Assembly (NCBI GenBank): GCA_025210345.1
Contig: JAOARX010000037.1
Location: 1-64,000 of the forward strand
Source of the DNA: Pelagimonas sp.
GTDB taxonomy: Bacteria > Pseudomonadota > Alphaproteobacteria > Rhodobacterales > Rhodobacteraceae
Direction of reading: 5' to 3'
DNA length: 64,000 nucleotides
Each line of letters starts with the position of its first letter. Within the stretch, counting starts at the first letter, position 1. Positions 1 through 64,000 of the stretch are shown in pieces. The position numbers and the translations under genes are program-made. Below the pieces are notes generated by a model. That model did no database searches. It saw only the letters and a list, made by a program, of their open reading frames with translations, and was not told the origin of the DNA.

Positions 1-69
1 CCCCCCCCCCCCCCCGCCCCCCCCCCCCCCCCCCCCCCCGCCCCCCCCCCCGCCCCCCCCCCCCCCCCC
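1..69. repeat. Poly-C low-complexity contig edge
   Basis: The first 69 bases are cytosine except for three isolated G residues. No gene or structure fits. The block sits exactly at the window edge and passes abruptly into normal complexity, so a sequencing or assembly artefact is more likely than a genomic homopolymer. Confidence 0.8.
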
Positions 70-137
70 GGCGGCGCGCGCTGTCCCCTCGCAGGCCAAT
101 AAAACTTGGGGATGTTTGGGCAGAAGAACGACAGGGC

Positions 138-1070
138 CTAGGGCAAAACAGACAGCCAGAACCAGACGCTGACAACCGAAAGCGAGGTGGCGATCAACAC
201 GCTTGAGGCCGCGACGCGGCGTGCGACCCCATACATATTGGCAAAGATATAGGTGTTGATGCCCGGTGCCATCGATGCGGTCAGAACGACCGACCGGAAC
301 GCATTGGTGGAAATGCCGGTCAGGCTGCCGATGGTCCAGGCAATGCTGGGATGGATGATCAGCGCGCAGGTGCAGATCATGGCAATCACCCGCAGGTCTC
401 CGTCCGGGCGATAGCGGTACAGCACGCCCCCGGTGCCGAACAGCGCGGCGGGCAAAGCGGCGGTGACGATCATGTTCAGGGCCGTATTGGCCGGCGTGGG
501 CAGCGATAGATTCGCAAGATTGGCCAGCACCCCCAGCGTGATGCCAATCACCAGCGCGTTGCGGAACATGGCGCGCAGGACTTTGCCGGGCAGGGCGCGG
601 GCCGGGGTGCCGCGCGCGCGGGCGATCTCCATCGCCGTGATACCGATGCCATAGCAAAAGGGCGAATGCAGCGCGACGATCATATAGTTGGCTTCCAGCG
701 CCGCGCCGGTGCCAAAGGCACGCTCGGTCACGGCAAGGCCCAGCATCACCGAATTGGCGAACAGACAGCAAAAACCGATGGCGACGCTGTCTTCCCAGGG
801 GCGATGAAACAGGTGGCGCGCGGCAAAGAGGCCGATAAAGAAACAGGTGAGCGAGCCCGCGTAAAAGCTGATCAGGATCCAGGGGTCAAACGCGCCCCCC
901 AGTTCCAGTGACGAGATGGCTTTGAACAAAAGCGCCGGGATGGCGATATTGCTGGCAAAGGCCATGATCCCATCAATGGCGTCTTGTGTCAGCCAGCCGC
1001 GCCAGGACGCCCCATAGCCCGCGCCAATGACCAAAAAGACCGGAAGGATGACGTCGAGAAGCGCTTGCAT
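138..1070 (-). CDS. AEC family transporter (auxin efflux carrier type)
   Basis: A 310-residue integral membrane protein with about ten hydrophobic segments across its whole length, starting MQALLDVILPVFLVIGAGYG, which is typical of the AEC/PIN-like family. Family members export or exchange small organic acids across the inner membrane; the substrate cannot be told from sequence. Length is normal for the family (about 300-320). It lies on the same strand as the MBL hydrolase and TatD genes, with about 60 bp between, so it may be the last gene of that transcript. The ATG at 1070 is the only sensible start. Confidence 0.85.
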   Translation of the reverse strand: MQALLDVILPVFLVIGAGYGASWRGWLTQDAIDGIMAFASNIAIPALLFKAISSLELGGAFDPWILISFYAGSLTCFFIGLFAARHLFHRPWEDSVAIGFCCLFANSVMLGLAVTERAFGTGAALEANYMIVALHSPFCYGIGITAMEIARARGTPARALPGKVLRAMFRNALVIGITLGVLANLANLSLPTPANTALNMIVTAALPAALFGTGGVLYRYRPDGDLRVIAMICTCALIIHPSIAWTIGSLTGISTNAFRSVVLTASMAPGINTYIFANMYGVARRVAASSVLIATSLSVVSVWFWLSVLP

Positions 1071-1132
1071 CTTTGGCCTTTGGGATTGCGAGGGCAGGGC
1101 CTCTGGCGGGGTATTCGGAAAAGCGGTGAAGC

Positions 1133-1930
1133 CTAGGCAGGCAGGGTGATCACCAGACCATCATGGGCCGGGGTGACGTGGTCGGGGGTTTCGGCGTCAA
1201 CCGTGGCATAGTCCAGGTCAATGTGCATATTGGTGAGCACGGCGCGTTTGGGCTTGGCCTTTGCGATCCATTCCAGCGCAAGATCCAGATGCGCATGCGT
1301 CGGGTGCGGCGTGCGACGCAGCGCGTCGACGATAAAGACATCGAGATCTTGCAACTGTGCCCATGCCGCATCGTTCATCTTGGCCACATCAGGCAGATAG
1401 GCCAGCCCGTTGATCCGGAACCCCAGCGCGTCGATCGCGCCGTGATTGACTTCGAACGGCGTGAGCGTAATGTCCCCACCCGCCCCGGAAATGCAGAAGG
1501 GGCCATCAATGGTGTGCAGGTTCAAAATCGGAGGATAGGGCGAGCCCGCGGGCTGCACAAAGGCATAGCCAAAGCGCGACAGCAGGTCGTTTTGCGTATG
1601 GCCATCGGCCCAGACATTCAGCCGTTCACGCGTGTTGAACACGATTTGGCGCAGGTCATCAAGCCCATGCACGTGATCCGCATGGGAATGGGTCCATGCC
1701 ACCGCATCAAGCCGATCAATCCCGGTGTCCAGCAGCTGCGCATGCATATCCGGCGTGGTGTCGATCAGCACACGGGTGGTGCCCGCCGCGCTGATCCGTT
1801 CAACCAGCAATGAGCAGCGACGGCGGCGGTTTCGGGGATTGCTTGGATCGCAATCGCCCCATTTGTTGCCAATCCGGGGCACCCCGCCAGATGATCCACA
1901 TCCCAATATGGTAAAGCGCAGCTCGTCCAT
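1133..1930 (-). CDS. MBL-fold metallo-hydrolase (PhnP-like)
   Basis: A 265-residue metallo-beta-lactamase-fold protein. The N-terminus LGCGSSGGVPRIG and the metal-binding motif THSHADHVHGLDDLR are those of the PhnP/RNase Z-like branch, which hydrolyses phosphodiesters; a later conserved His lies in ANMHIDLDY-like sequence near the C-terminus (NMHIDLDY). No other phosphonate genes are nearby, so a role in the PhnP step is not implied. Its ATG overlaps the tatD stop codon (TGATG; a GTG one codon upstream is also possible), so the two are almost certainly cotranscribed and translationally coupled, the usual arrangement in alphaproteobacteria. Confidence 0.85.
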   Translation of the reverse strand: MDELRFTILGCGSSGGVPRIGNKWGDCDPSNPRNRRRRCSLLVERISAAGTTRVLIDTTPDMHAQLLDTGIDRLDAVAWTHSHADHVHGLDDLRQIVFNTRERLNVWADGHTQNDLLSRFGYAFVQPAGSPYPPILNLHTIDGPFCISGAGGDITLTPFEVNHGAIDALGFRINGLAYLPDVAKMNDAAWAQLQDLDVFIVDALRRTPHPTHAHLDLALEWIAKAKPKRAVLTNMHIDLDYATVDAETPDHVTPAHDGLVITLPA

Positions 1931-2733
1931 CACGCGGCGGCCTGTTTCAGGTTGGCCTTGGGGAACAGCCTGTCAAAGTTGGCTTCGGTCGCCTGCGCAA
2001 ACTCTTCATAGCTGACACCAAAGACCTCGGCCCCCACTTTGGCGGTATGGGCGACATAGGCGGGTTCATTGCGTTTGCCGCGATAAGGCGGTGGTGCAAG
2101 ATAGGGGCTGTCGGTTTCCACCAGAATGCGATCCAGCGGCGCATCGGCAAAGATCGCGCGCAGATCCTTGGATTTGGGAAAGGCGGCGATGCCGGACATG
2201 GACAGGTAAAACCCCAGATCCAGAGCCGCGCGGCCCAGTTCGGGCGATGAGCTGAAGCAATGCATTACGCAGGAAAAGGGCTGTGCCCGATGCATATCGG
2301 TGAGGATGCGGGCCATATCGTCATCCGCGTCGCGCGCGTGGATGATCAAAGGCAGGCCCGTGGTCTGGGCGGCTTCGATGTGGATCTTAAGCGATTGCTT
2401 TTGGATGTCTTTGCTGTCGGCGGTGTAGTGGTAATCCAGACCGGTTTCCCCGATGCCCACGAATTTCGGATGCTGCGACAGGGCGACCAGCTGATCCACG
2501 GTGGCCAGGGGCTCCTCTGCGGCGCTCATGGGGTGGGTGCCTGCGGCGTAGAACACGGGGTCATGAGCCTCGGCGATGACGCGGACCTGCGGTTCGTTTT
2601 TCAAACGGGTGCAGATTGTAACCATCCGGTGCACCCCGGCGTCCAGGGCGTTTTGAATGACCTGCGGGCGCGTTTCGTCGAAATCCGGGAAATCGAGATG
2701 GCAGTGGCTGTCGGTGATCAGGGCGTTGGTCAT
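1930..2733 (-). CDS. tatD: TatD family DNase/hydrolase
   Basis: 267 residues, the family length. The N-terminal metal site DSHCHLDFPDF, the GETGLDYHY motif and the C-terminal VETDSPYLAPPPYRGKRNEP are textbook TatD signatures of the metal-dependent TIM-barrel amidohydrolase superfamily. Characterised members are 3'-5' exonucleases acting on DNA or RNA. The ATG at 2733 is preceded by a good AGGAGA ribosome site. It overlaps the downstream MBL-fold gene. In many relatives tmk and holB lie just upstream; here that place is taken by the end of the Kef-type antiporter. Confidence 0.93.
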   Translation of the reverse strand: MTNALITDSHCHLDFPDFDETRPQVIQNALDAGVHRMVTICTRLKNEPQVRVIAEAHDPVFYAAGTHPMSAAEEPLATVDQLVALSQHPKFVGIGETGLDYHYTADSKDIQKQSLKIHIEAAQTTGLPLIIHARDADDDMARILTDMHRAQPFSCVMHCFSSSPELGRAALDLGFYLSMSGIAAFPKSKDLRAIFADAPLDRILVETDSPYLAPPPYRGKRNEPAYVAHTAKVGAEVFGVSYEEFAQATEANFDRLFPKANLKQAAA

Positions 2734-2866
2734 GTCATCTCCTTTGGTGCGGTTGTGCGGGATGGGGCGAGCGGGGTCAAGGTCGCGCAGGGCTGTTGCG
2801 AGACCGGCGGGCCGACCTGAACCGCCGCCGCGCAGTACATTGGGCAGGGTGTTGGGAAAAACAACT

Positions 2867-2903
2867 AAGGTTCAGACTGTTCCTCGCCCGGTATCTGAAC
2901 CTT
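2867..2903 (-). terminator. Probable intrinsic terminator of the Kef-type antiporter gene
   Basis: A perfect 10-bp inverted repeat AAGGTTCAGA/TCTGAACCTT with a 17-nt loop lies about 40 bp after the antiporter stop. Reading on the minus strand the stem is followed by AGTTGTTTTT, a modest U-run. It separates the antiporter from the tatD transcript. Confidence 0.6.
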
Positions 2904-2940
2904 GCTGCCCACCGCTGCGCATAAATGTATGGGCTCTGAG

Positions 2941-4821
2941 CTAGTCAGGCTTGGAATGCCCCGCTGCGGCCCGCACCTGTGCGTTGAGTTCTTCCTCCCA
3001 GATGTCGCGCATCTCGGTAAACTTGGCCATTGCGGCTTCGTTTTCGGCCATCGGCGTGTTGAAATCATGCTGTTTGGCCATCTCTAGCATGATTTCACGG
3101 TCTTTGGTGTCAAAGGCCTGCATCATGTTGCTTGCCTGAGCCCGATCAAACCCGAGGGCCTCGAACGTCGATCGCGCCATGCGCACGGAACTGTCATAGG
3201 TTTCGCGAATGATGTCGCGACAGCCAACCGACCAAAGATCATACACATGGTTCCGATCATAGGCGCGGGCAACGACATGGACGTTCGGGTGGTGCTTGCA
3301 AATATAGCGCACCATATCGGTGATTGCCTCCTTGCCATCAATTGCAACGACGATGACTTTCGCATCAGACAGGCCCGCAGCGGCCAAGAGATCAGGGCGC
3401 GTGGCATCTCCGAAATAGGCCTTCAGACCAAAGCGTCTGATGAATTCCAACTGTTCGCTGCTATAGTCCACGACGGTTGCGCTATATCCGGCGGCAGTCA
3501 GCGCACGGCTTATGATGCCGCCGACACGGCCATGACCGGCAATGATAATCTTTGACTGGTTTTCGATTTCATCGGCATCTTGCGTTTGGCCCTGCGCAAA
3601 ACGGGGTGCGATGAGGCGATCATAAACAATGAAGAGCGCAGGCGTCAGCAGCATCGACAAGGCCACAACCAACAGCAATATGTCAGACACCGCCGCCGGA
3701 ATAACCGCGTTGGCCACGGTGAACGACAAAAGAACAAACCCAAATTCCCCGGCCTGGGCCAGCCCCAGACCAAAGAGCCATTTGTCAGCCCCGTCCAGCT
3801 TGAAAATCCGCGCAAGCCCCAACAGGATCGCGGCTTTCAGGGCGATCAACCCGACTGTCAGCCCAAGCACCAGACCAAGACTGCTGGCCAGCAGGCCAAA
3901 GTTGATGCCAGCCCCGACCGTTATAAAGAACACGCCCAGAAACAGCCCCCTGAATGGGTCAATGTCGCTTTCCAATTCATGACGGTATTCGCTGCTGGCC
4001 AGCACCACACCCGCCAGGAATGTCCCAAGCGCAGGGGACAGGCCCACCAGGGTCATCAACAGCGCAATGCCAAGCACAAGCATCAAGGCCGTGCTCACGA
4101 ACAGCTCTCGCAAACGGGCCCGCGACACAAAGCGGAACAAGGGGCTGACCACATATCGGCCAAGCGCAATCACCCCGCCGACGGCCAACAGGGTCACCAA
4201 AGTCGTTTGCCAACCGCTCAGCCCATCCACCAGCGACAGGTTCAGGCCTCCGGTGTCATGGTGGTCGGTGTGACCATCGCCATGCGACAGCGCTTGGGTC
4301 AGCTCGGGCAAGGCTAAAAGCGGCACCAGCGCCAGCATGGGGATGACCGCAATGTCCTGCGCCAAAAGCACAGCAAAGCTGGCACGCCCCCCATCCGACT
4401 TTGAAAGCCCTTTTTCCTTGAGCGTCTGGTTCACAATCGCCGTGGAAGAAAGCGCCAGCACAAGGCCAATCGCCAAGGCAACTGACCAGGGCTGTCCCAG
4501 GACCATCGCGACACCCATGGCTGCGATGGTGGTCAGCCCGATCTGCAATCCGCCAAGCACAAAGATGCGGTGGCGCATCTCCCATAATTCGCGCGGGTTC
4601 ATTTCCAGGCCGATCAGGAACAGCATCATGACCACGCCAAATTCTGCGAAATGCTGCATGGCGATCACGTCCGCACCCGCAAGCGACAAGATTGGGCTAA
4701 TCGCAATGCCTGCAATCAGATACCCAAGAACCGATCCAAGCCCCAAGCGAGACGCAATTGGTACGGCGATGGCCCCCGCAAGAAACAGGATGAATGTAAT
4801 CAGCATAAATTCGGGGGTCAT
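2941..4821 (-). CDS. Kef-type (CPA2) monovalent cation/proton antiporter with TrkA-N domain
   Basis: 626 residues. The first about 400 are a 12-13 TM CPA2 exchanger domain with LGSVLGYLIAGIAISP, MMLFLIGLEMNPRELW and LALSSTAIV, followed by a cytosolic RCK/TrkA-N Rossmann domain that begins KIIIAGHGRVGG and so has the nucleotide-binding GxGxxG. This is the KefB/KefC/YbaL layout: K+ efflux coupled to H+ uptake, gated by nucleotide or glutathione ligands. An unusual His/Asp-rich cytosolic or periplasmic loop (SHGDGHTDHHDTGG, about residues 180-193) could bind metal. I prefer ATG 4821 over the GTG 12 bases upstream because AAGG lies at a usable distance. No kefF/kefG-type ancillary gene is adjacent. 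Confidence 0.88.
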   Translation of the reverse strand: MTPEFMLITFILFLAGAIAVPIASRLGLGSVLGYLIAGIAISPILSLAGADVIAMQHFAEFGVVMMLFLIGLEMNPRELWEMRHRIFVLGGLQIGLTTIAAMGVAMVLGQPWSVALAIGLVLALSSTAIVNQTLKEKGLSKSDGGRASFAVLLAQDIAVIPMLALVPLLALPELTQALSHGDGHTDHHDTGGLNLSLVDGLSGWQTTLVTLLAVGGVIALGRYVVSPLFRFVSRARLRELFVSTALMLVLGIALLMTLVGLSPALGTFLAGVVLASSEYRHELESDIDPFRGLFLGVFFITVGAGINFGLLASSLGLVLGLTVGLIALKAAILLGLARIFKLDGADKWLFGLGLAQAGEFGFVLLSFTVANAVIPAAVSDILLLVVALSMLLTPALFIVYDRLIAPRFAQGQTQDADEIENQSKIIIAGHGRVGGIISRALTAAGYSATVVDYSSEQLEFIRRFGLKAYFGDATRPDLLAAAGLSDAKVIVVAIDGKEAITDMVRYICKHHPNVHVVARAYDRNHVYDLWSVGCRDIIRETYDSSVRMARSTFEALGFDRAQASNMMQAFDTKDREIMLEMAKQHDFNTPMAENEAAMAKFTEMRDIWEEELNAQVRAAAGHSKPD

Positions 4822-5084
4822 GAGGACGGGCACCTTTCACGTAAGCGTTTCGCGATCCAAGGCACGCAACGCGGCCTATGCGGCTTTGAATTCCTTGCAA
4901 ACACCGCGATCCGGTGGTGCGACATTGGATAATCGCGTGCTGGGTCAGCATGCAAGCAGTTTGGTCACCGCGCAAGAGCGCGAACGGGTCGGGCATGTCG
5001 TGAACGGGGTGAGCTATGCGGGTCGCGCGACCGAAGGCAAACTGCCCAAGGTCAAATTGCAAACCGCCGCGCATCGCGGTGCAG

Positions 5085-5443
5085 ATGAACGACACTGCGG
5101 CGGGTGCATTCAGGCGTCTTATCGTTGAAACAAGGTGGACCGGCTGGGCCGCGCGCCCCCGGGGGTTCAAACCGTGACTTTGAGCGGGATGATTTATCCC
5201 CACTTTAAAGGTGGTTTAAGGCAGGTCGATTTGATGCGCGGGCAGGCGGGGCGGGGGCAGCCGATGATGATGGTCGACGGCATGGGTTGGGTTTGGAACC
5301 GCTGGGTGATCACCGAGGTGCAAGAGACCCGGACGCTGTTCATGGCGGATGGGGCCCCGCGCCAGATCGACTTTTCCATGAAGCTGGAAAGCTATGGCCC
5401 GGATGCGGGCGGCTTGTCTTCGTTTGTCGGGGGGGTGTTTTGA
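5085..5443 (+). pseudogene. Broken P2-like phage tail protein gpU
   Basis: The stretch from a GTG at 5135 reads VDRLGRAPP...VTLSGMIYPHFKGG and continues to MADGAPRQIDFSMKLESYG, the C-terminal two thirds of P2-type gpU, a tail-terminator protein. Immediately upstream in the same frame is SYR followed by TGA where the family has SYRW, so a Trp codon has become a stop. The likely N-terminus (MNDTAAGAFRR from 5085) is in another frame, and about seven residues usually found between GRAP and PGVQTVTLSG are missing. These defects together indicate a pseudogene. It overlaps gpX by one base (TGATG), the original phage operon structure. Confidence 0.7.
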
Positions 5444-5645
5444 TGGCGACCTACCGCACCCTTGAGGGGGACATGATCGATGAGATCTGCAAGGTGCATT
5501 ACGGACGCGAGGATAGGACCGTGGCGGTCTATGAAGCGAACCCCGGCCTGGCGGCGCTTGGTCGGTTTTGCCCTAAGGGATTGTGATCATCTTGCCGGAT
5601 GTTTTGCCCGATTCGGTCAGAACTCCGATCAGGCTGTGGGGGTAA
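5443..5645 (+). pseudogene. Frameshifted P2-like phage tail protein gpX (LysM-like)
   Basis: It starts MATYRTLEGDMIDEICKVHYG and reaches ANPGLAALG, matching the about 67-residue gpX family, which carries a LysM-like fold. The frame then reads RFCPKGL and stops at 5586. In the +1 frame the expected ending continues as GIVIILPDVLPDSVRTPIRLWG and stops at 5645, three bases before gpD. A lost base near 5565 plus a TAA in the shifted frame (VLP-stop-G) explain the break, so an intact gpX cannot be made. Confidence 0.72.
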
Positions 5646-5647
5646 TC

Positions 5648-6622
5648 ATGCACCTTGCCTTCCAGATATTTGCCGATGGTCAGGACGTAACAGGCCGGTT
5701 CCAGGACCGGCTGATCCGCATGACCGTCAAGGACGAAGCGGGCCAGAAATCCGACACGGCCGAGATCGAGCTGGACAATCGCGACACGGCTCTGGCGCTG
5801 CCCCAGACCGGCGCCAAGCTGGATCTGGCTTTGGGGTTGGGCGATGCGCTGGTCTCGATGGGGCGATATGTGGTCGATGAGATCAGCGGCGAGATCGGGG
5901 TTGATACGCTCACGATCAGCGCCAAGGCGGCGGATATGCTGGGCGGCATCCGGGCGCGCAAGACGCGGGCCTGGTCGGGGCAAACGCTGGGGGCGATGGT
6001 CGCTCAGATCGCGGGCGAACATGGGCTGACCCCACGTGTGAGCGCCAGCCTCGCGCAGCATCTCTATCCCTATCTGGCCCAGAACGCCGAAAGCGATCTG
6101 CACTTTCTGACCCGCCTGGCGCGCGATTTGGACGCCGTCGCCAAACCCGCCAGCGGGCATTTGGTCGTGGTCAAACGCGGCGAAGGCAAGGCGGCGGATG
6201 GATCGGACCTGCCGGTGTTCACGGTGCACCGCACTCAGATGAAAAGCGCTTCGTTCCGGGTCACATCGCGCGGCCGGGCCGGTGTCGTTGTGGCTGAGTG
6301 GGGCGAGCGCGCCGCAGGCGTGACCCACAAGGTGCGTGCGGGGCAGGGCGCGCCCGAACTGCATCTGCGCCACCGGTTCGGATCCGCCCCCGAGGCCCGC
6401 CGCGCCGCCCGATCCGCCCTTGAGCGCGGCAACCGCACCAGCGGCACGATCACCGTCAATCTTGGTGGATTTTGGGGGGAGCTGATGGCCGAGGCCAAGG
6501 TCAATATGCAGGGCATCCAGCCCGAGCTTTGCGGCGAATGGCTGATCAACTCGGTCACGCACACTTTGAACGGGACTCTGACCACCAGTTTCGAAGCAGA
6601 ACGCGACAATGAGGAAAAGTAA
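5648..6622 (+). CDS. P2-like phage late control protein gpD (tail hub)
   Basis: 324 residues, intact, with the features of the phage late control D family: an N-terminal beta-rich half (FQIFADGQDVTGRFQDRLI, SDTAEIELDNRD) and QNAESDLHFLTRLARDLDA in the middle, where the family has its gp27/VgrG-like hub fold. In P2 the protein forms the baseplate hub/tail tube cap. It begins 2 bp after the shifted gpX end and is followed at once by the next gene. With gpU and gpX broken and no capsid, terminase or integrase in view, it is a relic unless recruited elsewhere. Confidence 0.82.
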   Translation: MHLAFQIFADGQDVTGRFQDRLIRMTVKDEAGQKSDTAEIELDNRDTALALPQTGAKLDLALGLGDALVSMGRYVVDEISGEIGVDTLTISAKAADMLGGIRARKTRAWSGQTLGAMVAQIAGEHGLTPRVSASLAQHLYPYLAQNAESDLHFLTRLARDLDAVAKPASGHLVVVKRGEGKAADGSDLPVFTVHRTQMKSASFRVTSRGRAGVVVAEWGERAAGVTHKVRAGQGAPELHLRHRFGSAPEARRAARSALERGNRTSGTITVNLGGFWGELMAEAKVNMQGIQPELCGEWLINSVTHTLNGTLTTSFEAERDNEEK

Positions 6623-6623
6623 A

Positions 6624-7247
6624 ATGCGGCCTCCTAAGTTCACCGATCTGATCCCGGCGCAACAGGCGCATTTTGGCAATGGGCTGGGGCCGTATTGGCT
6701 GCCGGATCGGGCGCGCCGGTTCATCACATCTCAGATGTCCTGGTTCTTTGCCGATGCGAGCTGGCGGCACCATGATTTTGGCTATGCGGTCGGCGGGGAC
6801 CGCTGGGACCGCGCGCGCTGTGACAGGAAGTTTTTGGCCGCCATGTGGCGCGATGCGCTCTCGCAGGAACGATTGATTGCAGTGCCGCTGGCGCTGATGC
6901 TGGCGCTTACCTTTTATATCGCGGTGCGGATCGGCGGGCAGTTTGGCTCTTTTGTGTGTCGCGACGGTTACGCCGACATGGATGAGATCCTGGCGACCTA
7001 TGGTTCGGTGCATTGGGTCGGGATGCGGGGCATGGAGCCCGCTTGGTATCAGGCACGGCTTGCCAGCGGCAAAGTCGATTTGCGCCAAAGCTGGGACGAG
7101 GCAGAGTGGCTTTTGTGGGAAGAAGATCGCGGCCCGGACACGCCCCTGTTGTTCAAAACCGGCGAACCCGACCTGGCCCGCGCGATCCCCTTGGTTGAGG
7201 CGTGGCTGCGTAAGGAGGCTTATGTGATGGGGGCGCTGGATGGCTGA
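6624..7247 (+). CDS. Phage-associated membrane protein with phospholipase A2-like HDFGY motif
   Basis: 207 residues, intact; ATG 6624 has GAGG nine bases upstream and directly follows the gpD stop. Residues 45-75 read SWRHHDFGYAVGG and then RARCDRKF, closely resembling the catalytic helix of bacterial/fungal secreted phospholipase A2 (RHDFGY followed by R..D..F), with the His-Asp pair at 50-51. Residues 84-104 (RLIAVPLALMLALTFYIAV) are a membrane segment, and about 100 polar residues follow that I do not recognise. The cysteine usually preceding the catalytic His is Ser here. A lysis or membrane-active role for a tail module is inference. Confidence 0.5.
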   Translation: MRPPKFTDLIPAQQAHFGNGLGPYWLPDRARRFITSQMSWFFADASWRHHDFGYAVGGDRWDRARCDRKFLAAMWRDALSQERLIAVPLALMLALTFYIAVRIGGQFGSFVCRDGYADMDEILATYGSVHWVGMRGMEPAWYQARLASGKVDLRQSWDEAEWLLWEEDRGPDTPLLFKTGEPDLARAIPLVEAWLRKEAYVMGALDG

Positions 7248-7378
7248 GGTTTGCGAGGGAAGATTTAATGCACCAGTGCGAAAGAAATTTGCTGGTGCGC
7301 CTAAACAGTGCTTTAGTTAACTTTTCAAATGTACCTTTAGTGTTTATCGGGGGCGTAAATTTCTGAGAGGCGTGAGTA

Positions 7379-7876
7379 ATGTTCGATAGTCAAGATCATG
7401 GGAACGGTGCCGAGTTAATGACCATTGGTTACGAAGGCTCGACAATTAGCGACTTCGTTGCAACGCTCCGTGCAGCGGGTGTTCAGTGCTTAGTCGACGT
7501 GCGAGAGTTGCCGCTATCGAGAAAGAAAGGCTTTTCAAAGAATGCTTTGCGTGAAGCCTTGTCGGACGCAGGCATTAGATATGAGCATTTCAAAAAACTG
7601 GGTGACCCGAAACCAGGACGAGATGCAGCCAGAGCCGGTGATTATGCAACATTCCGCAAGATATTTAGTGAACATTTAGACACCGAAGATGCACAGTTGG
7701 CGCTTGATAGCGTCACGCCGATTGTTCTAAATGGTGGCGCGTGTCTGCTATGTTTTGAACGCAGTCACAAAGAATGTCATCGAAGCATGGTGGCAAACGA
7801 ATTGATTGAACGGACTGGCGTCAAAGTCAGGCATATTGGAGTGCGGCAAGGAATTGCAGGAGAACTCGTCGGATAA
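7379..7876 (+). CDS. DUF488 domain protein
   Basis: 165 residues, recognisable as DUF488 by the N-terminal MTIGYEGSTISDFVATLRA, the LVDVRELPLSRKKGFSK motif and the Cys/His box LLCFERSHKECHRSMVANEL. The family is widespread; its biochemical function is not established to my knowledge. The following gene overlaps its end, so the two form a transcriptional unit. Codon use and base composition are clearly more AT-rich than the dcw genes downstream, consistent with recent transfer. M1 at 7379 adds a short polar tail before the domain; the ATG at 7418 (MTIGYEG) is an alternative start. Confidence 0.82.
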   Translation: MFDSQDHGNGAELMTIGYEGSTISDFVATLRAAGVQCLVDVRELPLSRKKGFSKNALREALSDAGIRYEHFKKLGDPKPGRDAARAGDYATFRKIFSEHLDTEDAQLALDSVTPIVLNGGACLLCFERSHKECHRSMVANELIERTGVKVRHIGVRQGIAGELVG

Positions 7877-8630
7877 ATCTGGAGAAACTGAAGCGATCAT
7901 TTTGATTAAGGCTACTCCAGTCATCGGGACAAAGCATGGGGAAACCGTTTGTTGCGCGGGTGTCGATCTTTATGGCAACTGGCTTCGCATGTACCCCGTT
8001 TCATTCCGGGTCTTAGATGAAGGCAAAAAGTTCAAACGATGGGATCGAGTTAAATTTCGCTGGAGGCGTCCGTCTGAGGATGCGCGCCGAGAAAGCAGGC
8101 ATGTCGACAGCCAAAGCTTGGAAATCGTTGGACGGATGAAGGCTGGTGAGAAGGCGAGGTTCCTTGACCAGCTTATTGTAACGAGTTTGAATAAACAGTT
8201 TGAAGGTGGGCGAAGTTTAGCACTTCTGAAGCCTGAAATTCTTGATTTCAAGATTGAGAAGAAGAGCGCAGAGGCGCTCGCTGAAGAGCAGGCAAAAATC
8301 GATTTATTCCACGAACAGGGCGACATGTTTATCCCTCGCCCCGCGATTCCACAGAGGGCTTGCCCGTTTAGCTTTAAGTATCGCTATCGGACAGATGACG
8401 GGCTTCGATTGGGAACCTGCCAAGATTGGGAGACCGAAGCCACCTTCTTTAAGTGGCGCCGAGAGTATGGTGAGGTCGGTGCTCTACAGCACATGAAAAC
8501 GCAATTTGGCGATGTCCTTCCTGAGCGGGGTCTCTACTTCGCTATGGGAACACACTCACGCTGGCAGGAAACATGGCTGATTAATGGTCTGGTCCAACTG
8601 AAGCAGAGTGCGCAAGCTAGCCTGCTTTGA
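7806..8630 (+). CDS. Uncharacterised DUF488-partner protein
   Basis: 274 residues from a TTG at 7806 that overlaps the DUF488 gene by 71 bases. Conserved sequence seems to begin around ILIKATPVIG, so the true start may be further in (for example TTG 7902); no site has a convincing ribosome signal. The N-terminal part has CCAGVDLYGNWLRMYPVSFR, and the C-terminal part has CPFSFKYRYR, CQDWETEATFFKWRREYG and GLYFAMGTHSRWQETWLING. I recall similar uncharacterised bacterial proteins with this two-part pattern, some beside DUF488, but know no function. No membrane segment or signal peptide. Composition is AT-rich like its partner. Confidence 0.7.
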   Translation: MNGLASKSGILECGKELQENSSDKSGETEAIILIKATPVIGTKHGETVCCAGVDLYGNWLRMYPVSFRVLDEGKKFKRWDRVKFRWRRPSEDARRESRHVDSQSLEIVGRMKAGEKARFLDQLIVTSLNKQFEGGRSLALLKPEILDFKIEKKSAEALAEEQAKIDLFHEQGDMFIPRPAIPQRACPFSFKYRYRTDDGLRLGTCQDWETEATFFKWRREYGEVGALQHMKTQFGDVLPERGLYFAMGTHSRWQETWLINGLVQLKQSAQASLL

Positions 8631-8697
8631 GATCAGCCCTAGAGGTGCTTCTGAAATCTGCACGGCTCTTCAGTGTTCGATTGGAGCGATTGGGGCA

Positions 8698-8919
8698 TTA
8701 AATGACCCGCGCCCCGAGGTCGTTCTAAAGACTCAGACCTGATGGTCGTAGTTCGGGCCGCTCCGTTCCATCCGATCCCAAAATCTCTTCGCGGCGGGCC
8801 GCGACATCATAGACAAGAACTTGATGTATGCGAAGGGCCTTCAAGACCCATTTAAAGACCCGCGCCCCGATGGCGTTTTAAACACTCAGGCCTGAAGGTC
8901 GCGCGTCAGACCGCTGCGG
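8698..8919. repeat. Pair of diverged direct repeats, about 68 bp, 153 bp apart
   Basis: Copy A (about 8698-8766) and copy B (about 8851-8919) share GACCCGCGCCCCGA, then CGTT-TAAA-ACTCAG-CCTGA-GGTCG, and end near CCGCT-CG. By eye they agree at roughly three quarters of positions. A short AAAATCTCTT also recurs after each copy (near 8780 and 8922). Confidence 0.65.
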
Positions 8920-8946
8920 GGCAAAATCTCTTTGCTGTAATAAGTT

Positions 8947-9018
8947 GTGTAATTCACTGCAATAAGTCGCGTCACGCTACAAAAGTCGTGTAATTCACTG
9001 CAATAAGTCACGTCACGC
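8947..9018. repeat. 41-bp-period tandem repeat, two copies plus a partial
   Basis: GTGTAATTCACTGCAATAAG begins at 8947 and again at 8988; both copies continue as TCRCGTCACGC and differ at one base over 31. A third partial unit, CTGTAATAAGTTG, precedes them at about 8935. Spacing and copy number do not fit CRISPR. Confidence 0.75.
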
Positions 9019-9035
9019 GACTGTTGCGTTGAATA

Positions 9036-9260
9036 TGGGAATGTATGGGACGTAACCCGCTTTTTGCCCTTGGGGGTGGGAGGTGGGTCATCAAATTGAC
9101 GGTTTGGCGCAGGCTGGCATGTTGACGGTGCGAATTTTGGATGATTCGCTTGCCGAGAGCTGCTAGATCCGGTGGGAAATGATGGGCGCCTGCGCTGAGC
9201 AACCTGCTTCAACCGGAAAATCTGGGAAAATGTGGGAAAAAATTCAGTGTAAGGGTGGGC
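9036..9260 (+). promoter_or_regulatory. MraZ operator boxes (TGGGN-N5-TGGGN), forward clusters
   Basis: Exact 10-bp-period pairs lie at 9036-9050 (TGGGA-atgta-TGGGA), 9173-9187 (TGGGA-aatga-TGGGC) and 9223-9237 (TGGGA-aaatg-TGGGA), with a further TGGGC at 9256. Direct TGGGN repeats separated by 5 bp are the known E. coli MraZ binding pattern, so autoregulation of the dcw transcript from here is likely. Confidence 0.65.
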
Positions 9261-9373
9261 GCTATATCTTGTGTTTGAGATTTTAGTTTCTGCTGGATTT
9301 TCGGCGAATGGGTAAAAATTCCCTTAATATTCTGCGCTTGCGAGAGGTTCTTCATGTACGCTCACCCCAAAAT

Positions 9374-9408
9374 TCCCACAAAAAACTGTTGCGTCCCATC
9401 AATTCCCA
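9374..9408 (-). promoter_or_regulatory. MraZ operator boxes, reverse orientation
   Basis: TCCCA occurs at 9374, 9394 and 9404, i.e. in register at 20 and 10 bp, giving TGGGA-attga-TGGGA plus a third box with one unit skipped when read on the minus strand. This is the cluster nearest to mraZ, about 270 bp upstream of its start. Confidence 0.55.
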
Positions 9409-9674
9409 TGGCATCCATAGTTCACACGATGAGTTAAGCGGTTAGGGGCAGCAAGACCCCGAAAACGAACTCATAAAAATAATAGAGCAGGTTTCATACA
9501 GGCGCCGCGCTCATCGTGAACAAGAGGATCCGGCGCGCGGGCGAGCAGACATCCCCCCAGGTGGCGCGCGCAGTCGGAGACACCCGCACAGCGGGACAGG
9601 CGGCGGGTTGATCAGTGGCAGCAGATCGACCCGCCCCTTTTCATTTCACGGGGGCGAACAGAGGGGCCAGGGCA

Positions 9675-10187
9675 GTGAGCCGGAGGCTGAGGTTCAGAGG
9701 CGAAAGTCGGCACAAGGTCGACACAAAGGGGCGGGTCTCTATCCCAGCCTCTTTTCGCCGTGTTCTCGAAGCCGGTGATCCTGACTGGACCGATGGTCTG
9801 AACCCCAATTTCGTCATCGTTTACGGCGATCACCGCCGCGAATTTCTTGAGTGCTATACCATCGACGAGATGGAAAAGGTCGAAGACCGCATCAGCCGCA
9901 TGAAGCGGGGTAGCCAAAAGCGCCGCCTGCTAGAGCGTCTGTTCTCGACCCAGTCGGTGACGACCAGCGTGGATGAGACCGGGCGCATCGTTCTGCCCGC
10001 CAAGCTGCGTGAAAAGATCGGCATCGTCAAAGAGGCGCAGTTTGCCTCCAACGTTGACACCTTTCAAATCTGGGCGCCTGAAACCTATGAGGCCGAGATC
10101 GCCGCGACCGAAGAATATCTGGACGATATGGACGATGGCTTTGATCCGCTTGAGTTGCTGGACGAAGCCGAAGATGAGGACATCTGA
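9675..10187 (+). CDS. mraZ: Transcriptional regulator MraZ
   Basis: 170 residues from GTG 9675, chosen because GAGGGG lies 8 bases upstream and the protein then begins [19 protein letters not shown] like relatives. Two SpoVT/AbrB-like halves are visible: [16 protein letters not shown] (about 13-28) and [18 protein letters not shown] (about 102-119). MraZ forms dodecameric rings that bind TGGGN repeats upstream of itself and tune dcw expression. It is longer than the about 150-residue E. coli protein because of an acidic C-terminal tail ([20 protein letters not shown]). Its stop overlaps the rsmH start (TGATG). Confidence 0.93.
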
Positions 10188-11173
10188 TGAGTGCCGGGCC
10201 TGACAGCGCGCCCCATATTCCGGTTTTGTTGGGCGCAATTTTGCGCCAGGTGGGTGAGGTGCAGGGCACGTGGTTGGATGGCACCATGGGGGCAGGCGGC
10301 TATAGCCGTGCGTTCCTGGAGGCCGGGGCCACGCATCTGGTTTGCGTTGATCAGGATCCGCTGGCCCACGATATGGCGCTGGATTGGGTGGGCGATTACG
10401 CGGGTCGTGTGACCTTGGTCGAAGCCAACTTTCAGGATATGGACCAATTCGCTAGTGACCTTGATGGGGTCGTGTTGGATCTGGGCGTGTCGTCGATGCA
10501 GCTGGATCAGGCGGACCGCGGATTTTCCTTTATGCGTGATGGGCCATTGGACATGCGCATGTCGCAAGACGGCCCCTCGGCGGCGGACATCGTCAACACC
10601 TACTCCGAAACCGAGATCGCCGACATTCTGTACAACTACGGCGAAGAGCGTCAGTCCAGGCGGATCGCCCGCAAGATCGTCGAAGTCCGCAAGGGACAAC
10701 CCTTTGAAACGACTCTGCAATTGGTCGAGGTGATCGAAAGCTGCCTGCCGCGTTCCAAACCCGGTCAGGCGCATCCCGCGACCCGCAGCTTTCAAGGGTT
10801 GCGCATTGCGGTGAACGATGAATATGGCGCGCTGTGGCGGGGCTTGATGGCCGCTGAGCGGGCGTTGAAACCCGGCGGGTTGCTGGTGGTCGTGACCTTC
10901 CATTCCATCGAAGACCGCATGGTCAAACGCTTTTTCCAGGCCCATGGCGACAAGAAAACCCGCGTCAATCGCTATGCCTCTGAGGCACCGGTTGAAACGG
11001 ATGCGCCGTTTCAGGTCCTGACACGCAAGGCGATTGGACCGGATGCCAAAGAGTTGGCGCGCAATCCGCGGGCGCGCTCGGCCAAATTGCGGGTCGGGCG
11101 GCGCACCACGGCCCCCGCGCGCGACATCGAAGCGAGCGATTTGTCGATGCCCATGATCGAAAACAGGAGCTGA
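10187..11173 (+). CDS. rsmH: 16S rRNA (cytosine1402-N4)-methyltransferase RsmH
   Basis: 328 residues, full length. The SAM site [19 protein letters not shown] near the N-terminus, [20 protein letters not shown] with the family's Asp, and the C-terminal [16 protein letters not shown] motif identify RsmH (MraW). It N4-methylates C1402 in the ribosomal P site. It overlaps mraZ by one base and is followed 1 bp later by ftsL, the canonical order of dcw clusters. Confidence 0.96.
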
Positions 11174-11174
11174 C

Positions 11175-11537
11175 ATGCGCAGTTTTCTTTTCATTCTGGC
11201 AACCCTGAGCGTGATCGGATCCGGCTATTGGGCCTATCATGAAAACTATGAAACGCAGGCCGAACTGGATCGGGTTGATGATCTGCGCCGCGACATTGGC
11301 AACAGCCGTGAACGCCTGGCGATTTTGCAGGCGGAATGGGCTTATCTAAACCGTCCTGACCGGTTGCGGGATCTGGCAGAACTAAACTTTGAGCGGTTGG
11401 GCCTGTTGCCCCTGCGGCCCGAACAATTTGGCCGCGTGGACCAGGTGGCCTATCCGTTGCTGCTTCAGGATCTTGAAATCTCAAAGCCGGTGGCCGTGAT
11501 CAGTGTTGGAACAACCGAAGCGGGAGTTAGCGAATGA
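11175..11537 (+). CDS. ftsL: Cell division protein FtsL
   Basis: 120 residues: a short cytosolic N-terminus, one membrane segment (SFLFILATLSVIGSGYWAYH, about 3-22) and a periplasmic heptad-containing coiled coil (AELDRVDDLRRDIGNSRERLAIL) ending in the family's LAILQAEWAYLNRPDRLRDL stretch. FtsL joins FtsB and FtsQ in activating FtsWI at the septum. Identity rests on this pattern and on its position between rsmH and ftsI. It overlaps ftsI by 4 bases (ATGA). Confidence 0.9.
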   Translation: MRSFLFILATLSVIGSGYWAYHENYETQAELDRVDDLRRDIGNSRERLAILQAEWAYLNRPDRLRDLAELNFERLGLLPLRPEQFGRVDQVAYPLLLQDLEISKPVAVISVGTTEAGVSE

Positions 11538-13333
11538 CCCGGACCCCGCTGCGCCCACTTGCCCGGATCCTTGAAGCCCGCGAAAACGGCGAAAATCCCG
11601 ATGTGATTGAACGCGAGAACCGCCGCCAGCGGCATGAGCAGATGCGCGATCAGTCGCGGCTGCGCGCCGAGGGGCGTTTGCTGGTTCTGGCGGTGATGTT
11701 CTTTGGGGCCTTCGCGGTGATCGGCGCCCGTATGGGCGCCTTGTCCGCCTCTGAACCGCAAGAGCCCCGCGCGGCGTCGACCGGGGCCTCGATCATCGCC
11801 AGCCGGGCCAATATCACCGATCGCCAGGGGCGGGTCATGGCCACAAACATGTCGACCCACAGTCTCTATGCCCACCCGCAGCAGATGATTGAGCCCGAGC
11901 GCGCCGCCCGCGAGCTGGTGCAGATCTTTCCGGATATGGACGCCGAAAAGCTGGCCAAGCGCTTTGCAGATCCCAAGCGCAAGTTCCTGTGGGTAAAAAA
12001 GAAAATATCACCCGAGCAGATGCAGGCCGTTCACGATATTGGTGAGCCGGGATTGCTGTTCGGTCCGCGTGAAATGCGGCTCTACCCCAATGGGGCCATT
12101 GCGGCCCATATTCTGGGTGGTGCGCGATTTGGGGCCGAAGGTGTGCATTCCGCCGAAGTGGTGGGCACTGCCGGCATCGAAAAATTCTATGATTCAGAGC
12201 TGCGTGATCCCGCCCGCGAAGGGGTGCCGCTGCAGCTTTCGATTGATCTGTCGGTGCAGGCGGCCTCGGAAGAGGTGCTGGCGACGGGCATGAAGCTTTT
12301 GAACGCAAAAGGGGCCGCCAGCGTCTTGATGGACGCCCGCACGGGGGAAATTCTGTCGCTTGTGTCCTTGCCGGATTTTGACCCCAATGACCGCCCCGCG
12401 CCGCCCTCACAGGGGCATGCGGCGGACAGCCCGCTATTTAACCGTGCCGTGCAAGGCGTCTATGAGCTGGGTTCAGCCTTCAAGATCTTTACCGCCGCGC
12501 AGGCCATTGATCTGGGGCTTGTGAACGCGCAAACGGTGATTGATACCAACCCGCCGTTCAAAGTGGGTGGCAGTAAGATCGGTGAATTCAACAACAAGAA
12601 CTATGGCGAGGCCACGGTCGAAGAGATCATTGTCAAAAGCTCGAACCGGGGGACCGGGAAACTGGCGCTGTCCATCGGGGCCACGCGCCAGCAGGAATTC
12701 CTGAAATCCCTGGGCTTTTTTGAGGCCCCCCCGCTTGAGATCGTCGAGGCCCGTGGCGGCAAGCCGCTGTTGCCCCCGCGCTGGGGGGATCTGTCTTCGG
12801 TGACGATTTCCTATGGCCACGGCATTTCCACCGCGCCGGTGCATCTGGCGGCGGGCTATGCGGCGATTGCCAACGGGGGTGTGGCCATTGCGCCCACGTT
12901 GCTCAAGCGGGATCACGCGCCGCAAGGCCGCCGGGTCATGAGCGAAGAGGTCGCGCGCACGGCGCAAAAGATGCTGCGCAAAGTGGTGACAGAGGGCACA
13001 GCGTCGATGGGCGACGTGCCGGGCTATCATGTGGGTGGCAAAACCGGCACCGCTGACAAACCCAAGGAAAACGGCGGCGGTTACTATGAAGATAAGGTGA
13101 TCACCACCTTTGCGACTCTCTTTCCAGCGCATGACCCCAAATACGTGTTGGTTGTGACACTGGACGAACCAGTGGAAACCTCGGGTGACAAGCCACGCCG
13201 CACGGCGGGGTGGACCGCGGTTCCGGTCGCTGCCGAGATGATCGGCCGTGTCGCGCCGCTGTTGGGGGTGCGCCCGGATTATACCGTTGGACGCGTGACC
13301 AGCCCCGAACGGATCTATCAGGCCTCGAACTGA
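11534..13333 (+). CDS. ftsI: Septal peptidoglycan transpeptidase FtsI (PBP3)
   Basis: 599 residues. A cytosolic N-terminus is followed by a membrane anchor (about 49-70), a PBP dimerisation domain and a class B transpeptidase domain with all three catalytic boxes: SAFK (Ser314, Lys317), SSN (369-371) and KTGT (GGKTGTAD, about residue 510). It crosslinks septal peptidoglycan with its glycosyltransferase partner FtsW, encoded downstream. The annotation as septal FtsI rather than elongation PBP2 rests on dcw position next to ftsL. Confidence 0.95.
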   Translation: MTRTPLRPLARILEARENGENPDVIERENRRQRHEQMRDQSRLRAEGRLLVLAVMFFGAFAVIGARMGALSASEPQEPRAASTGASIIASRANITDRQGRVMATNMSTHSLYAHPQQMIEPERAARELVQIFPDMDAEKLAKRFADPKRKFLWVKKKISPEQMQAVHDIGEPGLLFGPREMRLYPNGAIAAHILGGARFGAEGVHSAEVVGTAGIEKFYDSELRDPAREGVPLQLSIDLSVQAASEEVLATGMKLLNAKGAASVLMDARTGEILSLVSLPDFDPNDRPAPPSQGHAADSPLFNRAVQGVYELGSAFKIFTAAQAIDLGLVNAQTVIDTNPPFKVGGSKIGEFNNKNYGEATVEEIIVKSSNRGTGKLALSIGATRQQEFLKSLGFFEAPPLEIVEARGGKPLLPPRWGDLSSVTISYGHGISTAPVHLAAGYAAIANGGVAIAPTLLKRDHAPQGRRVMSEEVARTAQKMLRKVVTEGTASMGDVPGYHVGGKTGTADKPKENGGGYYEDKVITTFATLFPAHDPKYVLVVTLDEPVETSGDKPRRTAGWTAVPVAAEMIGRVAPLLGVRPDYTVGRVTSPERIYQASN

Positions 13334-13450
13334 TTGCGATCGGGACAGGCGGGTCCATGGGCGTATTCTGGCGCGCGTGTCGGGTTACGTGTTGATATAC
13401 GCGGTGTCCCAACAGTATGAGGGCACCGCAGGCATTCAGCAGGGGGTCCC

Positions 13451-14929
13451 ATGGTGGCACCAAAGTCTCTTTCCGAGTTGGGATTGACCGCGCAAAGCGG
13501 GCCGCAGGTTCAGATCACGGGCCTGGCCGTCGACAGCCGCGACGTGCGCGACGGCTTCTTGTTCGCCGCACTGCCCGGCGCACGGGTACACGGCGCCGAG
13601 TTCATCGAATTCGCCCTGCGCCAGGGGGCGGTGGCGATTTTGACCGACGCCGAGGGCGCTCAGATCGCCTCAGAGCAGATTTCCAGGTTTTCGCCGGCGG
13701 TGATTGTCACCGAAGACCCGCGTCAGGCGCTGGCCTATTCATCGGCCTTGTGGTTTGGGGCGCAGCCCGCGCAGATGGTGGCCGTGACCGGCACCAACGG
13801 CAAAACCAGCGTGTCCACCTTTGTGCGGCAGATCTGGCAGGCGCTGGACCTGCCCTCGGTCAATCTGGGCACCACCGGGGTTGAGGGCGATTGGACCGCA
13901 CCGTGCAGTCACACCACACCCGAGCCCATCACCCTGCATCGATTGTTGTCCGAGGCCGCGGCACAGGGGATCACCCATGCCTCGATGGAGGCCTCAAGCC
14001 ACGGGCTTGACCAAAGGCGGCTGGATGGGGTGACGCTTCGGGCGGCGGGCTTTACCAACTTTACGCAGGATCACCTGGACTATCACCAAACCTTTGAGGC
14101 CTATTTTGCCGCCAAGGCCGGTCTGTTTGATCGCGTGCTGCCGGACGAAGGCACGGCGGTGATCAATATCGACGATCCGCGTGGCGCGGATGTGGTCGAG
14201 ATCGCGCAGTCACGGGGGCAGCAGATCATCACCGTCGGGCGCAAGGGGGCCGATCTGTGTCTGGCGGCGCAGCGCTTTGCAGCGGATGGGCAAGAGCTTC
14301 GGATCAGCTATCAGGGGGTGACCTGGCAAAAGCACCTGCCCCTGATTGGCGGGTTCCAGGGGGAAAACGTGTTGTTGGCTGCCGGGCTGGTGATTGCCTG
14401 TGGCGCGACCCCCGGTGAGGTGATGGACGCGCTGCCCCGCCTGGGGACGGTGCGCGGGCGGATGGAGCTGGCGGCGACGCGCGACAATGGCGCGGCGGTC
14501 TACGTGGATTACGCCCACACGCCCGATGCGGTCTCCACCGCCATTCAGGCGTTGCGACCACATGTGATGGGCCGCTTGGTGGCCATCGTTGGGGCGGGGG
14601 GCGACCGGGACCGCACCAAGCGCCCGCTGATGGGCGCGGCCGCGACAGAACATGCCGATGCGGTGATCGTCACCGACGACAATCCGCGCAGCGAAGACCC
14701 GGCCCTTATTCGCGCCGATGTGATGCAGGGGGCGCCCGATGCGCTTGAGGTGGGCGACCGGGCCGAAGCCATCTTGCGCGGGGTGGACACGCTTGGCCCC
14801 GGGGATGCGCTGTTGATTTGCGGCAAGGGGCATGAAACCGGGCAGACCGTGGGCGACACGGTCTATCCTTTTGATGACGTGGAACAGGCCAGCATTGCTG
14901 TGGCCGCTTTGGACGGGAAGGGGCTTTGA
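13451..14929 (+). CDS. murE: UDP-MurNAc-L-Ala-D-Glu:meso-DAP ligase MurE
   Basis: 492 residues. Mur ligase domains in order: N-terminal UDP-binding domain (VDSRDVRDGFLFAALPG), central ATPase with VTGTNGKTSVSTFVRQ, and C-terminal domain carrying DDNPRSEDP. The DNPR motif marks specificity for meso-diaminopimelate rather than lysine. The 117-bp gap after ftsI is one of the larger breaks in this part of the cluster and could hold a secondary promoter. The ATG at 13451 is preceded by AGCAGGGGG. Its stop overlaps the region just before murF. Confidence 0.95.
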   Translation: MVAPKSLSELGLTAQSGPQVQITGLAVDSRDVRDGFLFAALPGARVHGAEFIEFALRQGAVAILTDAEGAQIASEQISRFSPAVIVTEDPRQALAYSSALWFGAQPAQMVAVTGTNGKTSVSTFVRQIWQALDLPSVNLGTTGVEGDWTAPCSHTTPEPITLHRLLSEAAAQGITHASMEASSHGLDQRRLDGVTLRAAGFTNFTQDHLDYHQTFEAYFAAKAGLFDRVLPDEGTAVINIDDPRGADVVEIAQSRGQQIITVGRKGADLCLAAQRFAADGQELRISYQGVTWQKHLPLIGGFQGENVLLAAGLVIACGATPGEVMDALPRLGTVRGRMELAATRDNGAAVYVDYAHTPDAVSTAIQALRPHVMGRLVAIVGAGGDRDRTKRPLMGAAATEHADAVIVTDDNPRSEDPALIRADVMQGAPDALEVGDRAEAILRGVDTLGPGDALLICGKGHETGQTVGDTVYPFDDVEQASIAVAALDGKGL

Positions 14930-14931
14930 CC

Positions 14932-16374
14932 ATGCTTTGGACATCACAAGAGGCGGTGGCGGCAACCGGGGGCAGGGCGCTGGCTCCGTTTGCGGTGAAC
15001 GGTGTGTCGATTGACACCCGCACGCTTGAGCCGGGTGATCTGTTCGTGGCGCTCAAGGCCGCGCGCGACGGGCACGACTTTGTCGCGCAGGCGCTGGAAA
15101 AGGGCGCGGGCGCGGCGCTGGTGTCGCGCATCCCCGAGGGTGTCCCCCAAGACGCGCCCTTGTTGTTGGTGGATGACGTGCTGACGGGCCTTGAGGATCT
15201 GGGCAAGGCGGCGCGCGCGCGCACCAGGGCCAAAGTCGTGGCCGTCACCGGATCGGTGGGCAAGACCTCGACCAAGGAAATGCTGCGCACGGTGCTGGGG
15301 GCGCAGGGTGCGGTGCATGCGGCTGAAAAAAGCTATAACAACCACTGGGGCGTGCCTTTGACGCTGGCGCGCATGCCACGGGACGTGGATTTCGCGGTGA
15401 TCGAGATCGGCATGAACCACCCCGGTGAAATCGCCCCGCTGACCAAAATGGCGCGCCCGCATGTGGCCATGGTGACCATCGTGGCGCCGGCGCATTTGGC
15501 CGCCTTTGAAAGCATCGAATTGATCGCAAAGGAAAAAGCAGCGATCTATGAGGGGTTGGAACCGCAGGGAACCGCCATCTACAATGGCGATCTTGAGGTC
15601 AGCCCAATCCTGAGGGCCGCGGCCGAAACCCGCGCATCACGCGTCATCGCCTTTGGTGAGCAGGCCAGAAATGACCATCAGGCCTATGAGGTTCAGGTGA
15701 TGGATGCCTGCACCATCGCCAAAGGGCGCGCGGAGGGGCAGGACCTGTTATACAAGATCCCCGTGCCCGGGCGGCATTTCGCCGTAAACGGCATGGCGGT
15801 TCTGGCTGTTGTCAGCGCCTTGGATCTGGACCGGGCCTTGGGGGTCACGGCCCTGGGGCAATGGTCGCCGGGCGCAGGGCGCGGCGCGCGCGAGGTCATC
15901 CATCTTGATCCCGCCGACAGCCGCATTGGGCTTGAGCTGATCGACGATGCCTATAACGCCAACCCCGCGTCGATGACCGCCGCGCTAGAGGTGCTGGCCG
16001 CCGCGCAGCCCAGGGACGATGTGGGGCGCCTGTCCAAGGGGCGCCGCATTGCCTATCTGGGGGATATGAAAGAACTGGGCGAGACCGAGAAGGCCCGCCA
16101 TGCGGCGCTGGCCGCGTTGCCCTTTGTCCGCGACATCGACGTGATTCACTGCATCGGCCCCCTGATGAAAGAGCTGTGGGAGGCGCTGCCCGAACCCAAG
16201 CGGGGCCGCTGGACCGAGACAAGCCCGGAGATGGCAGAGCGGGTGACGCACGAATTGGACGCCGGGGATGTGGTTCTGGTCAAGGGATCCTTGTCCATGG
16301 GGTTGGCCCGTGTGGTTGACGCGATCCGCAAAATGCGTCAAGTCCCCGCCGATACGACTGTGACCGACGCGTAA
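14932..16374 (+). CDS. murF: UDP-MurNAc-tripeptide:D-Ala-D-Ala ligase MurF
   Basis: 480 residues from ATG 14932, two bases after the murE stop (a TTG overlapping murE is less likely). It has [20 protein letters not shown] in the N-terminal domain, [14 protein letters not shown] as P-loop, [11 protein letters not shown], and [11 protein letters not shown] in the C-terminal domain. MurF adds D-Ala-D-Ala to complete the UDP-MurNAc-pentapeptide. Ddl, which makes its substrate, is encoded in the same cluster. Confidence 0.95.
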
Positions 16375-16387
16375 GAGGAATGAGAGA

Positions 16388-17470
16388 ATGCTGTACTGGC
16401 TGACCGAACTCAGTGACGGGGGCGATTTCTTTAACCTCTTCCGCTATATCACCTTTCGCGCGGGTGGGGCCTTTTTGACCGCGCTGATCTTTGGCTTTAT
16501 CTTTGGCAAACCGCTGATCAATGTGTTGCGCCGCAAGCAGGGCAAAGGGCAACCGATCCGTGATGACGGACCCGAAGGGCATTTCGTCAAGGCAGGCACC
16601 CCGACCATGGGGGGGCTGTTGATCATCGGTGCGCTTGTGACCTCGACCCTGTTGTGGGCGCGCATGGACAATCCATTTGTCTGGATGGTTCTGTTTGTCA
16701 CCATTGCCTATGCGCTGATCGGTTTTGCGGATGACTATGCCAAAGTGTCCAAGCAAAACACCGCCGGTGTTTCCGGTAAGGTGCGGCTTTTGCTGGGTTT
16801 TTTGATTGCTGGCATCGCAAGCTATTGGGCGGCGGCCTATCACCCGGCGGATCTGAGCTATCAGCTGGCGCTGCCGATCTTCAAGGATACGCTGATCAAC
16901 CTGGGCCTGTTTTTCATCCCCTTCGCCATGTTCGTCATCGTGGGGGCGGCCAATGCCGTGAACCTGACCGACGGGCTGGATGGGCTGGCGATCATGCCCG
17001 TGATGATCGCGACCGGGACGCTTGGGGTGATTGCCTATGCGGTGGGGCGCGTCGACTTTACCGAATACCTGGATGTGCATTACGTGCCGGGCACCGGCGA
17101 GCTGCTGATCTTTGCCGCTGGCGTGGCGGGGGGGGGCCTTGGGTTCTTGTGGTACAACGCGCCGCCCGCGGCGGTGTTCATGGGCGATACCGGGTCTTTG
17201 GCGCTTGGCGGGGCGCTGGGTGCGATTGCGGTCGCTACCAAGCACGAACTTGTTCTGGGCATCGTTGGTGGTCTTTTCGTTGCCGAAGCGCTCAGCGTGA
17301 TCATTCAGGTGCTGTACTTTAAACGCACCGGCAAACGGGTGTTCCTGATGGCGCCGATCCATCATCACTATGAGAAAAAGGGCTGGGCCGAGCCGCAGAT
17401 TGTCATCCGCTTTTGGATTATTGCCGTGATCCTCGCCATGATCGGTCTTGCGACGCTGAAGGTGCGTTAA
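16388..17470 (+). CDS. mraY: Phospho-MurNAc-pentapeptide translocase MraY
   Basis: 360 residues, ten-TM polyprenyl-phosphate transferase. Family signatures seen: [20 protein letters not shown] near the N-terminus, FADDYAKV with the catalytic Asp pair, [13 protein letters not shown], and the HHHYEKKGW loop near the C-terminus. It makes lipid I at the inner membrane face by transferring phospho-MurNAc-pentapeptide to undecaprenyl phosphate. Start ATG 16388 has GAGGAATGAGAG in front. Confidence 0.96.
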
Positions 17471-17484
17471 ACTGGGAGGGCCGC

Positions 17485-17817
17485 ATGCCCCATGCTGAGC
17501 TGAAGTATTCCGCGGATCTGGCGCTGGATGTGCCGGTGGTTCTGCGCGACATCGAGGCGATCATCGCCCGCCATGACAGCGGGGCAGGGGCCTGCAAGGG
17601 GCGTGGTTATGCGGCCTCTGACTATCATCACACGCATCTTCTGGTGACGCTGAACCTGTTGACCAAACCGCATCGGGACGCGGCTTTTTCGCAGGCCCTG
17701 ATGGCGGATATCGAGGCGGGTGTAAAAGCGCATCTGACGCAAAGCTGCCATGTCTCACTGGCGCTGCACTATAGCGACGCCTACTATATCACCAATTTTC
17801 ACGAGGTTCCGGCATGA
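17485..17817 (+). CDS. 5-carboxymethyl-2-hydroxymuconate isomerase (CHMI)-like tautomerase
   Basis: 110 residues from ATG 17485 (GGGAGGG upstream). It begins [12 protein letters not shown], giving the N-terminal Pro used as catalytic base by the tautomerase superfamily, and has [20 protein letters not shown], matching the CHMI family in length and pattern. Members isomerise a homoprotocatechuate ring-cleavage intermediate, but no other catabolic gene is near, so the substrate is unknown. It sits between mraY and murD, 14 bp after the first and overlapping the second by 4 bp, so it is expressed with peptidoglycan genes. Confidence 0.75.
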
Positions 17818-19208
17818 TCCCTGTTCGCGGGTATTCGGGCGCGACGGTCGCTGTTTTGGGGCTTGGGCGCTCGGGCCTGTCCGCGGCGCGGGCGCTGCGC
17901 GAAGGGGGGGCGCGGGTTCTGGCCTGGGATGACACCCCGGCTGCGCGCGAACGGGCCCAGGCCGAAGGGTTTGAAACCGTGGACCCCTGCCGCCATATGG
18001 CAGATCTGGCCTGTCTGATCACCTCGCCGGGGATCCCGCATCTCTATCCCGAACCCAACCGCGTGATCCGCGCGGCGCTGCAAGCCGGGGTGCCGGTGGA
18101 CAATGATATCGGCCTGTTTTTCCAAAGCCTTGGCGAAGGCTGGGAGATGTTTGACCGCGTGCCCAAGGTGATTGCCGTGACTGGGTCAAACGGCAAATCC
18201 ACCACCTCGGCCCTGATCCATCATATCCTTGAATACGCGGGGCGCCCCAGCCAGCTGGCGGGCAATATCGGGCGCGGAGTTCTGGATATTGATCCGCTCG
18301 AAGACGGCTCGGTCGTGGTGCTGGAACTGTCCAGCTATCAGACCGAACTGGCCCGCAGCCTGACCCCGGATGTGGCTGTGTTCACCAATCTTTCACCGGA
18401 CCATCTGGACCGCCACGCCGGGCATGGGGGCTATTACGCCGCGAAACGCCGGCTGTTTGCCGAGGGTGGCCCAAACCGTGCGGTGGTGGGCGTGGATGAA
18501 ATCGAAGGTCAGTTTCTGGCCAATCAACTGACCCATGGGGCGGCGGATGACCGGGTCATTCGCGTGTCTGTCGCGGGCAAGCTGTCGGGGCCGGGGTGGC
18601 ATGTCTTTGCCAAAAAGGGCTTTTTGGCGGAATGGCGCAAGGGTCGACAGGTGGCCAATATTGATCTGCGCGACATCGCTGGTCTGCCCGGCGCGCACAA
18701 CCACCAGAACGCCTGCGCGGCCTATGCGGCCTGCCGCTCCATCGGTCTTGCGCCGCGACACATCGAAGAGGGGCTTCGGTCCTTTGCCGGTCTTCCGCAT
18801 CGCTCGCAGCAGATCGCCGAGGCGGGCGGCGTGCGCTTTATCAATGATTCCAAGGCGACCAATGTCGATGCGGCGCTTAAGGCGCTGATGGCATTCAAGA
18901 ACATCCGTTGGGTTTGCGGTGGTTTGATGAAGGAAGGCGGACTTGAGGCCCTTGCGCCGGGGCTGGAAAATGTGACCAAAGCCTATGTCATCGGGCGCGA
19001 GGCCGAGGGGTTTGCCTTGGGCCTGCCGGGGATCGATGCCGAGATCTGCACGACGATGGCGCGCGCGGTCACCCGTGCGATGGTCGATGCGCAGCCGGGG
19101 GACGTGGTGTTGCTGGCCCCGGCAGCGGCGAGCTTTGACCAATACGACAATTTCGAACTGCGGGGCGACGATTTCACCCGCTGCGTTCTGGAGGGGCTGC
19201 GGGGTTAA
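17814..19208 (+). CDS. murD: UDP-MurNAc-L-alanine:D-glutamate ligase MurD
   Basis: 464 residues. It opens with a Rossmann-like [20 protein letters not shown], then [17 protein letters not shown] as ATP loop, [20 protein letters not shown], and PHRSQQI and [15 protein letters not shown] in the C-terminal domain. MurD adds D-Glu, the step before MurE. The start overlaps the CHMI-like gene (ATGA). Its TAA overlaps the stop of the convergent flavoprotein gene inside TTAA at 19205-19208. Confidence 0.95.
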
Positions 19209-20410
19209 CCTCGGGCGATGTGCTGTCCGGCAGCCCAACCCGATGACCACGCCCATTGAAAGTTAAACCCGCCCAGCCAGCCCGTGACATCGGCTGCTTC
19301 GCCAATGACATAGAGGCCGGGCACGGATTTGGACATCATGGTTTTGGAATCCAGACCGCCAGTGTCAATGCCACCCAGCGTGACCTCGGCGGTGCGATAG
19401 CCTTCGGTTCCGGTGGGTTTCAGCCGCCAGTTCGACAGCGCGTCATGCAGCGCAGATATCCGCGCATCCGACAGATCCCCGGCCTTGCCTGTCAAATCCA
19501 GGCCCGGAATTTCAGCCCCCTGTGCCAGATGATCAACCAGTTTGGGGGGCAGAAAGCGCGACAGAACCGTGGTCAGGGCCTTTTTGCCCTCAGTTCGTCG
19601 CAGGGTCTTCAGCGCCGTGATGAAGTCCTGCCCGTGCAGCAAGTCCAGCGCGATGTCCTGCCCCTCGCGCCAGTAGCTTGAGATTTGCAAGATCGCCGGG
19701 CCGGACAGGCCGCGGTGGGTGAAGAGGGTTGCCTCTTCAAAGGTGGTGTCCCCGGCAGTGGCGCGGGTGGGCAGAGCAAGGCCGGACAGCGGCGCAAACC
19801 GCCCCTTGTCAAAGGTGAACGGCACAAGGGCGGGGCGCAGATCTGTCACGGACAGGCCGAATTGTTTTGCAATATCAAAGGCAAGACCGGTTGCGCCCAT
19901 CTTGGGGATTGATTTGCTGCCGGTGGCAAGCACCAGGTTCCGGGACCGAACGGTGATCGCCTGACCTTTGCGGGTCAGCTGGGTGGCAAAGCCCGTGTCG
20001 GTCTGGGTGACCTGACCCACCTCGGTTTCAAGCCAAAGCTCGGCATCCGCTTGTTTCAACTCATGCACAAGCATATCGACGATCTGTGTCGCCTTGTCGT
20101 CGCAAAACAGCTGGCCCAGCGTTTTCTCATGCCAGGCGATGCCATGGCGATCCACCAATTCGATGAAATCCCACTGGGTATAGCGTTTGAGCGCGGATTT
20201 GTGGAAATGCGGATTGCCGCCCAGATAGCATTCGGGCCCGATGTGCATATTGGTGAAGTTACACCGTCCCCCACCGGAAATGCGGATCTTTTCACCGGGC
20301 TTTTTCGCGTGGTCCACGACAATGGTGTCCGGCCCGGCATGGGCGGCGGCCATCATGCCAGCGGCGCCCGCGCCAAGGATCAGGGTGTGCGTGGTCACAA
20401 AGCGTGTCAT
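19205..20410 (-). CDS. HI0933/BaiN-family FAD-dependent oxidoreductase
   Basis: 401 residues from ATG 20410. An N-terminal dinucleotide-binding motif ([13 protein letters not shown]) is followed by [19 protein letters not shown], the hallmark of the HI0933/YhiN/BaiN flavoprotein family, and by [17 protein letters not shown] at the C-terminus. Biochemical roles of most members are unknown; BaiN acts on bile acids in gut bacteria, which need not apply here. It faces the dcw genes on the opposite strand and ends in a 4-bp overlap with murD. Confidence 0.85.
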
Positions 20411-20589
20411 GGGCCGCCTTGTGACGCAAAGCGGGGCAGGACACAAAGAGAAACAACACCGCGCGTGTGGCCTCCCGGCGTTAAGACGCCGTTCACCTTA
20501 TAATTCTGGCGAATGGGAAATTTTTCCGCTACACTGTTCGCAGACCCGGAAAACCGGGCACTATCCGAGGCAGTTTGAGCGGTGCTCTC

Positions 20590-21756
20590 ATGACAGAAAT
20601 GGTATTCGGCACGGTCCCCGTGCGCGACAGCGAACCGGTTTTGCCCAAATGGTGGCGGACCGTCGACAAGTGGTCCTTGTCTTGCATCTTGCTGTTGTTT
20701 GGCATGGGCATTTTGCTGGGGCTGGCGGCCTCGGTGCCCCTGGCGGAACGCAATGGGTTGGCGAATTTCCACTATGTCCAGCGGCAGATGCTGTTTGGGG
20801 GCATGGCGATGGCGGTCATGCTGTTTGTCTCGATGCTGGGCCCGCAGATGGTGCGACGGCTGGCGGTGCTGGGATTCTTGCTGGCCTTTCTTGCGCTTGG
20901 GTTGTTGCCGGTGTTTGGCACGGATTTTGGCAAGGGCGCGGTGCGCTGGTACAGTCTTGGCTTTGCTTCGTTGCAACCGTCAGAGTTTCTGAAACCCATG
21001 TTCGTGATTGCCAGCGCGTGGTTGATGGCGTCGGCGATGGAACTTGGGGGGCCTCCGGGGCGGCTCTATAGTTTTGTGCTGATGGTCACGATTGTGCTGA
21101 TGCTGGCGATGCAGCCCGACTTTGGCCAAGCCAGCCTTGTGCTGTTTGGCTGGGGTGTCATGTGGTTTGTGGGCGGCGCGCCGATGATGTTGCTTTTGGG
21201 TCTGGCGGGGCTGGTCGTTCTGGGGGGCATGTTTGCCTATAACGCGTCCGAACACTTTGCCCGGCGGATTGACGGCTTTCTTGCGGCGGATGTGGACCCC
21301 ACCACCCAGTTGGGCTATGCGACGAATGCCATTCGCGAAGGCGGTTTCTTTGGGGTTGGCGTGGGCGAAGGGCAGGTGAAGTGGAGCCTGCCGGATGCGC
21401 ATACGGATTTCATCATTGCCGTCGCGGCCGAGGAATACGGCCTGATCATGGTTCTGGCGATCATTGCGCTGTATTGCATCGTGGTGGTGCGCAGTTTTAT
21501 CCGTCTGATGCGGGAGCGCGATCCGTTTATTCGTCTTGCGGGCACGGGTCTGGCGGCGATGTTCGGCGTGCAGGCGATGATCAACATGGGTGTTGCCGTG
21601 CGGCTGCTGCCTGCAAAGGGCATGACGCTGCCATTTGTCAGCTACGGGGGATCTTCCTTGATTGCCGGGGGATTGGCGGTTGGGATGCTGTTGGCCTTTA
21701 CCCGGTCACGCACACAGGGCGAAGTCGGCGAGATCTTGCGCGCTCGCGGACGGTAA
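20590..21756 (+). CDS. ftsW: Septal peptidoglycan glycosyltransferase FtsW
   Basis: 388 residues from ATG 20590. A SEDS protein with about ten membrane segments; FGKGAVRWYSLGFASLQPSE and the C-terminal LPAKGMTLPFVSYGGSSL are the conserved signatures. It polymerises lipid II at the septum with FtsI. Transcription must restart or read through here because the preceding flavoprotein gene is on the other strand; the 180-bp interval before the start is a likely promoter site. Confidence 0.94.
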   Translation: MTEMVFGTVPVRDSEPVLPKWWRTVDKWSLSCILLLFGMGILLGLAASVPLAERNGLANFHYVQRQMLFGGMAMAVMLFVSMLGPQMVRRLAVLGFLLAFLALGLLPVFGTDFGKGAVRWYSLGFASLQPSEFLKPMFVIASAWLMASAMELGGPPGRLYSFVLMVTIVLMLAMQPDFGQASLVLFGWGVMWFVGGAPMMLLLGLAGLVVLGGMFAYNASEHFARRIDGFLAADVDPTTQLGYATNAIREGGFFGVGVGEGQVKWSLPDAHTDFIIAVAAEEYGLIMVLAIIALYCIVVVRSFIRLMRERDPFIRLAGTGLAAMFGVQAMINMGVAVRLLPAKGMTLPFVSYGGSSLIAGGLAVGMLLAFTRSRTQGEVGEILRARGR

Positions 21757-22015
21757 TCCCATAGCCGCCCCATAGGGGCCGACGCGGTACGGGGGCGGCT
21801 TGGCGGACCCAAATCCGCTTGTTTGGCGTAGTGGGCGCTTTACGCTCTTGAAACAATTAGACTTTCCGCGCCGCTTGCTGTGGCGTGCAAAGCGGATTGC
21901 ACGGCGCTTGGTGCGGATGTCGTGGCCCCGGACAGGGGATGCACAAGGATTTCCGCTGCTAGACGCGGGGCAGAGCTTGGGATATTGAGCGCGCATTGGC
22001 GTAAAGGAGTTCAAC

Positions 22016-23113
22016 ATGGCACAGCGAGCACCCCTGTTGGTGATGGCAGCCGGAGGCACAGGCGGGCATATGTTTCCGGCTCAGGCCTTGGCGGAAACCA
22101 TGTTGGCGCGTGGCTGGCGGGTCAAGCTATCCACGGATGCACGCGGCGCACGCTATGTCGGGGCTTTCCCTGAAGGTGTTGAAATCGAACAGGTTTCAAG
22201 CGCGACTTTCGCCCGCGGCGGGATCTTGGCCAAGGCGATGGTGCCGTTCAGCGTTATGGGGGGCGTTCTCTCCATGGCCTGGCGCATGTTGCGTGACAAA
22301 CCCGACGTGGTCGTGGGCTTTGGCGGCTATCCGTCCATCCCGGCGCTGGGGGCCGCGGTCGCGCTGGGTAAACCACGTTTGATCCACGAACAAAACGGCG
22401 TGCTGGGCAAGGTGAACAAGGTCTTTGCCAAACGTGTGAACGTGATGGCCTGTGGAACCTGGCCAACCGACCTGCCCGAAGGCGTCGAGGGGGTGCATGT
22501 TGGCAACCCGGTGCGCAGCGCGGTGGCCGAGCGTGCGGGGGCTGGCTATATCGCGCCCGGACCCTACCCGATGTCGATCCTGGTGATTGGCGGCTCCCAG
22601 GGGGCACGGGCGCTTTCGGACGTCGTGCCACCTGCGATCGCAGGCCTGCCTCTGGGCATGGTGCAAAACCTGCGTGTCAGCCACCAGGCCCGAGACGAAG
22701 ACGGCGAACGCGTGGCGACCTACTATGCCGAACACGGTGTGAACGCCGATGTGCAAGCCTTTTTCAGCGATATTCCCAACCGCATGAGCGAATGCCAGTT
22801 GGTGATTTCGCGGGCGGGCGCGTCGAGCGTGGCGGATATTTCGGTCATTGGGCGCCCCAGCATTCTGGTGCCGTATCCCTTTGCCACGGGGGATCACCAG
22901 ATGGCGAATGCGCAGGGTCTGGTCGACGCGGGCGCGGCGATCCGCATGCCGGAAAGCCAGATGACCGTCGAAAGCATGCAGGCCGCGATCATGGCGATCT
23001 TGGAAAATGAACAGGGTGCGATCCAGATGTCGAACGCCGCCCTGAGTGTGAGCAAACCCGAGGCCGCCGCTGAGCTGGCCGCCTTGGTCGAGGAATTGGC
23101 AGGCAAAGCATGA
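22016..23113 (+). CDS. murG: UDP-GlcNAc:lipid I GlcNAc transferase MurG
   Basis: 365 residues, GT28 family. The N-terminal [18 protein letters not shown] loop, [27 protein letters not shown] and [14 protein letters not shown] in the C-terminal Rossmann domain are diagnostic. It makes lipid II on the inner membrane. ATG 22016 follows a strong AAAGGAG. The 259 bp between ftsW and murG has no convincing gene. Confidence 0.95.
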
Positions 23114-23142
23114 GAGATCTGGAAACCAAACGGGGTGTCGCG

Positions 23143-24537
23143 ATGAACGGAGCAACCAAACTGCCGGGTGATGTGGGCCCGATCCATTTTGTTGGCATCG
23201 GCGGCATTGGCATGTCGGGCATCGCCGAGGTGCTTTTGAACCATGGCTATGTGGTGCAGGGGTCGGATCTGAAGGAAACCAAGATCACCCAGCGCCTGAC
23301 CGAACTGGGCGCGCATATCTTTTACGGACAGAAATCCGACAACCTGGAAGCGGCCGAAGTGGTCGTGATCTCATCCGCGATCAAACCCGGCAACCCCGAG
23401 TTGGACGAAGCGCGCCGTCGGGGGCTTCCGGTCGTGCGCCGCGCCGAAATGCTGGCCGAGCTGATGCGCCTGAAATCCAACATTGCCGTGGCGGGGACGC
23501 ATGGCAAAACCACCACCACCACCATGGTGGCGACCCTGTTGGATGCGGGCAATTTCGATCCGACCGTTGTGAATGGCGGGATCATCCATGCGTATGGCTC
23601 AAACGCCCGGATGGGCGAGGGGGAATGGATGGTGGTCGAAGCGGATGAAAGCGACGGCACGTTCAACCGTCTGCCCGCGACCATTGCCATCGTCACCAAC
23701 ATCGACCCCGAGCACATGGAGCATTGGGGCACGATCGAGAACCTGCGCAAGGGCTTTTATGATTTCGTGTCCAACATCCCGTTCTACGGATTGGCGGTTT
23801 GCTGCACCGATCACCCCGAAGTGCAGGCCCTGGTGGGCAAAGTGACCGATCGCCGCGTTGTGACCTATGGCTTTAACGCGCAGGCAGACGTGCGGGCGAT
23901 CAACCTGCACTACAAGGCGGGCGTCGCGCATTTCGACATCGAATTCCAGGTCGAAGGTCAGGTGGTCGAGGGCTGCACCTTGCCCATGCCGGGTGACCAC
24001 AACGTGTCGAATGCCCTGTCTGCCGTGGCCGTCGCGCGCCATCTGGGCATGACCGGCGAAGAGATCCGTGACGCGCTGGCCAATTTCGGAGGCGTCAACC
24101 GGCGCTTTACCAAGGTAGGTGAGGTGAACGGCGTGACCATCATCGACGATTACGGCCACCACCCGGTTGAAATCGCCGCCGTGCTCAAGGCGGCGCGGCA
24201 GGCCTCTGAGGGGCGCGTGATCGCGGTCCATCAGCCCCACCGCTATTCGCGGTTGCATCACCATTTCGAAGAGTTCTGCACCTGTTTTAACGAAGCGGAT
24301 GTGGTCGCCATCGCCGAGGTGTTTGCCGCAGGTGAGCAGCCCATTGAAGGGGCGGGGCGCGATGATCTGGTGGCCGGGCTTGTCCGCCACGGCCATCGCC
24401 ACGCACGTGCATTGCAAAACGAGGACGATCTGGAACGTCTTGTGCGAGAACAGGCGCAGCCCGGGGATATGGTGGTGTGCCTTGGGGCGGGGACGATCTC
24501 GGCCTGGGCCAATGCCCTGCCGGCGCGCCTGACCTAG
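23143..24537 (+). CDS. murC: UDP-MurNAc:L-alanine ligase MurC
   Basis: 464 residues from ATG 23143, which gives the family N-terminus [20 protein letters not shown]; an ATG at 23110 overlapping the murG stop would add 11 residues and cannot be excluded. Motifs: [53 protein letters not shown] and [10 protein letters not shown]. MurC adds the first amino acid of the stem peptide. An intrinsic terminator and a dispersed repeat follow, so murC probably ends this transcript. Confidence 0.95.
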
Positions 24538-24551
24538 GCCAAGACCGCAAA

Positions 24552-24596
24552 GGGGGCGCTGCCCCCCTCCCTTCGGGTTCCCCCCGGGATATTTTT
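24552..24596 (+). repeat. CCCCGGGATATTT intergenic element, copy 1
   Basis: A GGGGGCGCTGCCCCC hairpin (24552-24566) is followed by a short spacer and CCCCCGGGATATTTTT (24581-24596). The same two-part pattern recurs near 44376, 53686 and 60201 in this window. Confidence 0.8.
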
Positions 24597-24605
24597 GACC
24601 CAAAG

Positions 24606-24640
24606 AAACGGGGTGCTTGTTTTACAGGTGCCCCGTTTTC
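24606..24640 (+). terminator. Intrinsic terminator after murC
   Basis: Stem AAACGGGG (24606-24613)/CCCCGTTT (24631-24638) followed by TTC; the flanking A and T runs allow it to work on both strands. Confidence 0.65.
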
Positions 24641-24685
24641 GTTGGGGCAAGTTGGCTGAGGGCGGATCGTTTTTGATGCAGGTCA

Positions 24686-25200
24686 TTGGTGGGAGGGGAT
24701 TGCTATGTTCTGGGCGCGGTTTTGACGGTTGTCACGGTGGTCGGGGTTTTCGAAAGTCTGGGACTGGCGGCTTTGTTCAAGGCGATTGAACTGGCGGGAT
24801 TGGCAGTGGTGGTCTGGGCTGGACCAGGGCAGATCCCGTCGCCGTCCTGCCCGCGCAGGTCCCCTGGACAGGCATCGGTGCAGGGGCAGTGATGGCGTTC
24901 TTTGCGTTTATCGGTTTCGAGGAAATCGCAAACATGGCCGAAGAGGTGCGGGACCTGGAACGCATATTGACCAGGGCCGCGATGCGGGGGGACAATTGTT
25001 GATCTGGCGGGGTCTGAACAGCCTCTGGCGCTGGTCTGGTCGTCGCGCATGGGCGGGCTGGGTTCTTGTCGCTCATTGCCGTATTTGCAGCGCTGAACGG
25101 GGTTCTTGCGCAGATCGTCATGGCCAATCGCATGCTGTTTGGACTGGGCGGGACAAGCCCCGCGCTGGCAGCGATTGCCCTGTTGGTCTCGTTCCTATAG
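24686..25200 (+). pseudogene. Decayed APC-family amino acid permease
   Basis: Three fragments in different frames read as consecutive parts of an amino acid permease: VTVVGVFESLGLAALFKAIE (from about 24720), MAFFAFIGFEEIANMAEEVR (from 24892; the family's FxGFE..NLAEE region) and LIAVFAALNGVLAQIVMANR with MLFGLG (about 25060-25140), ending in TAG at 25200. The N-terminal part and the C-terminal third are missing. At least two frame changes and one stop (TGA after NC near 25000) separate the pieces. Confidence 0.75.
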
Positions 25201-25230
25201 ACCAAAGGGCGATTGCCGAGAGGAGCGCCC

Positions 25231-25503
25231 ATGACCATTTCCATGATGCTGGCCTGTGCGTGGCTGTTGCTGGCCAATCTGGCCGGGTCTTTCCCGTCGA
25301 AAGACAACCACTGGAGCCGTGCCTATGTTCTGATGAGCCTGGGCACGCCTTTGATGATCTGGGTGTTTTGGGAAAACGGGCCGTGGTTGGGGCTGTTGGT
25401 TCTGGCTGCGGCGCTCAGCGTGTTTCGCTGGCCCGCGATCTATGCATGGCGGCGGGTGCGCGCCCGGTTTGGGGCCGCGTCAGACAAGTCGCCCCGAGCC
25501 TAA
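25231..25503 (+). CDS. DUF2484 family membrane protein
   Basis: 90 residues from ATG 25231 (GAGAGG upstream). It has two or three hydrophobic segments and the conserved GSFPSKDNHWSRAYVL motif of DUF2484, a small family I know from Rhodobacterales, where it typically sits between murC and murB, as here. Function unknown; conservation of position suggests an envelope role. Its stop codon overlaps the convergent Hint gene's stop (CTAA at 25500-25503). Confidence 0.82.
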   Translation: MTISMMLACAWLLLANLAGSFPSKDNHWSRAYVLMSLGTPLMIWVFWENGPWLGLLVLAAALSVFRWPAIYAWRRVRARFGAASDKSPRA

Positions 25504-26792
25504 GCGATGGCTCGTAGCGCGGGCACATCGGGCGTGCTGCGCGGCGCCAGATCAGCGATCTGACGCGACAGCAGCCGGGCTTCGTACCCCTTTGCCTGAA
25601 GTCGGCACAGCCCGTCGTTTTGCATCTTGCGCAGGGCACTTTTGGACAGGCTGCGCGACAGGGCCGCGCGAGAGCGCAGGCTGAGCGCGCCAAGCGCCTG
25701 TTCCCCGGGGAAATAGCTTTCGCTCCAGCTGTCATTGGCCAGCACCATATCGTGTCTGGCCAGCATAAGGTGATAATAGGTGACCGGGGCGTCCGAGCGT
25801 TCCAGCAAAACGTCCGTTCCGTTCACAAGCTGCCGCGCGGGGGCCAGAATTTCGGCGCTGCCGCAAAGCATCTCGGGCAGGTGGCCCGTCAGCAGCATCC
25901 GGTGCGCGGGGGACACCAACAGGTCACGGCTGGTTCCCAGGACCCCTTTGCGAAAGCGCACATGGGTGTGGCGTCCGCCGATATGTGTGGTCGCGCTGAT
26001 CCACAAAACAGGCTGCCAACCGTTGTCATGGGTTTGAACCAGATCCCCGGCCTGCAGGCGCTCGATCGCCACGGGTCCGCGCGGGGTTTCGATCAGCGTG
26101 CCGGGAAGGAAACAGGTGGGCGTGCCCCCATCCGAAAACCCAATGTGCAAAATGCCGTCGCCGTGGTCGTTGACATCGTTGTTTTCAATGTCCAGCACCG
26201 CAGCCCCATTGCCTGAGGCGGCGGGCTCGATCACGGTGCCACTGCCGTTGGTGACGCCAAGCGTTGCATTGCCCGTGTAGCCGTTGGCAAACTGGATGTC
26301 CTCATAGATCACATCCATGATGAACCCGCCGTTGGGTGTCCCATCGGGGTTGGTGCGCGCGGTCAGGACGACCTGAAACGAATTGGTCCCCGATGCATTC
26401 GCGGTGGAATAGGGGGCGGCATCCAGCCAGGTGATGGTAAACGTGCCCGCGACCGGGTCTTCGTCCCAATAGATTTCACCGCCTTTGCGCAGGTCATAGT
26501 CTGTCCAAAGCGGGGCGATGGCGGGTTGGCTTAGGCCCGCGATGCCTGAGGGGGTATAGGCCGTGTTGGGCGATCCAAAGGTGATCAGCCCATTGGTGTT
26601 CAGATAGAGGCCGGTATAAGACGTGCCGAAAAAGTCGATCCCCGCCGGTCCAAAGACCGAAGTGACATCGATATAAAGCGATCCATCGTCCAGATTGCCG
26701 GTGCGCGGCAGGCTTCCGCTGAAGAAAACACTGCTAAACGTGTTTTCCCCGTACCCTGCGGGTCCGCCCAGTCCTGTGGTCATCGTTGGCAT
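25500..26792 (-). CDS. NIDO-like domain plus Hint domain protein
   Basis: 430 residues without an obvious signal peptide. Residues about 25-210 resemble a nidogen-like extracellular domain (LYLNTNGLITFG, PLWTDYDLR, NSFQVVLTA). A Hint domain starts at CFLPGTLIETPRGPVAIERL with the catalytic Cys and contains VSPAHRMLLTG, the conserved His-bearing block. Hint domains cleave autocatalytically like inteins and hedgehog proteins. Roseobacters carry many such presumed secreted Hint proteins. It is inserted between DUF2484 and murB on the strand opposite to the dcw genes, ending in a 4-bp convergent overlap. Confidence 0.83.
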   Translation of the reverse strand: MPTMTTGLGGPAGYGENTFSSVFFSGSLPRTGNLDDGSLYIDVTSVFGPAGIDFFGTSYTGLYLNTNGLITFGSPNTAYTPSGIAGLSQPAIAPLWTDYDLRKGGEIYWDEDPVAGTFTITWLDAAPYSTANASGTNSFQVVLTARTNPDGTPNGGFIMDVIYEDIQFANGYTGNATLGVTNGSGTVIEPAASGNGAAVLDIENNDVNDHGDGILHIGFSDGGTPTCFLPGTLIETPRGPVAIERLQAGDLVQTHDNGWQPVLWISATTHIGGRHTHVRFRKGVLGTSRDLLVSPAHRMLLTGHLPEMLCGSAEILAPARQLVNGTDVLLERSDAPVTYYHLMLARHDMVLANDSWSESYFPGEQALGALSLRSRAALSRSLSKSALRKMQNDGLCRLQAKGYEARLLSRQIADLAPRSTPDVPALRAIA

Positions 26793-27120
26793 GATCCGCT
26801 CCTAGTTACGTCACAAGGGTCACTTTGCCTAAAATGCAGGGAATATTTGTGGGGGAATTGCGGTGATTTCTCGGAAATTCGGAATCGCGCGCGGGCAGGT
26901 CGCTTTGAATTAAGGCAGGTTTTCCGCATGAAACCCGACCTCGGGCGTGCGATGGCGGCATGGTTTTGCCCGATTGTCTCACAGGGATGAGCGGCGGCGG
27001 CCGGTGGCGTCCCCCGGGTATAGGGGCGGTGCGCGCCCCCCTACGCACAGGGGCAGATATGACCCAATTGATCCGGGCTTCCCCCTTGCCCTTTCAGTCG
27101 CGGCCTTCTAGCACGGGGAT

Positions 27121-28044
27121 ATGACACAGCTACCCGAAACCCGGGGTCGTTTGACCCAAGATCGTCCGTTGAACTCCTTGACCTGGCTGCGCGTGGGCGG
27201 ACCCGCGGATTGGTTGTATCAGCCCGCCGATCTTGACGATCTCGCGGCGTTTCTGGCGGCTTTGGACACATCTATTGCGGTGTTCCCGATGGGTGTGGGC
27301 AGCAATCTGATTGTGCGCGACGGGGGGATCCGGGCTTTGGTCATTCGCCTCGGGCGCGGCTTTAACGACATCCGCATTGAGGGCAATCGCGTCATCGCGG
27401 GCGCGGCTGCGCTGGATGCCCATGTGGCGAAAAAGGCCGCAGAGGCCGGCGTGGACCTGACCTTTCTGCGCACCATTCCCGGCAGCATCGGCGGGGCGCT
27501 GCGGATGAATGCAGGCTGCTATGGCTCCTATGTTGCCGATCATTTCATCGAGGCCACGGCCGTCACGCGCACGGGCGAAGTTGTGACGCTAAGCGCCGAT
27601 CAGCTCAGGTTTGAGTACCGCCAGACCGATCTGCCCGAGGATTGGGTGATCACCCAGGTGGTGTTTGAGGGCGCTTTGGGCGATCCCCAAGCACTGGCGG
27701 CGCGGATGGAGGCACAGTTGAAGAAACGTGACGAAACCCAACCCACCAAGGACCGCACCGCTGGCAGCACCTTTCGCAACCCGGCCGGGTTTTCCAGTAC
27801 CGGCAAATCAGATGACACGCATGATCTGAAAGCCTGGAAGGTGATCGACGACGCGGGCATGCGCGGCGCAACCATAGGTGGCGCACAGATGAGCCCCAAA
27901 CATTCCAACTTTTTGGTCAATACCGGCGAGGCCACGGCGGCGGATCTTGAGGCGTTGGGGGAAGAAGTGCGAAAAAAGGTTTTCCAAAACAGCTCAATAG
28001 AGTTACAGTGGGAAATCATGCGGGTCGGTGAACCCGGCGAATAA
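27121..28044 (+). CDS. murB: UDP-N-acetylenolpyruvoylglucosamine reductase MurB
   Basis: 307 residues, with the FAD-binding [33 protein letters not shown], the [10 protein letters not shown] catalytic stretch and [10 protein letters not shown]. It reduces UDP-GlcNAc-enolpyruvate to UDP-MurNAc with NADPH. A promoter is needed in the 328 bp between it and the divergently transcribed Hint gene (26793-27120); I see no operator there. Confidence 0.95.
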
Positions 28045-28218
28045 GAGACGGGCAGGCGTGGGTTCACGCCGAGCAACGTTAAGAAAAAGCAGGGAAAACC
28101 CTGTGTCGGCCGGACATCGCATCGCAATAGGGCAATTACAGGCGCTCTTGAAAAACTCTACGTGGGCGGCATCGTTTCGGATGTTGATCTGCGGATGTGG
28201 CTGAGGCTTATGGTGATA

Positions 28219-28314
28219 TTCCCGATTTCGGGAAGGGCTGACGCGCAATAATAACGGGGCCAAAGGCCCGATATAACGGGGGTTAACCCCATCATTCACA
28301 GGGGCAACGTCCCC
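28219..28314 (+). other. Four consecutive small hairpins upstream of ddl
   Basis: Perfect stems lie at 28219-28234 (TTCCCGA/TCGGGAA), 28257-28269 (GGGCC/GGCCC), 28279-28290 (GGGGTTAACCCC) and 28301-28314 (GGGG/CCCC), ending 25 bp before the ddl start. ATAACGGGG is repeated at 28251 and 28273. The 295-bp gap after murB has no gene; this looks like a structured leader or decayed repeat element. Confidence 0.5.
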
Positions 28315-28339
28315 GAGGCAGAAAAAGGCGGTTTCAGGG

Positions 28340-29254
28340 ATGTCGAGCAGGGCACTCCCAAAGGTGGTGGTACTCATGGGCGGACCCTCGGCTGAGCGCG
28401 AGGTGTCTTTGGTTTCAGGCCGTGAATGTGCTGCTGCTCTACGGGCAGAAGGATACGAAGTCACACCCATTGATGCCGGTGAAGATCTGGCAGAGCGGCT
28501 GAAAGAGGCGGCGCCAGATGTGGTGTTCAACGCCCTGCATGGGCGTTGGGGCGAAGATGGCTGTGTGCAGGGGCTGCTGGAATGGCTGCGGATCCCCTAT
28601 ACGCATTCGGGTGTTTTGGCCTCTGCTTTGGCGATGGATAAAGAGCGCTCAAAAGAGGCGTATCGCCGCGCGGGATTGCCCGTGGCGGACAGCAAGCTTT
28701 GCGACAAGACCGATGTTATGGCCGCGCATGCCATGCCCCCTCCCTATGTGGTCAAACCCTATAACGAAGGCTCGTCCGTGGGCGTGTATCTGGTGCATGA
28801 CGCGGCCAATGGCCCGCCCGCGCTGGATGACCAGATGCCCCAGACCGTAATGGTCGAAGCCTTCGTGCCCGGGCGCGAACTGACCACGACGGTTGTCGGG
28901 GATCGCGCCGCAGGTGTGACCGAAATCCTGACCGACGGCTGGTATGACTATGACGCCAAGTACAAGGCCGGCGGATCTCGCCATGTCTGCCCGGCTGACC
29001 TGCCCAAAGAGATCACCCAGGCCTGCATGGACTATGCGTTGCGCGCGCATGACGCGCTGGGCTGCAAGGGCGTGAGCCGCACGGATTTTCGCTGGGACGA
29101 CAGCAAGGGCCTTGCCGGGTTGGTTCTGTTGGAAACCAACACCCAGCCGGGAATGACCCCCACATCGCTGACACCGGAACAGGCGGCGCTGATGGATATG
29201 AGCTTTGGCCAGATCTGCGCCTGGATGGTGGAGGACGCCTCGTGCAACAGGTGA
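28340..29254 (+). CDS. ddl: D-alanine--D-alanine ligase
   Basis: 304 residues, ATP-grasp family of DdlB length. It begins [19 protein letters not shown]; the ATP-grasp core has [16 protein letters not shown] and the C-terminal metal site reads [15 protein letters not shown] (the family often has NTLPGMT). It supplies the D-Ala-D-Ala used by MurF. It overlaps ftsQ by 13 bases. Confidence 0.95.
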
Positions 29255-30177
29255 GCTATCACTATCACACGGCGCATGGTGGCGCGCAGCCGCAAGCAGC
29301 CCAGCCCGAGCCACAGATGGCGCGGCTGGATCCCCGGGCAAGCCGGGCAAAATACCGGATGGAACGGCTGATGCTGACGCCGTTGTTTCGCTTTGCCTTG
29401 CGGGCTTTGCCGGTGGTTGTGGTTGCCGGGATCGGTGCGCTCTGGCTGGCGAACCCGGATAATCGCGAAACGGTGGGGGCCGTGGTGGCAGATCTGCGCG
29501 ACGCGGTGGCCAGCCGTCCCGAATTTCAGGTCAAGGTGATGGCGATTGACGGGGCCAACCCGACAGTGGACGCCACAATCCGGCAGGTCTTGCCGATTGA
29601 TTTTCCGATCAGCTCGCTCGATCTGCCGCTGGAGGACATGCAAGAGCAGGTCATCGCGATCGACGCGGTCGAAACCGCCGAACTGCGGATCGTCAAGGGC
29701 GTCTTGCAGATTGATGTGACCGAACGTGTCCCGGCCCTTTTGTGGCGCGGGGCGCAGGGGCTTGTGGTTTTGGATAAGTCTGGCGCGATGGTTGGCCCGG
29801 TGGCCGCCCGCGCCCAACATGTGGAGTTGCCGGTGATTGCAGGTGAAGGCGCAGAAGCCGTGGTGGGCGAAGCGCTGGCATTGTTCGAGGTGGCGGGACC
29901 GCTCAGGTCGCGTTTGCGGGGGTTTGAACGGATGGGCGAGCGCCGTTGGGACGTGGTCTTGGACCGCGATCAACGGATCATGCTGCCCGAAACAGGAGCG
30001 GTGCGCGCGTTTGAGCGCACCATTGCGATGGATCAGGCGGTCGACATGCTGTCGCGCGATCTTCTGACTGTCGATCTCAGATTGCCGCATCGGCCAACAG
30101 TACGCATGACCGAGCAGGCCACACAGGAAATGTGGCGCATCAAGGCAATCGAAGCAGGTGGAGTACCAGGCCAATGA
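29242..30177 (+). CDS. ftsQ: Cell division protein FtsQ
   Basis: 311 residues from GTG 29242 inside the ddl end. A roughly 50-residue cytosolic tail is followed by one membrane segment ([19 protein letters not shown]), a POTRA domain ([20 protein letters not shown]) and the FtsQ beta domain ([22 protein letters not shown]). FtsQ bridges FtsA/FtsZ-side and FtsBL-side division proteins. Alphaproteobacterial FtsQ diverges strongly, so order (ddl-ftsQ-ftsA) supports the call. Confidence 0.9.
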
Positions 30178-31505
30178 TCGAGCTCTACGAATCTCAACGG
30201 GCGATGCGTGCGATGCGCAAGGCGGCCATGCAGCGCGGCGTTGTGGCAATTCTTGATATCGGCAGTTCCAAGATCGCCTGTCTGGTCTTGCGGTTTGATG
30301 GGTCGGACAGCGCCGCGGACGATGGCATGGGGCCGTTGGCCGGGCAAAGCGGGTTCCGGGTCATCGGGGCGGCGACGACGCGCTCACGTGGGGTGCGGTT
30401 TGGTGAAATCCACGCCATGAACGAAACAGAACGCGCCATTCGCACCGCGGTGCAGGCGGCGCAAAAGATGGCGGGCATTCGCGTCGATCACGTGATCGCG
30501 GCTTTTTCCGGTGCCGGTCCGCGCAGCTATGGGCTGGCGGGGCAGGTCGATGTACAGGGCGTGACCGTGGACGAACAGGATGTCGCCCGCGTGCTCAGCG
30601 CCTGTGACGTGCCGGATTTTGGCCACGGCCGCGAAGTGCTGCATGCGCAGCCGGTGAACTTTGCGCTGGATCACCGCTCGGGCCTGATTGATCCGCGTGG
30701 TCAGATCGGCAACGAGCTGTTTTGCGACATGCATATGCTGACGGTTGATGCGCAGTCGATCCAGAACCTGGCCCATTGTGTCAAACGCTGTGACCTGGAA
30801 TTGGCGGGTGTGGCCAGCAGCGCCTATGTGTCGGGAATATCGGCGCTGGTCGAAGACGAACAGGAAATGGGCGCGGCCTGTATCGACATGGGGGGCGGGG
30901 CCACGGGGGTCTCGATTTTCATGAAAAAGCACATGATCTACGCTGATAGTGTGCGCATGGGCGGCGATCACGTCACAAGCGATATTTCGATGGGGCTTCA
31001 GGTGCCAACCGCCACCGCCGAACGGATCAAGACCTTTTATGGCGGGGTTGTCGCCACCGGCATGGATGACCGCGAGATGATCGAAACCGATGGCGAAACC
31101 GGCGATTGGGAACATGATCGCCGCAAGGTCAGCCGGGCGGAACTGATCGGGATCATGCGCCCCCGTGTCGAGGAAATCCTGGAAGAGGCGCGCGGTTGTC
31201 TGGATGCCGCGGGCTTTGAGCACCTGCCCAGCCAGCAGATCGTGCTGACCGGCGCGGCCAGCCAAATCCCGGGTCTTGATGGGCTTGCGACCAAGATTTT
31301 GGGTCAGCAGGTGCGCTTGGGCCGTCCGATGCGCGTGCATGGTCTGCCGCAGGCGGCCACGGGGCCGGGCTTTGCCGGGGCCGTTGGACTATGTCTGTTT
31401 GCGGCCAAGCCACAGGACGAATGGTGGGATTTTGAACTTCCGGTTGAAAAATATCCCTCGCGCAGCTTCAAGCGCGCTGTGCAGTGGTTCCGCGAAAACT
31501 GGTGA
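30174..31505 (+). CDS. ftsA: Cell division protein FtsA
   Basis: 443 residues from ATG 30174, overlapping ftsQ by 4 bp. Actin-fold motifs: VVAILDIGSSKIACLVLR (phosphate 1), GAACIDMGGGATGVSIF (phosphate 2) and the C-terminal VLTGAASQIPGLDGLATKIL (adenosine). The last residues (RSFKRAVQWFRENW) look like the amphipathic membrane-targeting helix that tethers FtsZ. ftsZ is not the next gene: an RTX gene lies between. Confidence 0.94.
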   Translation: MIELYESQRAMRAMRKAAMQRGVVAILDIGSSKIACLVLRFDGSDSAADDGMGPLAGQSGFRVIGAATTRSRGVRFGEIHAMNETERAIRTAVQAAQKMAGIRVDHVIAAFSGAGPRSYGLAGQVDVQGVTVDEQDVARVLSACDVPDFGHGREVLHAQPVNFALDHRSGLIDPRGQIGNELFCDMHMLTVDAQSIQNLAHCVKRCDLELAGVASSAYVSGISALVEDEQEMGAACIDMGGGATGVSIFMKKHMIYADSVRMGGDHVTSDISMGLQVPTATAERIKTFYGGVVATGMDDREMIETDGETGDWEHDRRKVSRAELIGIMRPRVEEILEEARGCLDAAGFEHLPSQQIVLTGAASQIPGLDGLATKILGQQVRLGRPMRVHGLPQAATGPGFAGAVGLCLFAAKPQDEWWDFELPVEKYPSRSFKRAVQWFRENW

Positions 31506-31745
31506 TTCTGGACCGAAGTCCGACCTGACGGCAGGCCATGAGCAAGGCCATATGTGCGCGGCGCATGTGGCTGTTTGCGTTGTAGGTTTTGGCTGTACGC
31601 TTTGCGCGGGGGCTTTGTGATAAGGCACTTGACCTGATCCATGGTCAGGATTCCCTGACATGCGCGCGCACCTATAAGTTGATATCCTCTCTCCATTCAT
31701 TTGGGCGCTTTGCCCGTATTCTTGTTTTGATTTTGGAGATCCGTG

Positions 31746-32687
31746 ATGTCACTCACCTATCATTTTTCACCCGTTGGATTTGTCGCCCCGTCCCTTAGCC
31801 TGCCGCCGGGTTTTGGAACCGGCCCGCTTGTGAATGGCACGCCGGGGGATGACGTTTGGGGCGGAACCGGGCTTGATGAGTATTTTCACGGCGGAAACGG
31901 CGATGATCGCATCGTTGGGCGCGACGGCGACGACACGTTGAACGGCGGACAGGGCCATGACACGCTGGATGGCGGTGAGGGCGATGATCGTCTTTTTGGC
32001 GGCTTTGGGGACGATTTTATTTATGCCGGGGCGGGCGCCGATACGGTCCAGGGGGGCAGCGGCGATGATTGGATCATTGGCGACAGTTCGGATTACAATC
32101 CGTGGTCCCTGTTCCTCAGCTCTGATGACAGTCTGATGGGTGGCGCGGGCCGCGATTTCATTGATGGCGGGATCGGAAACGACACGCTGTATGGCGGGGC
32201 CGATGGGGATGAACTGTGGGGCGGGCGCGGTGGTGACCGGGTGCACGGAGACGCAGGCAACGACGAGATCTACGGCGGCGAAGGGAACGACACGCTGTGG
32301 GGGGGCACGGGCGACGATCAGATCTATGGCGAAGACAAGATCTACGGAGCCCCCGAAGAGGATCTCTTGTTTGGGGGGTATGGGGCTGACATCCTGGATG
32401 GTGGCGCTGGCAACGATATCCTTTATGGCGGCGATACATCGGCCGGAGATGGGGACGAAGACTGGTTCGTGTTCAACCGGGGCGATGGGAATGACCTGAT
32501 CTTTGGCTATGACGCCGGGCTGGATGCGATTGACCTTGAAATCGGTTTTACCCCCAGCGGCTATATCGAGGGGGCAGGGCTTATGGCCCCGAATGGCCAG
32601 AGCCATGACGGGGTCGAGGTCCGTTTTTCCACCGGGGACAGCATTTTTGTCGTCGGCATGGAGTACAGCGACCTCGTGTTCGTCTAG
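31746..32687 (+). CDS. RTX-type calcium-binding protein
   Basis: 313 residues from ATG 31746. About 17 nonapeptide repeats of the GGxGxDxLx type fill residues 38-255 (GGNGDDRIV, GGEGDDRLF, GGAGNDILY and others), folding into a Ca2+-loaded parallel beta-roll outside the cell. There is no N-terminal signal; the hydrophobic-rich C-terminus ending YSDLVFV fits type I secretion, though no T1SS genes are here. No catalytic domain is visible. It separates ftsA from ftsZ with 240 bp before and 418 bp after and probably has its own promoter. Confidence 0.85.
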   Translation: MSLTYHFSPVGFVAPSLSLPPGFGTGPLVNGTPGDDVWGGTGLDEYFHGGNGDDRIVGRDGDDTLNGGQGHDTLDGGEGDDRLFGGFGDDFIYAGAGADTVQGGSGDDWIIGDSSDYNPWSLFLSSDDSLMGGAGRDFIDGGIGNDTLYGGADGDELWGGRGGDRVHGDAGNDEIYGGEGNDTLWGGTGDDQIYGEDKIYGAPEEDLLFGGYGADILDGGAGNDILYGGDTSAGDGDEDWFVFNRGDGNDLIFGYDAGLDAIDLEIGFTPSGYIEGAGLMAPNGQSHDGVEVRFSTGDSIFVVGMEYSDLVFV

Positions 32688-32706
32688 GCGAGCCACCCGC
32701 AAACCC

Positions 32707-32737
32707 AAAGGCGCGCGTGTTTGTGCGGGCCTTTTTT
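32707..32737 (+). terminator. Intrinsic terminator after the RTX gene
   Basis: AAAGGC (32707-32712) pairs with GGCCTTT (32729-32735), with partial GC pairing inside the loop, followed by a T-run. It would isolate ftsZ from upstream transcription. Confidence 0.65.
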
Positions 32738-33105
32738 GTGCGATCCCGCGATTTGGGCGTGACAGGGGCGGTCTGGTTCATTATCAAACTGTTAAAGCGC
32801 CAGAAAATAGGTGCTGATCAAAACGGATGGAGGCGAGCAGGCTTTCCAATCCACTCACGTCGGTGTGACCGGCTTTCCCGTGCAAATCCCGCGCGGGCCT
32901 GTTCGTGTGTTGTGTTGTGCGGTCGCTGGGCCGCAAAATCTGTCCACTTCGTCGATATCCCGCGTTAGGCGGGCAAATTTTTGCCATATTTGGTGGAAAT
33001 TAACGGATTTTCGCGTGACGAGTCCGCTGTCACCGGGTAGAGTTGGCGAAAACAAGACGGTGATAGGCCAGCCAAACGGCCAAAAAAACACAGGCGGACA
33101 GATAA
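32738..33105 (+). promoter_or_regulatory. Non-coding ftsZ upstream region
   Basis: 368 bp without a credible gene between the RTX terminator and ftsZ; it must carry the ftsZ promoter(s). It includes one GANTC site (GAGTC, 33020-33024), the target of the alphaproteobacterial cell-cycle methylase CcrM, and an AT-rich patch around 32970-33010. I could not assign -35/-10 boxes. Confidence 0.45.
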
Positions 33106-34800
33106 ATGACTTTGAACCTTTCGATGCCGGGTCAGGAAGACCTGAAGCCACGTATCACAGTATTCGGCGTTGGCGGCGCTGGTGGGAACGCTGTCAATAA
33201 CATGATCGAAAAGGCGCTTGATGGCGTTGATTTCGTTGTGGCCAACACCGATGCGCAGGCACTGCAGCAAAGCCGCAGCCAGTCAAGGGTTCAGCTGGGT
33301 GTCAAAGTCACCGAAGGTCTGGGGGCAGGGGCCCGCGCGACCGTGGGTGCCGCTGCCGCCGAAGAAAGCATTGAACAGATCGTTGATCATCTGGCGGGCG
33401 CGCATATGTGCTTTATCACCGCTGGCATGGGCGGCGGCACGGGCACCGGGGCGGCTCCGATCATCGCGCAGGCGGCGCGTGAACTGGGCGTTCTGACCGT
33501 TGGCGTCGTGACCAAACCCTTCCAGTTCGAAGGCGCCAAGCGCATGCGCCAGGCCGAGGAAGGCGTTGAGCAGCTGCAAAAAGTGGTCGACACACTGATC
33601 ATCATTCCCAACCAGAACCTGTTCCGTCTGGCCACCGAAAAGACCACCTTTACCGAAGCCTTCTCGATGGCGGATGACGTGCTGTACCAAGGCGTCAAAG
33701 GCGTAACCGATCTGATGGTGCGCCCCGGCCTGATCAACCTCGACTTTGCGGACGTCCGCGCCGTGATGGATGAGATGGGCAAGGCGATGATGGGCACCGG
33801 CGAAGCAACCGGCGAAGACCGCGCGATCCAGGCGGCGGAAAAGGCCATCGCCAACCCGCTGTTGGACGAAATCAGCCTGAAAGGCGCACGCGGGGTGTTG
33901 ATCAACATCACCGGCGGCAGCGACCTGACCCTGTTCGAACTGGACGAAGCCGCGAACCGTATCCGCGAAGAGGTGGATGCCAACGCGAATATCATCGTGG
34001 GCAGCACCATGGATGACACGCTTGAAGGCGCGATGCGCGTTTCGGTTGTCGCCACCGGGATCGACGCCATTGAGGGCGTTGCAGACACGCCCATGCCGCG
34101 CCGTTCCCTGTCCGAGCCGCTCCGGCAGCCCCAGGTGACGGTGACCCCGGTTGCTACTCCGGCTCCTACTCCGGCCCCCGCGCCGGTTCAGCAGGCCGCA
34201 CCGGTGCAAGAGATCCAGCCCGCCCCGCAGCCCATGGCGGAGCAAGCCCCGGCAGCTCAGTACGAAGACGAAGAGCCCTCGCTGTTCCAGCAGGCTCCGG
34301 CGCCGCAACCTGCACCGGTTCAGGCCCAGCAGCGGCCGCTGTTCGAAGAGATGCCGCAGGCGACCGCGCAGGTTCAAGATGATCTGCCACCCCCGGCCTA
34401 TCGCCCTGCCGTGTCGGAATTCCAACCGCAGCCTGACTCGATCGAAGCGGATCCGCAGGACTTCGTAGCGCCGCGTCCGGCAGCCCCGGGCACGCCCAGC
34501 CCCGATACGCTGGCGCGTCTCAAGGCGGCTGCGGCCCGTTCGCGTGATGATGCGCCCGCGGCTGCATCTGCACAGGCCGCTCCGCCCCCGGCGCCCGAGC
34601 CTGAAAAGCCGCGCTTTAGCGTGAACTCGCTGATTGGCCGGATGACAGGGCAAAGCAGTGGCCATGACGCGGCCCAGGCCCCGTCGCGTCGTCAGCCGCC
34701 GCTTCAGTCGCAGCGCCCCATGGCGGTCGAAGAGCCCGAAGTGCACGCCGAAGACGAGCGGATCGAAATCCCCGCCTTCCTGCGCCGTCAGGCGAACTGA
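33106..34800 (+). CDS. ftsZ: Cell division GTPase FtsZ
   Basis: 564 residues. The tubulin-like core (about 15-330) has [13 protein letters not shown] and the GTP signature [10 protein letters not shown] (about 109-118), then [11 protein letters not shown] and the T7-type synergy region. It continues into a roughly 200-residue Pro/Ala/Gln-rich linker and a second conserved island ([15 protein letters not shown]) before the C-terminal peptide [12 protein letters not shown] that binds FtsA and other tethers. The linker is much longer than in E. coli (383 residues total) but long linkers are usual in alphaproteobacteria. Confidence 0.96.
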
Positions 34801-34838
34801 CCCAAGATACCGAGAACCGCTTCCTGCGATTCCCTTTG

Positions 34839-34866
34839 AACGCCTCCGCTTTGCGGGGGCGTTTTC
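34839..34866 (+). terminator. Intrinsic terminator after ftsZ
   Basis: AACGCCTCCGC (34839-34849) pairs with GCGGGGGCGTT (34853-34863), one G-T wobble, with a TTT loop and a following T-rich tail. Confidence 0.75.
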
Positions 34867-35142
34867 GTTACAAATGTGTAAAACGAAGCGAATAGTGATC
34901 GAATATTTATGAAAGTTTTCGCCTTTGCAAAGACCAAAAAAGGCGCGTGGGTCCTGTATAAGTTATTTCATTTCAATGCCTTAAAATTTTTTATCCACAG
35001 GTTGGCAGGGTTTTGCCTATGCGCCTTTGCCCATGTTTCACATAGTTACAATCTTTGATTTGAGCCCTGCTGCCTCTCTCATCTATCACACTGACACCAA
35101 AGCCGCGTTCGTGGGGGACGGACGGTAATAGTGGGATACAAC
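34867..35142 (+). promoter_or_regulatory. AT-rich lpxC upstream region with DnaA box
   Basis: No gene. The segment is markedly AT-rich for this genome and carries a perfect consensus DnaA box TTATCCACA at 34991-34999 next to an AAATTTTTT tract. It presumably contains the lpxC promoter; DnaA-linked control is possible but a single box may be chance. Confidence 0.45.
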
Positions 35143-36078
35143 GTGCAAACAACCATTCGTTCAGCGATCACCTTTGAAGGTGTCGGCCTGCATTCCGGTG
35201 CGCCCGCGCGGCTTACGATCCGGCCTGCCGGCGCAGACCACGGCATCTGGTTTAAACGGACGGATGTGTTGCTGGGCGACACCATGATCCCCGCGCTTTG
35301 GGATGCTGTTGAAACATCGCCGCTGTGTACTTTGATTGTGAATCAGGTTGGCGTATCGGTGTCCACCGTCGAGCACGTGATGGCGGCGCTTGCGGGCTGT
35401 GGCATCCACAACGCTCTGATTGAGATCGATGGCCCCGAGGCCCCCATCTTGGATGGGTCGAGTGCGCCGTTTGTGCGTGGCATCCTTGCGCGCGGCGTGC
35501 GTCGCCTGGCGCAGCCGGTGCGCGCGATTGAGATCCTGACACCTATTGAAACCCGTACCGCCCATGGCTGGGCGCGTCTGAGCCCGAATGATCCGCGCGG
35601 GGCCTCGGGCCTGACCATGGATTTCGAGATTGATTTCGCGGATGCCGCCATCGGCGCACAGAAAAAACGTCTAAACTTGGCCAATGGCACCTTTGTGCGT
35701 GAGCTGTGCAACAGCCGGACGTTCTGCCGCGCCGCTGATGTCGATGCGATGCGCGCGGCGGGAAAGGCGCTGGGGGGCACTTATGAAAACGCGGTTGTCG
35801 TGGATGGCGATCGGGTTCTCAGCCCGGGTGGCCTGCGTCACGCGGACGAGGCCGTGCGCCACAAAATGCTGGATGCCCTGGGCGATCTCGCCTTGGCTGG
35901 TGCGCCGATCTTGGGACATTATCAGGGGTACAAGGCGGGTCATGCCATGACCAACGCCCTGCTGCGCGAAGTTTTCGCCAATATCGATGCTTTCCGGATC
36001 GTCACATGCGACGCACCTATGGCGGCGCGTCTGCCGGGCGCCGGTGTCAACGCCGAGGAAATTCCTGCCGTTGCCTGA
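35143..36078 (+). CDS. lpxC: UDP-3-O-acyl-GlcNAc deacetylase LpxC
   Basis: 311 residues from GTG 35143 (MQTTIRSAITFEGVGLHSG, matching relatives, GGGA upstream); GTG 35131 would add four residues. Zn site and catalytic motifs: STVEHVMAALAGCGIHNALIE, DGPEAPILDGSS and HKMLDALGDLALAG with the HKxxD pattern, then GHYQGYKAGHAMTNALL. It performs the committed step of lipid A synthesis. It follows ftsZ as in enterobacterial dcw clusters. Confidence 0.94.
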   Translation: MQTTIRSAITFEGVGLHSGAPARLTIRPAGADHGIWFKRTDVLLGDTMIPALWDAVETSPLCTLIVNQVGVSVSTVEHVMAALAGCGIHNALIEIDGPEAPILDGSSAPFVRGILARGVRRLAQPVRAIEILTPIETRTAHGWARLSPNDPRGASGLTMDFEIDFADAAIGAQKKRLNLANGTFVRELCNSRTFCRAADVDAMRAAGKALGGTYENAVVVDGDRVLSPGGLRHADEAVRHKMLDALGDLALAGAPILGHYQGYKAGHAMTNALLREVFANIDAFRIVTCDAPMAARLPGAGVNAEEIPAVA

Positions 36079-36285
36079 CCCAGATTGGGTCAAAATCCCG
36101 TGAATGCACACCGTGTTGACACATTGGGCTGCCCCTTGGGTGGCCCGTTGTTCTTTTATGGGTCCGCATCGGCAAATCTGCGCGCAGAAAACGATTTTCA
36201 GACATTTTGCACCGCGATTTAATGTGCTAGACCCGATGCAATGGCAGCGTCTGACTGGTGACGCTGGTGGGAAGCAAGTGAGGAC

Positions 36286-37146
36286 ATGGGCATGGCTGGG
36301 GGCAGATCGCGTATTGTGCTGATCGGGGCAACCGTTGGGGCGCTGGCTCTGGCTGGGTGCAGCGAAAACGGACCCAGGGATCGTGGGCCGGGTGGTCAAC
36401 CCATGGAAGCCTTCACCGCCGAACAGATCTTTGAACGCGGCGAATACGAGCTATCGAAGAACGATCCCGATGATGCCGCGTTCTACTTTTCCGAGGTCGA
36501 GCGCCTGTATCCTTATTCCGATTGGGCAAAACGCGCGCTGATCATGCAGGCCTATGCGTTTCACAAGGACAAGGCCTATGAGGAATCGCGCGGTGCGGCC
36601 CAGCGATTCATTGATTTCTACCCCGCTGATGATGATGCGGCCTATGCCCAGTATCTGTTGGCACTCTCCTATTACGACCAGATCGAACTGGTGGGGCGGG
36701 ATCAGGGCCTGACCTTTCAGGCATTGCAGGCGCTGCGTGTGGTGATCGAGAACTATCCTGATTCCGAATATGCGCGCTCGGCCGAACTGAAATTCGATCT
36801 GGCCTTTGATCACCTTGCGGGCAAAGAGATGGAGATCGGCCGCTATTATCTTAAGCGGGATCATTTCGGCGCGGCCATCAACCGATTCCGCGTTGTGGTC
36901 GAGGATTTCCAGACCACAACCCACACCGCCGAGGCGCTGCATCGTCTCATCGAGGCCTATCTTTCGCTGGGCCTGACCGAAGAGGCGCAGACCGCAGGCG
37001 CGATTTTGGGTTATAACTTCCAATCTACGGATTGGTATGAAGACAGCTATGACTTGCTGACCGGGCAGGGGCTTGAACCAAAGGTGTTCAAGAACACCTG
37101 GCTGGGTGCGGTGTACCGTCAGATGGTGAAAGGCGAGTGGCTGTAA
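36286..37146 (+). CDS. bamD: Outer membrane assembly lipoprotein BamD
   Basis: 286 residues. A short signal peptide ends in the lipobox LAGC (Cys about 25), followed by TPR-like repeats (FTAEQIFERGEYELSKNDP, ALIMQAYAFHKDKAYEES, FRVVVEDFQTT) as in BamD/YfiO/ComL. BamD is an essential partner of BamA in inserting outer membrane beta-barrels. ATG 36286 or 36292 could be the start. It is followed 33 bp later by recN, a common alphaproteobacterial arrangement after lpxC. Confidence 0.92.
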   Translation: MGMAGGRSRIVLIGATVGALALAGCSENGPRDRGPGGQPMEAFTAEQIFERGEYELSKNDPDDAAFYFSEVERLYPYSDWAKRALIMQAYAFHKDKAYEESRGAAQRFIDFYPADDDAAYAQYLLALSYYDQIELVGRDQGLTFQALQALRVVIENYPDSEYARSAELKFDLAFDHLAGKEMEIGRYYLKRDHFGAAINRFRVVVEDFQTTTHTAEALHRLIEAYLSLGLTEEAQTAGAILGYNFQSTDWYEDSYDLLTGQGLEPKVFKNTWLGAVYRQMVKGEWL

Positions 37147-37179
37147 GGCCCTGTGCCTTATCGGTTCGGTCCATACCCC

Positions 37180-38829
37180 ATGCTGCGCGCGCTTGAAATC
37201 AGGGATATGCTGATCATTGACCGGTTGGATCTTGGATTCCAGCCGGGTCTGAACGTGTTGACCGGCGAAACCGGCGCGGGGAAATCCATTTTGCTGGACA
37301 GCCTTGGGTTTGTGCTGGGCTGGCGCGGCCGGGCCGAGTTGGTCCGCGCTGGGGCCAAACAGGGCGAAGTCACAGCGGTGTTTGATCTGTCACCCGACCA
37401 TGCGGCCCATGCGGTGTTGGAAGACCTCGGGCTGCCGGGCGGGGATGAACTGATCTTGCGCCGCATCAACACCGTGGATGGCCGTAAGACCGGCTGGGCG
37501 AATGACCGCCGCGTGTCCGGAGAAGTGCTTCGGCGTCTCAGCGAGACCCTGATCGAATTGCACGGCCAACACGATGATCGCGGCCTGTTGAACCCCAAAG
37601 GGCACCGGGCGATTTTGGATGTTTATGGTCGGCTCGACAGTGCGCGGGCCCGCGTGCGCGCGGCTTGGTCTGACCAATCGGCGGCGCGCAAAGCCCTGTC
37701 CGAAGCGCAAGAGGCGCTGGATGCTGTGCGCGCGGAAGAGGATTTCCTGCGGCACGCGGTGGATGAGCTGGTCAAACTGTCACCCCAGGCGGGTGAAGAA
37801 AGCCAGCTGGATACGCGCCGCCGGATGATGCAATCGGCGGAAAAGATCCGCGATGACATTTCTCAGGCCTCCGCGGCCTTGGGATACGAAGGGGCCGAAG
37901 GTGCGATGTCATCTGCCATGCGCTGGCTGGAAGGGGTGGCTGGCAAGGCCGAAGGCCAGTTGGATGCGCCGCTTGAATCCCTGACCCGCGCCATGGCCGA
38001 ACTGGACGAAGCCGCGCAGGGCGTGGCGGATTGCCTGGAGCAACTGGCCTTTAACCCGGCCGAGCTTGAAGAGGCCGAAGAACGCCTGTTCGCCATTCGT
38101 GGTCTTGCGCGCAAGCATCAGGTGTTGCCCGATGATCTGGCGGCCTTGGCAGAGAAACTGACCGCGCGGCTTGAGGCGTTGGATGCCGGCGACGCGCGGA
38201 TTGCCGATCTTGAGGCGGCGGTGAAACAGGCTGAAGCGGGCTATGATGCGGCGGCTGCGGCTCTGACACAGGCGCGAACGGATGCGGCGGCGCGACTGGA
38301 TGCAGCGGTTGCCGGGGAATTGGCACCGCTGAAAATGGAACGCGCGGTGTTTGTCACGGAATTGGGCGAGGCGCCCGAAGGCCCGGATGGGCGCGATGCG
38401 GTGCAATTCGCGGTGGCCACCAACCCCGGCGCGCCCTCGGGTCCGCTGAACAAAATCGCATCGGGCGGTGAGCTGAGCCGCTTTCTTCTGGCGCTCAAAG
38501 TGTGCCTGTCGCAAGAGCGCGACGGCGGGCTGACCATGATTTTCGACGAAATCGACCGTGGCGTCGGTGGGAGCACGGCAGATGCGGTCGGGCGGCGTCT
38601 TAAGGCATTGGCCGAGGGGGGGCAGGTGCTTGTCGTCACCCATTCGCCGCAGGTTGCGGCGCTCGGGGCGCATCACTGGCGCGTGGCGAAACGTGTCCAA
38701 GAGGGCATGACCCTGTCCGAAGTTGTCCCCCTAAGCGCCGATGAACGCGAGGTCGAAGTCGCCCGGATGTTGGCCGGGGACACCATCACCCCCGAGGCCC
38801 GCGCGGCGGCGCGGGCGTTGCTGGGCTGA
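37180..38829 (+). CDS. recN: DNA repair protein RecN
   Basis: 549 residues from ATG 37180 (MLRALEIRDMLIIDRLDLGF, the family N-terminus; a GTG at 37153 is less likely). SMC-like: Walker A GETGAGKS (about 36-43), Q-loop ELHGQHDDRGLLNPK, coiled coils in the middle, ABC signature SGGELSRFLLALK and Walker B LTMIFDEIDRGVGG. RecN holds DNA ends or sisters during double-strand break repair. Confidence 0.95.
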   Translation: MLRALEIRDMLIIDRLDLGFQPGLNVLTGETGAGKSILLDSLGFVLGWRGRAELVRAGAKQGEVTAVFDLSPDHAAHAVLEDLGLPGGDELILRRINTVDGRKTGWANDRRVSGEVLRRLSETLIELHGQHDDRGLLNPKGHRAILDVYGRLDSARARVRAAWSDQSAARKALSEAQEALDAVRAEEDFLRHAVDELVKLSPQAGEESQLDTRRRMMQSAEKIRDDISQASAALGYEGAEGAMSSAMRWLEGVAGKAEGQLDAPLESLTRAMAELDEAAQGVADCLEQLAFNPAELEEAEERLFAIRGLARKHQVLPDDLAALAEKLTARLEALDAGDARIADLEAAVKQAEAGYDAAAAALTQARTDAAARLDAAVAGELAPLKMERAVFVTELGEAPEGPDGRDAVQFAVATNPGAPSGPLNKIASGGELSRFLLALKVCLSQERDGGLTMIFDEIDRGVGGSTADAVGRRLKALAEGGQVLVVTHSPQVAALGAHHWRVAKRVQEGMTLSEVVPLSADEREVEVARMLAGDTITPEARAAARALLG

Positions 38830-38830
38830 T

Positions 38831-38867
38831 CCCCACGCCCCCAACCCCTTCGGGTTTTTACGTGGGG
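38831..38867. terminator. Bidirectional terminator between recN and the ClC gene
   Basis: Outer arms CCCCACG (38831-38837)/CGTGGGG (38861-38867) enclose an inner AACCC-cttc-GGGTT stem with a TTTTT tail. It lies just after recN and 50 bp past the convergent ClC gene's stop. Confidence 0.7.
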
Positions 38868-38917
38868 CGGTGTGGTCCCAACGAAACGGATCAGATTGGC
38901 GCCCAGGGGCGGGACCG

Positions 38918-40594
38918 CTAGCTGTGTTCCTCTTCGGCGGTCGCGGCCAGGGCTTGGTTATAGGCTTTCAAAGCATCAAGGTGGAACAGCGCGCCTTGCA
39001 GCACCGGTGTTTGTTCGGGGCCCTCCAGCCGGACAATCGGCAAAAAGGCAACGCCGGATTTTTCGAACATGGGCAGGGCGGTTTCCAACGTGGCCTGAGA
39101 TTGCAGGTACAGCCCCTGTTCGATCATCTCAAGGCAGGTTTGCTGATCGGCGGCGCCGTCGTCATTGGGGCCGCGCATCACGCCCTGGACACGGAACATG
39201 GCCAAGAGATAGGCCTGCGGCCCATCCGCCAGATGCACGTTGCGGCGTTCCAACTGGGTCAGGAAGAACGAGCGATCCACCACCCGGCTGGCCAGAGCCG
39301 TGGACATCGAGATCGAGACCATCACCGCCAGCCCGGTTTGCCAGTCCCCGGTCAATTCGAACACGATCAACGTGGTTGATATAGGCGCGCCCAAAACCGC
39401 TGCCGCGACCGCCCCCATGCCCGCCAGCGCATAGAGCGTAAAGGCGCTGGACATTTCCGGGAACAGGCCAGTGGCGATATGGCCAAAGGTCAGCCCCGTC
39501 AACGCCCCCACCATAAGCGACGGGGAAAAAATGCCGCCCCCCATGCGCCCCCCCATGGTGATGGCAAGCGCGATCACTTTGAACACGGCAAAGACAAAGG
39601 CTTCGTGCAACAAAAGGTTGCCGGTCAGCGCCAGTGACGTGGTTTCATAGCCCACCCCGATGATATGCGGAAACTGGATGGCCAGACATCCCAGCAACAG
39701 CCCCGCCACCGCCGGGCGCAGCCAATGTGGCAGGTTCAGGCGACTTTGCAGCGCGGTTTCCAGATCATCGGCAAAAAAGACCGAGCGCATCATGACGATG
39801 GCGACCGCCCCGCTGACCAGGCCCAGCAGGAAGAAGGCAGGCAATTCCAGGTAAAACTCAACCGTGGTGGTGCCCGGCAGGACAAATTCGGTGACATCGC
39901 CGTAGACCAGCCGGTTGATCACTGTGCCCGCTGCGCTTGCGACGACGATGGGGGCAAAGGCGTGCAGCGCAAAGTGGCGCAGAATGACTTCCAATGCAAA
40001 GAGCGCCCCGGCAATGGGGGCGTTGAAACTTGCGGAAACGGCCGCCGCAACCGCACAGCCCAAAAGATCGCGTCCCGTGATCCCGTCCACACGCAATGTG
40101 TTGGCCACCCAGGTCGACGCCAGCGCCGCCATATGCACGACGGGCCCCTCGCGCCCGGTCGATCCGCCCGACGACAAGGTGATCCAACTGCACAGAACCG
40201 ATGCAATTCCGGCACGCCGTTCCACCCGCCCGTCGTTCAGCGCCGCGCCTTCGATCACATCCGCGACTGAACGCACCCGCCCGTCCGGAGTGGCATGATG
40301 CAAAATGATCCCGACCGCGATTCCCCCCATCACGGGAATCAGCAGCACCCAGACCCAGGGCAGATGCTCGGCATGAGAGTGCAAGAGGTTGATCTGATCC
40401 GTGCGATACAAAAAGGCCTGCAAGGCCTCGATCGCGGCGCGAAATCCGATGGCCCCCAGACCCGAGACAATTCCAAGACCCAGGGCAATGAACCAGAATT
40501 GCACCTGCCCGGGCCCCTTGTGCCGGACCAGATCCCATCCTTCGCCAAAGGACGCAACTGCGCTTTGTATCTGTTTGCGAACCAGACTGATCAC
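38918..40594 (-). CDS. ClC-family chloride channel/antiporter with CBS domains
   Basis: 558 residues. The membrane part has the ClC selectivity sequences SSGGSTGREGP (gating Glu about 149) and GGGIFSPSLMVGALTG; the family's GSGIP is replaced by SSGGS. About 130 C-terminal cytosolic residues form a CBS pair (ALPMFEKSGVAFLPIVRL visible), which usually senses adenine nucleotides. It moves Cl-, often in exchange for protons. The ATG at 40594 is preceded by AGGAGAGG on the minus strand. Confidence 0.9.
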   Translation of the reverse strand: MISLVRKQIQSAVASFGEGWDLVRHKGPGQVQFWFIALGLGIVSGLGAIGFRAAIEALQAFLYRTDQINLLHSHAEHLPWVWVLLIPVMGGIAVGIILHHATPDGRVRSVADVIEGAALNDGRVERRAGIASVLCSWITLSSGGSTGREGPVVHMAALASTWVANTLRVDGITGRDLLGCAVAAAVSASFNAPIAGALFALEVILRHFALHAFAPIVVASAAGTVINRLVYGDVTEFVLPGTTTVEFYLELPAFFLLGLVSGAVAIVMMRSVFFADDLETALQSRLNLPHWLRPAVAGLLLGCLAIQFPHIIGVGYETTSLALTGNLLLHEAFVFAVFKVIALAITMGGRMGGGIFSPSLMVGALTGLTFGHIATGLFPEMSSAFTLYALAGMGAVAAAVLGAPISTTLIVFELTGDWQTGLAVMVSISMSTALASRVVDRSFFLTQLERRNVHLADGPQAYLLAMFRVQGVMRGPNDDGAADQQTCLEMIEQGLYLQSQATLETALPMFEKSGVAFLPIVRLEGPEQTPVLQGALFHLDALKAYNQALAATAEEEHS

Positions 40595-40671
40595 AGACCT
40601 CTCCTACCCAATGGGTTTTCCCTCTTTCCATGCAACGCTAGGATGAATGATATGTTAACGGAGAACACAGC

Positions 40672-42045
40672 ATGGCGACAGATCAGGCGCTCGCAGCGTT
40701 GCAACAAGTCCTAGGGGAACGGTTGACCTGTTCCAAGTCGGAACGTGCGCTGCACGGTAAGTCCGAGTCGCATTTTCCAATGGTGTTGCCCGATGCGGTC
40801 GCATATCCGGTGTCCAGTGCCGAAGTGCAGCAGATCGCTGAAATTTGCGCCAAACATGAAACGCCGATGGTGGGCTGGGGCGCCGGGACATCGCTTGAGG
40901 GGCATGGTCTTGCAGTGCACGGTGGGGTTGTGGTTGATTTCAGTAAAATGAATCGCATCCTTGAGATCCGTGCGGCGGATATGGATGTGACGGTGCAGCC
41001 CGGCGTCACCCGTGAGGCCCTGAACGAAGAGCTGCGCGCCACGGGCCTGTTCTTTCCGATTGATCCGGGCGCCAATGCCTCGCTGGGGGGCATGGCCATG
41101 ACCCGGGCGTCTGGCACAACGACGGTCCGCCATGGGACCATGCGCGAAAATGTTCTGGGGCTTAAGGCGGTCCTGGCCGATGGCCGCCTGATCCACACCG
41201 GATCGCGGGCGCGCAAATCCGCGGCCGGCTATGATCTGACATCGCTGTTTGTGGGCTCTGAGGGCACGCTTGGTCTGGTGACAGAGCTGACATTGAAACT
41301 TCAGGGAATCCCCGAGGCGACCAGCGCGGGAATTTGTTCCTTTGACCGCATGAGCGACGCGGTGAACACGGTGATGGAGACCATCCAGATGGGCATTCCC
41401 ATGGGGCGGATCGAATTCACCTGTGCTGACACCGCCCGCGCGTTCACCGAGTATTCGGGGCTGGAGATGGCGCAGGCGCCCCATTTGTTGGTCGAGTTCA
41501 ACGGATCCCCAGAAAGCGTCGCACAAGATGCGGAACGCTTTGCGGAAATCGTCGCGGATCATGGCGGATCGCCCTTCCGCTGGTCCGCGAAAGAAGAAGA
41601 ACGCCGCGCCCTTTGGGCCATGCGCCACAACGGGTATTACGCGATCCTGGCGTCGCGGCCGGGTGCGCGCGCAATCGTGACCGACATTTGCGTTCCGATC
41701 TCACGCTTGGCTCAGGCGGTTGAGGAAACCCAATATGACATCGCCGCGTCGTCGATCACGGGGCCAATTCTGGGACATGTGGGGGATGGCAATTTCCACA
41801 CGATTCTTCTCGTGGATCCTGATCAGCCCGCCGAGATGGAAGAGGCCAAGCGCCTGTCGGATCTTATGGCCCACCGCGCTTTGCGGCTTGGGGGCACCTG
41901 TACCGGTGAGCATGGGGTCGGCATGGGCAAGCTGGGATTTATGGCTGCGGAACACGGCGCCGGTTGGGATATCATGGGGGATATCAAAAAAGCCCTTGAT
42001 CCCAAGGGGTTGATGAACCCCGGCAAACTTGTTCCCCAAGAATAA
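40672..42045 (+). CDS. FAD-linked D-lactate dehydrogenase/GlcD-like oxidase
   Basis: 457 residues. An N-terminal PCMH-type FAD domain (PMVGWGAGTSLEGHGLAVHG, PGANASLGGMAMTRASGT, SEGTLGLVTELTLKL) is joined to a FAD-oxidase C-terminal domain with GHVGDGNFH and GGTCTGEHGVGMGK. This is the DLD1/GlcD pattern: oxidation of a D-2-hydroxy acid with transfer of electrons to the respiratory chain. Without glcE/glcF neighbours, D-lactate is the best substrate guess. ATG 40672 follows ACGGAGAAC. Confidence 0.87.
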   Translation: MATDQALAALQQVLGERLTCSKSERALHGKSESHFPMVLPDAVAYPVSSAEVQQIAEICAKHETPMVGWGAGTSLEGHGLAVHGGVVVDFSKMNRILEIRAADMDVTVQPGVTREALNEELRATGLFFPIDPGANASLGGMAMTRASGTTTVRHGTMRENVLGLKAVLADGRLIHTGSRARKSAAGYDLTSLFVGSEGTLGLVTELTLKLQGIPEATSAGICSFDRMSDAVNTVMETIQMGIPMGRIEFTCADTARAFTEYSGLEMAQAPHLLVEFNGSPESVAQDAERFAEIVADHGGSPFRWSAKEEERRALWAMRHNGYYAILASRPGARAIVTDICVPISRLAQAVEETQYDIAASSITGPILGHVGDGNFHTILLVDPDQPAEMEEAKRLSDLMAHRALRLGGTCTGEHGVGMGKLGFMAAEHGAGWDIMGDIKKALDPKGLMNPGKLVPQE

Positions 42046-42185
42046 CAGGCGCCCCGACTGCGGATGGTGAAAAACACCCCTCGGGGGCTTTTCCACCCTG
42101 TGTCTGTCTGCAAATATCGCGCAGAGCACACGGCGCGCGCGCGCCCCGCGCTGCTGTTGTTGATCCATGCGAAAAGGGCCCGGAC

Positions 42186-43955
42186 ATGTTCCAAACTTTT
42201 ACTGAAACAGCGACACCGGAACATGGTCCCGCACGTCTTGAACAGCTGCGTACTCAGCTGCATGCCCATGATTTGGCTGGGTTTTTGGTCCCACGCTCTG
42301 ATGCGCACCAAGGCGAATATGTTGCCCCCCACGATGAACGCCTTGCCTGGCTGACGGGCTTTACCGGTTCGGCGGGGTGGTGCGTTGTCTTGCAGGCCCA
42401 GGCCGGGGTCTTTGTGGACAGCCGCTACCGGGTGCAGGTCAAAGCACAGGTGGCCAACTGCTATACCCCGGTGAACTGGCCCGAGGTGTCTTTGGCGGAT
42501 TGGATCAACGACGCGGGGGTTTCGGGCCGCATCGGGTTTGACCCCTGGCTGCTGAGCGTGGCGCAAAAACGCCGGTTGGATCAGGATCTGGCCAGCGCGA
42601 CCTTGGCCCCCTGCGCCAATCTGGTCGATGTGATCTGGTCCGACCAACCCGCCCCCCCCATGGGCAAGGTGATAGCCCATCCCCCTGATCTGGCCGGCGA
42701 AGCGCATGACGACAAGATCACCCGGCTGTCAAAGGCGCTGGCGGCAGATGCCGCGCTTGTGACCTTGCCGGATTCCATTGCCTGGCTGTTGAATATCCGG
42801 GGCACGGATATCGCCCGCAACCCCGTGCCCCATGGCTTTGCGATCTTGCACAAAGAGGGGCGGGTTTCGCTGTATATGGTGCAAGAGAAACTGGATCGTC
42901 TGGGCGCGCATCTGGGACCGCGCGTCACATGCGTGCCGCCTGATCGGCTGGTTGAGGATGTCGCGGCGTTGACGGGCTCGGTTCAGATTGACCCGGAAAC
43001 CTGCCCGGTGGCCTTGTTTGAGGCCATCGCGGTGGATGTGGTCGAGGCGGCAGATCCCTGCCTGTTGCCCAAGGCGATCAAGAACACGGCCGAGCTGGAT
43101 GGCGCGCGCGCGGCGCATCTGCGCGATGGTGCGGCGATGGTGCGGTTTCTGGCCTGGTTGGATGCGCAGCCCCCGGGCAGCCTGACGGAAATCGAGGTTG
43201 TCAAACACCTCGAAGAGATGCGCCGCGCGACCAACCTGTTGCGCGACATTTCCTTTGAAACCATTTCCGGCGCGGGCCCCAATGGGGCGATTGTGCACTA
43301 TCGGGTGACGGAATCCACCAACCGCCGGGTCGAGGCTGGTCAGTTGCTCTTGGTGGATTCGGGCGGGCAATATCAGGATGGTACCACCGATGTGACCCGC
43401 ACCATTGCCATAGGCGCGGTGGGCGCCGAGGAAAAGCGCGCCTTTACGCTGGTGTTGAAGGGGATGATCGCCCTGTCGATGATCCGCTTTCCCAAGGGGC
43501 TGGCCGGGCGCGATCTGGATCCCTTTGCCCGAGCGGCGCTTTGGTCCGCGGGGATGGATTATGGCCACGGCACGGGGCATGGGGTTGGCGCCTATCTGTC
43601 GGTGCACGAAGGCCCCCAGCGGATCGCGCGCACGGGAACGGTGCCCCTGGAACCCGGGATGATCGTGTCGAATGAGCCGGGGTTCTACAAAGAAGGGGCG
43701 TTTGGCATCCGCATTGAAAACCTGATCGCCGTTGAAGCCGCACCGGTGCTGCCGGGACAGAGCGTTGAGGACATGCTGAGTTTCGAGACCCTGACCTGGG
43801 TTCCGATTGACCGGCGCCTTGTAATCGCGGAGATGCTGAGCGTGGCGGAGCGTGATTGGCTCAATGGCTATCATGCGGGCGTTTTGAAAAAACTTGCCCC
43901 CTTGGTCGACAGTGACGCAGGCAAGTGGTTAGAACTGGCTTGCGCGCCGCTTTGA
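42186..43955 (+). CDS. Aminopeptidase P family metallopeptidase (M24B)
   Basis: 589 residues. Two creatinase-like N-terminal domains (AYVAPHD-like ANQGEYVAPHDERLAWLTGF; metal-free) precede the pita-bread catalytic domain with the metal ligands: DSGGQYQDGTTDVTRT (two Asp), GHGTGHGVGAYLSVHEGP (His), NEPGFYKEG (Glu) and a final Glu in GIRIENL. It removes N-terminal residues from X-Pro peptides. The three-domain, about 600-residue form is the long aminopeptidase P of eukaryotes and alphaproteobacteria. Confidence 0.9.
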   Translation: MFQTFTETATPEHGPARLEQLRTQLHAHDLAGFLVPRSDAHQGEYVAPHDERLAWLTGFTGSAGWCVVLQAQAGVFVDSRYRVQVKAQVANCYTPVNWPEVSLADWINDAGVSGRIGFDPWLLSVAQKRRLDQDLASATLAPCANLVDVIWSDQPAPPMGKVIAHPPDLAGEAHDDKITRLSKALAADAALVTLPDSIAWLLNIRGTDIARNPVPHGFAILHKEGRVSLYMVQEKLDRLGAHLGPRVTCVPPDRLVEDVAALTGSVQIDPETCPVALFEAIAVDVVEAADPCLLPKAIKNTAELDGARAAHLRDGAAMVRFLAWLDAQPPGSLTEIEVVKHLEEMRRATNLLRDISFETISGAGPNGAIVHYRVTESTNRRVEAGQLLLVDSGGQYQDGTTDVTRTIAIGAVGAEEKRAFTLVLKGMIALSMIRFPKGLAGRDLDPFARAALWSAGMDYGHGTGHGVGAYLSVHEGPQRIARTGTVPLEPGMIVSNEPGFYKEGAFGIRIENLIAVEAAPVLPGQSVEDMLSFETLTWVPIDRRLVIAEMLSVAERDWLNGYHAGVLKKLAPLVDSDAGKWLELACAPL

Positions 43956-44013
43956 CACGTAACTGTTACAGCGACGTGGTTCACGGGCAAGATGAAGACG
44001 AGGAGAGATCACC

Positions 44014-44358
44014 ATGACCAGACATATCACCATTACACCTGCGGGGGGCACTTGGGTTTTGCGTGCGGGTGGCGCCGTCTTGGGTGAATCCCAAAATGCG
44101 CTGGAACTGGTGGAAGGGGATTTGTCCCCGGTGATCTATTTCCCGCGTGAAGATCTGGGCATGGCCTTTTTTGATCGGACCGATCACAGTACGCATTGCC
44201 CGCACAAAGGCGATGCGTCGTATTTTTCGATTATGTCCAAGTCCAAGACCTATGAGAACGCGGTCTGGAGCTATGAAAACCCGATCGAGGCGGTGGCCCA
44301 GATCAAGGGCTATCTGGCGTTCGCGGTTCAGGATGGCGTGGCCGTCGAACAGGTGTGA
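44014..44358 (+). CDS. DUF427 domain protein
   Basis: 114 residues, a single DUF427 domain recognised by VIYFPREDLGMAFFDRTDHS, THCPHKGDASYFS and WSYENPIEAVAQIKGYLAFA. The function of the family is unknown. It has its own GAGGAGAG ribosome site 8 bases upstream and is separated from neighbours, followed by a dispersed repeat. Confidence 0.88.
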   Translation: MTRHITITPAGGTWVLRAGGAVLGESQNALELVEGDLSPVIYFPREDLGMAFFDRTDHSTHCPHKGDASYFSIMSKSKTYENAVWSYENPIEAVAQIKGYLAFAVQDGVAVEQV

Positions 44359-44375
44359 TCGTCCTTCGCCGAGGA

Positions 44376-44423
44376 GGGGGCGCTGCCCCCGTCGTCGCGG
44401 GCGACGACTCCCCCGGGATATTT
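44376..44423 (+). repeat. CCCCGGGATATTT intergenic element, copy 2
   Basis: GGGGGCGCTGCCCCC (44376-44390), then a GTCGTCGC/GCGACGAC hairpin, then CCCCCGGGATATTT (44410-44423). It lies between DUF427 and the convergent cobT and may terminate both. Confidence 0.82.
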
Positions 44424-44479
44424 GTGAAAAGGTGAAACAGGGGCGCGGTGATCGGGATCGGTCGGGCGCCCTGTTTTGG

Positions 44480-46357
44480 TCAAGACGCGCGTTTGATGCC
44501 CATGACACGGGCGCGGGCGCGCGGGTCGCTGTCGAACAGGGCCGCCAGCTGTTCGGTCATAGCGCCAGCCAGTTGATCGACATCGGTGATGGTCACGGCG
44601 CGGTCGTAGTAGCGGGTGACGTCATGGCCGATACCGATGGCCAGAAGCTCGACCTGTTTGCGTTTTTCGACCATGGCGATCACGTCGCGCAGGTGTTTTT
44701 CCAGATAGTTGGCCGGGTTGACCGACAAGGTGGAATCGTCCACCGGCGCGCCATCCGAGATGACCATCAGGATTTTGCGGGCCTCGGGGCGTGCAACCAT
44801 GCGGCGGTGGGCCCATTCCAGTGCCTCGCCGTCGATGTTTTCCTTGAGCAGCCCCTCTTTCATCATCAGGCCAAGATTGTCGCGCGTGCGGCGCCAGGGG
44901 GCGTCGGCGCCCTTGTAGATGATGTGGCGCAGGTCATTGAGGCGGCCGGGTTGCTGTTCGCGCCCGGCGTTCAGCCATGTCTCGCGCGAATTGCCGCCTT
45001 TCCAGAGTTTGGTGGTAAAGCCGAGGATCTCGACCTTGACGTTGCAGCGTTCCAGCGTGCGCGCCAGAACATCGGCGCAGATCGCGGCAATGGAAATCGG
45101 GCGGCCGCGCATGGAGCCGGAGTTGTCCAGCAAAAGCGTCACCACCGTGTCGCGGAATTCGGTGTCTTTTTCCACCTTGAACGACAGGGGGGTGGTGGGG
45201 TTGGCCACCACGCGCGCCAGGCGACCTGCGTCAAGGATGCCCTCTTCGCGGTCAAATTCCCATGAGCGGTTTTGCTGGGCCTGCAGGCGGCGCTGCAGCT
45301 TGTTCGCCAGCCGGGACACCGCGCCTTTGAGCGGCTCAAGCTGTTGGTCCAGATAGGCGCGCAGGCGTTCGAGTTCCTGGGGTTCGGCCAATTCCTCGGC
45401 CAGGACCTCTTCGTCGAAATCCTGAATATAGACCGCATAGTCCGGGTCGGCCTCTGAGATCGGCTGAGGGGCCGGGGGCTCAAGCGGGGCCTCGCCGTCG
45501 GGCATTTCGGTTTCGTCGCCCTGCTCCTGATCCGCCAGGTCATCCAGCGAGACCTGCGCCTGTGTCGGATCCTGGGTCTGTTCCTGAGTTTGCTCGGGGT
45601 CGGCCTCGGCCTCTTCGCCATCATCCTCATTGCCCGAGGAATCGGGCTGTTCTTCGTCCTGTTCGCCGTCTTCCTGGCCGTCGTCTTCGGCCTCTTCGTC
45701 TTCGCCATCCGGGTCTTCGCCCAATTGGTCGCCATAGCCCAGGTCGGTGATCACCTGACGGGCCAGTTTGGCAAAGGCGGATTGATCCGCCAGCACATCG
45801 TCAAGGTTTTCCAGCGTGTCTGACGCCTTTTGCTCCATAAAGCCGCGCCAAAGTTCCATGACATTGTCTGCCCCTTCGGGCAGGTCACGGCCGGTGGCCA
45901 GATGGCGGATCAGATAGCCCGCTGCGACGGGCAGGGGGGCCTCGGAGGCCTGGGTGATCGAGGCAAAGCCCTGACGGCTGGCTTCATAACCGATCTTGGC
46001 GTCGATATTGCCGGCGGTGCCGGGCATGTCACGCGCGCCCATGGCCTCGCAGCGGGCGGTTTCCATGGCTTCGTACAGCTCACGCGCCATATCGCCGGGG
46101 GGGGCGTATTTCGCGTGGGTGGCGTTGTCGTGATAGCGGCGGTGCAGAGCCAGCGCGTCGGCGGTGCCCCGGGCCAGCAACACCTCTTCGCGGGTCATGC
46201 GGCGGCTGACCTGCGGCAGGCGCATATTGTCGCCCGATACACCCGCCGGATCGACCGAATAGCTGACCGAAAGATCAAAGTCATCGGCCATGGCTTTGGT
46301 CGCCTCGGCCAGGGCTTTCTTAAAGGGATCGGCTGGGTTGTCGTTGGGTTTGGTCAT
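44480..46357 (-). CDS. cobT: Cobaltochelatase subunit CobT
   Basis: 625 residues from ATG 46357. An N-terminal domain is followed by a very acidic linker (about 215-300, runs of E/D/Q such as [18 protein letters not shown]) and a C-terminal von Willebrand A domain with the MIDAS motif [11 protein letters not shown] and [12 protein letters not shown]. With CobS it forms the AAA+ chaperone that drives CobN to insert Co2+ in aerobic cobalamin synthesis. The gene order cobS-cobT is standard, but here an unrelated gene intervenes. Confidence 0.93.
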
Positions 46358-46365
46358 TCGCAACC

Positions 46366-46797
46366 TTAAAGGTTTGATTTACAATAAGCCATATCACGAT
46401 CCACTAGGTCGCCTGAAGGAATGGGGTTCCCAGCGCGGACATAGTTTGTCTGAAGAGCGTATCGGTATGCTTCTTCCATGCGTTTGGTTAGCTTCTCCAC
46501 TCTGTCTGGATATCGGTTGTTTGGAGTCAGCAAGGAGAAAGCAAAACGAACTTTTTCTTTATGTTTCTCTCCCATGTCTTCTAGTTGGTTCCGCTCGTCT
46601 TCTGTCAACAGAACTGGTGCGCCGGGTGGATCCAATATGGCCTGGTACAAGGTCCAGCACCGAACATCGAAGTAGCTCAAATGAACAGATGTGCGTTCGA
46701 TCTCATCTAGGGGAGTAAGCGTATGATATTCATCTGCAAGTGAGTGCTGACCAATCACAATGCATGCAAAAGTAATGATCAGGCGACTAGTTTGCAT
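46366..46797 (-). CDS. Orphan small secreted protein between cobS and cobT
   Basis: 143 residues with a likely signal peptide ([20 protein letters not shown], cleavage probably at LAD-EY), followed by a polar, helical domain with cysteines near the middle and the C-terminus (VRCWTLY, AYCKSNL). I do not recognise a family. It starts 3 bp after cobS and ends 8 bp before cobT, so it would be cotranscribed with them, yet its base composition is visibly more AT-rich than both. Likely a periplasmic protein acquired by transfer. Confidence 0.6.
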
Positions 46798-46800
46798 ATC

Positions 46801-47787
46801 TCACCCCAAGCTCACGCTTGCTGCGCTTTCGGGCAGTTCTTCGTCAAAGCAGCGCTGATAGAACTCGGCGACGGTCTGGCGTTCCAATTCGTCACATTTG
46901 TTCAGGAACGACAGGCGGAAGGCATAGCCCACATTGCGGAAGATCTCAGCATTCTGAGCCCAGTTGATCACGGTGCGCGGCGACATGACGGTCGACAGTT
47001 CGCCCTGCATGAACGCTTTGCGGGTGAAATCGGCGACGGTGACCATCTGCTTGATGGTCTGGCGGCCTTTTTCATTGTTGTAATGCGGCGCTTTGGACAG
47101 AACGATCTGGGTCTCGGCGTCGATGGACAGATAGTTCAGCGTCGCGACCAGTGACCAGCGGTCCATCTGGGCCTGGTTGATCTGCTGCGTGCCGTGATAC
47201 AGGCCGGTGGTGTCGCCCAGGCCCACGGTGTTCGCGGTGGCGAACAGGCGGAAGTAGGGGTTGGGCGACAGAACCTGGTTCTGATCCATCAAGGTCAGCT
47301 TGCCGTCATGTTCCAGAACGCGCTGGATCACGAACATCACGTCGGCGCGGCCCGCGTCATATTCGTCAAACACGATCGCAACCGGGTTACGCAGCGCCCA
47401 GGGCAGGATGCCCTCTTGGAATTCGGTGATCTGCTTGCCGTCTTTCAGCTTGATCGCGTCTTTGCCGATCAGGTCGATCCGGCTGATGTGTGAGTCCAGA
47501 TTGACACGAACTGCAGGCCAGTTCAGGCGCGCGGCCACCTGTTCGATGTGCGTGGACTTACCCGTGCCGTGATAGCCCTGAATCATCACGCGGCGGTTGT
47601 TGCGGAACCCCGCCAGAATCGCCAGCGTCGTGTCCGGGTCGAACTTGTAGGTTGGGGCGATCTCAGGCACGCGGTCGGTGCGTTCGGCAAAGCCGTGCAC
47701 AACCATATCGCTTTCAATCCCAAATACATCGCGCACCGAGATTTCTTCGGTCGGTTTCGCGTTGATATCGTTCATGCCGTCAGCCAT
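46801..47787 (-). CDS. cobS: Cobaltochelatase subunit CobS
   Basis: 328 residues, MoxR-type AAA+ ATPase: Walker [14 protein letters not shown], Walker [17 protein letters not shown], sensor 1 [16 protein letters not shown]. The start [24 protein letters not shown] is typical. It powers cobalt insertion together with CobT. It is divergent from the ECF sigma gene, with 96 bp between their starts and no cobalamin riboswitch in that space. Confidence 0.95.
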
Positions 47788-47883
47788 GGTGGTCGTGTCC
47801 TCTTGCCCGAGACCTAATGTGTTGCGGTTGTTCGTGCATCAATTTGCAGCAAGGGGCAAGGGGAAGCGAGGCCAAAGGCGACA

Positions 47884-48438
47884 ATGGCGCAGCAGTTTGA
47901 AATCGAAAGCCTCGTTTCCGGCGTGGCCAGGGGGGATCGGCGCAGCTTTGAGCGGCTTTATGATCTGACCGCGCCCCGCCTGTTGGGAATTGCCGTCTTT
48001 ATTTTGCGCGATCAGGCCGCAGCTGAAGAGGTGCTGCAAAGGGTCTATGTCGACGTCTGGAACCGCGCGGGTGCGCCGCGGCCACACGGGCTGACCCCCA
48101 TGGCGTGGTTGATTGGCCTGACCCGCGAAGCCTCTGTGCGGGTGCTGCGGATCAGCGTGGCCACCGGGCAAGAGGGAATGGGGCTTGCGGATGGGGTGAT
48201 TGGCCCGGCGATCGCCAAGCCCGGTCATCCCCCCGAAACCGGAACCAAGTTGGGGGCGGCTTTGCGGGATGCCCTTGGTCGGCTGCCCGAAGATCAGGCC
48301 GAAGCCATCCAACTGAGCTATCTACAGGGCTGGAGCTATCTTGATCTTGCCCGTGCCGGAATTGTCGAGCCCAAGCACGCACGCCCCTGGATGCAACGGG
48401 CCCTGGCGGGGCTTCGCGCGGAGTTGACCGATGAATGA
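47884..48438 (+). CDS. ECF-type sigma factor with atypical region 4
   Basis: 184 residues. Region 2 is typical (FERLYDLTAPRLLGIAVFIL, AAAEEVLQRVYVDVW, MAWLIGLTREASVR). Region 4 begins normally (ALGRLPEDQAEAIQLSYLQG, WSYLDLA) and ends normally (WMQRALAGLRAEL), but the recognition helix between, usually like ERFDVPLNTMRTW, reads RAGIVEPKHARPW. The length is unchanged, so this is divergence or two compensating frameshifts. An anti-sigma gene overlaps its end by 8 bases, the RpoE/SigK-like arrangement. Confidence 0.8.
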   Translation: MAQQFEIESLVSGVARGDRRSFERLYDLTAPRLLGIAVFILRDQAAAEEVLQRVYVDVWNRAGAPRPHGLTPMAWLIGLTREASVRVLRISVATGQEGMGLADGVIGPAIAKPGHPPETGTKLGAALRDALGRLPEDQAEAIQLSYLQGWSYLDLARAGIVEPKHARPWMQRALAGLRAELTDE

Positions 48439-48820
48439 CACGATCGGACGGCGCGGGCACCGGGGGGAACATTCTGGGTCCTCGGCACTGGCAGAGACCG
48501 AATTGTCGCAAAGTGCGGAATATGTTCTGGGCCTTTTGACCGGACCGCAAAAGGCGGAGTTCGAGGCGCGTTTGGCCCATGACACATCGCTGGAACAAGA
48601 TGTGGTTGCCTGGTCCGAATATCTTGCCACGCTGACTGAAATTGCCCCCGAAGTCGCGCCTGAACCGGCCCTGTTGCGCCGCATTACGGCGCAGGCCTAT
48701 GGCGCACAGGGGCCGCGCCCGCCCATCTGGCGGCAGGTGTTGCCCTATCTGATTGGCGGCGCTTTGGGGGGGCTGCTGGTTTGGTTGGCGGTTTGGGCAG
48801 GATGGGTGCAGACCTATTGA
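48431..48820 (+). CDS. Short anti-sigma factor (zinc-less, RskA-like)
   Basis: 129 residues. The cytosolic part contains the anti-sigma helix SAEYVLGLLTGPQKAEFEAR and WSEYLATLTEIAPEV, with no HxxxCxxC zinc motif, followed by one membrane segment (LPYLIGGALGGLLVWLAVWA, about 104-123) and only about six periplasmic residues. RskA-type relatives usually carry a periplasmic sensor domain of about 100 residues, so this one appears truncated or senses by another route. Cotranscribed with the sigma factor. Confidence 0.75.
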   Translation: MNDTIGRRGHRGEHSGSSALAETELSQSAEYVLGLLTGPQKAEFEARLAHDTSLEQDVVAWSEYLATLTEIAPEVAPEPALLRRITAQAYGAQGPRPPIWRQVLPYLIGGALGGLLVWLAVWAGWVQTY

Positions 48821-48906
48821 ATTGCGAGGGTTTGTGGGGATTTGCCCCTCGCCTTGTGGTGGGGCGGGCGGTATATACCTGAGCAACCGATGCAACAGAT
48901 CGAGGC

Positions 48907-49689
48907 ATGACCATGGAGCTTTCTCCCATCGACAAGGCAAAGTTCGTCGCGGCCAAGCGGGCGGCCGAGTTCGTCGAAAGCGGGATGCGCGTCGGGCTTG
49001 GGACCGGGTCAACCGCCGCCTGGCTGGTGCGCTGTCTGGGTGAACGGGTCCGCGAGGACGGGCTGCGGTTTCGCGGCGTTCCGACCTCGGCGCGCACGGC
49101 GGCCCTGGCGCGGGACGTAGGGATTGAGGTGGTGTCGCTGGATGAGGCGCGCTGGCTGGATCTGACCATTGACGGGGCGGATGAATTCGACAGCGATCTC
49201 AATCTGATCAAGGGCGGCGGCGGCGCGCATCTTCAGGAAAAGATCGTTGCCACCGCCAGTGACCAGATGGTGGTGATCGCCGATGCCGCCAAAGAGGTCG
49301 AACATCTGGGCGCCTTTCCCCTGCCGCTGGAAATCCTGCCGTTCGGCTGGCAAACTACGCAGGCCCTAGTCGAAGAAACGCTGATTTCCATGGATGTGAT
49401 GGGGCGTCAGGCCAGTTTGCGCATGAACACGGACCGCCCGTTTGTCACCGATGAGGGGAACTATATCCTCGACCTGCACCTTGGGCGGATCGGCCACGCG
49501 CGGCAACTGGCCATGGTGCTAAACCAGATCCCCGGCGTGGTGGAAAACGGGCTGTTCATCGATATCTGCGACAAGGTGGTGATCGGCTTTGGTGACGGGC
49601 GGGTTGAACTGCGCGACATCAACGCGGGCACGGTGTCGTCAGATCGGATCGAGTTTGTCGAAGACGTGAACTTGTTCAAGGATATCTGA
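48907..49689 (+). CDS. rpiA: Ribose-5-phosphate isomerase A
   Basis: 260 residues. RpiA motifs: VGLGTGSTAAWLVRCL, LTIDGADEFDSDLNLIKGGG and HLQEKIVATASDQMVVIADA, with the catalytic Asp-Gly-Ala-Asp-Glu box. It interconverts ribose-5-phosphate and ribulose-5-phosphate in the pentose phosphate pathway. The start could be ATG 48907 or 48913. The 276 bp downstream, before gor, contains no convincing gene. Confidence 0.95.
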   Translation: MTMELSPIDKAKFVAAKRAAEFVESGMRVGLGTGSTAAWLVRCLGERVREDGLRFRGVPTSARTAALARDVGIEVVSLDEARWLDLTIDGADEFDSDLNLIKGGGGAHLQEKIVATASDQMVVIADAAKEVEHLGAFPLPLEILPFGWQTTQALVEETLISMDVMGRQASLRMNTDRPFVTDEGNYILDLHLGRIGHARQLAMVLNQIPGVVENGLFIDICDKVVIGFGDGRVELRDINAGTVSSDRIEFVEDVNLFKDI

Positions 49690-49965
49690 GTGTGATGTTC
49701 GTTTTGAACGGGGTGGTTTTGTGAGGAAATCCGCAAAAATTGATGCTGAGGCGGCAGAGGTTTGTATGAGCGTCGTGCTTTACTTTGCCCCTGATGCCCA
49801 GGCGGATCGGACCGCCCAGCCCGAACGCCGTGGCTTGAGCTGAGCCAATTTACCCTTTTGTAACCAATCTAACGTTTTCGTGCGGGACAACGGGATGACT
49901 TCGCCCTCTGGCATTCCTATCTCGCCTGTGAAATATCTCTTGTGCAAGATGAATAGGGACAGCGT

Positions 49966-51327
49966 ATGAGCAACTTTGACTATGATCTCTTTGTGATTGG
50001 CGGCGGATCAGGCGGGGTGCGGGCCGCGCGGGTGGCCGCAGGAGAGACCGGCGCCAAGGTCGCTTTGGCCGAGGAAGACCGCTATGGCGGCACCTGTGTG
50101 ATCCGCGGCTGTGTGCCCAAAAAGCTGATGGTCTTTGCCTCGGGCTATCCCGGCATGGTCGAAGAGGGCCGCGCCTATGGTTGGGACATCTCGCTGGGCG
50201 GGTTCAACTGGGATGATTTTCACGGCAAACTGGCCGCTGAACTGGACCGCCTTGAAGGGATTTACCGCAAGCTGCTGGCGGGCTCGGGGGTGGAAACCTT
50301 TGATGCGCGCGCCAGGCTGGTCGATGCCCACACGGTTGAGCTGTCGACCGGGGAACGCAAGACCGCCAAGCATATCCTGCTGGCCATGGGGGGCCGGGTT
50401 TCGGTGCCCGATGTGCCGGGGATCGAACATGCGATCACCTCGAACGAAATTTTCCACCTGCCGCAGCTGCCCAAAAGCATCCTGATCGTCGGCGGTGGCT
50501 ATATCGCTTCGGAATTTGCAGGCGTTATGAATGGCTTGGGGGTGAAAACCACCCAATTCTATCGCGGTGCACAGATCCTGCGCGGCTTTGATGACGAAGC
50601 GCGCGGGCTGGTGGCCGAAGAGATGATGCAGCGCGGGGTTGACCTGCATCTTGGCACCAATGTCGAACGCATGGAAAAGGTCGAGGGCGGCATCAAGGTC
50701 ACCGCGACCAACGGGTCGGAACAGGTGTTCGAACAGGTCATGTATGCCACGGGCCGCGCCCCCAACACCGATGACATGGGTCTCGAAGAGGTGGGGGTGA
50801 AACTGGGCCGCAAGGGCGAGGTGCTGGTGGATGACTATTCCCAGACCTCCGTGCCTTCGATCTATGCGGTGGGGGACGTGACAGATCGCGTGAACCTGAC
50901 CCCGGTCGCGATCCGCGAAGGCATGGCCTTTGTCGACACGGTCTTTCGCGGCAAGCCCACGCCGGTGGATCACGATCTCATCGCCAGCGCGATTTTCACC
51001 CAGCCCGAGATGGGCACTGTCGGCCTGTCCGAAGAGGACGCCGCCGCACAGGAGCCCATCGAAGTCTACGCGACCTCGTTCAAACCCATGCAGTCCAGCT
51101 TTGCCGGCAAATCGGATCGCGTGCTGATGAAACTGATCGTCAGCAAGGCCACCCGCAAGGTTTTGGGCTGTCATATCGTCGCGCCCGGCGCGGGTGAAAT
51201 GATCCAATTGGCGGGCATCGCCGTCAAGATGGGCGCAACCAAAGAAGATTTCGACCGCACGGTCGCGGTGCACCCGGTCATGGCTGAAGAGCTTGTGACC
51301 CTGCGTAGCCCGATCCGCGAGACTTGA
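49966..51327 (+). CDS. gor: Glutathione-disulfide reductase
   Basis: 453 residues, class I disulfide oxidoreductase: FAD motif LFVIGGGSGGVRAARVAA, redox-active GGTCVIRGCVPKKL, NADPH motif ILIVGGGYIASEFAGV, and the C-terminal AVHPVMAEELVTL with the catalytic His-Glu. GCVPKK rather than GCIPSK is the glutathione reductase form. It regenerates GSH with NADPH; rpiA upstream feeds the pathway that makes NADPH. Confidence 0.94.
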   Translation: MSNFDYDLFVIGGGSGGVRAARVAAGETGAKVALAEEDRYGGTCVIRGCVPKKLMVFASGYPGMVEEGRAYGWDISLGGFNWDDFHGKLAAELDRLEGIYRKLLAGSGVETFDARARLVDAHTVELSTGERKTAKHILLAMGGRVSVPDVPGIEHAITSNEIFHLPQLPKSILIVGGGYIASEFAGVMNGLGVKTTQFYRGAQILRGFDDEARGLVAEEMMQRGVDLHLGTNVERMEKVEGGIKVTATNGSEQVFEQVMYATGRAPNTDDMGLEEVGVKLGRKGEVLVDDYSQTSVPSIYAVGDVTDRVNLTPVAIREGMAFVDTVFRGKPTPVDHDLIASAIFTQPEMGTVGLSEEDAAAQEPIEVYATSFKPMQSSFAGKSDRVLMKLIVSKATRKVLGCHIVAPGAGEMIQLAGIAVKMGATKEDFDRTVAVHPVMAEELVTLRSPIRET

Positions 51328-51394
51328 ATTTTTCGCGCTAAGGCTCAGGTGTAGCTAAAGCGCGGGACGGAATAGACCAAGGAAGGACAACTTC

Positions 51395-52576
51395 ATGGCA
51401 GGAAACAGTGGCGGCCCCTGGGGCAGCGGCGGAGGCCAGAATGGCGGCGGCAATGGACGTGGCCCCCAAGGGGGCGGCGGGCGCAAGCCAGACGACAACA
51501 ACCAGATCCCCGAGATCGACGAATTGATGAAAAAGGGCCAAGAGCAGCTTCGCGTGCTCATGGGCGGACGCGGCGGCGACAACGGCGGGTCCCGTCGTTC
51601 CGGCGGCGGCTCTGGCGGGCCGGGCCTGACCAAGGGCACGATTGCGCTGGGCGCTTTGGTGCTGGTGGGGCTTTGGGCCTTTAGCAGCGCCTATACGGTC
51701 AAACCCGAAGAACAATCGGTTGAGTTGCTTCTTGGCAAATATCGCGGCACGGGCAATCCCGGTCTGAACTTTGCCCCCTGGCCGCTGGTCACCTATGAGG
51801 TGGTCAATGTGACCTCGGAACGGACCGAAACCATTGGTGACGGTCGCCGCACCGTGCAAACGGGTGGCAGCTTGTCGTCATCGCGCAACTTTCAGACCAC
51901 GGGCACCGATGGGCTGATGCTGACCACCGATGCTAATATCGTCGACATCGAATTCCAGGTGGTCTGGAACATCAACGACCCGTCGAAACTGTTGTTCAAC
52001 ATCGCCGAGCCGCAGGAAACCGTTCAGGCGGTATCGGAATCGGTCATGCGCGAAATCATCGCCGCCAGCCGTCTGGCACCGATCCTGAACACCGAACGGG
52101 GCGCGATCGCCGTGTCGGCCAAGGACCGTATCCAGGCCGTGCTGGACGAATACGAAAGCGGCATCAACGTCGTCCGCGTCAACCTTGACCAGGCCGACCC
52201 GCCCGCCGAGGTGATTGACGCCTTCCGTGAGGTGCAGGCCGCCGAACAGGCGCGCGTGCGTCTGGAACGCGAAGCCGATGCCTATGCCAACAGGGTGATC
52301 GCCGAGGCCCGCGGTCAGGCCGCGCAAACCATCGAAGAAGCCAAGGGCTACAGCGCCCGCGTTGTGAACGAAGCCTTGGGTGAGGCCGCGCGCTTTAGCG
52401 CCGTGCAGGAGGAATACTCCAAAGCACCAGACGTGACCCGCCGCCGTCTCTATCTTGAGACCATGGAAAAGGTGCTGGGGGATGTGGATAAAATGATCCT
52501 TGATCCCTCGATCTCGGGTGAGGGCGGCGTTGTGCCGTATCTGCCTTTGAATGAACTGAACCGCCGGGGGAACTGA
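51395..52576 (+). CDS. hflK: FtsH protease modulator HflK
   Basis: 393 residues. A Gly-rich cytosolic N-terminus (GGPWGSGGGQNGGGNGRG) and a membrane segment (about 81-100) precede an SPFH/band 7 domain (YTVKPEEQSVELLLGKY, LTTDANIVDIEFQVVW) and a coiled coil (AYANRVIAEARGQAAQTIEE). HflK and HflC form a large membrane cage around FtsH and tune its proteolysis. 2 bp separate it from hflC. Confidence 0.95.
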   Translation: MAGNSGGPWGSGGGQNGGGNGRGPQGGGGRKPDDNNQIPEIDELMKKGQEQLRVLMGGRGGDNGGSRRSGGGSGGPGLTKGTIALGALVLVGLWAFSSAYTVKPEEQSVELLLGKYRGTGNPGLNFAPWPLVTYEVVNVTSERTETIGDGRRTVQTGGSLSSSRNFQTTGTDGLMLTTDANIVDIEFQVVWNINDPSKLLFNIAEPQETVQAVSESVMREIIAASRLAPILNTERGAIAVSAKDRIQAVLDEYESGINVVRVNLDQADPPAEVIDAFREVQAAEQARVRLEREADAYANRVIAEARGQAAQTIEEAKGYSARVVNEALGEAARFSAVQEEYSKAPDVTRRRLYLETMEKVLGDVDKMILDPSISGEGGVVPYLPLNELNRRGN

Positions 52577-52578
52577 TC

Positions 52579-53457
52579 ATGAAAAAATCGACTTATATCA
52601 TTCCCGTCGTCGTCATTGCGCTGGTGCTTGTGCTGTCCTCGATCTTTGTGGTCGACGAGCGACAAAAGGCGCTTGTGCTGCAATTCGGTCAGATCAAGGA
52701 TGTCAAGGAAGAACCGGGGCTTGCCTTCAAGATCCCCTTCATCCAAGAGGTCGTGCGCTATGACGACCGTATCCTGTCTTTGGACACGGCGACCATCGAG
52801 GTCACGCCATCTGATGACCGTCGTCTGGTGGTTGACGCCTTTACCCGCTACCGCATCGAAGACGTGACCCGGTTCCGTCAAGCGGTAGGCGTGGGTGGTC
52901 AGCGCACCGCCGAAAGCCGCCTGTCCGGCATTCTCAACGCCCAGATCCGCGAGGTTCTGGGGTCGGATCAGGTGACATCCGATCGTATCCTGTCGGAAGA
53001 TCGCGCCGCGCTGATGCTGCGCATCCGGGAACAGGCCAAGGCCGAAGCGAAATCGCTGGGTCTGGACGTGGTCGACGTGCGTCTGAAAACCACCAACCTG
53101 CCCAAGCAGAACCTTGACGAAACCTTTGCGCAGATGCGCGCGGAACGTCAGCGTGAAGCGGCGGATGAAATCGCCCGTGGTAACGAAGCCGCCCAGCGTG
53201 TGCGCGCCGATGCGGATCGTCAGGTGGTGGAAACCACGTCTGAGGCGGGCAAAGAGGCCAACCAACTGCGCGGTGGTGCGGATGCGGAACGCAACAAGAT
53301 CTTCGCCGAAGCCTATGGCGCCGATCCTGAATTCTTTGCCTTCTACCGCTCGCTTCAGGCCTATGAGACCTCGCTCAAAGGATCAAATTCCACCATGGTC
53401 ATGACCCCGGACAGCCAGTTCTTTGACTATTTCGGGTCCGAGACACCCGGTCAGTAA
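52579..53457 (+). CDS. hflC: FtsH protease modulator HflC
   Basis: 292 residues: N-terminal membrane segment (TYIIPVVVIALVLVLSSIFV), SPFH domain (VVDERQKALVLQFGQIKDVK) and C-terminal coiled coil (GADAERNKIFAEAYGADPEF). The partner of HflK. A DUF2065 gene starts 1 bp after its stop, then degP, so this block concerns membrane and periplasmic protein quality control. Confidence 0.95.
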   Translation: MKKSTYIIPVVVIALVLVLSSIFVVDERQKALVLQFGQIKDVKEEPGLAFKIPFIQEVVRYDDRILSLDTATIEVTPSDDRRLVVDAFTRYRIEDVTRFRQAVGVGGQRTAESRLSGILNAQIREVLGSDQVTSDRILSEDRAALMLRIREQAKAEAKSLGLDVVDVRLKTTNLPKQNLDETFAQMRAERQREAADEIARGNEAAQRVRADADRQVVETTSEAGKEANQLRGGADAERNKIFAEAYGADPEFFAFYRSLQAYETSLKGSNSTMVMTPDSQFFDYFGSETPGQ

Positions 53458-53458
53458 G

Positions 53459-53647
53459 GTGACGGGCACAGATATATTGACGGGGATCGCCTTGGTCCTC
53501 GTATTCGAGGGGCTGGTCTATGCGCTGGCCCCTTCGCTTGTCGAACGCCTGCTCGAGGCGTTGCGCGATACGCCAATCGACAGCCGGCGCATGGTCGGCA
53601 TCGGATGTGTTGCAACCGGTGTGGCCCTCCTTTGGCTGTTGCACTGA
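53459..53647 (+). CDS. DUF2065 (YjeT-like) small membrane protein
   Basis: 62 residues from GTG 53459, directly after hflC. Two membrane helices (ILTGIALVLVFEGLVYALAP and MVGIGCVATGVALLWLLH) with RRMVGIG between them define DUF2065/YjeT. The gene is often linked with hflKC in proteobacteria; function unknown. Confidence 0.85.
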   Translation: MTGTDILTGIALVLVFEGLVYALAPSLVERLLEALRDTPIDSRRMVGIGCVATGVALLWLLH

Positions 53648-53685
53648 CCCATTTGCATGGCGGCACATGTGTTTCTTTGGGTGCC

Positions 53686-53752
53686 AAATATCCCGGGGGA
53701 ATTCTTCGCAGAAGAAGGGGGCAGCGCCCCAAAGAATTTTCTAAAATTCTTT
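53686..53752 (-). repeat. CCCCGGGATATTT intergenic element, copy 3
   Basis: Inverted relative to the other copies: read on the minus strand, an AAAGAATTTT/AAAATTCTTT stem (53731-53752) is followed by GGGGCGCTGCCCCC, a TTCTTC/GAAGAA hairpin and CCCCCGGGATATTT (53699-53686). Same module order as copy 4. Confidence 0.8.
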
Positions 53753-53926
53753 CCTGCCCGCCGCAGGCGTGGATGCTGGCGATCTGACAGGGCATCACAC
53801 CCCCGTGAGGCAGGAATTTCATACCTTTAGTGTTGCGCGATCGCACCTACATTTGTCACACTGGTAGAAAATGAGCAGACCCGCGCAAACACACGGGAAG
53901 CGGGTGGCGGAGACAAGGAGATCCCT

Positions 53927-55399
53927 TTGAAACATCAATCCCTCGCTCTGACACAGGACAGATCGACCCCGCTGCGGGCCTTTTGGTTGGCGTCGCTGTC
54001 GATGGTTCTGATCTTGTCACAGGCCCTTATGGCCCAATCTCGCGGCGCACCGGAAAGCTTTGCCGATCTGGCCGAACAAATCAGCCCCGCGGTTGTGAAC
54101 ATCACCACGCAAACGGTTGTGGCGGGGCGGACCGGCCCACAGGGGATTGTCCCCGAAGGATCGCCTTTCGAAGATTTCTTTCGCGAATTCCAGGATCGTG
54201 GCGGCAATGGCGACACCCCGCGCCGCAGCTCGGCGCTTGGGTCTGGCTTCGTGATTTCTGAGGATGGGTTCATCGTGACCAACAACCACGTCATCGAGGG
54301 CGCGGATGAGATCATGATCGAATTCTTTGAGGGGTTCGAACTGCCTGCGGAACTGGTGGGGCGTGACCCCAATACGGATATTGCCGTTCTCAAGGTCGAA
54401 AGCGATGAACCGCTGAAATTCGTCAGCTTTGGTGACAGTGATACGGGCCGCGTTGGCGATTGGGTCATGGCCATGGGCAACCCGCTTGGTCAGGGGTTTT
54501 CGGTCTCGGCCGGGATCATTTCCGCCCGCAACCGCGCGCTCAGCGGCACCTATGACGACTACATCCAGACCGACGCGGCGATCAACCGAGGGAACTCTGG
54601 CGGCCCGCTGTTCAATATGGATGGCGAGGTGATCGGCGTGAACACCGCGATCTTGTCCCCCAATGGCGGCTCGATTGGCATCGGCTTTTCGATGGCCTCC
54701 AACGTGGTGACCAAAGTGGTCGATCAGCTGCGCGAATTTGGCGAAACCCGCCGTGGCTGGCTGGGTGTGCGCATCCAGGATGTGACCGATGAGCTGGCCG
54801 AGGCGCTCGGGATGAACGAAGCGCGTGGCGCGCTGGTGTCTGATGTGCCCGAAGGCCCGTCCAAAGAGGCGGGGATCGAAGCGGGCGACGTGATTTTGTC
54901 GTTTGACGGCACGCAGGTTGATGACACCCGGCAATTGGTGCGCATCGTGGCAAACACCCCTGTTGGCAAAACGGTGCGCGTTGTCGTCAATCGCGGCGGT
55001 GAAAGCCAGACCCTGAAGGTGAAACTTGGTCGCCGCGAAGAAGCCGAAGGCGCGGCCACCCCGACGGCCGAAGCCGAACAGCCGGTCGCACCGTCCAAAA
55101 TGGATGCGCTGGGGCTGACCTTGAAACCGCTTGACGATGCGCTGCGCGAAGAGCTGGGCATGGCCGAGGGCACGGAGGGTCTTGCGGTTGTGGCTGTAGA
55201 TGAAACCTCTGAAGCGCATGAAAAAGGGCTGCGTCCCGGGGATGTGATCACCGAAGCAGGTCAAAGCCCGATCAAGACGGTCGAGGATCTCGAAGCCCGC
55301 GTCGACGAAGCCCGTGACGAGGGGCGCAAATCGCTGCTGCTGCTGGTTCGCCGCGGAGGAGACCCCCGTTTCGTCGCGCTGGGGCTTGCCGACGAATAG
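53927..55399 (+). CDS. degP: Do-family periplasmic serine protease (DegP/DegQ)
   Basis: 490 residues from TTG 53927, supported by AAGGAG seven bases upstream. A signal peptide (about 1-36, ending LMAQS) precedes a trypsin-like domain with His121 (NNHVIEGADE), Asp151 (NTDIAVLK) and Ser224 (NRGNSGGPLFN), then two PDZ domains (RRGWLGVRIQDVTDELAEAL; LGLTLKPLDDALREELGMAE). It degrades or refolds misfolded envelope proteins. Its position after hflKC is common in alphaproteobacteria. Confidence 0.93.
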   Translation: MKHQSLALTQDRSTPLRAFWLASLSMVLILSQALMAQSRGAPESFADLAEQISPAVVNITTQTVVAGRTGPQGIVPEGSPFEDFFREFQDRGGNGDTPRRSSALGSGFVISEDGFIVTNNHVIEGADEIMIEFFEGFELPAELVGRDPNTDIAVLKVESDEPLKFVSFGDSDTGRVGDWVMAMGNPLGQGFSVSAGIISARNRALSGTYDDYIQTDAAINRGNSGGPLFNMDGEVIGVNTAILSPNGGSIGIGFSMASNVVTKVVDQLREFGETRRGWLGVRIQDVTDELAEALGMNEARGALVSDVPEGPSKEAGIEAGDVILSFDGTQVDDTRQLVRIVANTPVGKTVRVVVNRGGESQTLKVKLGRREEAEGAATPTAEAEQPVAPSKMDALGLTLKPLDDALREELGMAEGTEGLAVVAVDETSEAHEKGLRPGDVITEAGQSPIKTVEDLEARVDEARDEGRKSLLLLVRRGGDPRFVALGLADE

Positions 55400-55429
55400 C
55401 GCGGCTTGCCTGATCAGGTGAGAAAATCG

Positions 55430-55459
55430 AAAAGAGCCCTGCAAGGGGCTCTTTTTGTT
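55430..55459. terminator. Bidirectional terminator after degP
   Basis: AAAAGAGCCC (55430-55439) pairs with GGGCTCTTTT (55446-55455), followed by TGTTTT on the plus strand and, on the minus strand, by TCGATTTTC. It serves degP and the convergent lipoprotein gene. Confidence 0.8.
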
Positions 55460-55483
55460 TTGAAGAGTTGGAAAATACAGCTG

Positions 55484-55993
55484 CTAGAGCGAGGCGCGAT
55501 CCACGGCGATCAAACCAAGCGAACGCGCGCTTTCCAGAGAAAGCTGTCCCGATGCCAACCCGCGTTCGGTCTGATACTTGCGCACCGCCGCGGTGGTCGC
55601 GGGGCTGATGCGCCCATTTATTTCACCCGAGAAATAGCCGCGCGCGGCCAGGGCGCGTTGTACGGATGAGATGAATTCAGGTGTCATCTGATCGGGGCAG
55701 GGGGCTTCGAACTTGATTTCACCACGCGGTCGCACGATCCGGGGCACCGGGCCCTTGCGATAGATCGGCGGGCGGATCACGGTGCCGTCCGGGGCGATCT
55801 CGGCCTGGACCACCTGGATTTCGCCCATCACATGTTCGTAGACAGCGGGCGTCACGACCGAGGCCCAGCAGCGTCCGTCCGCGGATTGGACGGGGGCCGC
55901 AGGATCGGGGCGTTGGGAAGCGGCTGAGGTTCCCGGGGTGTTGCACCCGGAAATCAGCGCCAGCGCAATCAGCGGGACGAGGGGTCGGATCAT
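55484..55993 (-). CDS. Lipoprotein with peptidoglycan-binding domain
   Basis: 169 residues from ATG 55993: MIRPLVPLIALALISGC ends in a lipobox (ISGC), so the mature protein is lipid-anchored. The central part is Pro-rich (IRPPIYRKGPVPRIVRP) with paired cysteines, and the C-terminal 65 residues are a PG_binding_1 domain (FISSVQRALAARGYFSGEIN, TTAAVRKYQTERGLASGQLS). It likely links the outer membrane or a periplasmic complex to peptidoglycan. An upstream extension to 56125 lacks a signal peptide at its start and is disfavoured. Confidence 0.8.
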   Translation of the reverse strand: MIRPLVPLIALALISGCNTPGTSAASQRPDPAAPVQSADGRCWASVVTPAVYEHVMGEIQVVQAEIAPDGTVIRPPIYRKGPVPRIVRPRGEIKFEAPCPDQMTPEFISSVQRALAARGYFSGEINGRISPATTAAVRKYQTERGLASGQLSLESARSLGLIAVDRASL

Positions 55994-56197
55994 CTGCTCG
56001 GGCCTCTTACCGTGCCTTGTTTCACCTATGTTAATCATTTTCGGCAGAAGGGGGAAGCGCTTGATGCGCCAGCGTGCGGCATCAAGATCCAATGGAAATG
56101 GCACCTTTTGCCGCTCATGGGACAAATTGGACGCAAAGAGGGTGGCGGCGCAAGGATCTGCCGACTAGGTATGGGGGACTTGTCACTGAAGGGGTGA

Positions 56198-56523
<326 letters not shown>

Positions 56524-56524
<1 letters not shown>

Positions 56525-57309
56525 TGAACAGTGCGCCGCGTCTTTCGTTTGTCCGACTGCACCGTGCCATGCGCGGCGCGGTGCTGACGTTGAGTGTGTT
56601 GTGGGCGGGGGCTGCCGCGGGGCAATCTTTGGAGGGGCGCTGCGATGCGGCGGACTGGCAGGGAGAGCCGCTGGTGCGCGCCACCTATGAGCACCCGACA
56701 GCGCGTTATCCCCATGGTGTTCTGGGGGACGAGATCGAATATGGGCGGCTGACGCTGACCTATGGGACCTCTAACAAGATCGACATCACCTTGCCTGATG
56801 ATCAGGTGTTCGAAGACCTCGCGCCGCGCATTGTTGATGTCGATGGGGATGGGCAGGCCCGTGAGGTGGTTGCCGTTGTCAGCCACAAGGATCTGGGCGC
56901 GCGGCTGGCCATATTCGACGGTTGTGGCCTGGTGACCGCGACCCCGTATATTGGTCAGCGCTATCGCTGGCTTGCACCGGCGGCGGTTGCCGATCTCGAT
57001 GGGGATGGGCATGTCGAACTGGCCTATGTTGATCGTCCGCATCTGGCCAAGATCCTGCGGGTCTGGCGTTTCGACGGGGCAAAGCTGAGCCAGGTTGCCG
57101 CGCTTGAAGGCCTGAGCAATCACCGGATCGGATGGGATTATATCATTGGCGGTCTGCGCAATTGCGGCGAAGCACCCGAGATGATCCTTGCCCGTGGGGA
57201 TTGGCGCCGCGTCATGGCGGTGCGATTTGAGGATGATGCGCTCAGCGCGCGGGAACTTGGACCCTATTCGCAAGACCGCCTTCAAGAAGCGTTGGCGTGC
57301 AGCCCTTGA
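56524..57309 (+). CDS. FG-GAP/VCBS repeat periplasmic protein
   Basis: 261 residues. A signal peptide (AVLTLSVLWAGAAAGQS, cleavage about residue 35) is followed by two Ca2+-binding FG-GAP loops (DVDGDGQAREVVAVV and ADLDGDGHVELAYVD) in a beta-propeller-like domain. No catalytic residue pattern seen. The start overlaps the ferredoxin stop, an odd pairing of a cytosolic redox protein with an exported one. Confidence 0.75.
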
Positions 57310-57454
57310 GGGTCGCGCCCTGCGGTTCTCAGCAATCGCGCGGAATTGCCCCAAGGTCATCCGGCGCATCGGCATGCGGCTGGTCAACACGGCGTGACAT
57401 TTCGCGATGCGATTCGCTCTTTGCTTTCGGGCCGCAGCCCACTAATCAACGCGC

Positions 57455-58267
57455 ATGAGACTTTTATTCCTTGGTGATGTCATGGGCCGCGCCGGACGCG
57501 CGGCCATCACGGAACGCCTTCCCAAGCTGCGCGAAGAGTGGCGGTTGGACTTTGTCGTGGTGAACGGTGAAAACGCATCCAACGGCATGGGGCTTTCGGG
57601 GGACCATGCCAAAATCCTGTTCGACGCCGGCGCCGATGTGGTCACGCTGGGCGATCATGCCTTTGACCAAAAGGACATGCTGAATTTTATCGAAACCGAC
57701 AAACGCATTCTGCGCCCGATCAACTTTGCCAAACAGGCGCCGGGGCGCGGTGTGGCCATGTTCGAGGACCGGCGCGGGCGCAAGGTGCTGGTGGCGCAGG
57801 TGCTGGGGCAGGTCTTTATGAAACGCGCCTATGATGACCCCTTTTCCGCCATGGACGAGGTCCTGCGGCGGCATCCCTTGGGCGGGCAGGCGCAGGCGAT
57901 CATTGTTGATATGCATTGCGAGGCGACATCGGAAAAGATGGGCATGGGCCATTTCTGTGATGGTCGTGCCAGCCTTGTGGTGGGCACGCACACGCATATT
58001 CCGACCGGGGATGCGCAGATCCTGCCGGGGGGCACGGCCTATCTGTCAGACGCAGGCATGTGTGGCGATTACAACTCGGTCATCGGGATGGAAAAAGCCG
58101 AGCCCATGCGCCGCTTTGTGACAGGCATGGTCAAGGGTCGCTTTACCCCGGCCACGGGCGAAGCGACGCTGTCCGGTGTTCTGGTCGAAACAGATGACGC
58201 CACCGGCAAGGCCAAGGAAATCAAGATGGTGCGCCAGGGGGGGCGCCTGTTGCAAGCGGGCCTCTGA
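57455..58267 (+). CDS. YmdB-type metallophosphoesterase (TIGR00282)
   Basis: 270 residues. The dimetal site is built from LFLGDVMGRAG, VVNGENASNGMGLSGDHAK, LGDHAFDQKD, DMHCEATSEKMGMGHFCDGR and VGTHTHIPTGD. Characterised relatives (Bacillus YmdB) hydrolyse 2',3'-cyclic nucleotides and affect biofilm and RNA metabolism. Full length for the family. It ends before a small hairpin (CCTGCC/GGCAGG near 58325-58341). Confidence 0.9.
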   Translation: MRLLFLGDVMGRAGRAAITERLPKLREEWRLDFVVVNGENASNGMGLSGDHAKILFDAGADVVTLGDHAFDQKDMLNFIETDKRILRPINFAKQAPGRGVAMFEDRRGRKVLVAQVLGQVFMKRAYDDPFSAMDEVLRRHPLGGQAQAIIVDMHCEATSEKMGMGHFCDGRASLVVGTHTHIPTGDAQILPGGTAYLSDAGMCGDYNSVIGMEKAEPMRRFVTGMVKGRFTPATGEATLSGVLVETDDATGKAKEIKMVRQGGRLLQAGL

Positions 58268-58373
58268 CAGCGCAAACAGCCCTTTTCAAACGGTTTTCCT
58301 GAAATCTCTACTCTTGTGTCCTACCTGCCGGGGCGGCAGGATACAAAAGATAGCAACCATGTAAGGCGGCCGC

Positions 58374-60155
58374 ATGCACTGGATCGAAATAAGCCAATCG
58401 GCGCAGCCCTTTGTCGCCTTGGCGGTGGTTCTGGTGATGTTCGCGCTGTTCGTGCGTGAGATCTATCCGACCGAAGTGACCGCGATCGGTGGCGTGGCCG
58501 TGTTGTTGATCACAGGGGTTCTCCCCTATGAGAGCGCCCTTTCGGTCCTGTCCAACCCGGCCCCCTGGACGATTGCGGCCATGTTCGTGGTTATGGGGGG
58601 GCTGGTGCGCACGGGGGCTCTGGATGCCTTTACCAAGTTCGCACAGGACCAAGTGGCCAAGCGGCCGAAATCGGCGATGGCAGCGATCCTTGCGGTGGTG
58701 ATCGTGGCTTCGGCCTTTATGAACAACACACCGGTTGTGGTTGTGATGCTGCCGGTCTTTGTGCAGATCGCCAAGGTTCTTGGGGTGTCCCCCTCTAAGC
58801 TTTTGATCCCGCTTAGCTATGCGGCGATCCTTGGGGGAACGATGACCTTGATCGGGACCTCGACCAACCTGTTGGTGGATGGTGTCGCAAGGGCGCAGGG
58901 GCTGGCGCCCTTTACGATTTTCGAGGTCACGCCGCTGGCCCTGATCCTGATCGCTTGGGGCATGGTCTATCTCTATTTCATCGGGCGCAAACTGTTGCCC
59001 GAGCGCGCGTCCATGGCCGGGATGCTGTCGTCGGACAGATCCAAGATGAAGTTTTTTACGGAAGCGGTCATTCCCCCCGACAGCAACCTGATCGGCCGCG
59101 AGGTTCTGGGGGTTCAGCTGTTCAAGCGCGAAGGTGTGCGGCTGATCGACGTGATCCGGGGTGATGAATCGCTGCGGCGCAATCTGCAGGGTGTGGCGCT
59201 GGAGGTGGGGGACCGCGTGGTGTTGCGCACCAAGATGACCGAATTACTGAGTTTGCAGCGCAACAAGTCGCTCAAGCGTGTGGATCAGGTCTCTGCAAAA
59301 GAGACCTCGACCGTCGAGGTCTTGATTTCACCCGGATGCAAGATGATCGGGCGGACGCTGGGCTCGCTGCGGTTGCGGCGGCGGTTCGGGGTGTACACGC
59401 TTGCGGTGCATCGTCGAAACCAGAACATCGGACAGCAGTTGGATCAGCTGGTGGTGCGGGTTGGCGATACCTTGCTGTTGGAGGGAAACCCAGAGGATAT
59501 TCAAAGGCTTGCGGATGAAATGAACCTTGTGGATGTGTCGCAACCCTCGGTGCGGGCCTTTCGCCGGGCGCATGCGCCTGTTGCCTTGGCGGCGTTGGCG
59601 GGGATCGTTGTCTTATCCGCCTTGGGGGTTGCGCCGATCTTGTCGCTGACGGTGATTGCGGTGGCGGTGATTTTGCTCACACGGTGCATTGACGCAGAGG
59701 AAGCGTTTTCCTTCGTCGAGGGGCGTTTGCTGGCGCTGATTTTCGCGATGCTGGCCATCGGGGCGGCGCTGCAAAGCTCGGGCGCGGTGCAGATGCTGGT
59801 CGAAGCGGTCGCGCCCTATATGCAACATCTGCCGGGGCCATTGTTGATCTGGTCGGTGTTCTTGCTCACCAGCGTGCTGACCGAAAGCGTGTCGAACAAT
59901 GCGGTGGCGGTTGTGGTGACGCCCATCGCTGTGGGCTTGGCGCAGGCCATCGGCGTTGATCCACGGGCCTTGGTGGTGGCGGTCATGGTCGCCGCGTCAT
60001 GCAGCTTTGCCACGCCCATCGGATATCAGACCAACACACTGGTTTACGGTCCGGGGGGCTATAAGTTTTCGGATTTCCTAAAGGTTGGCCTGCCGCTGAA
60101 CCTGAGTATCGGCGTCATTTCCGCTTTGCTGATCCCGGTCTTTTGGCCGTTGTAA
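58374..60155 (+). CDS. SLC13-family permease with tandem RCK_C domains
   Basis: 593 residues. N-terminal and C-terminal membrane halves of the DASS/ArsB fold (MNNTPVVVVMLPVFVQIAKV, LGGTMTLIGTSTNLLVDGVA; later LTESVSNNAVAVVVTPIAVG and SFATPIGYQTNTLVYGPGGY) flank a cytosolic insert of about 200 residues containing two TrkA-C/RCK_C domains (DSNLIGREVLGVQLFKREGV; GCKMIGRTLGSLRLRRRFGV). Such proteins transport sulfate, dicarboxylates or similar anions with Na+; substrate undetermined here. Confidence 0.88.
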   Translation: MHWIEISQSAQPFVALAVVLVMFALFVREIYPTEVTAIGGVAVLLITGVLPYESALSVLSNPAPWTIAAMFVVMGGLVRTGALDAFTKFAQDQVAKRPKSAMAAILAVVIVASAFMNNTPVVVVMLPVFVQIAKVLGVSPSKLLIPLSYAAILGGTMTLIGTSTNLLVDGVARAQGLAPFTIFEVTPLALILIAWGMVYLYFIGRKLLPERASMAGMLSSDRSKMKFFTEAVIPPDSNLIGREVLGVQLFKREGVRLIDVIRGDESLRRNLQGVALEVGDRVVLRTKMTELLSLQRNKSLKRVDQVSAKETSTVEVLISPGCKMIGRTLGSLRLRRRFGVYTLAVHRRNQNIGQQLDQLVVRVGDTLLLEGNPEDIQRLADEMNLVDVSQPSVRAFRRAHAPVALAALAGIVVLSALGVAPILSLTVIAVAVILLTRCIDAEEAFSFVEGRLLALIFAMLAIGAALQSSGAVQMLVEAVAPYMQHLPGPLLIWSVFLLTSVLTESVSNNAVAVVVTPIAVGLAQAIGVDPRALVVAVMVAASCSFATPIGYQTNTLVYGPGGYKFSDFLKVGLPLNLSIGVISALLIPVFWPL

Positions 60156-60200
60156 CTGACGGGGTGTGAGCCGGGTGATCCGTATAGGACAGGCGCTGGA

Positions 60201-60277
60201 AAGGTTTTTCGAAAAAACCTTTGAAGGGGCCAGCCCCTTCTGAGGCCCGACGGCCTCATTCATCCCCGGGATATTTT
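60201..60277 (+). repeat. CCCCGGGATATTT intergenic element, copy 4
   Basis: Three stems in a row: AAAGGTTTTT/AAAAACCTTT around 60200-60222, AAGGGGC/GCCCCTT (60224-60239) and TGAGGCC/GGCCTCA (60241-60258), then CCCCGGGATATTTT (60264-60277). It lies 45 bp after the SLC13 gene and can serve as its terminator. Confidence 0.82.
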
Positions 60278-60537
60278 GGAAGAGATGAAAAGGCCCGGGA
60301 TGGGATACGTTGATATGTATGGTTTTGTTCGCCAGATTTTGCCTGAGATCTGGCATGACCCCATCGAAATTGGGGACACAACCGGGCCTGGATGACATTC
60401 CGCGAATCCGACGTGCCCCAGGGGATAGGGGGCCTCAGGCGCGGCTTTTGCAAAGAGAATTGGCTTTCCGGTGAAACCCAAGCCCCGGATGTCTGGCATT
60501 TTCACCGCTGAGCATCGCCAATGATTGGGGGGACCCC
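60278..60537. other. Non-coding stretch after the dispersed repeat
   Basis: Together with the repeat this makes a 382-bp interval between the convergent SLC13 and amidotransferase genes. I see no gene, tRNA or further repeat in it. Confidence 0.5.
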
Positions 60538-61272
60538 CTAGGCGTAGCGGTCCACAAAGGCCGCGAGCAGCTTTTCGGGGTGGGTCACATCTGATGCATG
60601 GCACATGTCGATCAGGTCCTGGGCGGTCTCCGGGGGGAAGTACCCTTTGTTTTTATAGATGCGAATCCGGTTTTCGAATCCTGCGGCGTCGGCTTCGGGG
60701 TGGAATTGGGTGGCGTAGACGTTGTCCCCGTGGCGGATCATCTGGAACGGGCAGGGGCCGGATTCAAGCAGGTGGGCCGTGTCATGCGGCAGGTGCTGTA
60801 CTGCTTCCTTGTGGCCAACAAATGCATCAAAGCGATGCGGCAGTTGGGCGAGAATGGGATCCTTCTGGCCCGCCGGGGTTTTGACACAGGTTGAGGGCCC
60901 GACCGCTTCGCCGAACTGTTTTTTCGACACCTCGGCCCCTAGGTGGTGGGCGAGGATGCCGATGCCGTAACAGCAGCCCATGAAGGGGATGTCGTGTTGG
61001 GTGATCTCTGGCATGAGCGAGAGGCAGGCGGCTTCGATCCGGGCCTCGATGGGGTCTTTGGTCTCGGTCGGGTCAGACACGCACCCCGGACCGCCGCCTA
61101 CGATGACGCCTGCGTAATCCTGGGCGGAAAGCCCGTCGGGCAGGTCTTGGCAATCCAGACGGATCCGGTGCACATGGGCATCAGACAGCCCGCCCTTGTC
61201 CAGAAAGGCGTGATACTCATCATCCGAAGCGTCGGTTTCGGGGCGCAGTTGTAACAGCAGAAATCGGCTCAT
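60538..61272 (-). CDS. Class I glutamine amidotransferase-like protein
   Basis: 244 residues. A flavodoxin-like GATase1 domain with VIVGGGPGCVSDP, the nucleophile elbow MGCCYGIGILAHHLGAEV and the His-Glu pair in ATQFHPEAD. As a stand-alone domain it resembles the GuaA-like or YfeJ group, which may hydrolyse glutamine conjugates; the acceptor is unknown. FENRIRIYKNKGYFPP near the C-terminus is a recurring feature of this subgroup. Confidence 0.85.
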   Translation of the reverse strand: MSRFLLLQLRPETDASDDEYHAFLDKGGLSDAHVHRIRLDCQDLPDGLSAQDYAGVIVGGGPGCVSDPTETKDPIEARIEAACLSLMPEITQHDIPFMGCCYGIGILAHHLGAEVSKKQFGEAVGPSTCVKTPAGQKDPILAQLPHRFDAFVGHKEAVQHLPHDTAHLLESGPCPFQMIRHGDNVYATQFHPEADAAGFENRIRIYKNKGYFPPETAQDLIDMCHASDVTHPEKLLAAFVDRYA

Positions 61273-61425
61273 GTTGTGTCAGCTAGCCCAAGGGGGGCGG
61301 TATGAAAAGGGGGCGGCCTGTCGCGGTGCCGGGTTTCGGCGGTTTCGGGGGCGAAGCGCTTGGCAAGCCTGCCCTGCATGGGCTATGCAGGCGCAAACCG
61401 AATTGCAAGACGAAGGGAAAGACCT

Positions 61426-62166
61426 ATGGCAGGCCATTCCAAATGGGCAAATATTCAGCACCGCAAAGGCCGTCAGGACAAACTGCGCGCCAAGCTTTTC
61501 TCGAAACTGTCGAAGGAAATCACCATCGCCGCAAAGATGGGCGATCCTGATCCGGAAAAGAACCCGCGCCTGCGCCTGGCGGTGAAGGAAGCGAAATCAC
61601 AGTCCATGCCCAAGGACAACATTGAGCGCGCGATCAAGAAATCCGTTGCCGGTGAAGGCGATGATTATGAAGAAATCCGCTATGAGGGCTATGGGCCCGG
61701 CGGCATTGCCGTGATTGTCGAAACCCTGACCGACAACCGCAACCGCACCGCGTCGACCGTGCGGTCGACCTTTACCAAAAACGGTGGCTCGTTGGGGGAA
61801 ACCGGGTCGGTTGGCTTTATGTTCGATCGCGTGGGCGAGATCATTTACCCTGTCGGAGCTGGCGACAATGACAGCGTGATGGAGGCGGCGATCGAAGCCG
61901 GTGCAGAAGATGTGGAAAGCTCGGAAGAGGGCCATGTCATCTATTGCGCCGACACCGATCTGCACGAGGTCTCAAACGCGCTTGAGGCGGCCTTGGGGGA
62001 ATCTGAGACGGCCAAGCTGATCTGGAAACCGCAGACCACGACGGATCTTGATCTGGATGGCATGCAATCCCTGATGAAGCTGATCGACGCCTTGGAAGAA
62101 GACGACGATGTTCAGCGCGTCACCGCGAATTTCGAGGCGTCGGATGAGGTCATGGCCCAGCTCTGA
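61426..62166 (+). CDS. YebC/PmpR family transcriptional or translational regulator
   Basis: 246 residues from ATG 61426. It begins [19 protein letters not shown], the invariant family start, and has [12 protein letters not shown] and [19 protein letters not shown]. Members have been described as DNA-binding regulators and, more recently, as helping ribosomes through difficult sequences. Full length. It ends at a strong terminator. Confidence 0.94.
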
Positions 62167-62191
62167 GCCGCGATAAACCCAAAAGACGCGA

Positions 62192-62222
62192 ATGCCCCGG
62201 CCCGTGTGCCGGGGTATTTTTA
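62192..62222. terminator. Terminator after yebC, overlapping the argP end
   Basis: ATGCCCCGGC (62192-62201) pairs with GCCGGGGTAT (62208-62217, one wobble) and is followed by TTTT. The argP stop lies in its tail, so it may serve both convergent genes. Confidence 0.78.
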
Positions 62223-63104
62223 TGGGTTGGGCGCGATCAGGTGCTCTTGGGCGGTTGATTTTACCGCTTGGGTCAGCGGGGCAAGTGCGCCGGCCAGAAC
62301 CCGGCTGACCTGCCAGTACAGCGGGACATCCAACGGGGCGTCGGGTTTCAGGCAGACCAGCTTTTCACGTTTGATCCGCCGCCCGATCAGGGCCGCCGGG
62401 TTCATGCCCCAGCCCAATCCCGCCATGGCGGCATCAATAAAGGCCTGTGTTGACGGCAGGATATGGCCGGGCGGCATGAGGCGTTGGCCAAACTCGCGTT
62501 CCATCCAGATACGTTGCAACTGGTCCTTTTGATTGAAGGTCAGGCAGGGGGCCTGTGTCAGGGTCTCCTGCGTTGGCCCGTCCGGCATCCACCGCCGCAT
62601 AAAGGCGGGGCTGGCGGTGGCAAGATAGCGTAAAGACCCCAGGGCAATCGCATCACAGCCCGGAAGCGTGGCGGTTGAGGTCACGGCGGCGGCCACCTCA
62701 CCCCGGCGCAGCCAATCTGCGGAATGGTCCTGATCATCCACCACAAGATCAAAAAAGAGACCATCGACCTTTGCCATCGCGGGCACGAACCATGTTGCGA
62801 GACTGTCGGCGTTGACCGCAATACGCGCGTGGGACCTGGCGGGCTGGTCAAGGTCGAGTTCCTGGCTCAGTTGGTTTTCCAGCAGTTCCAGATCCTGGGC
62901 ATGTTTGGCGATGCGCGCCCCAATGGGTGTGGCCACACAGGGAGGCCCCCGGTCGATCAGGGCCGCGCCCACGCGCTCTTCCAGTGCCTTGATCCGCTGA
63001 GAGATCGCCGAGGGCGTGACATTGAGTTCCGCCGCCGCGGCGTCGAACGCGCCACGCCGCAAAATGGCCATTAGGGCCGAAAGGTGATTGGGGTCAAACC
63101 GCAT
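62220..63104 (-). CDS. argP: LysR-family regulator ArgP
   Basis: 294 residues from ATG 63104 (ATG 63110 and GTG 63113 are alternatives). N-terminal winged HTH (HLSALMAILRRGAFDAAAAE, VTPSAISQRIKALEER) and a LysR effector domain. It belongs to the ArgP/IciA branch and is divergent from an ArgO-type exporter gene, the classic pair in which ArgP with arginine or lysine activates argO. A dyad in the 88-bp spacer overlaps its start, consistent with autoregulation. Confidence 0.88.
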   Translation of the reverse strand: MRFDPNHLSALMAILRRGAFDAAAAELNVTPSAISQRIKALEERVGAALIDRGPPCVATPIGARIAKHAQDLELLENQLSQELDLDQPARSHARIAVNADSLATWFVPAMAKVDGLFFDLVVDDQDHSADWLRRGEVAAAVTSTATLPGCDAIALGSLRYLATASPAFMRRWMPDGPTQETLTQAPCLTFNQKDQLQRIWMEREFGQRLMPPGHILPSTQAFIDAAMAGLGWGMNPAALIGRRIKREKLVCLKPDAPLDVPLYWQVSRVLAGALAPLTQAVKSTAQEHLIAPNP

Positions 63105-63109
63105 TAGCA

Positions 63110-63140
63110 TCACTTAATTTGGTGAATGATGTTTAATTTG
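63110..63140 (+). promoter_or_regulatory. Putative ArgP operator in the argP-argO intergenic region
   Basis: TCAC-TTAATTTG-GTGA (63110-63125) is an interrupted dyad of LysR type, and TTAATTTG recurs as a direct repeat at 63133-63140, 19 bp on. The position, just upstream of argO and over the argP start, fits dual regulation. Inference only. Confidence 0.45.
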
Positions 63141-63192
63141 ATCTCACTGCAGCCACCGCTTAGTCAAGGCCAAGCAGGTATGGAGGACCAAA

Positions 63193-63786
63193 ATGCAGGC
63201 TCAACTGGCAGGTTTTGCGCTTGGGATCAGTTTGATTCTGGCGATTGGGGCACAAAACGCGTTTGTTTTGCGCCAGGGGCTGCGCCGGGCGCATGTGCTG
63301 GCGGTGGTTCTGGTCTGCGCCGTCAGTGACGCGGTGCTTATCGCGGCGGGGGTTGCGGGGTTTGGTGCGCTGGCCAAAGCGGTGCCGGGATTGGAATGGG
63401 CCATGCGGGTGTTCGGGGCGGGGTTCCTGGTCTGGTATGGGCTGCGCACGCTTTTGGCGGCGTGGAAAGGGGGGGCGCATCTGGAAGCCGGACAAGAGGC
63501 CGGCAGCCTGCGCGCGGCGGTGCTGACCTGCCTGGCGCTGACGTGGCTGAACCCGCATGTGTATCTGGATACGGTCGTGTTGTTGGGGGCGGTCTCTGCG
63601 CAGTACGAAAACAAGTTGGGGTTTGCCCTTGGGGCCATGACCGCCAGCTTTGTCTTCTTTTTCAGTCTTGGATTTGGGGCCCGGTTGCTGGCGCCGATTT
63701 TTGCCAAGCCCGGGGCCTGGCGTATTCTGGACCTTGTGATCGGCCTGACCATGCTTGCCATCGCGATCAAGCTGTTGTTGGGGTGA
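63193..63786 (+). CDS. argO: LysE/ArgO-family amino acid exporter
   Basis: 197 residues, five or six membrane helices. It begins LAGFALGISLILAIGAQNAF VLRQG-like sequence, in which SLILAIGAQNAFVLRQGL is the LysE/ArgO signature, and has LTWLNPHVYLDTVVLLGAVS. It exports arginine and/or lysine and related basic amino acids. GGAGGACC precedes the ATG. Regulation by the divergent ArgP is expected. Confidence 0.92.
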   Translation: MQAQLAGFALGISLILAIGAQNAFVLRQGLRRAHVLAVVLVCAVSDAVLIAAGVAGFGALAKAVPGLEWAMRVFGAGFLVWYGLRTLLAAWKGGAHLEAGQEAGSLRAAVLTCLALTWLNPHVYLDTVVLLGAVSAQYENKLGFALGAMTASFVFFFSLGFGARLLAPIFAKPGAWRILDLVIGLTMLAIAIKLLLG

Positions 63787-63847
63787 CGCTCCGTTCCGCG
63801 TGGTTTCATGGCTTGCACCATGCGCCGTTTGCCCGCAGTTTGGCCGG

Positions 63848-64000
63848 ATGAGGAAAGAGGCAGGAAATCCCCTTAAGGGTATGGCATGGATGGTGGTGAC
63901 GGGGCTGTGCTTTGTGGTAATGACCGGACTGGTTAAGGCGCTGGGGCCGCGTATCCCTGCGGTTGAGCAGGCGTTTATCCGCTATCTTTTGGGTTTGGTG
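63848..64000 (+). CDS. EamA/DMT-family transporter, 5' end only
   Basis: The first 51 codons of a gene that runs off the window. MAWMVVTGLCFVVMTGLVKA followed by AVEQAFIRYLLGLV is the first membrane helix and the start of the second in EamA (RhaT-type, DMT superfamily) permeases. ATG 63848 is chosen as the first in frame. Confidence 0.72.
   Translation, partial: MRKEAGNPLKGMAWMVVTGLCFVVMTGLVKALGPRIPAVEQAFIRYLLGLV

Follow-up and report, generated by a model that had tools for sequence, protein, structure and literature searches.

A DUF488 gene and its predicted tandem OB-fold partner, a probable sliding-clamp binder, form a mobile pair within the phage-defence candidate PDC-M19

Background

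PDC-M19 is listed in PADLOC-DB 2.0 among the phage-defence candidates (PDC), a catalogue of candidate systems (PMC10855318), and is recognized by two adjacent genes whose products match the PDC-M19A and PDC-M19B HMMs. PADLOC gives no mechanism for it, and a literature search found no paper on PDC-M19 by name. For the DUF488 family, the same kind of search found no source paper for the Pfam label 'active' DUF488-N3; an archaeal ParB-fold DUF488-HTH fusion is reported to bind CTP (PMC12704722). Two further groups of described proteins are relevant here because they act on the beta sliding clamp. In the type VI toxin-antitoxin (TA) system SocAB of Caulobacter, the protein SocB binds the clamp (DnaN) and inhibits replication (PMC5812544). 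Clamp-binding proteins such as Pol III alpha and Pol IV carry motifs of the consensus QL(S/D)LF in C-terminal tails or loops, with QADMF as the internal motif of Pol III alpha (PMC11139829), and transposases carry motifs of this type at the C-terminus (PMC4549789).

Here we examine two genes, A and B, in a 64,000-nucleotide stretch of a Pelagimonas sp. contig (the window). The original prediction, made from the sequence of the window, took them for the best candidate there for an undescribed system. This part of the prediction fails, since A matches PDC-M19A (E 2e-31), B matches PDC-M19B (E 1.6e-35, residues 30-273) and the two genes are adjacent, so that the locus belongs to a candidate that is already listed. 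A and B are a real, mobile and tightly linked pair within PDC-M19. What our analysis adds is the predicted dual-OB fold of B together with two clamp-binding-like motifs, which point to probable docking on the sliding clamp, and the occurrence of a ParB-DUF488 partner; we found no papers linking any of the three to the PDC-M19 pair.

Results

The two overlapping genes of the original prediction were both recovered as open frames (Table 1), which share 71 nt. There is no ATG near the start of B; TTG codons occur at 7806, 7836 and 7854 (within A) and at 7902, and homology of B to most of its relatives starts at about 7878-7890, so the true coding overlap of the two genes is uncertain. The pair had also been described as more AT-rich than its flanks, and it is: the GC content of the A-B stretch is 49.8%, whereas the window averages 60.6% (sd 2.7%), the stretch sits within the lowest-GC part of the window, and GC3 is 0.44 in A and 0.52 in B compared with 0.73-0.75 in the neighbouring genes. 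Purifying selection seems to act on both genes, with pN/pS values of about 0.24-0.32 in comparisons with two relatives in which synonymous sites are saturated. Chance open reading frames are ruled out by this selection, by the conserved domain of A and by conservation across the family.

Table 1. Positions in the window of the gene pair, its motifs and the neighbouring features
Feature	Position	Strand	Description or basis
Prophage tail remnant	5135-7247	+	Pfam and phrog matches (among them phrog_52, tail, E 3.7e-105), alignment to congener
Tail-like ORF	5135-5443	+	Alignment to congener
GPD-like baseplate hub	5480-6622	+	Pfam Phage_GPD, E 3.3e-14
phrog_6098 protein	6609-7247	+	phrog_6098, E 5.9e-8
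Gene A	7379-7876	+	ATG start, 165 aa; DUF488, PDC-M19A
Gene B	7806-8630	+	Open frame of at most 274 aa; PDC-M19B; predicted tandem OB-fold
QGDMF, clamp-binding-like motif	8316-8330	+	Frame residues 171-175; linker between folded parts, low pLDDT
QASLL, clamp-binding-like motif	8613-8627	+	Frame residues 270-274; C-terminus, pLDDT <50
Direct repeats	8696-9021	.	70 nt at 8696/8849; 39 nt at 8942/8983; non-coding, between pair and mraZ

The placement of the pair between a decayed phage tail and the dcw cluster, as first noted, agrees with what we found on both sides. To the left lies a tail remnant, of which positions 5186-7178 can be aligned (72%) with the more complete tail operon of a congener, and to the right lie an mraZ-like gene and rsmH, both named from sequence. 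In a congener (G756, locus L166) the space that separates the tail genes from mraZ carries two unrelated genes and no A-B, which makes it a variable cargo slot. The two genes (L166, 9636-11079) encode a protein of 309 aa, for which neither a Pfam nor a PADLOC family match was found, and one of 163 aa with hydrophobic, membrane-like stretches, for which Pfam hits were at chance level only; since this cargo of the congener has no PADLOC family and no convincing Pfam match, we rejected it as a known defence system. Insertion of the pair at a tRNA gene was likewise rejected, because a search of the window found no tRNA.

Between the pair and mraZ lies nearly 1 kb of non-coding DNA (8631-9610) that is partly conserved in the congener, and it contains two direct repeats (Table 1), in line with the repeat-laden non-coding DNA first noted behind the pair. 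Positions 8922-8981 are conserved at 85% at the matching place in the congener, which lacks the pair. At least that part of the repeat region therefore belongs to the mraZ side, and the repeats are, at least in part, no component of an A-B module.

The suggestion that the two proteins act together is borne out at the level of functional linkage between their genes. A adjoins B in 96 of 101 loci, a partly redundant set that includes copies of the window, and does so in three arrangements (the order is A then B at 67 loci and B then A at 3, and at 26 the two genes converge), so adjacency is far from rare. The loci without an adjoining A are one in which A was not detectable (L006), a Sulfolobus plasmid (L020), a fragment of B surrounded by insertion sequences (L028) and two at which the contig ends (L085 and L088). 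No natural fusion of A and B occurs among the 101 loci. Seen from B, then, the pairing is nearly obligate. Seen from A, it follows sequence similarity: among 30 homologues of A taken from a class survey, B was present beside nine of the ten that score at least 177 bits and none of the 20 that score lower. By this measure the A proteins that are paired with B are a sharply bounded subfamily, and DUF488 as a whole is wider.

The pair spans several phyla but is patchily distributed: of 397 genomes from the family of the window, 15 carry B, as do 10 of 399 from the phylum. This is not the distribution of a housekeeping gene, and the absence of the pair from the congener's site also speaks against A and B as housekeeping genes linked to dcw. 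The mobile cargo module of the original prediction is supported: B is found on 25 plasmid records, in 62 IMG/VR contigs and in Gordonia phages, where it adjoins an annotated immunity repressor. The viral contigs yielded no further members of archaeal or cyanobacterial type. Several relatives of B contain stops or frameshifts (L015, L089, L101 and G426:C9), as might be expected of cargo with a fast turnover.

The DUF488 assignment made at the outset for A is confirmed by a match to PF04343 (E 2.4e-30; 106.1 bits against a curated cut-off of 22.2). An AlphaFold (AF2) model of A has a Rossmann-like fold with a mean pLDDT of 91. The conserved set consists of an Asp/Arg pair plus Cys-x-Glu...Cys-His-Arg, and the invariant residues, which include D40, R42, C125, E127, C133, H134 and R135, map at or just past the ends of predicted strands. 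Strand ends are the usual position of the active site in folds of the Rossmann type. A is probably an enzyme and would act on nucleic acid or nucleotides. Foldseek searches with A gave weak Rossmann-type hits only, and no solved structure related to A or B by sequence was found.

Some relatives of A carry additional domains. In two archaeal plasmids (Saccharolobus pBEU9E1 and Haloquadratum PL100) B is adjoined by a ParB-HTH-DUF488 fusion, the HTH of which was assigned from the ParB architecture and not by a family search. Other A proteins are fused to an XRE-type HTH, to HTH_59 or to an unnamed N-terminal domain of about 150 aa. The unnamed domain (YDFVP..YG.YSF) precedes DUF488 in L065, L073, L083 and L099, and in L083 the extra N-terminal domain is weakly Panacea-like (E 0.0048).

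B has no family match in Pfam or NCBIfam; it matches phrog_25907 (E 5.7e-30). The two-part pattern that had been pointed out in B is conserved, with 15 invariant columns in an alignment of 63 relatives. An AF2 model built from 63 sequences has a mean pLDDT of 85.8 and shows two folded parts; confidence drops at residues of about 141-160 and 245-250 of the model. The best Foldseek matches in the PDB were to CST, Teb1, RPA, telomere-end-binding proteins and HIN domains; those ranked highest are tandem OB proteins, at E values from 5e-5 to 1e-3 and weaker and at low TM-scores (0.22-0.36). A search of a viral structure library returned baculovirus LEF-3. All of these are tandem OB-fold DNA-binding proteins. 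B is accordingly predicted, from its model, to be a tandem OB-fold protein of the RPA, CST, POT1 and HIN kind, and it probably binds single-strand or fork DNA. The predicted tandem OB architecture would be shared with the dual OB-containing domain DuOB (PF22557). The B protein of the window has no match to DuOB at E 1, and two distant relatives match it weakly (E 0.002; 18.6-18.7 bits, below the curated cut-off of 27). In plasmids of Sulfolobales, the gene after B encodes a conserved protein (L020, 8840-9346; L121, 4864-5355) with a KTLF or TKLF ending, which on visual inspection resembles PD-(D/E)XK proteins.

Two short motifs in B resemble the clamp-binding consensus. QGDMF sits in the linker and QASLL in the C-terminal tail, both of which are predicted to be disordered. 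A linker motif of the form Q..[LMIF][FLIM] is present in 91 of 98 unique complete relatives (about 5% expected by chance), and the strict C-terminal motif Q..[LMI][FLI] occurs within the last nine residues in 67 of the 98 (0.7% by chance), whereas such an ending was found in none of 255 neighbouring proteins. Because the relatives share descent, these counts are not independent, and when the relatives were thinned the strict C-terminal motif remained in 10 of 25 at 50% identity and in 5 of 13 at 40%, with near variants in several others. The form QADMF was found in two relatives of B as well; the DnaE of the host itself has QVSLF. Both motifs are missing in two members from Sulfolobales. The tails of two Sulfolobales proteins ([N]V[KS][LF]D[DK]FI) look PIP-like, but we rejected replacement by an archaeal PCNA-box as too weak and based on too few sequences. 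B resembles Pol III alpha, Pol IV and clamp-binding transposases in having QL(S/D)LF-type motifs that are internal or C-terminal but, in contrast to these, it has no polymerase or transposase domain and its clamp binding is putative. On the strength of the motifs, docking of B on the beta sliding clamp (DnaN) is probable.

Genes of restriction-modification and defence systems adjoin the pair at some loci. In three genera the pair is followed by type III Mod and Res genes; in L074 a homologous Mod-Res pair is divergent from B, and in L063 the gene before B encodes a ResIII-domain protein. PDC-S28 adjoins the pair in L005, an Mrr-like protein lies near it in a Streptomyces plasmid, and DISARM-type proteins occur among the pooled neighbours of ten chromosomal loci. 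Such neighbours are found at a minority of loci and are counted here without a control rate, so that this gene context gives circumstantial evidence of a stress or defence role. Upstream of B in L068 (3274-5863) stand an unnamed gene and its partner, an AAA_5 NTPase gene that on visual inspection resembles McrB; the two may be a defence pair, for example one of type IV restriction. In L170 a SocA_Panacea gene (10770-11297, E 4.5e-15) is divergent from A-B.

Discussion

As a tentative explanation, which we consider somewhat short of an even chance of being right, we propose that A and B form a conflict system of mobile elements in which B tethers A to clamp-loaded, replicating DNA. Prophages, plasmids and islands would carry the pair as their cargo. 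Its tandem OB protein B would dock on the beta clamp of the host by means of the linker motif and the C-terminal motif, and would thereby bring A, a Rossmann-fold DUF488 protein and putative enzyme on nucleic acid or nucleotides, to DNA that is clamp-loaded and actively replicating. There the pair might interfere with competing replicons, for example a superinfecting phage or plasmid. A more specific form of the idea, in which PDC-M19 acts at replication forks, with a clamp-anchored dual-OB protein delivering a DUF488 enzyme to invader DNA and a ParB-fused version in archaea, is conceivable but rather doubtful. The proposal is weakened by the shortness and degeneracy of clamp motifs and by the many copies in phage structural operons, which would fit a role in the service of the phage; nor did we find a solved DUF488 relative that supports catalysis.

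Such a role is the first alternative to be weighed. The pair might be an accessory of replication, repair or DNA modification that helps its phage or plasmid to copy, modify or protect new DNA, for instance together with an adjacent methyltransferase. DNA methyltransferases do lie within 4 kb of the pair in 30 of 98 loci, mostly as ParB-fold proteins directly upstream in alphaproteobacterial phages; the pair is also found near terminase genes, between structural genes of Mu-like phages and after tail genes, and replication and repair proteins typically have clamp motifs (PMC11139829). However, the link to methyltransferases comes mainly from one phage lineage and is missing from many copies on chromosomes and plasmids, and the pair is patchily present across related hosts. 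We therefore regard an accessory role as unlikely, though it deserves some weight.

A TA system aimed at the clamp, as in SocAB, is a live reading because SocB arrests replication through DnaN and one relative of the pair has a SocA/Panacea gene next to it. B would then block replication on the beta clamp and A would be its antitoxin or regulator, which seems to us improbable; that defence or stabilisation of the element would come from replication arrest is improbable to the same degree. The Panacea-like N-terminus of one A protein, the XRE-HTH, HTH_59 or ParB-HTH parts of others, as often seen in antitoxins, and the small, overlapping genes are all in keeping with a TA system. Yet the antitoxin in SocAB is SocA/Panacea, whereas A in the window is DUF488 only, with no extra domain, and its Rossmann fold with many conserved polar residues is unlike typical antitoxins. 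B, for its part, is a large, conserved, two-domain protein and no bare clamp peptide, and the convergent arrangement in 26 loci would be unusual for a TA operon.

Quite unlikely, finally, is defence by the pair without the clamp, the Q..LF motifs then having a structural role or being shared by descent through coincidence: the fall in motif counts on thinning and the two Sulfolobales members that lack the motifs would agree with it, but the motifs fall in segments that are predicted to be disordered, are kept at the ends of tails that differ in length and sequence, and end none of the neighbouring proteins.

Conclusions

DUF488 proteins occur in many bacteria and archaea, and we found no established function for them. 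If B binds the clamp as our preferred reading of a clamp-tethered conflict system supposes, its two glutamines would provide a mutable handle both on DUF488 and on the candidate PDC-M19, and tethering at the replication fork would be a way for mobile elements to hit their competitors.
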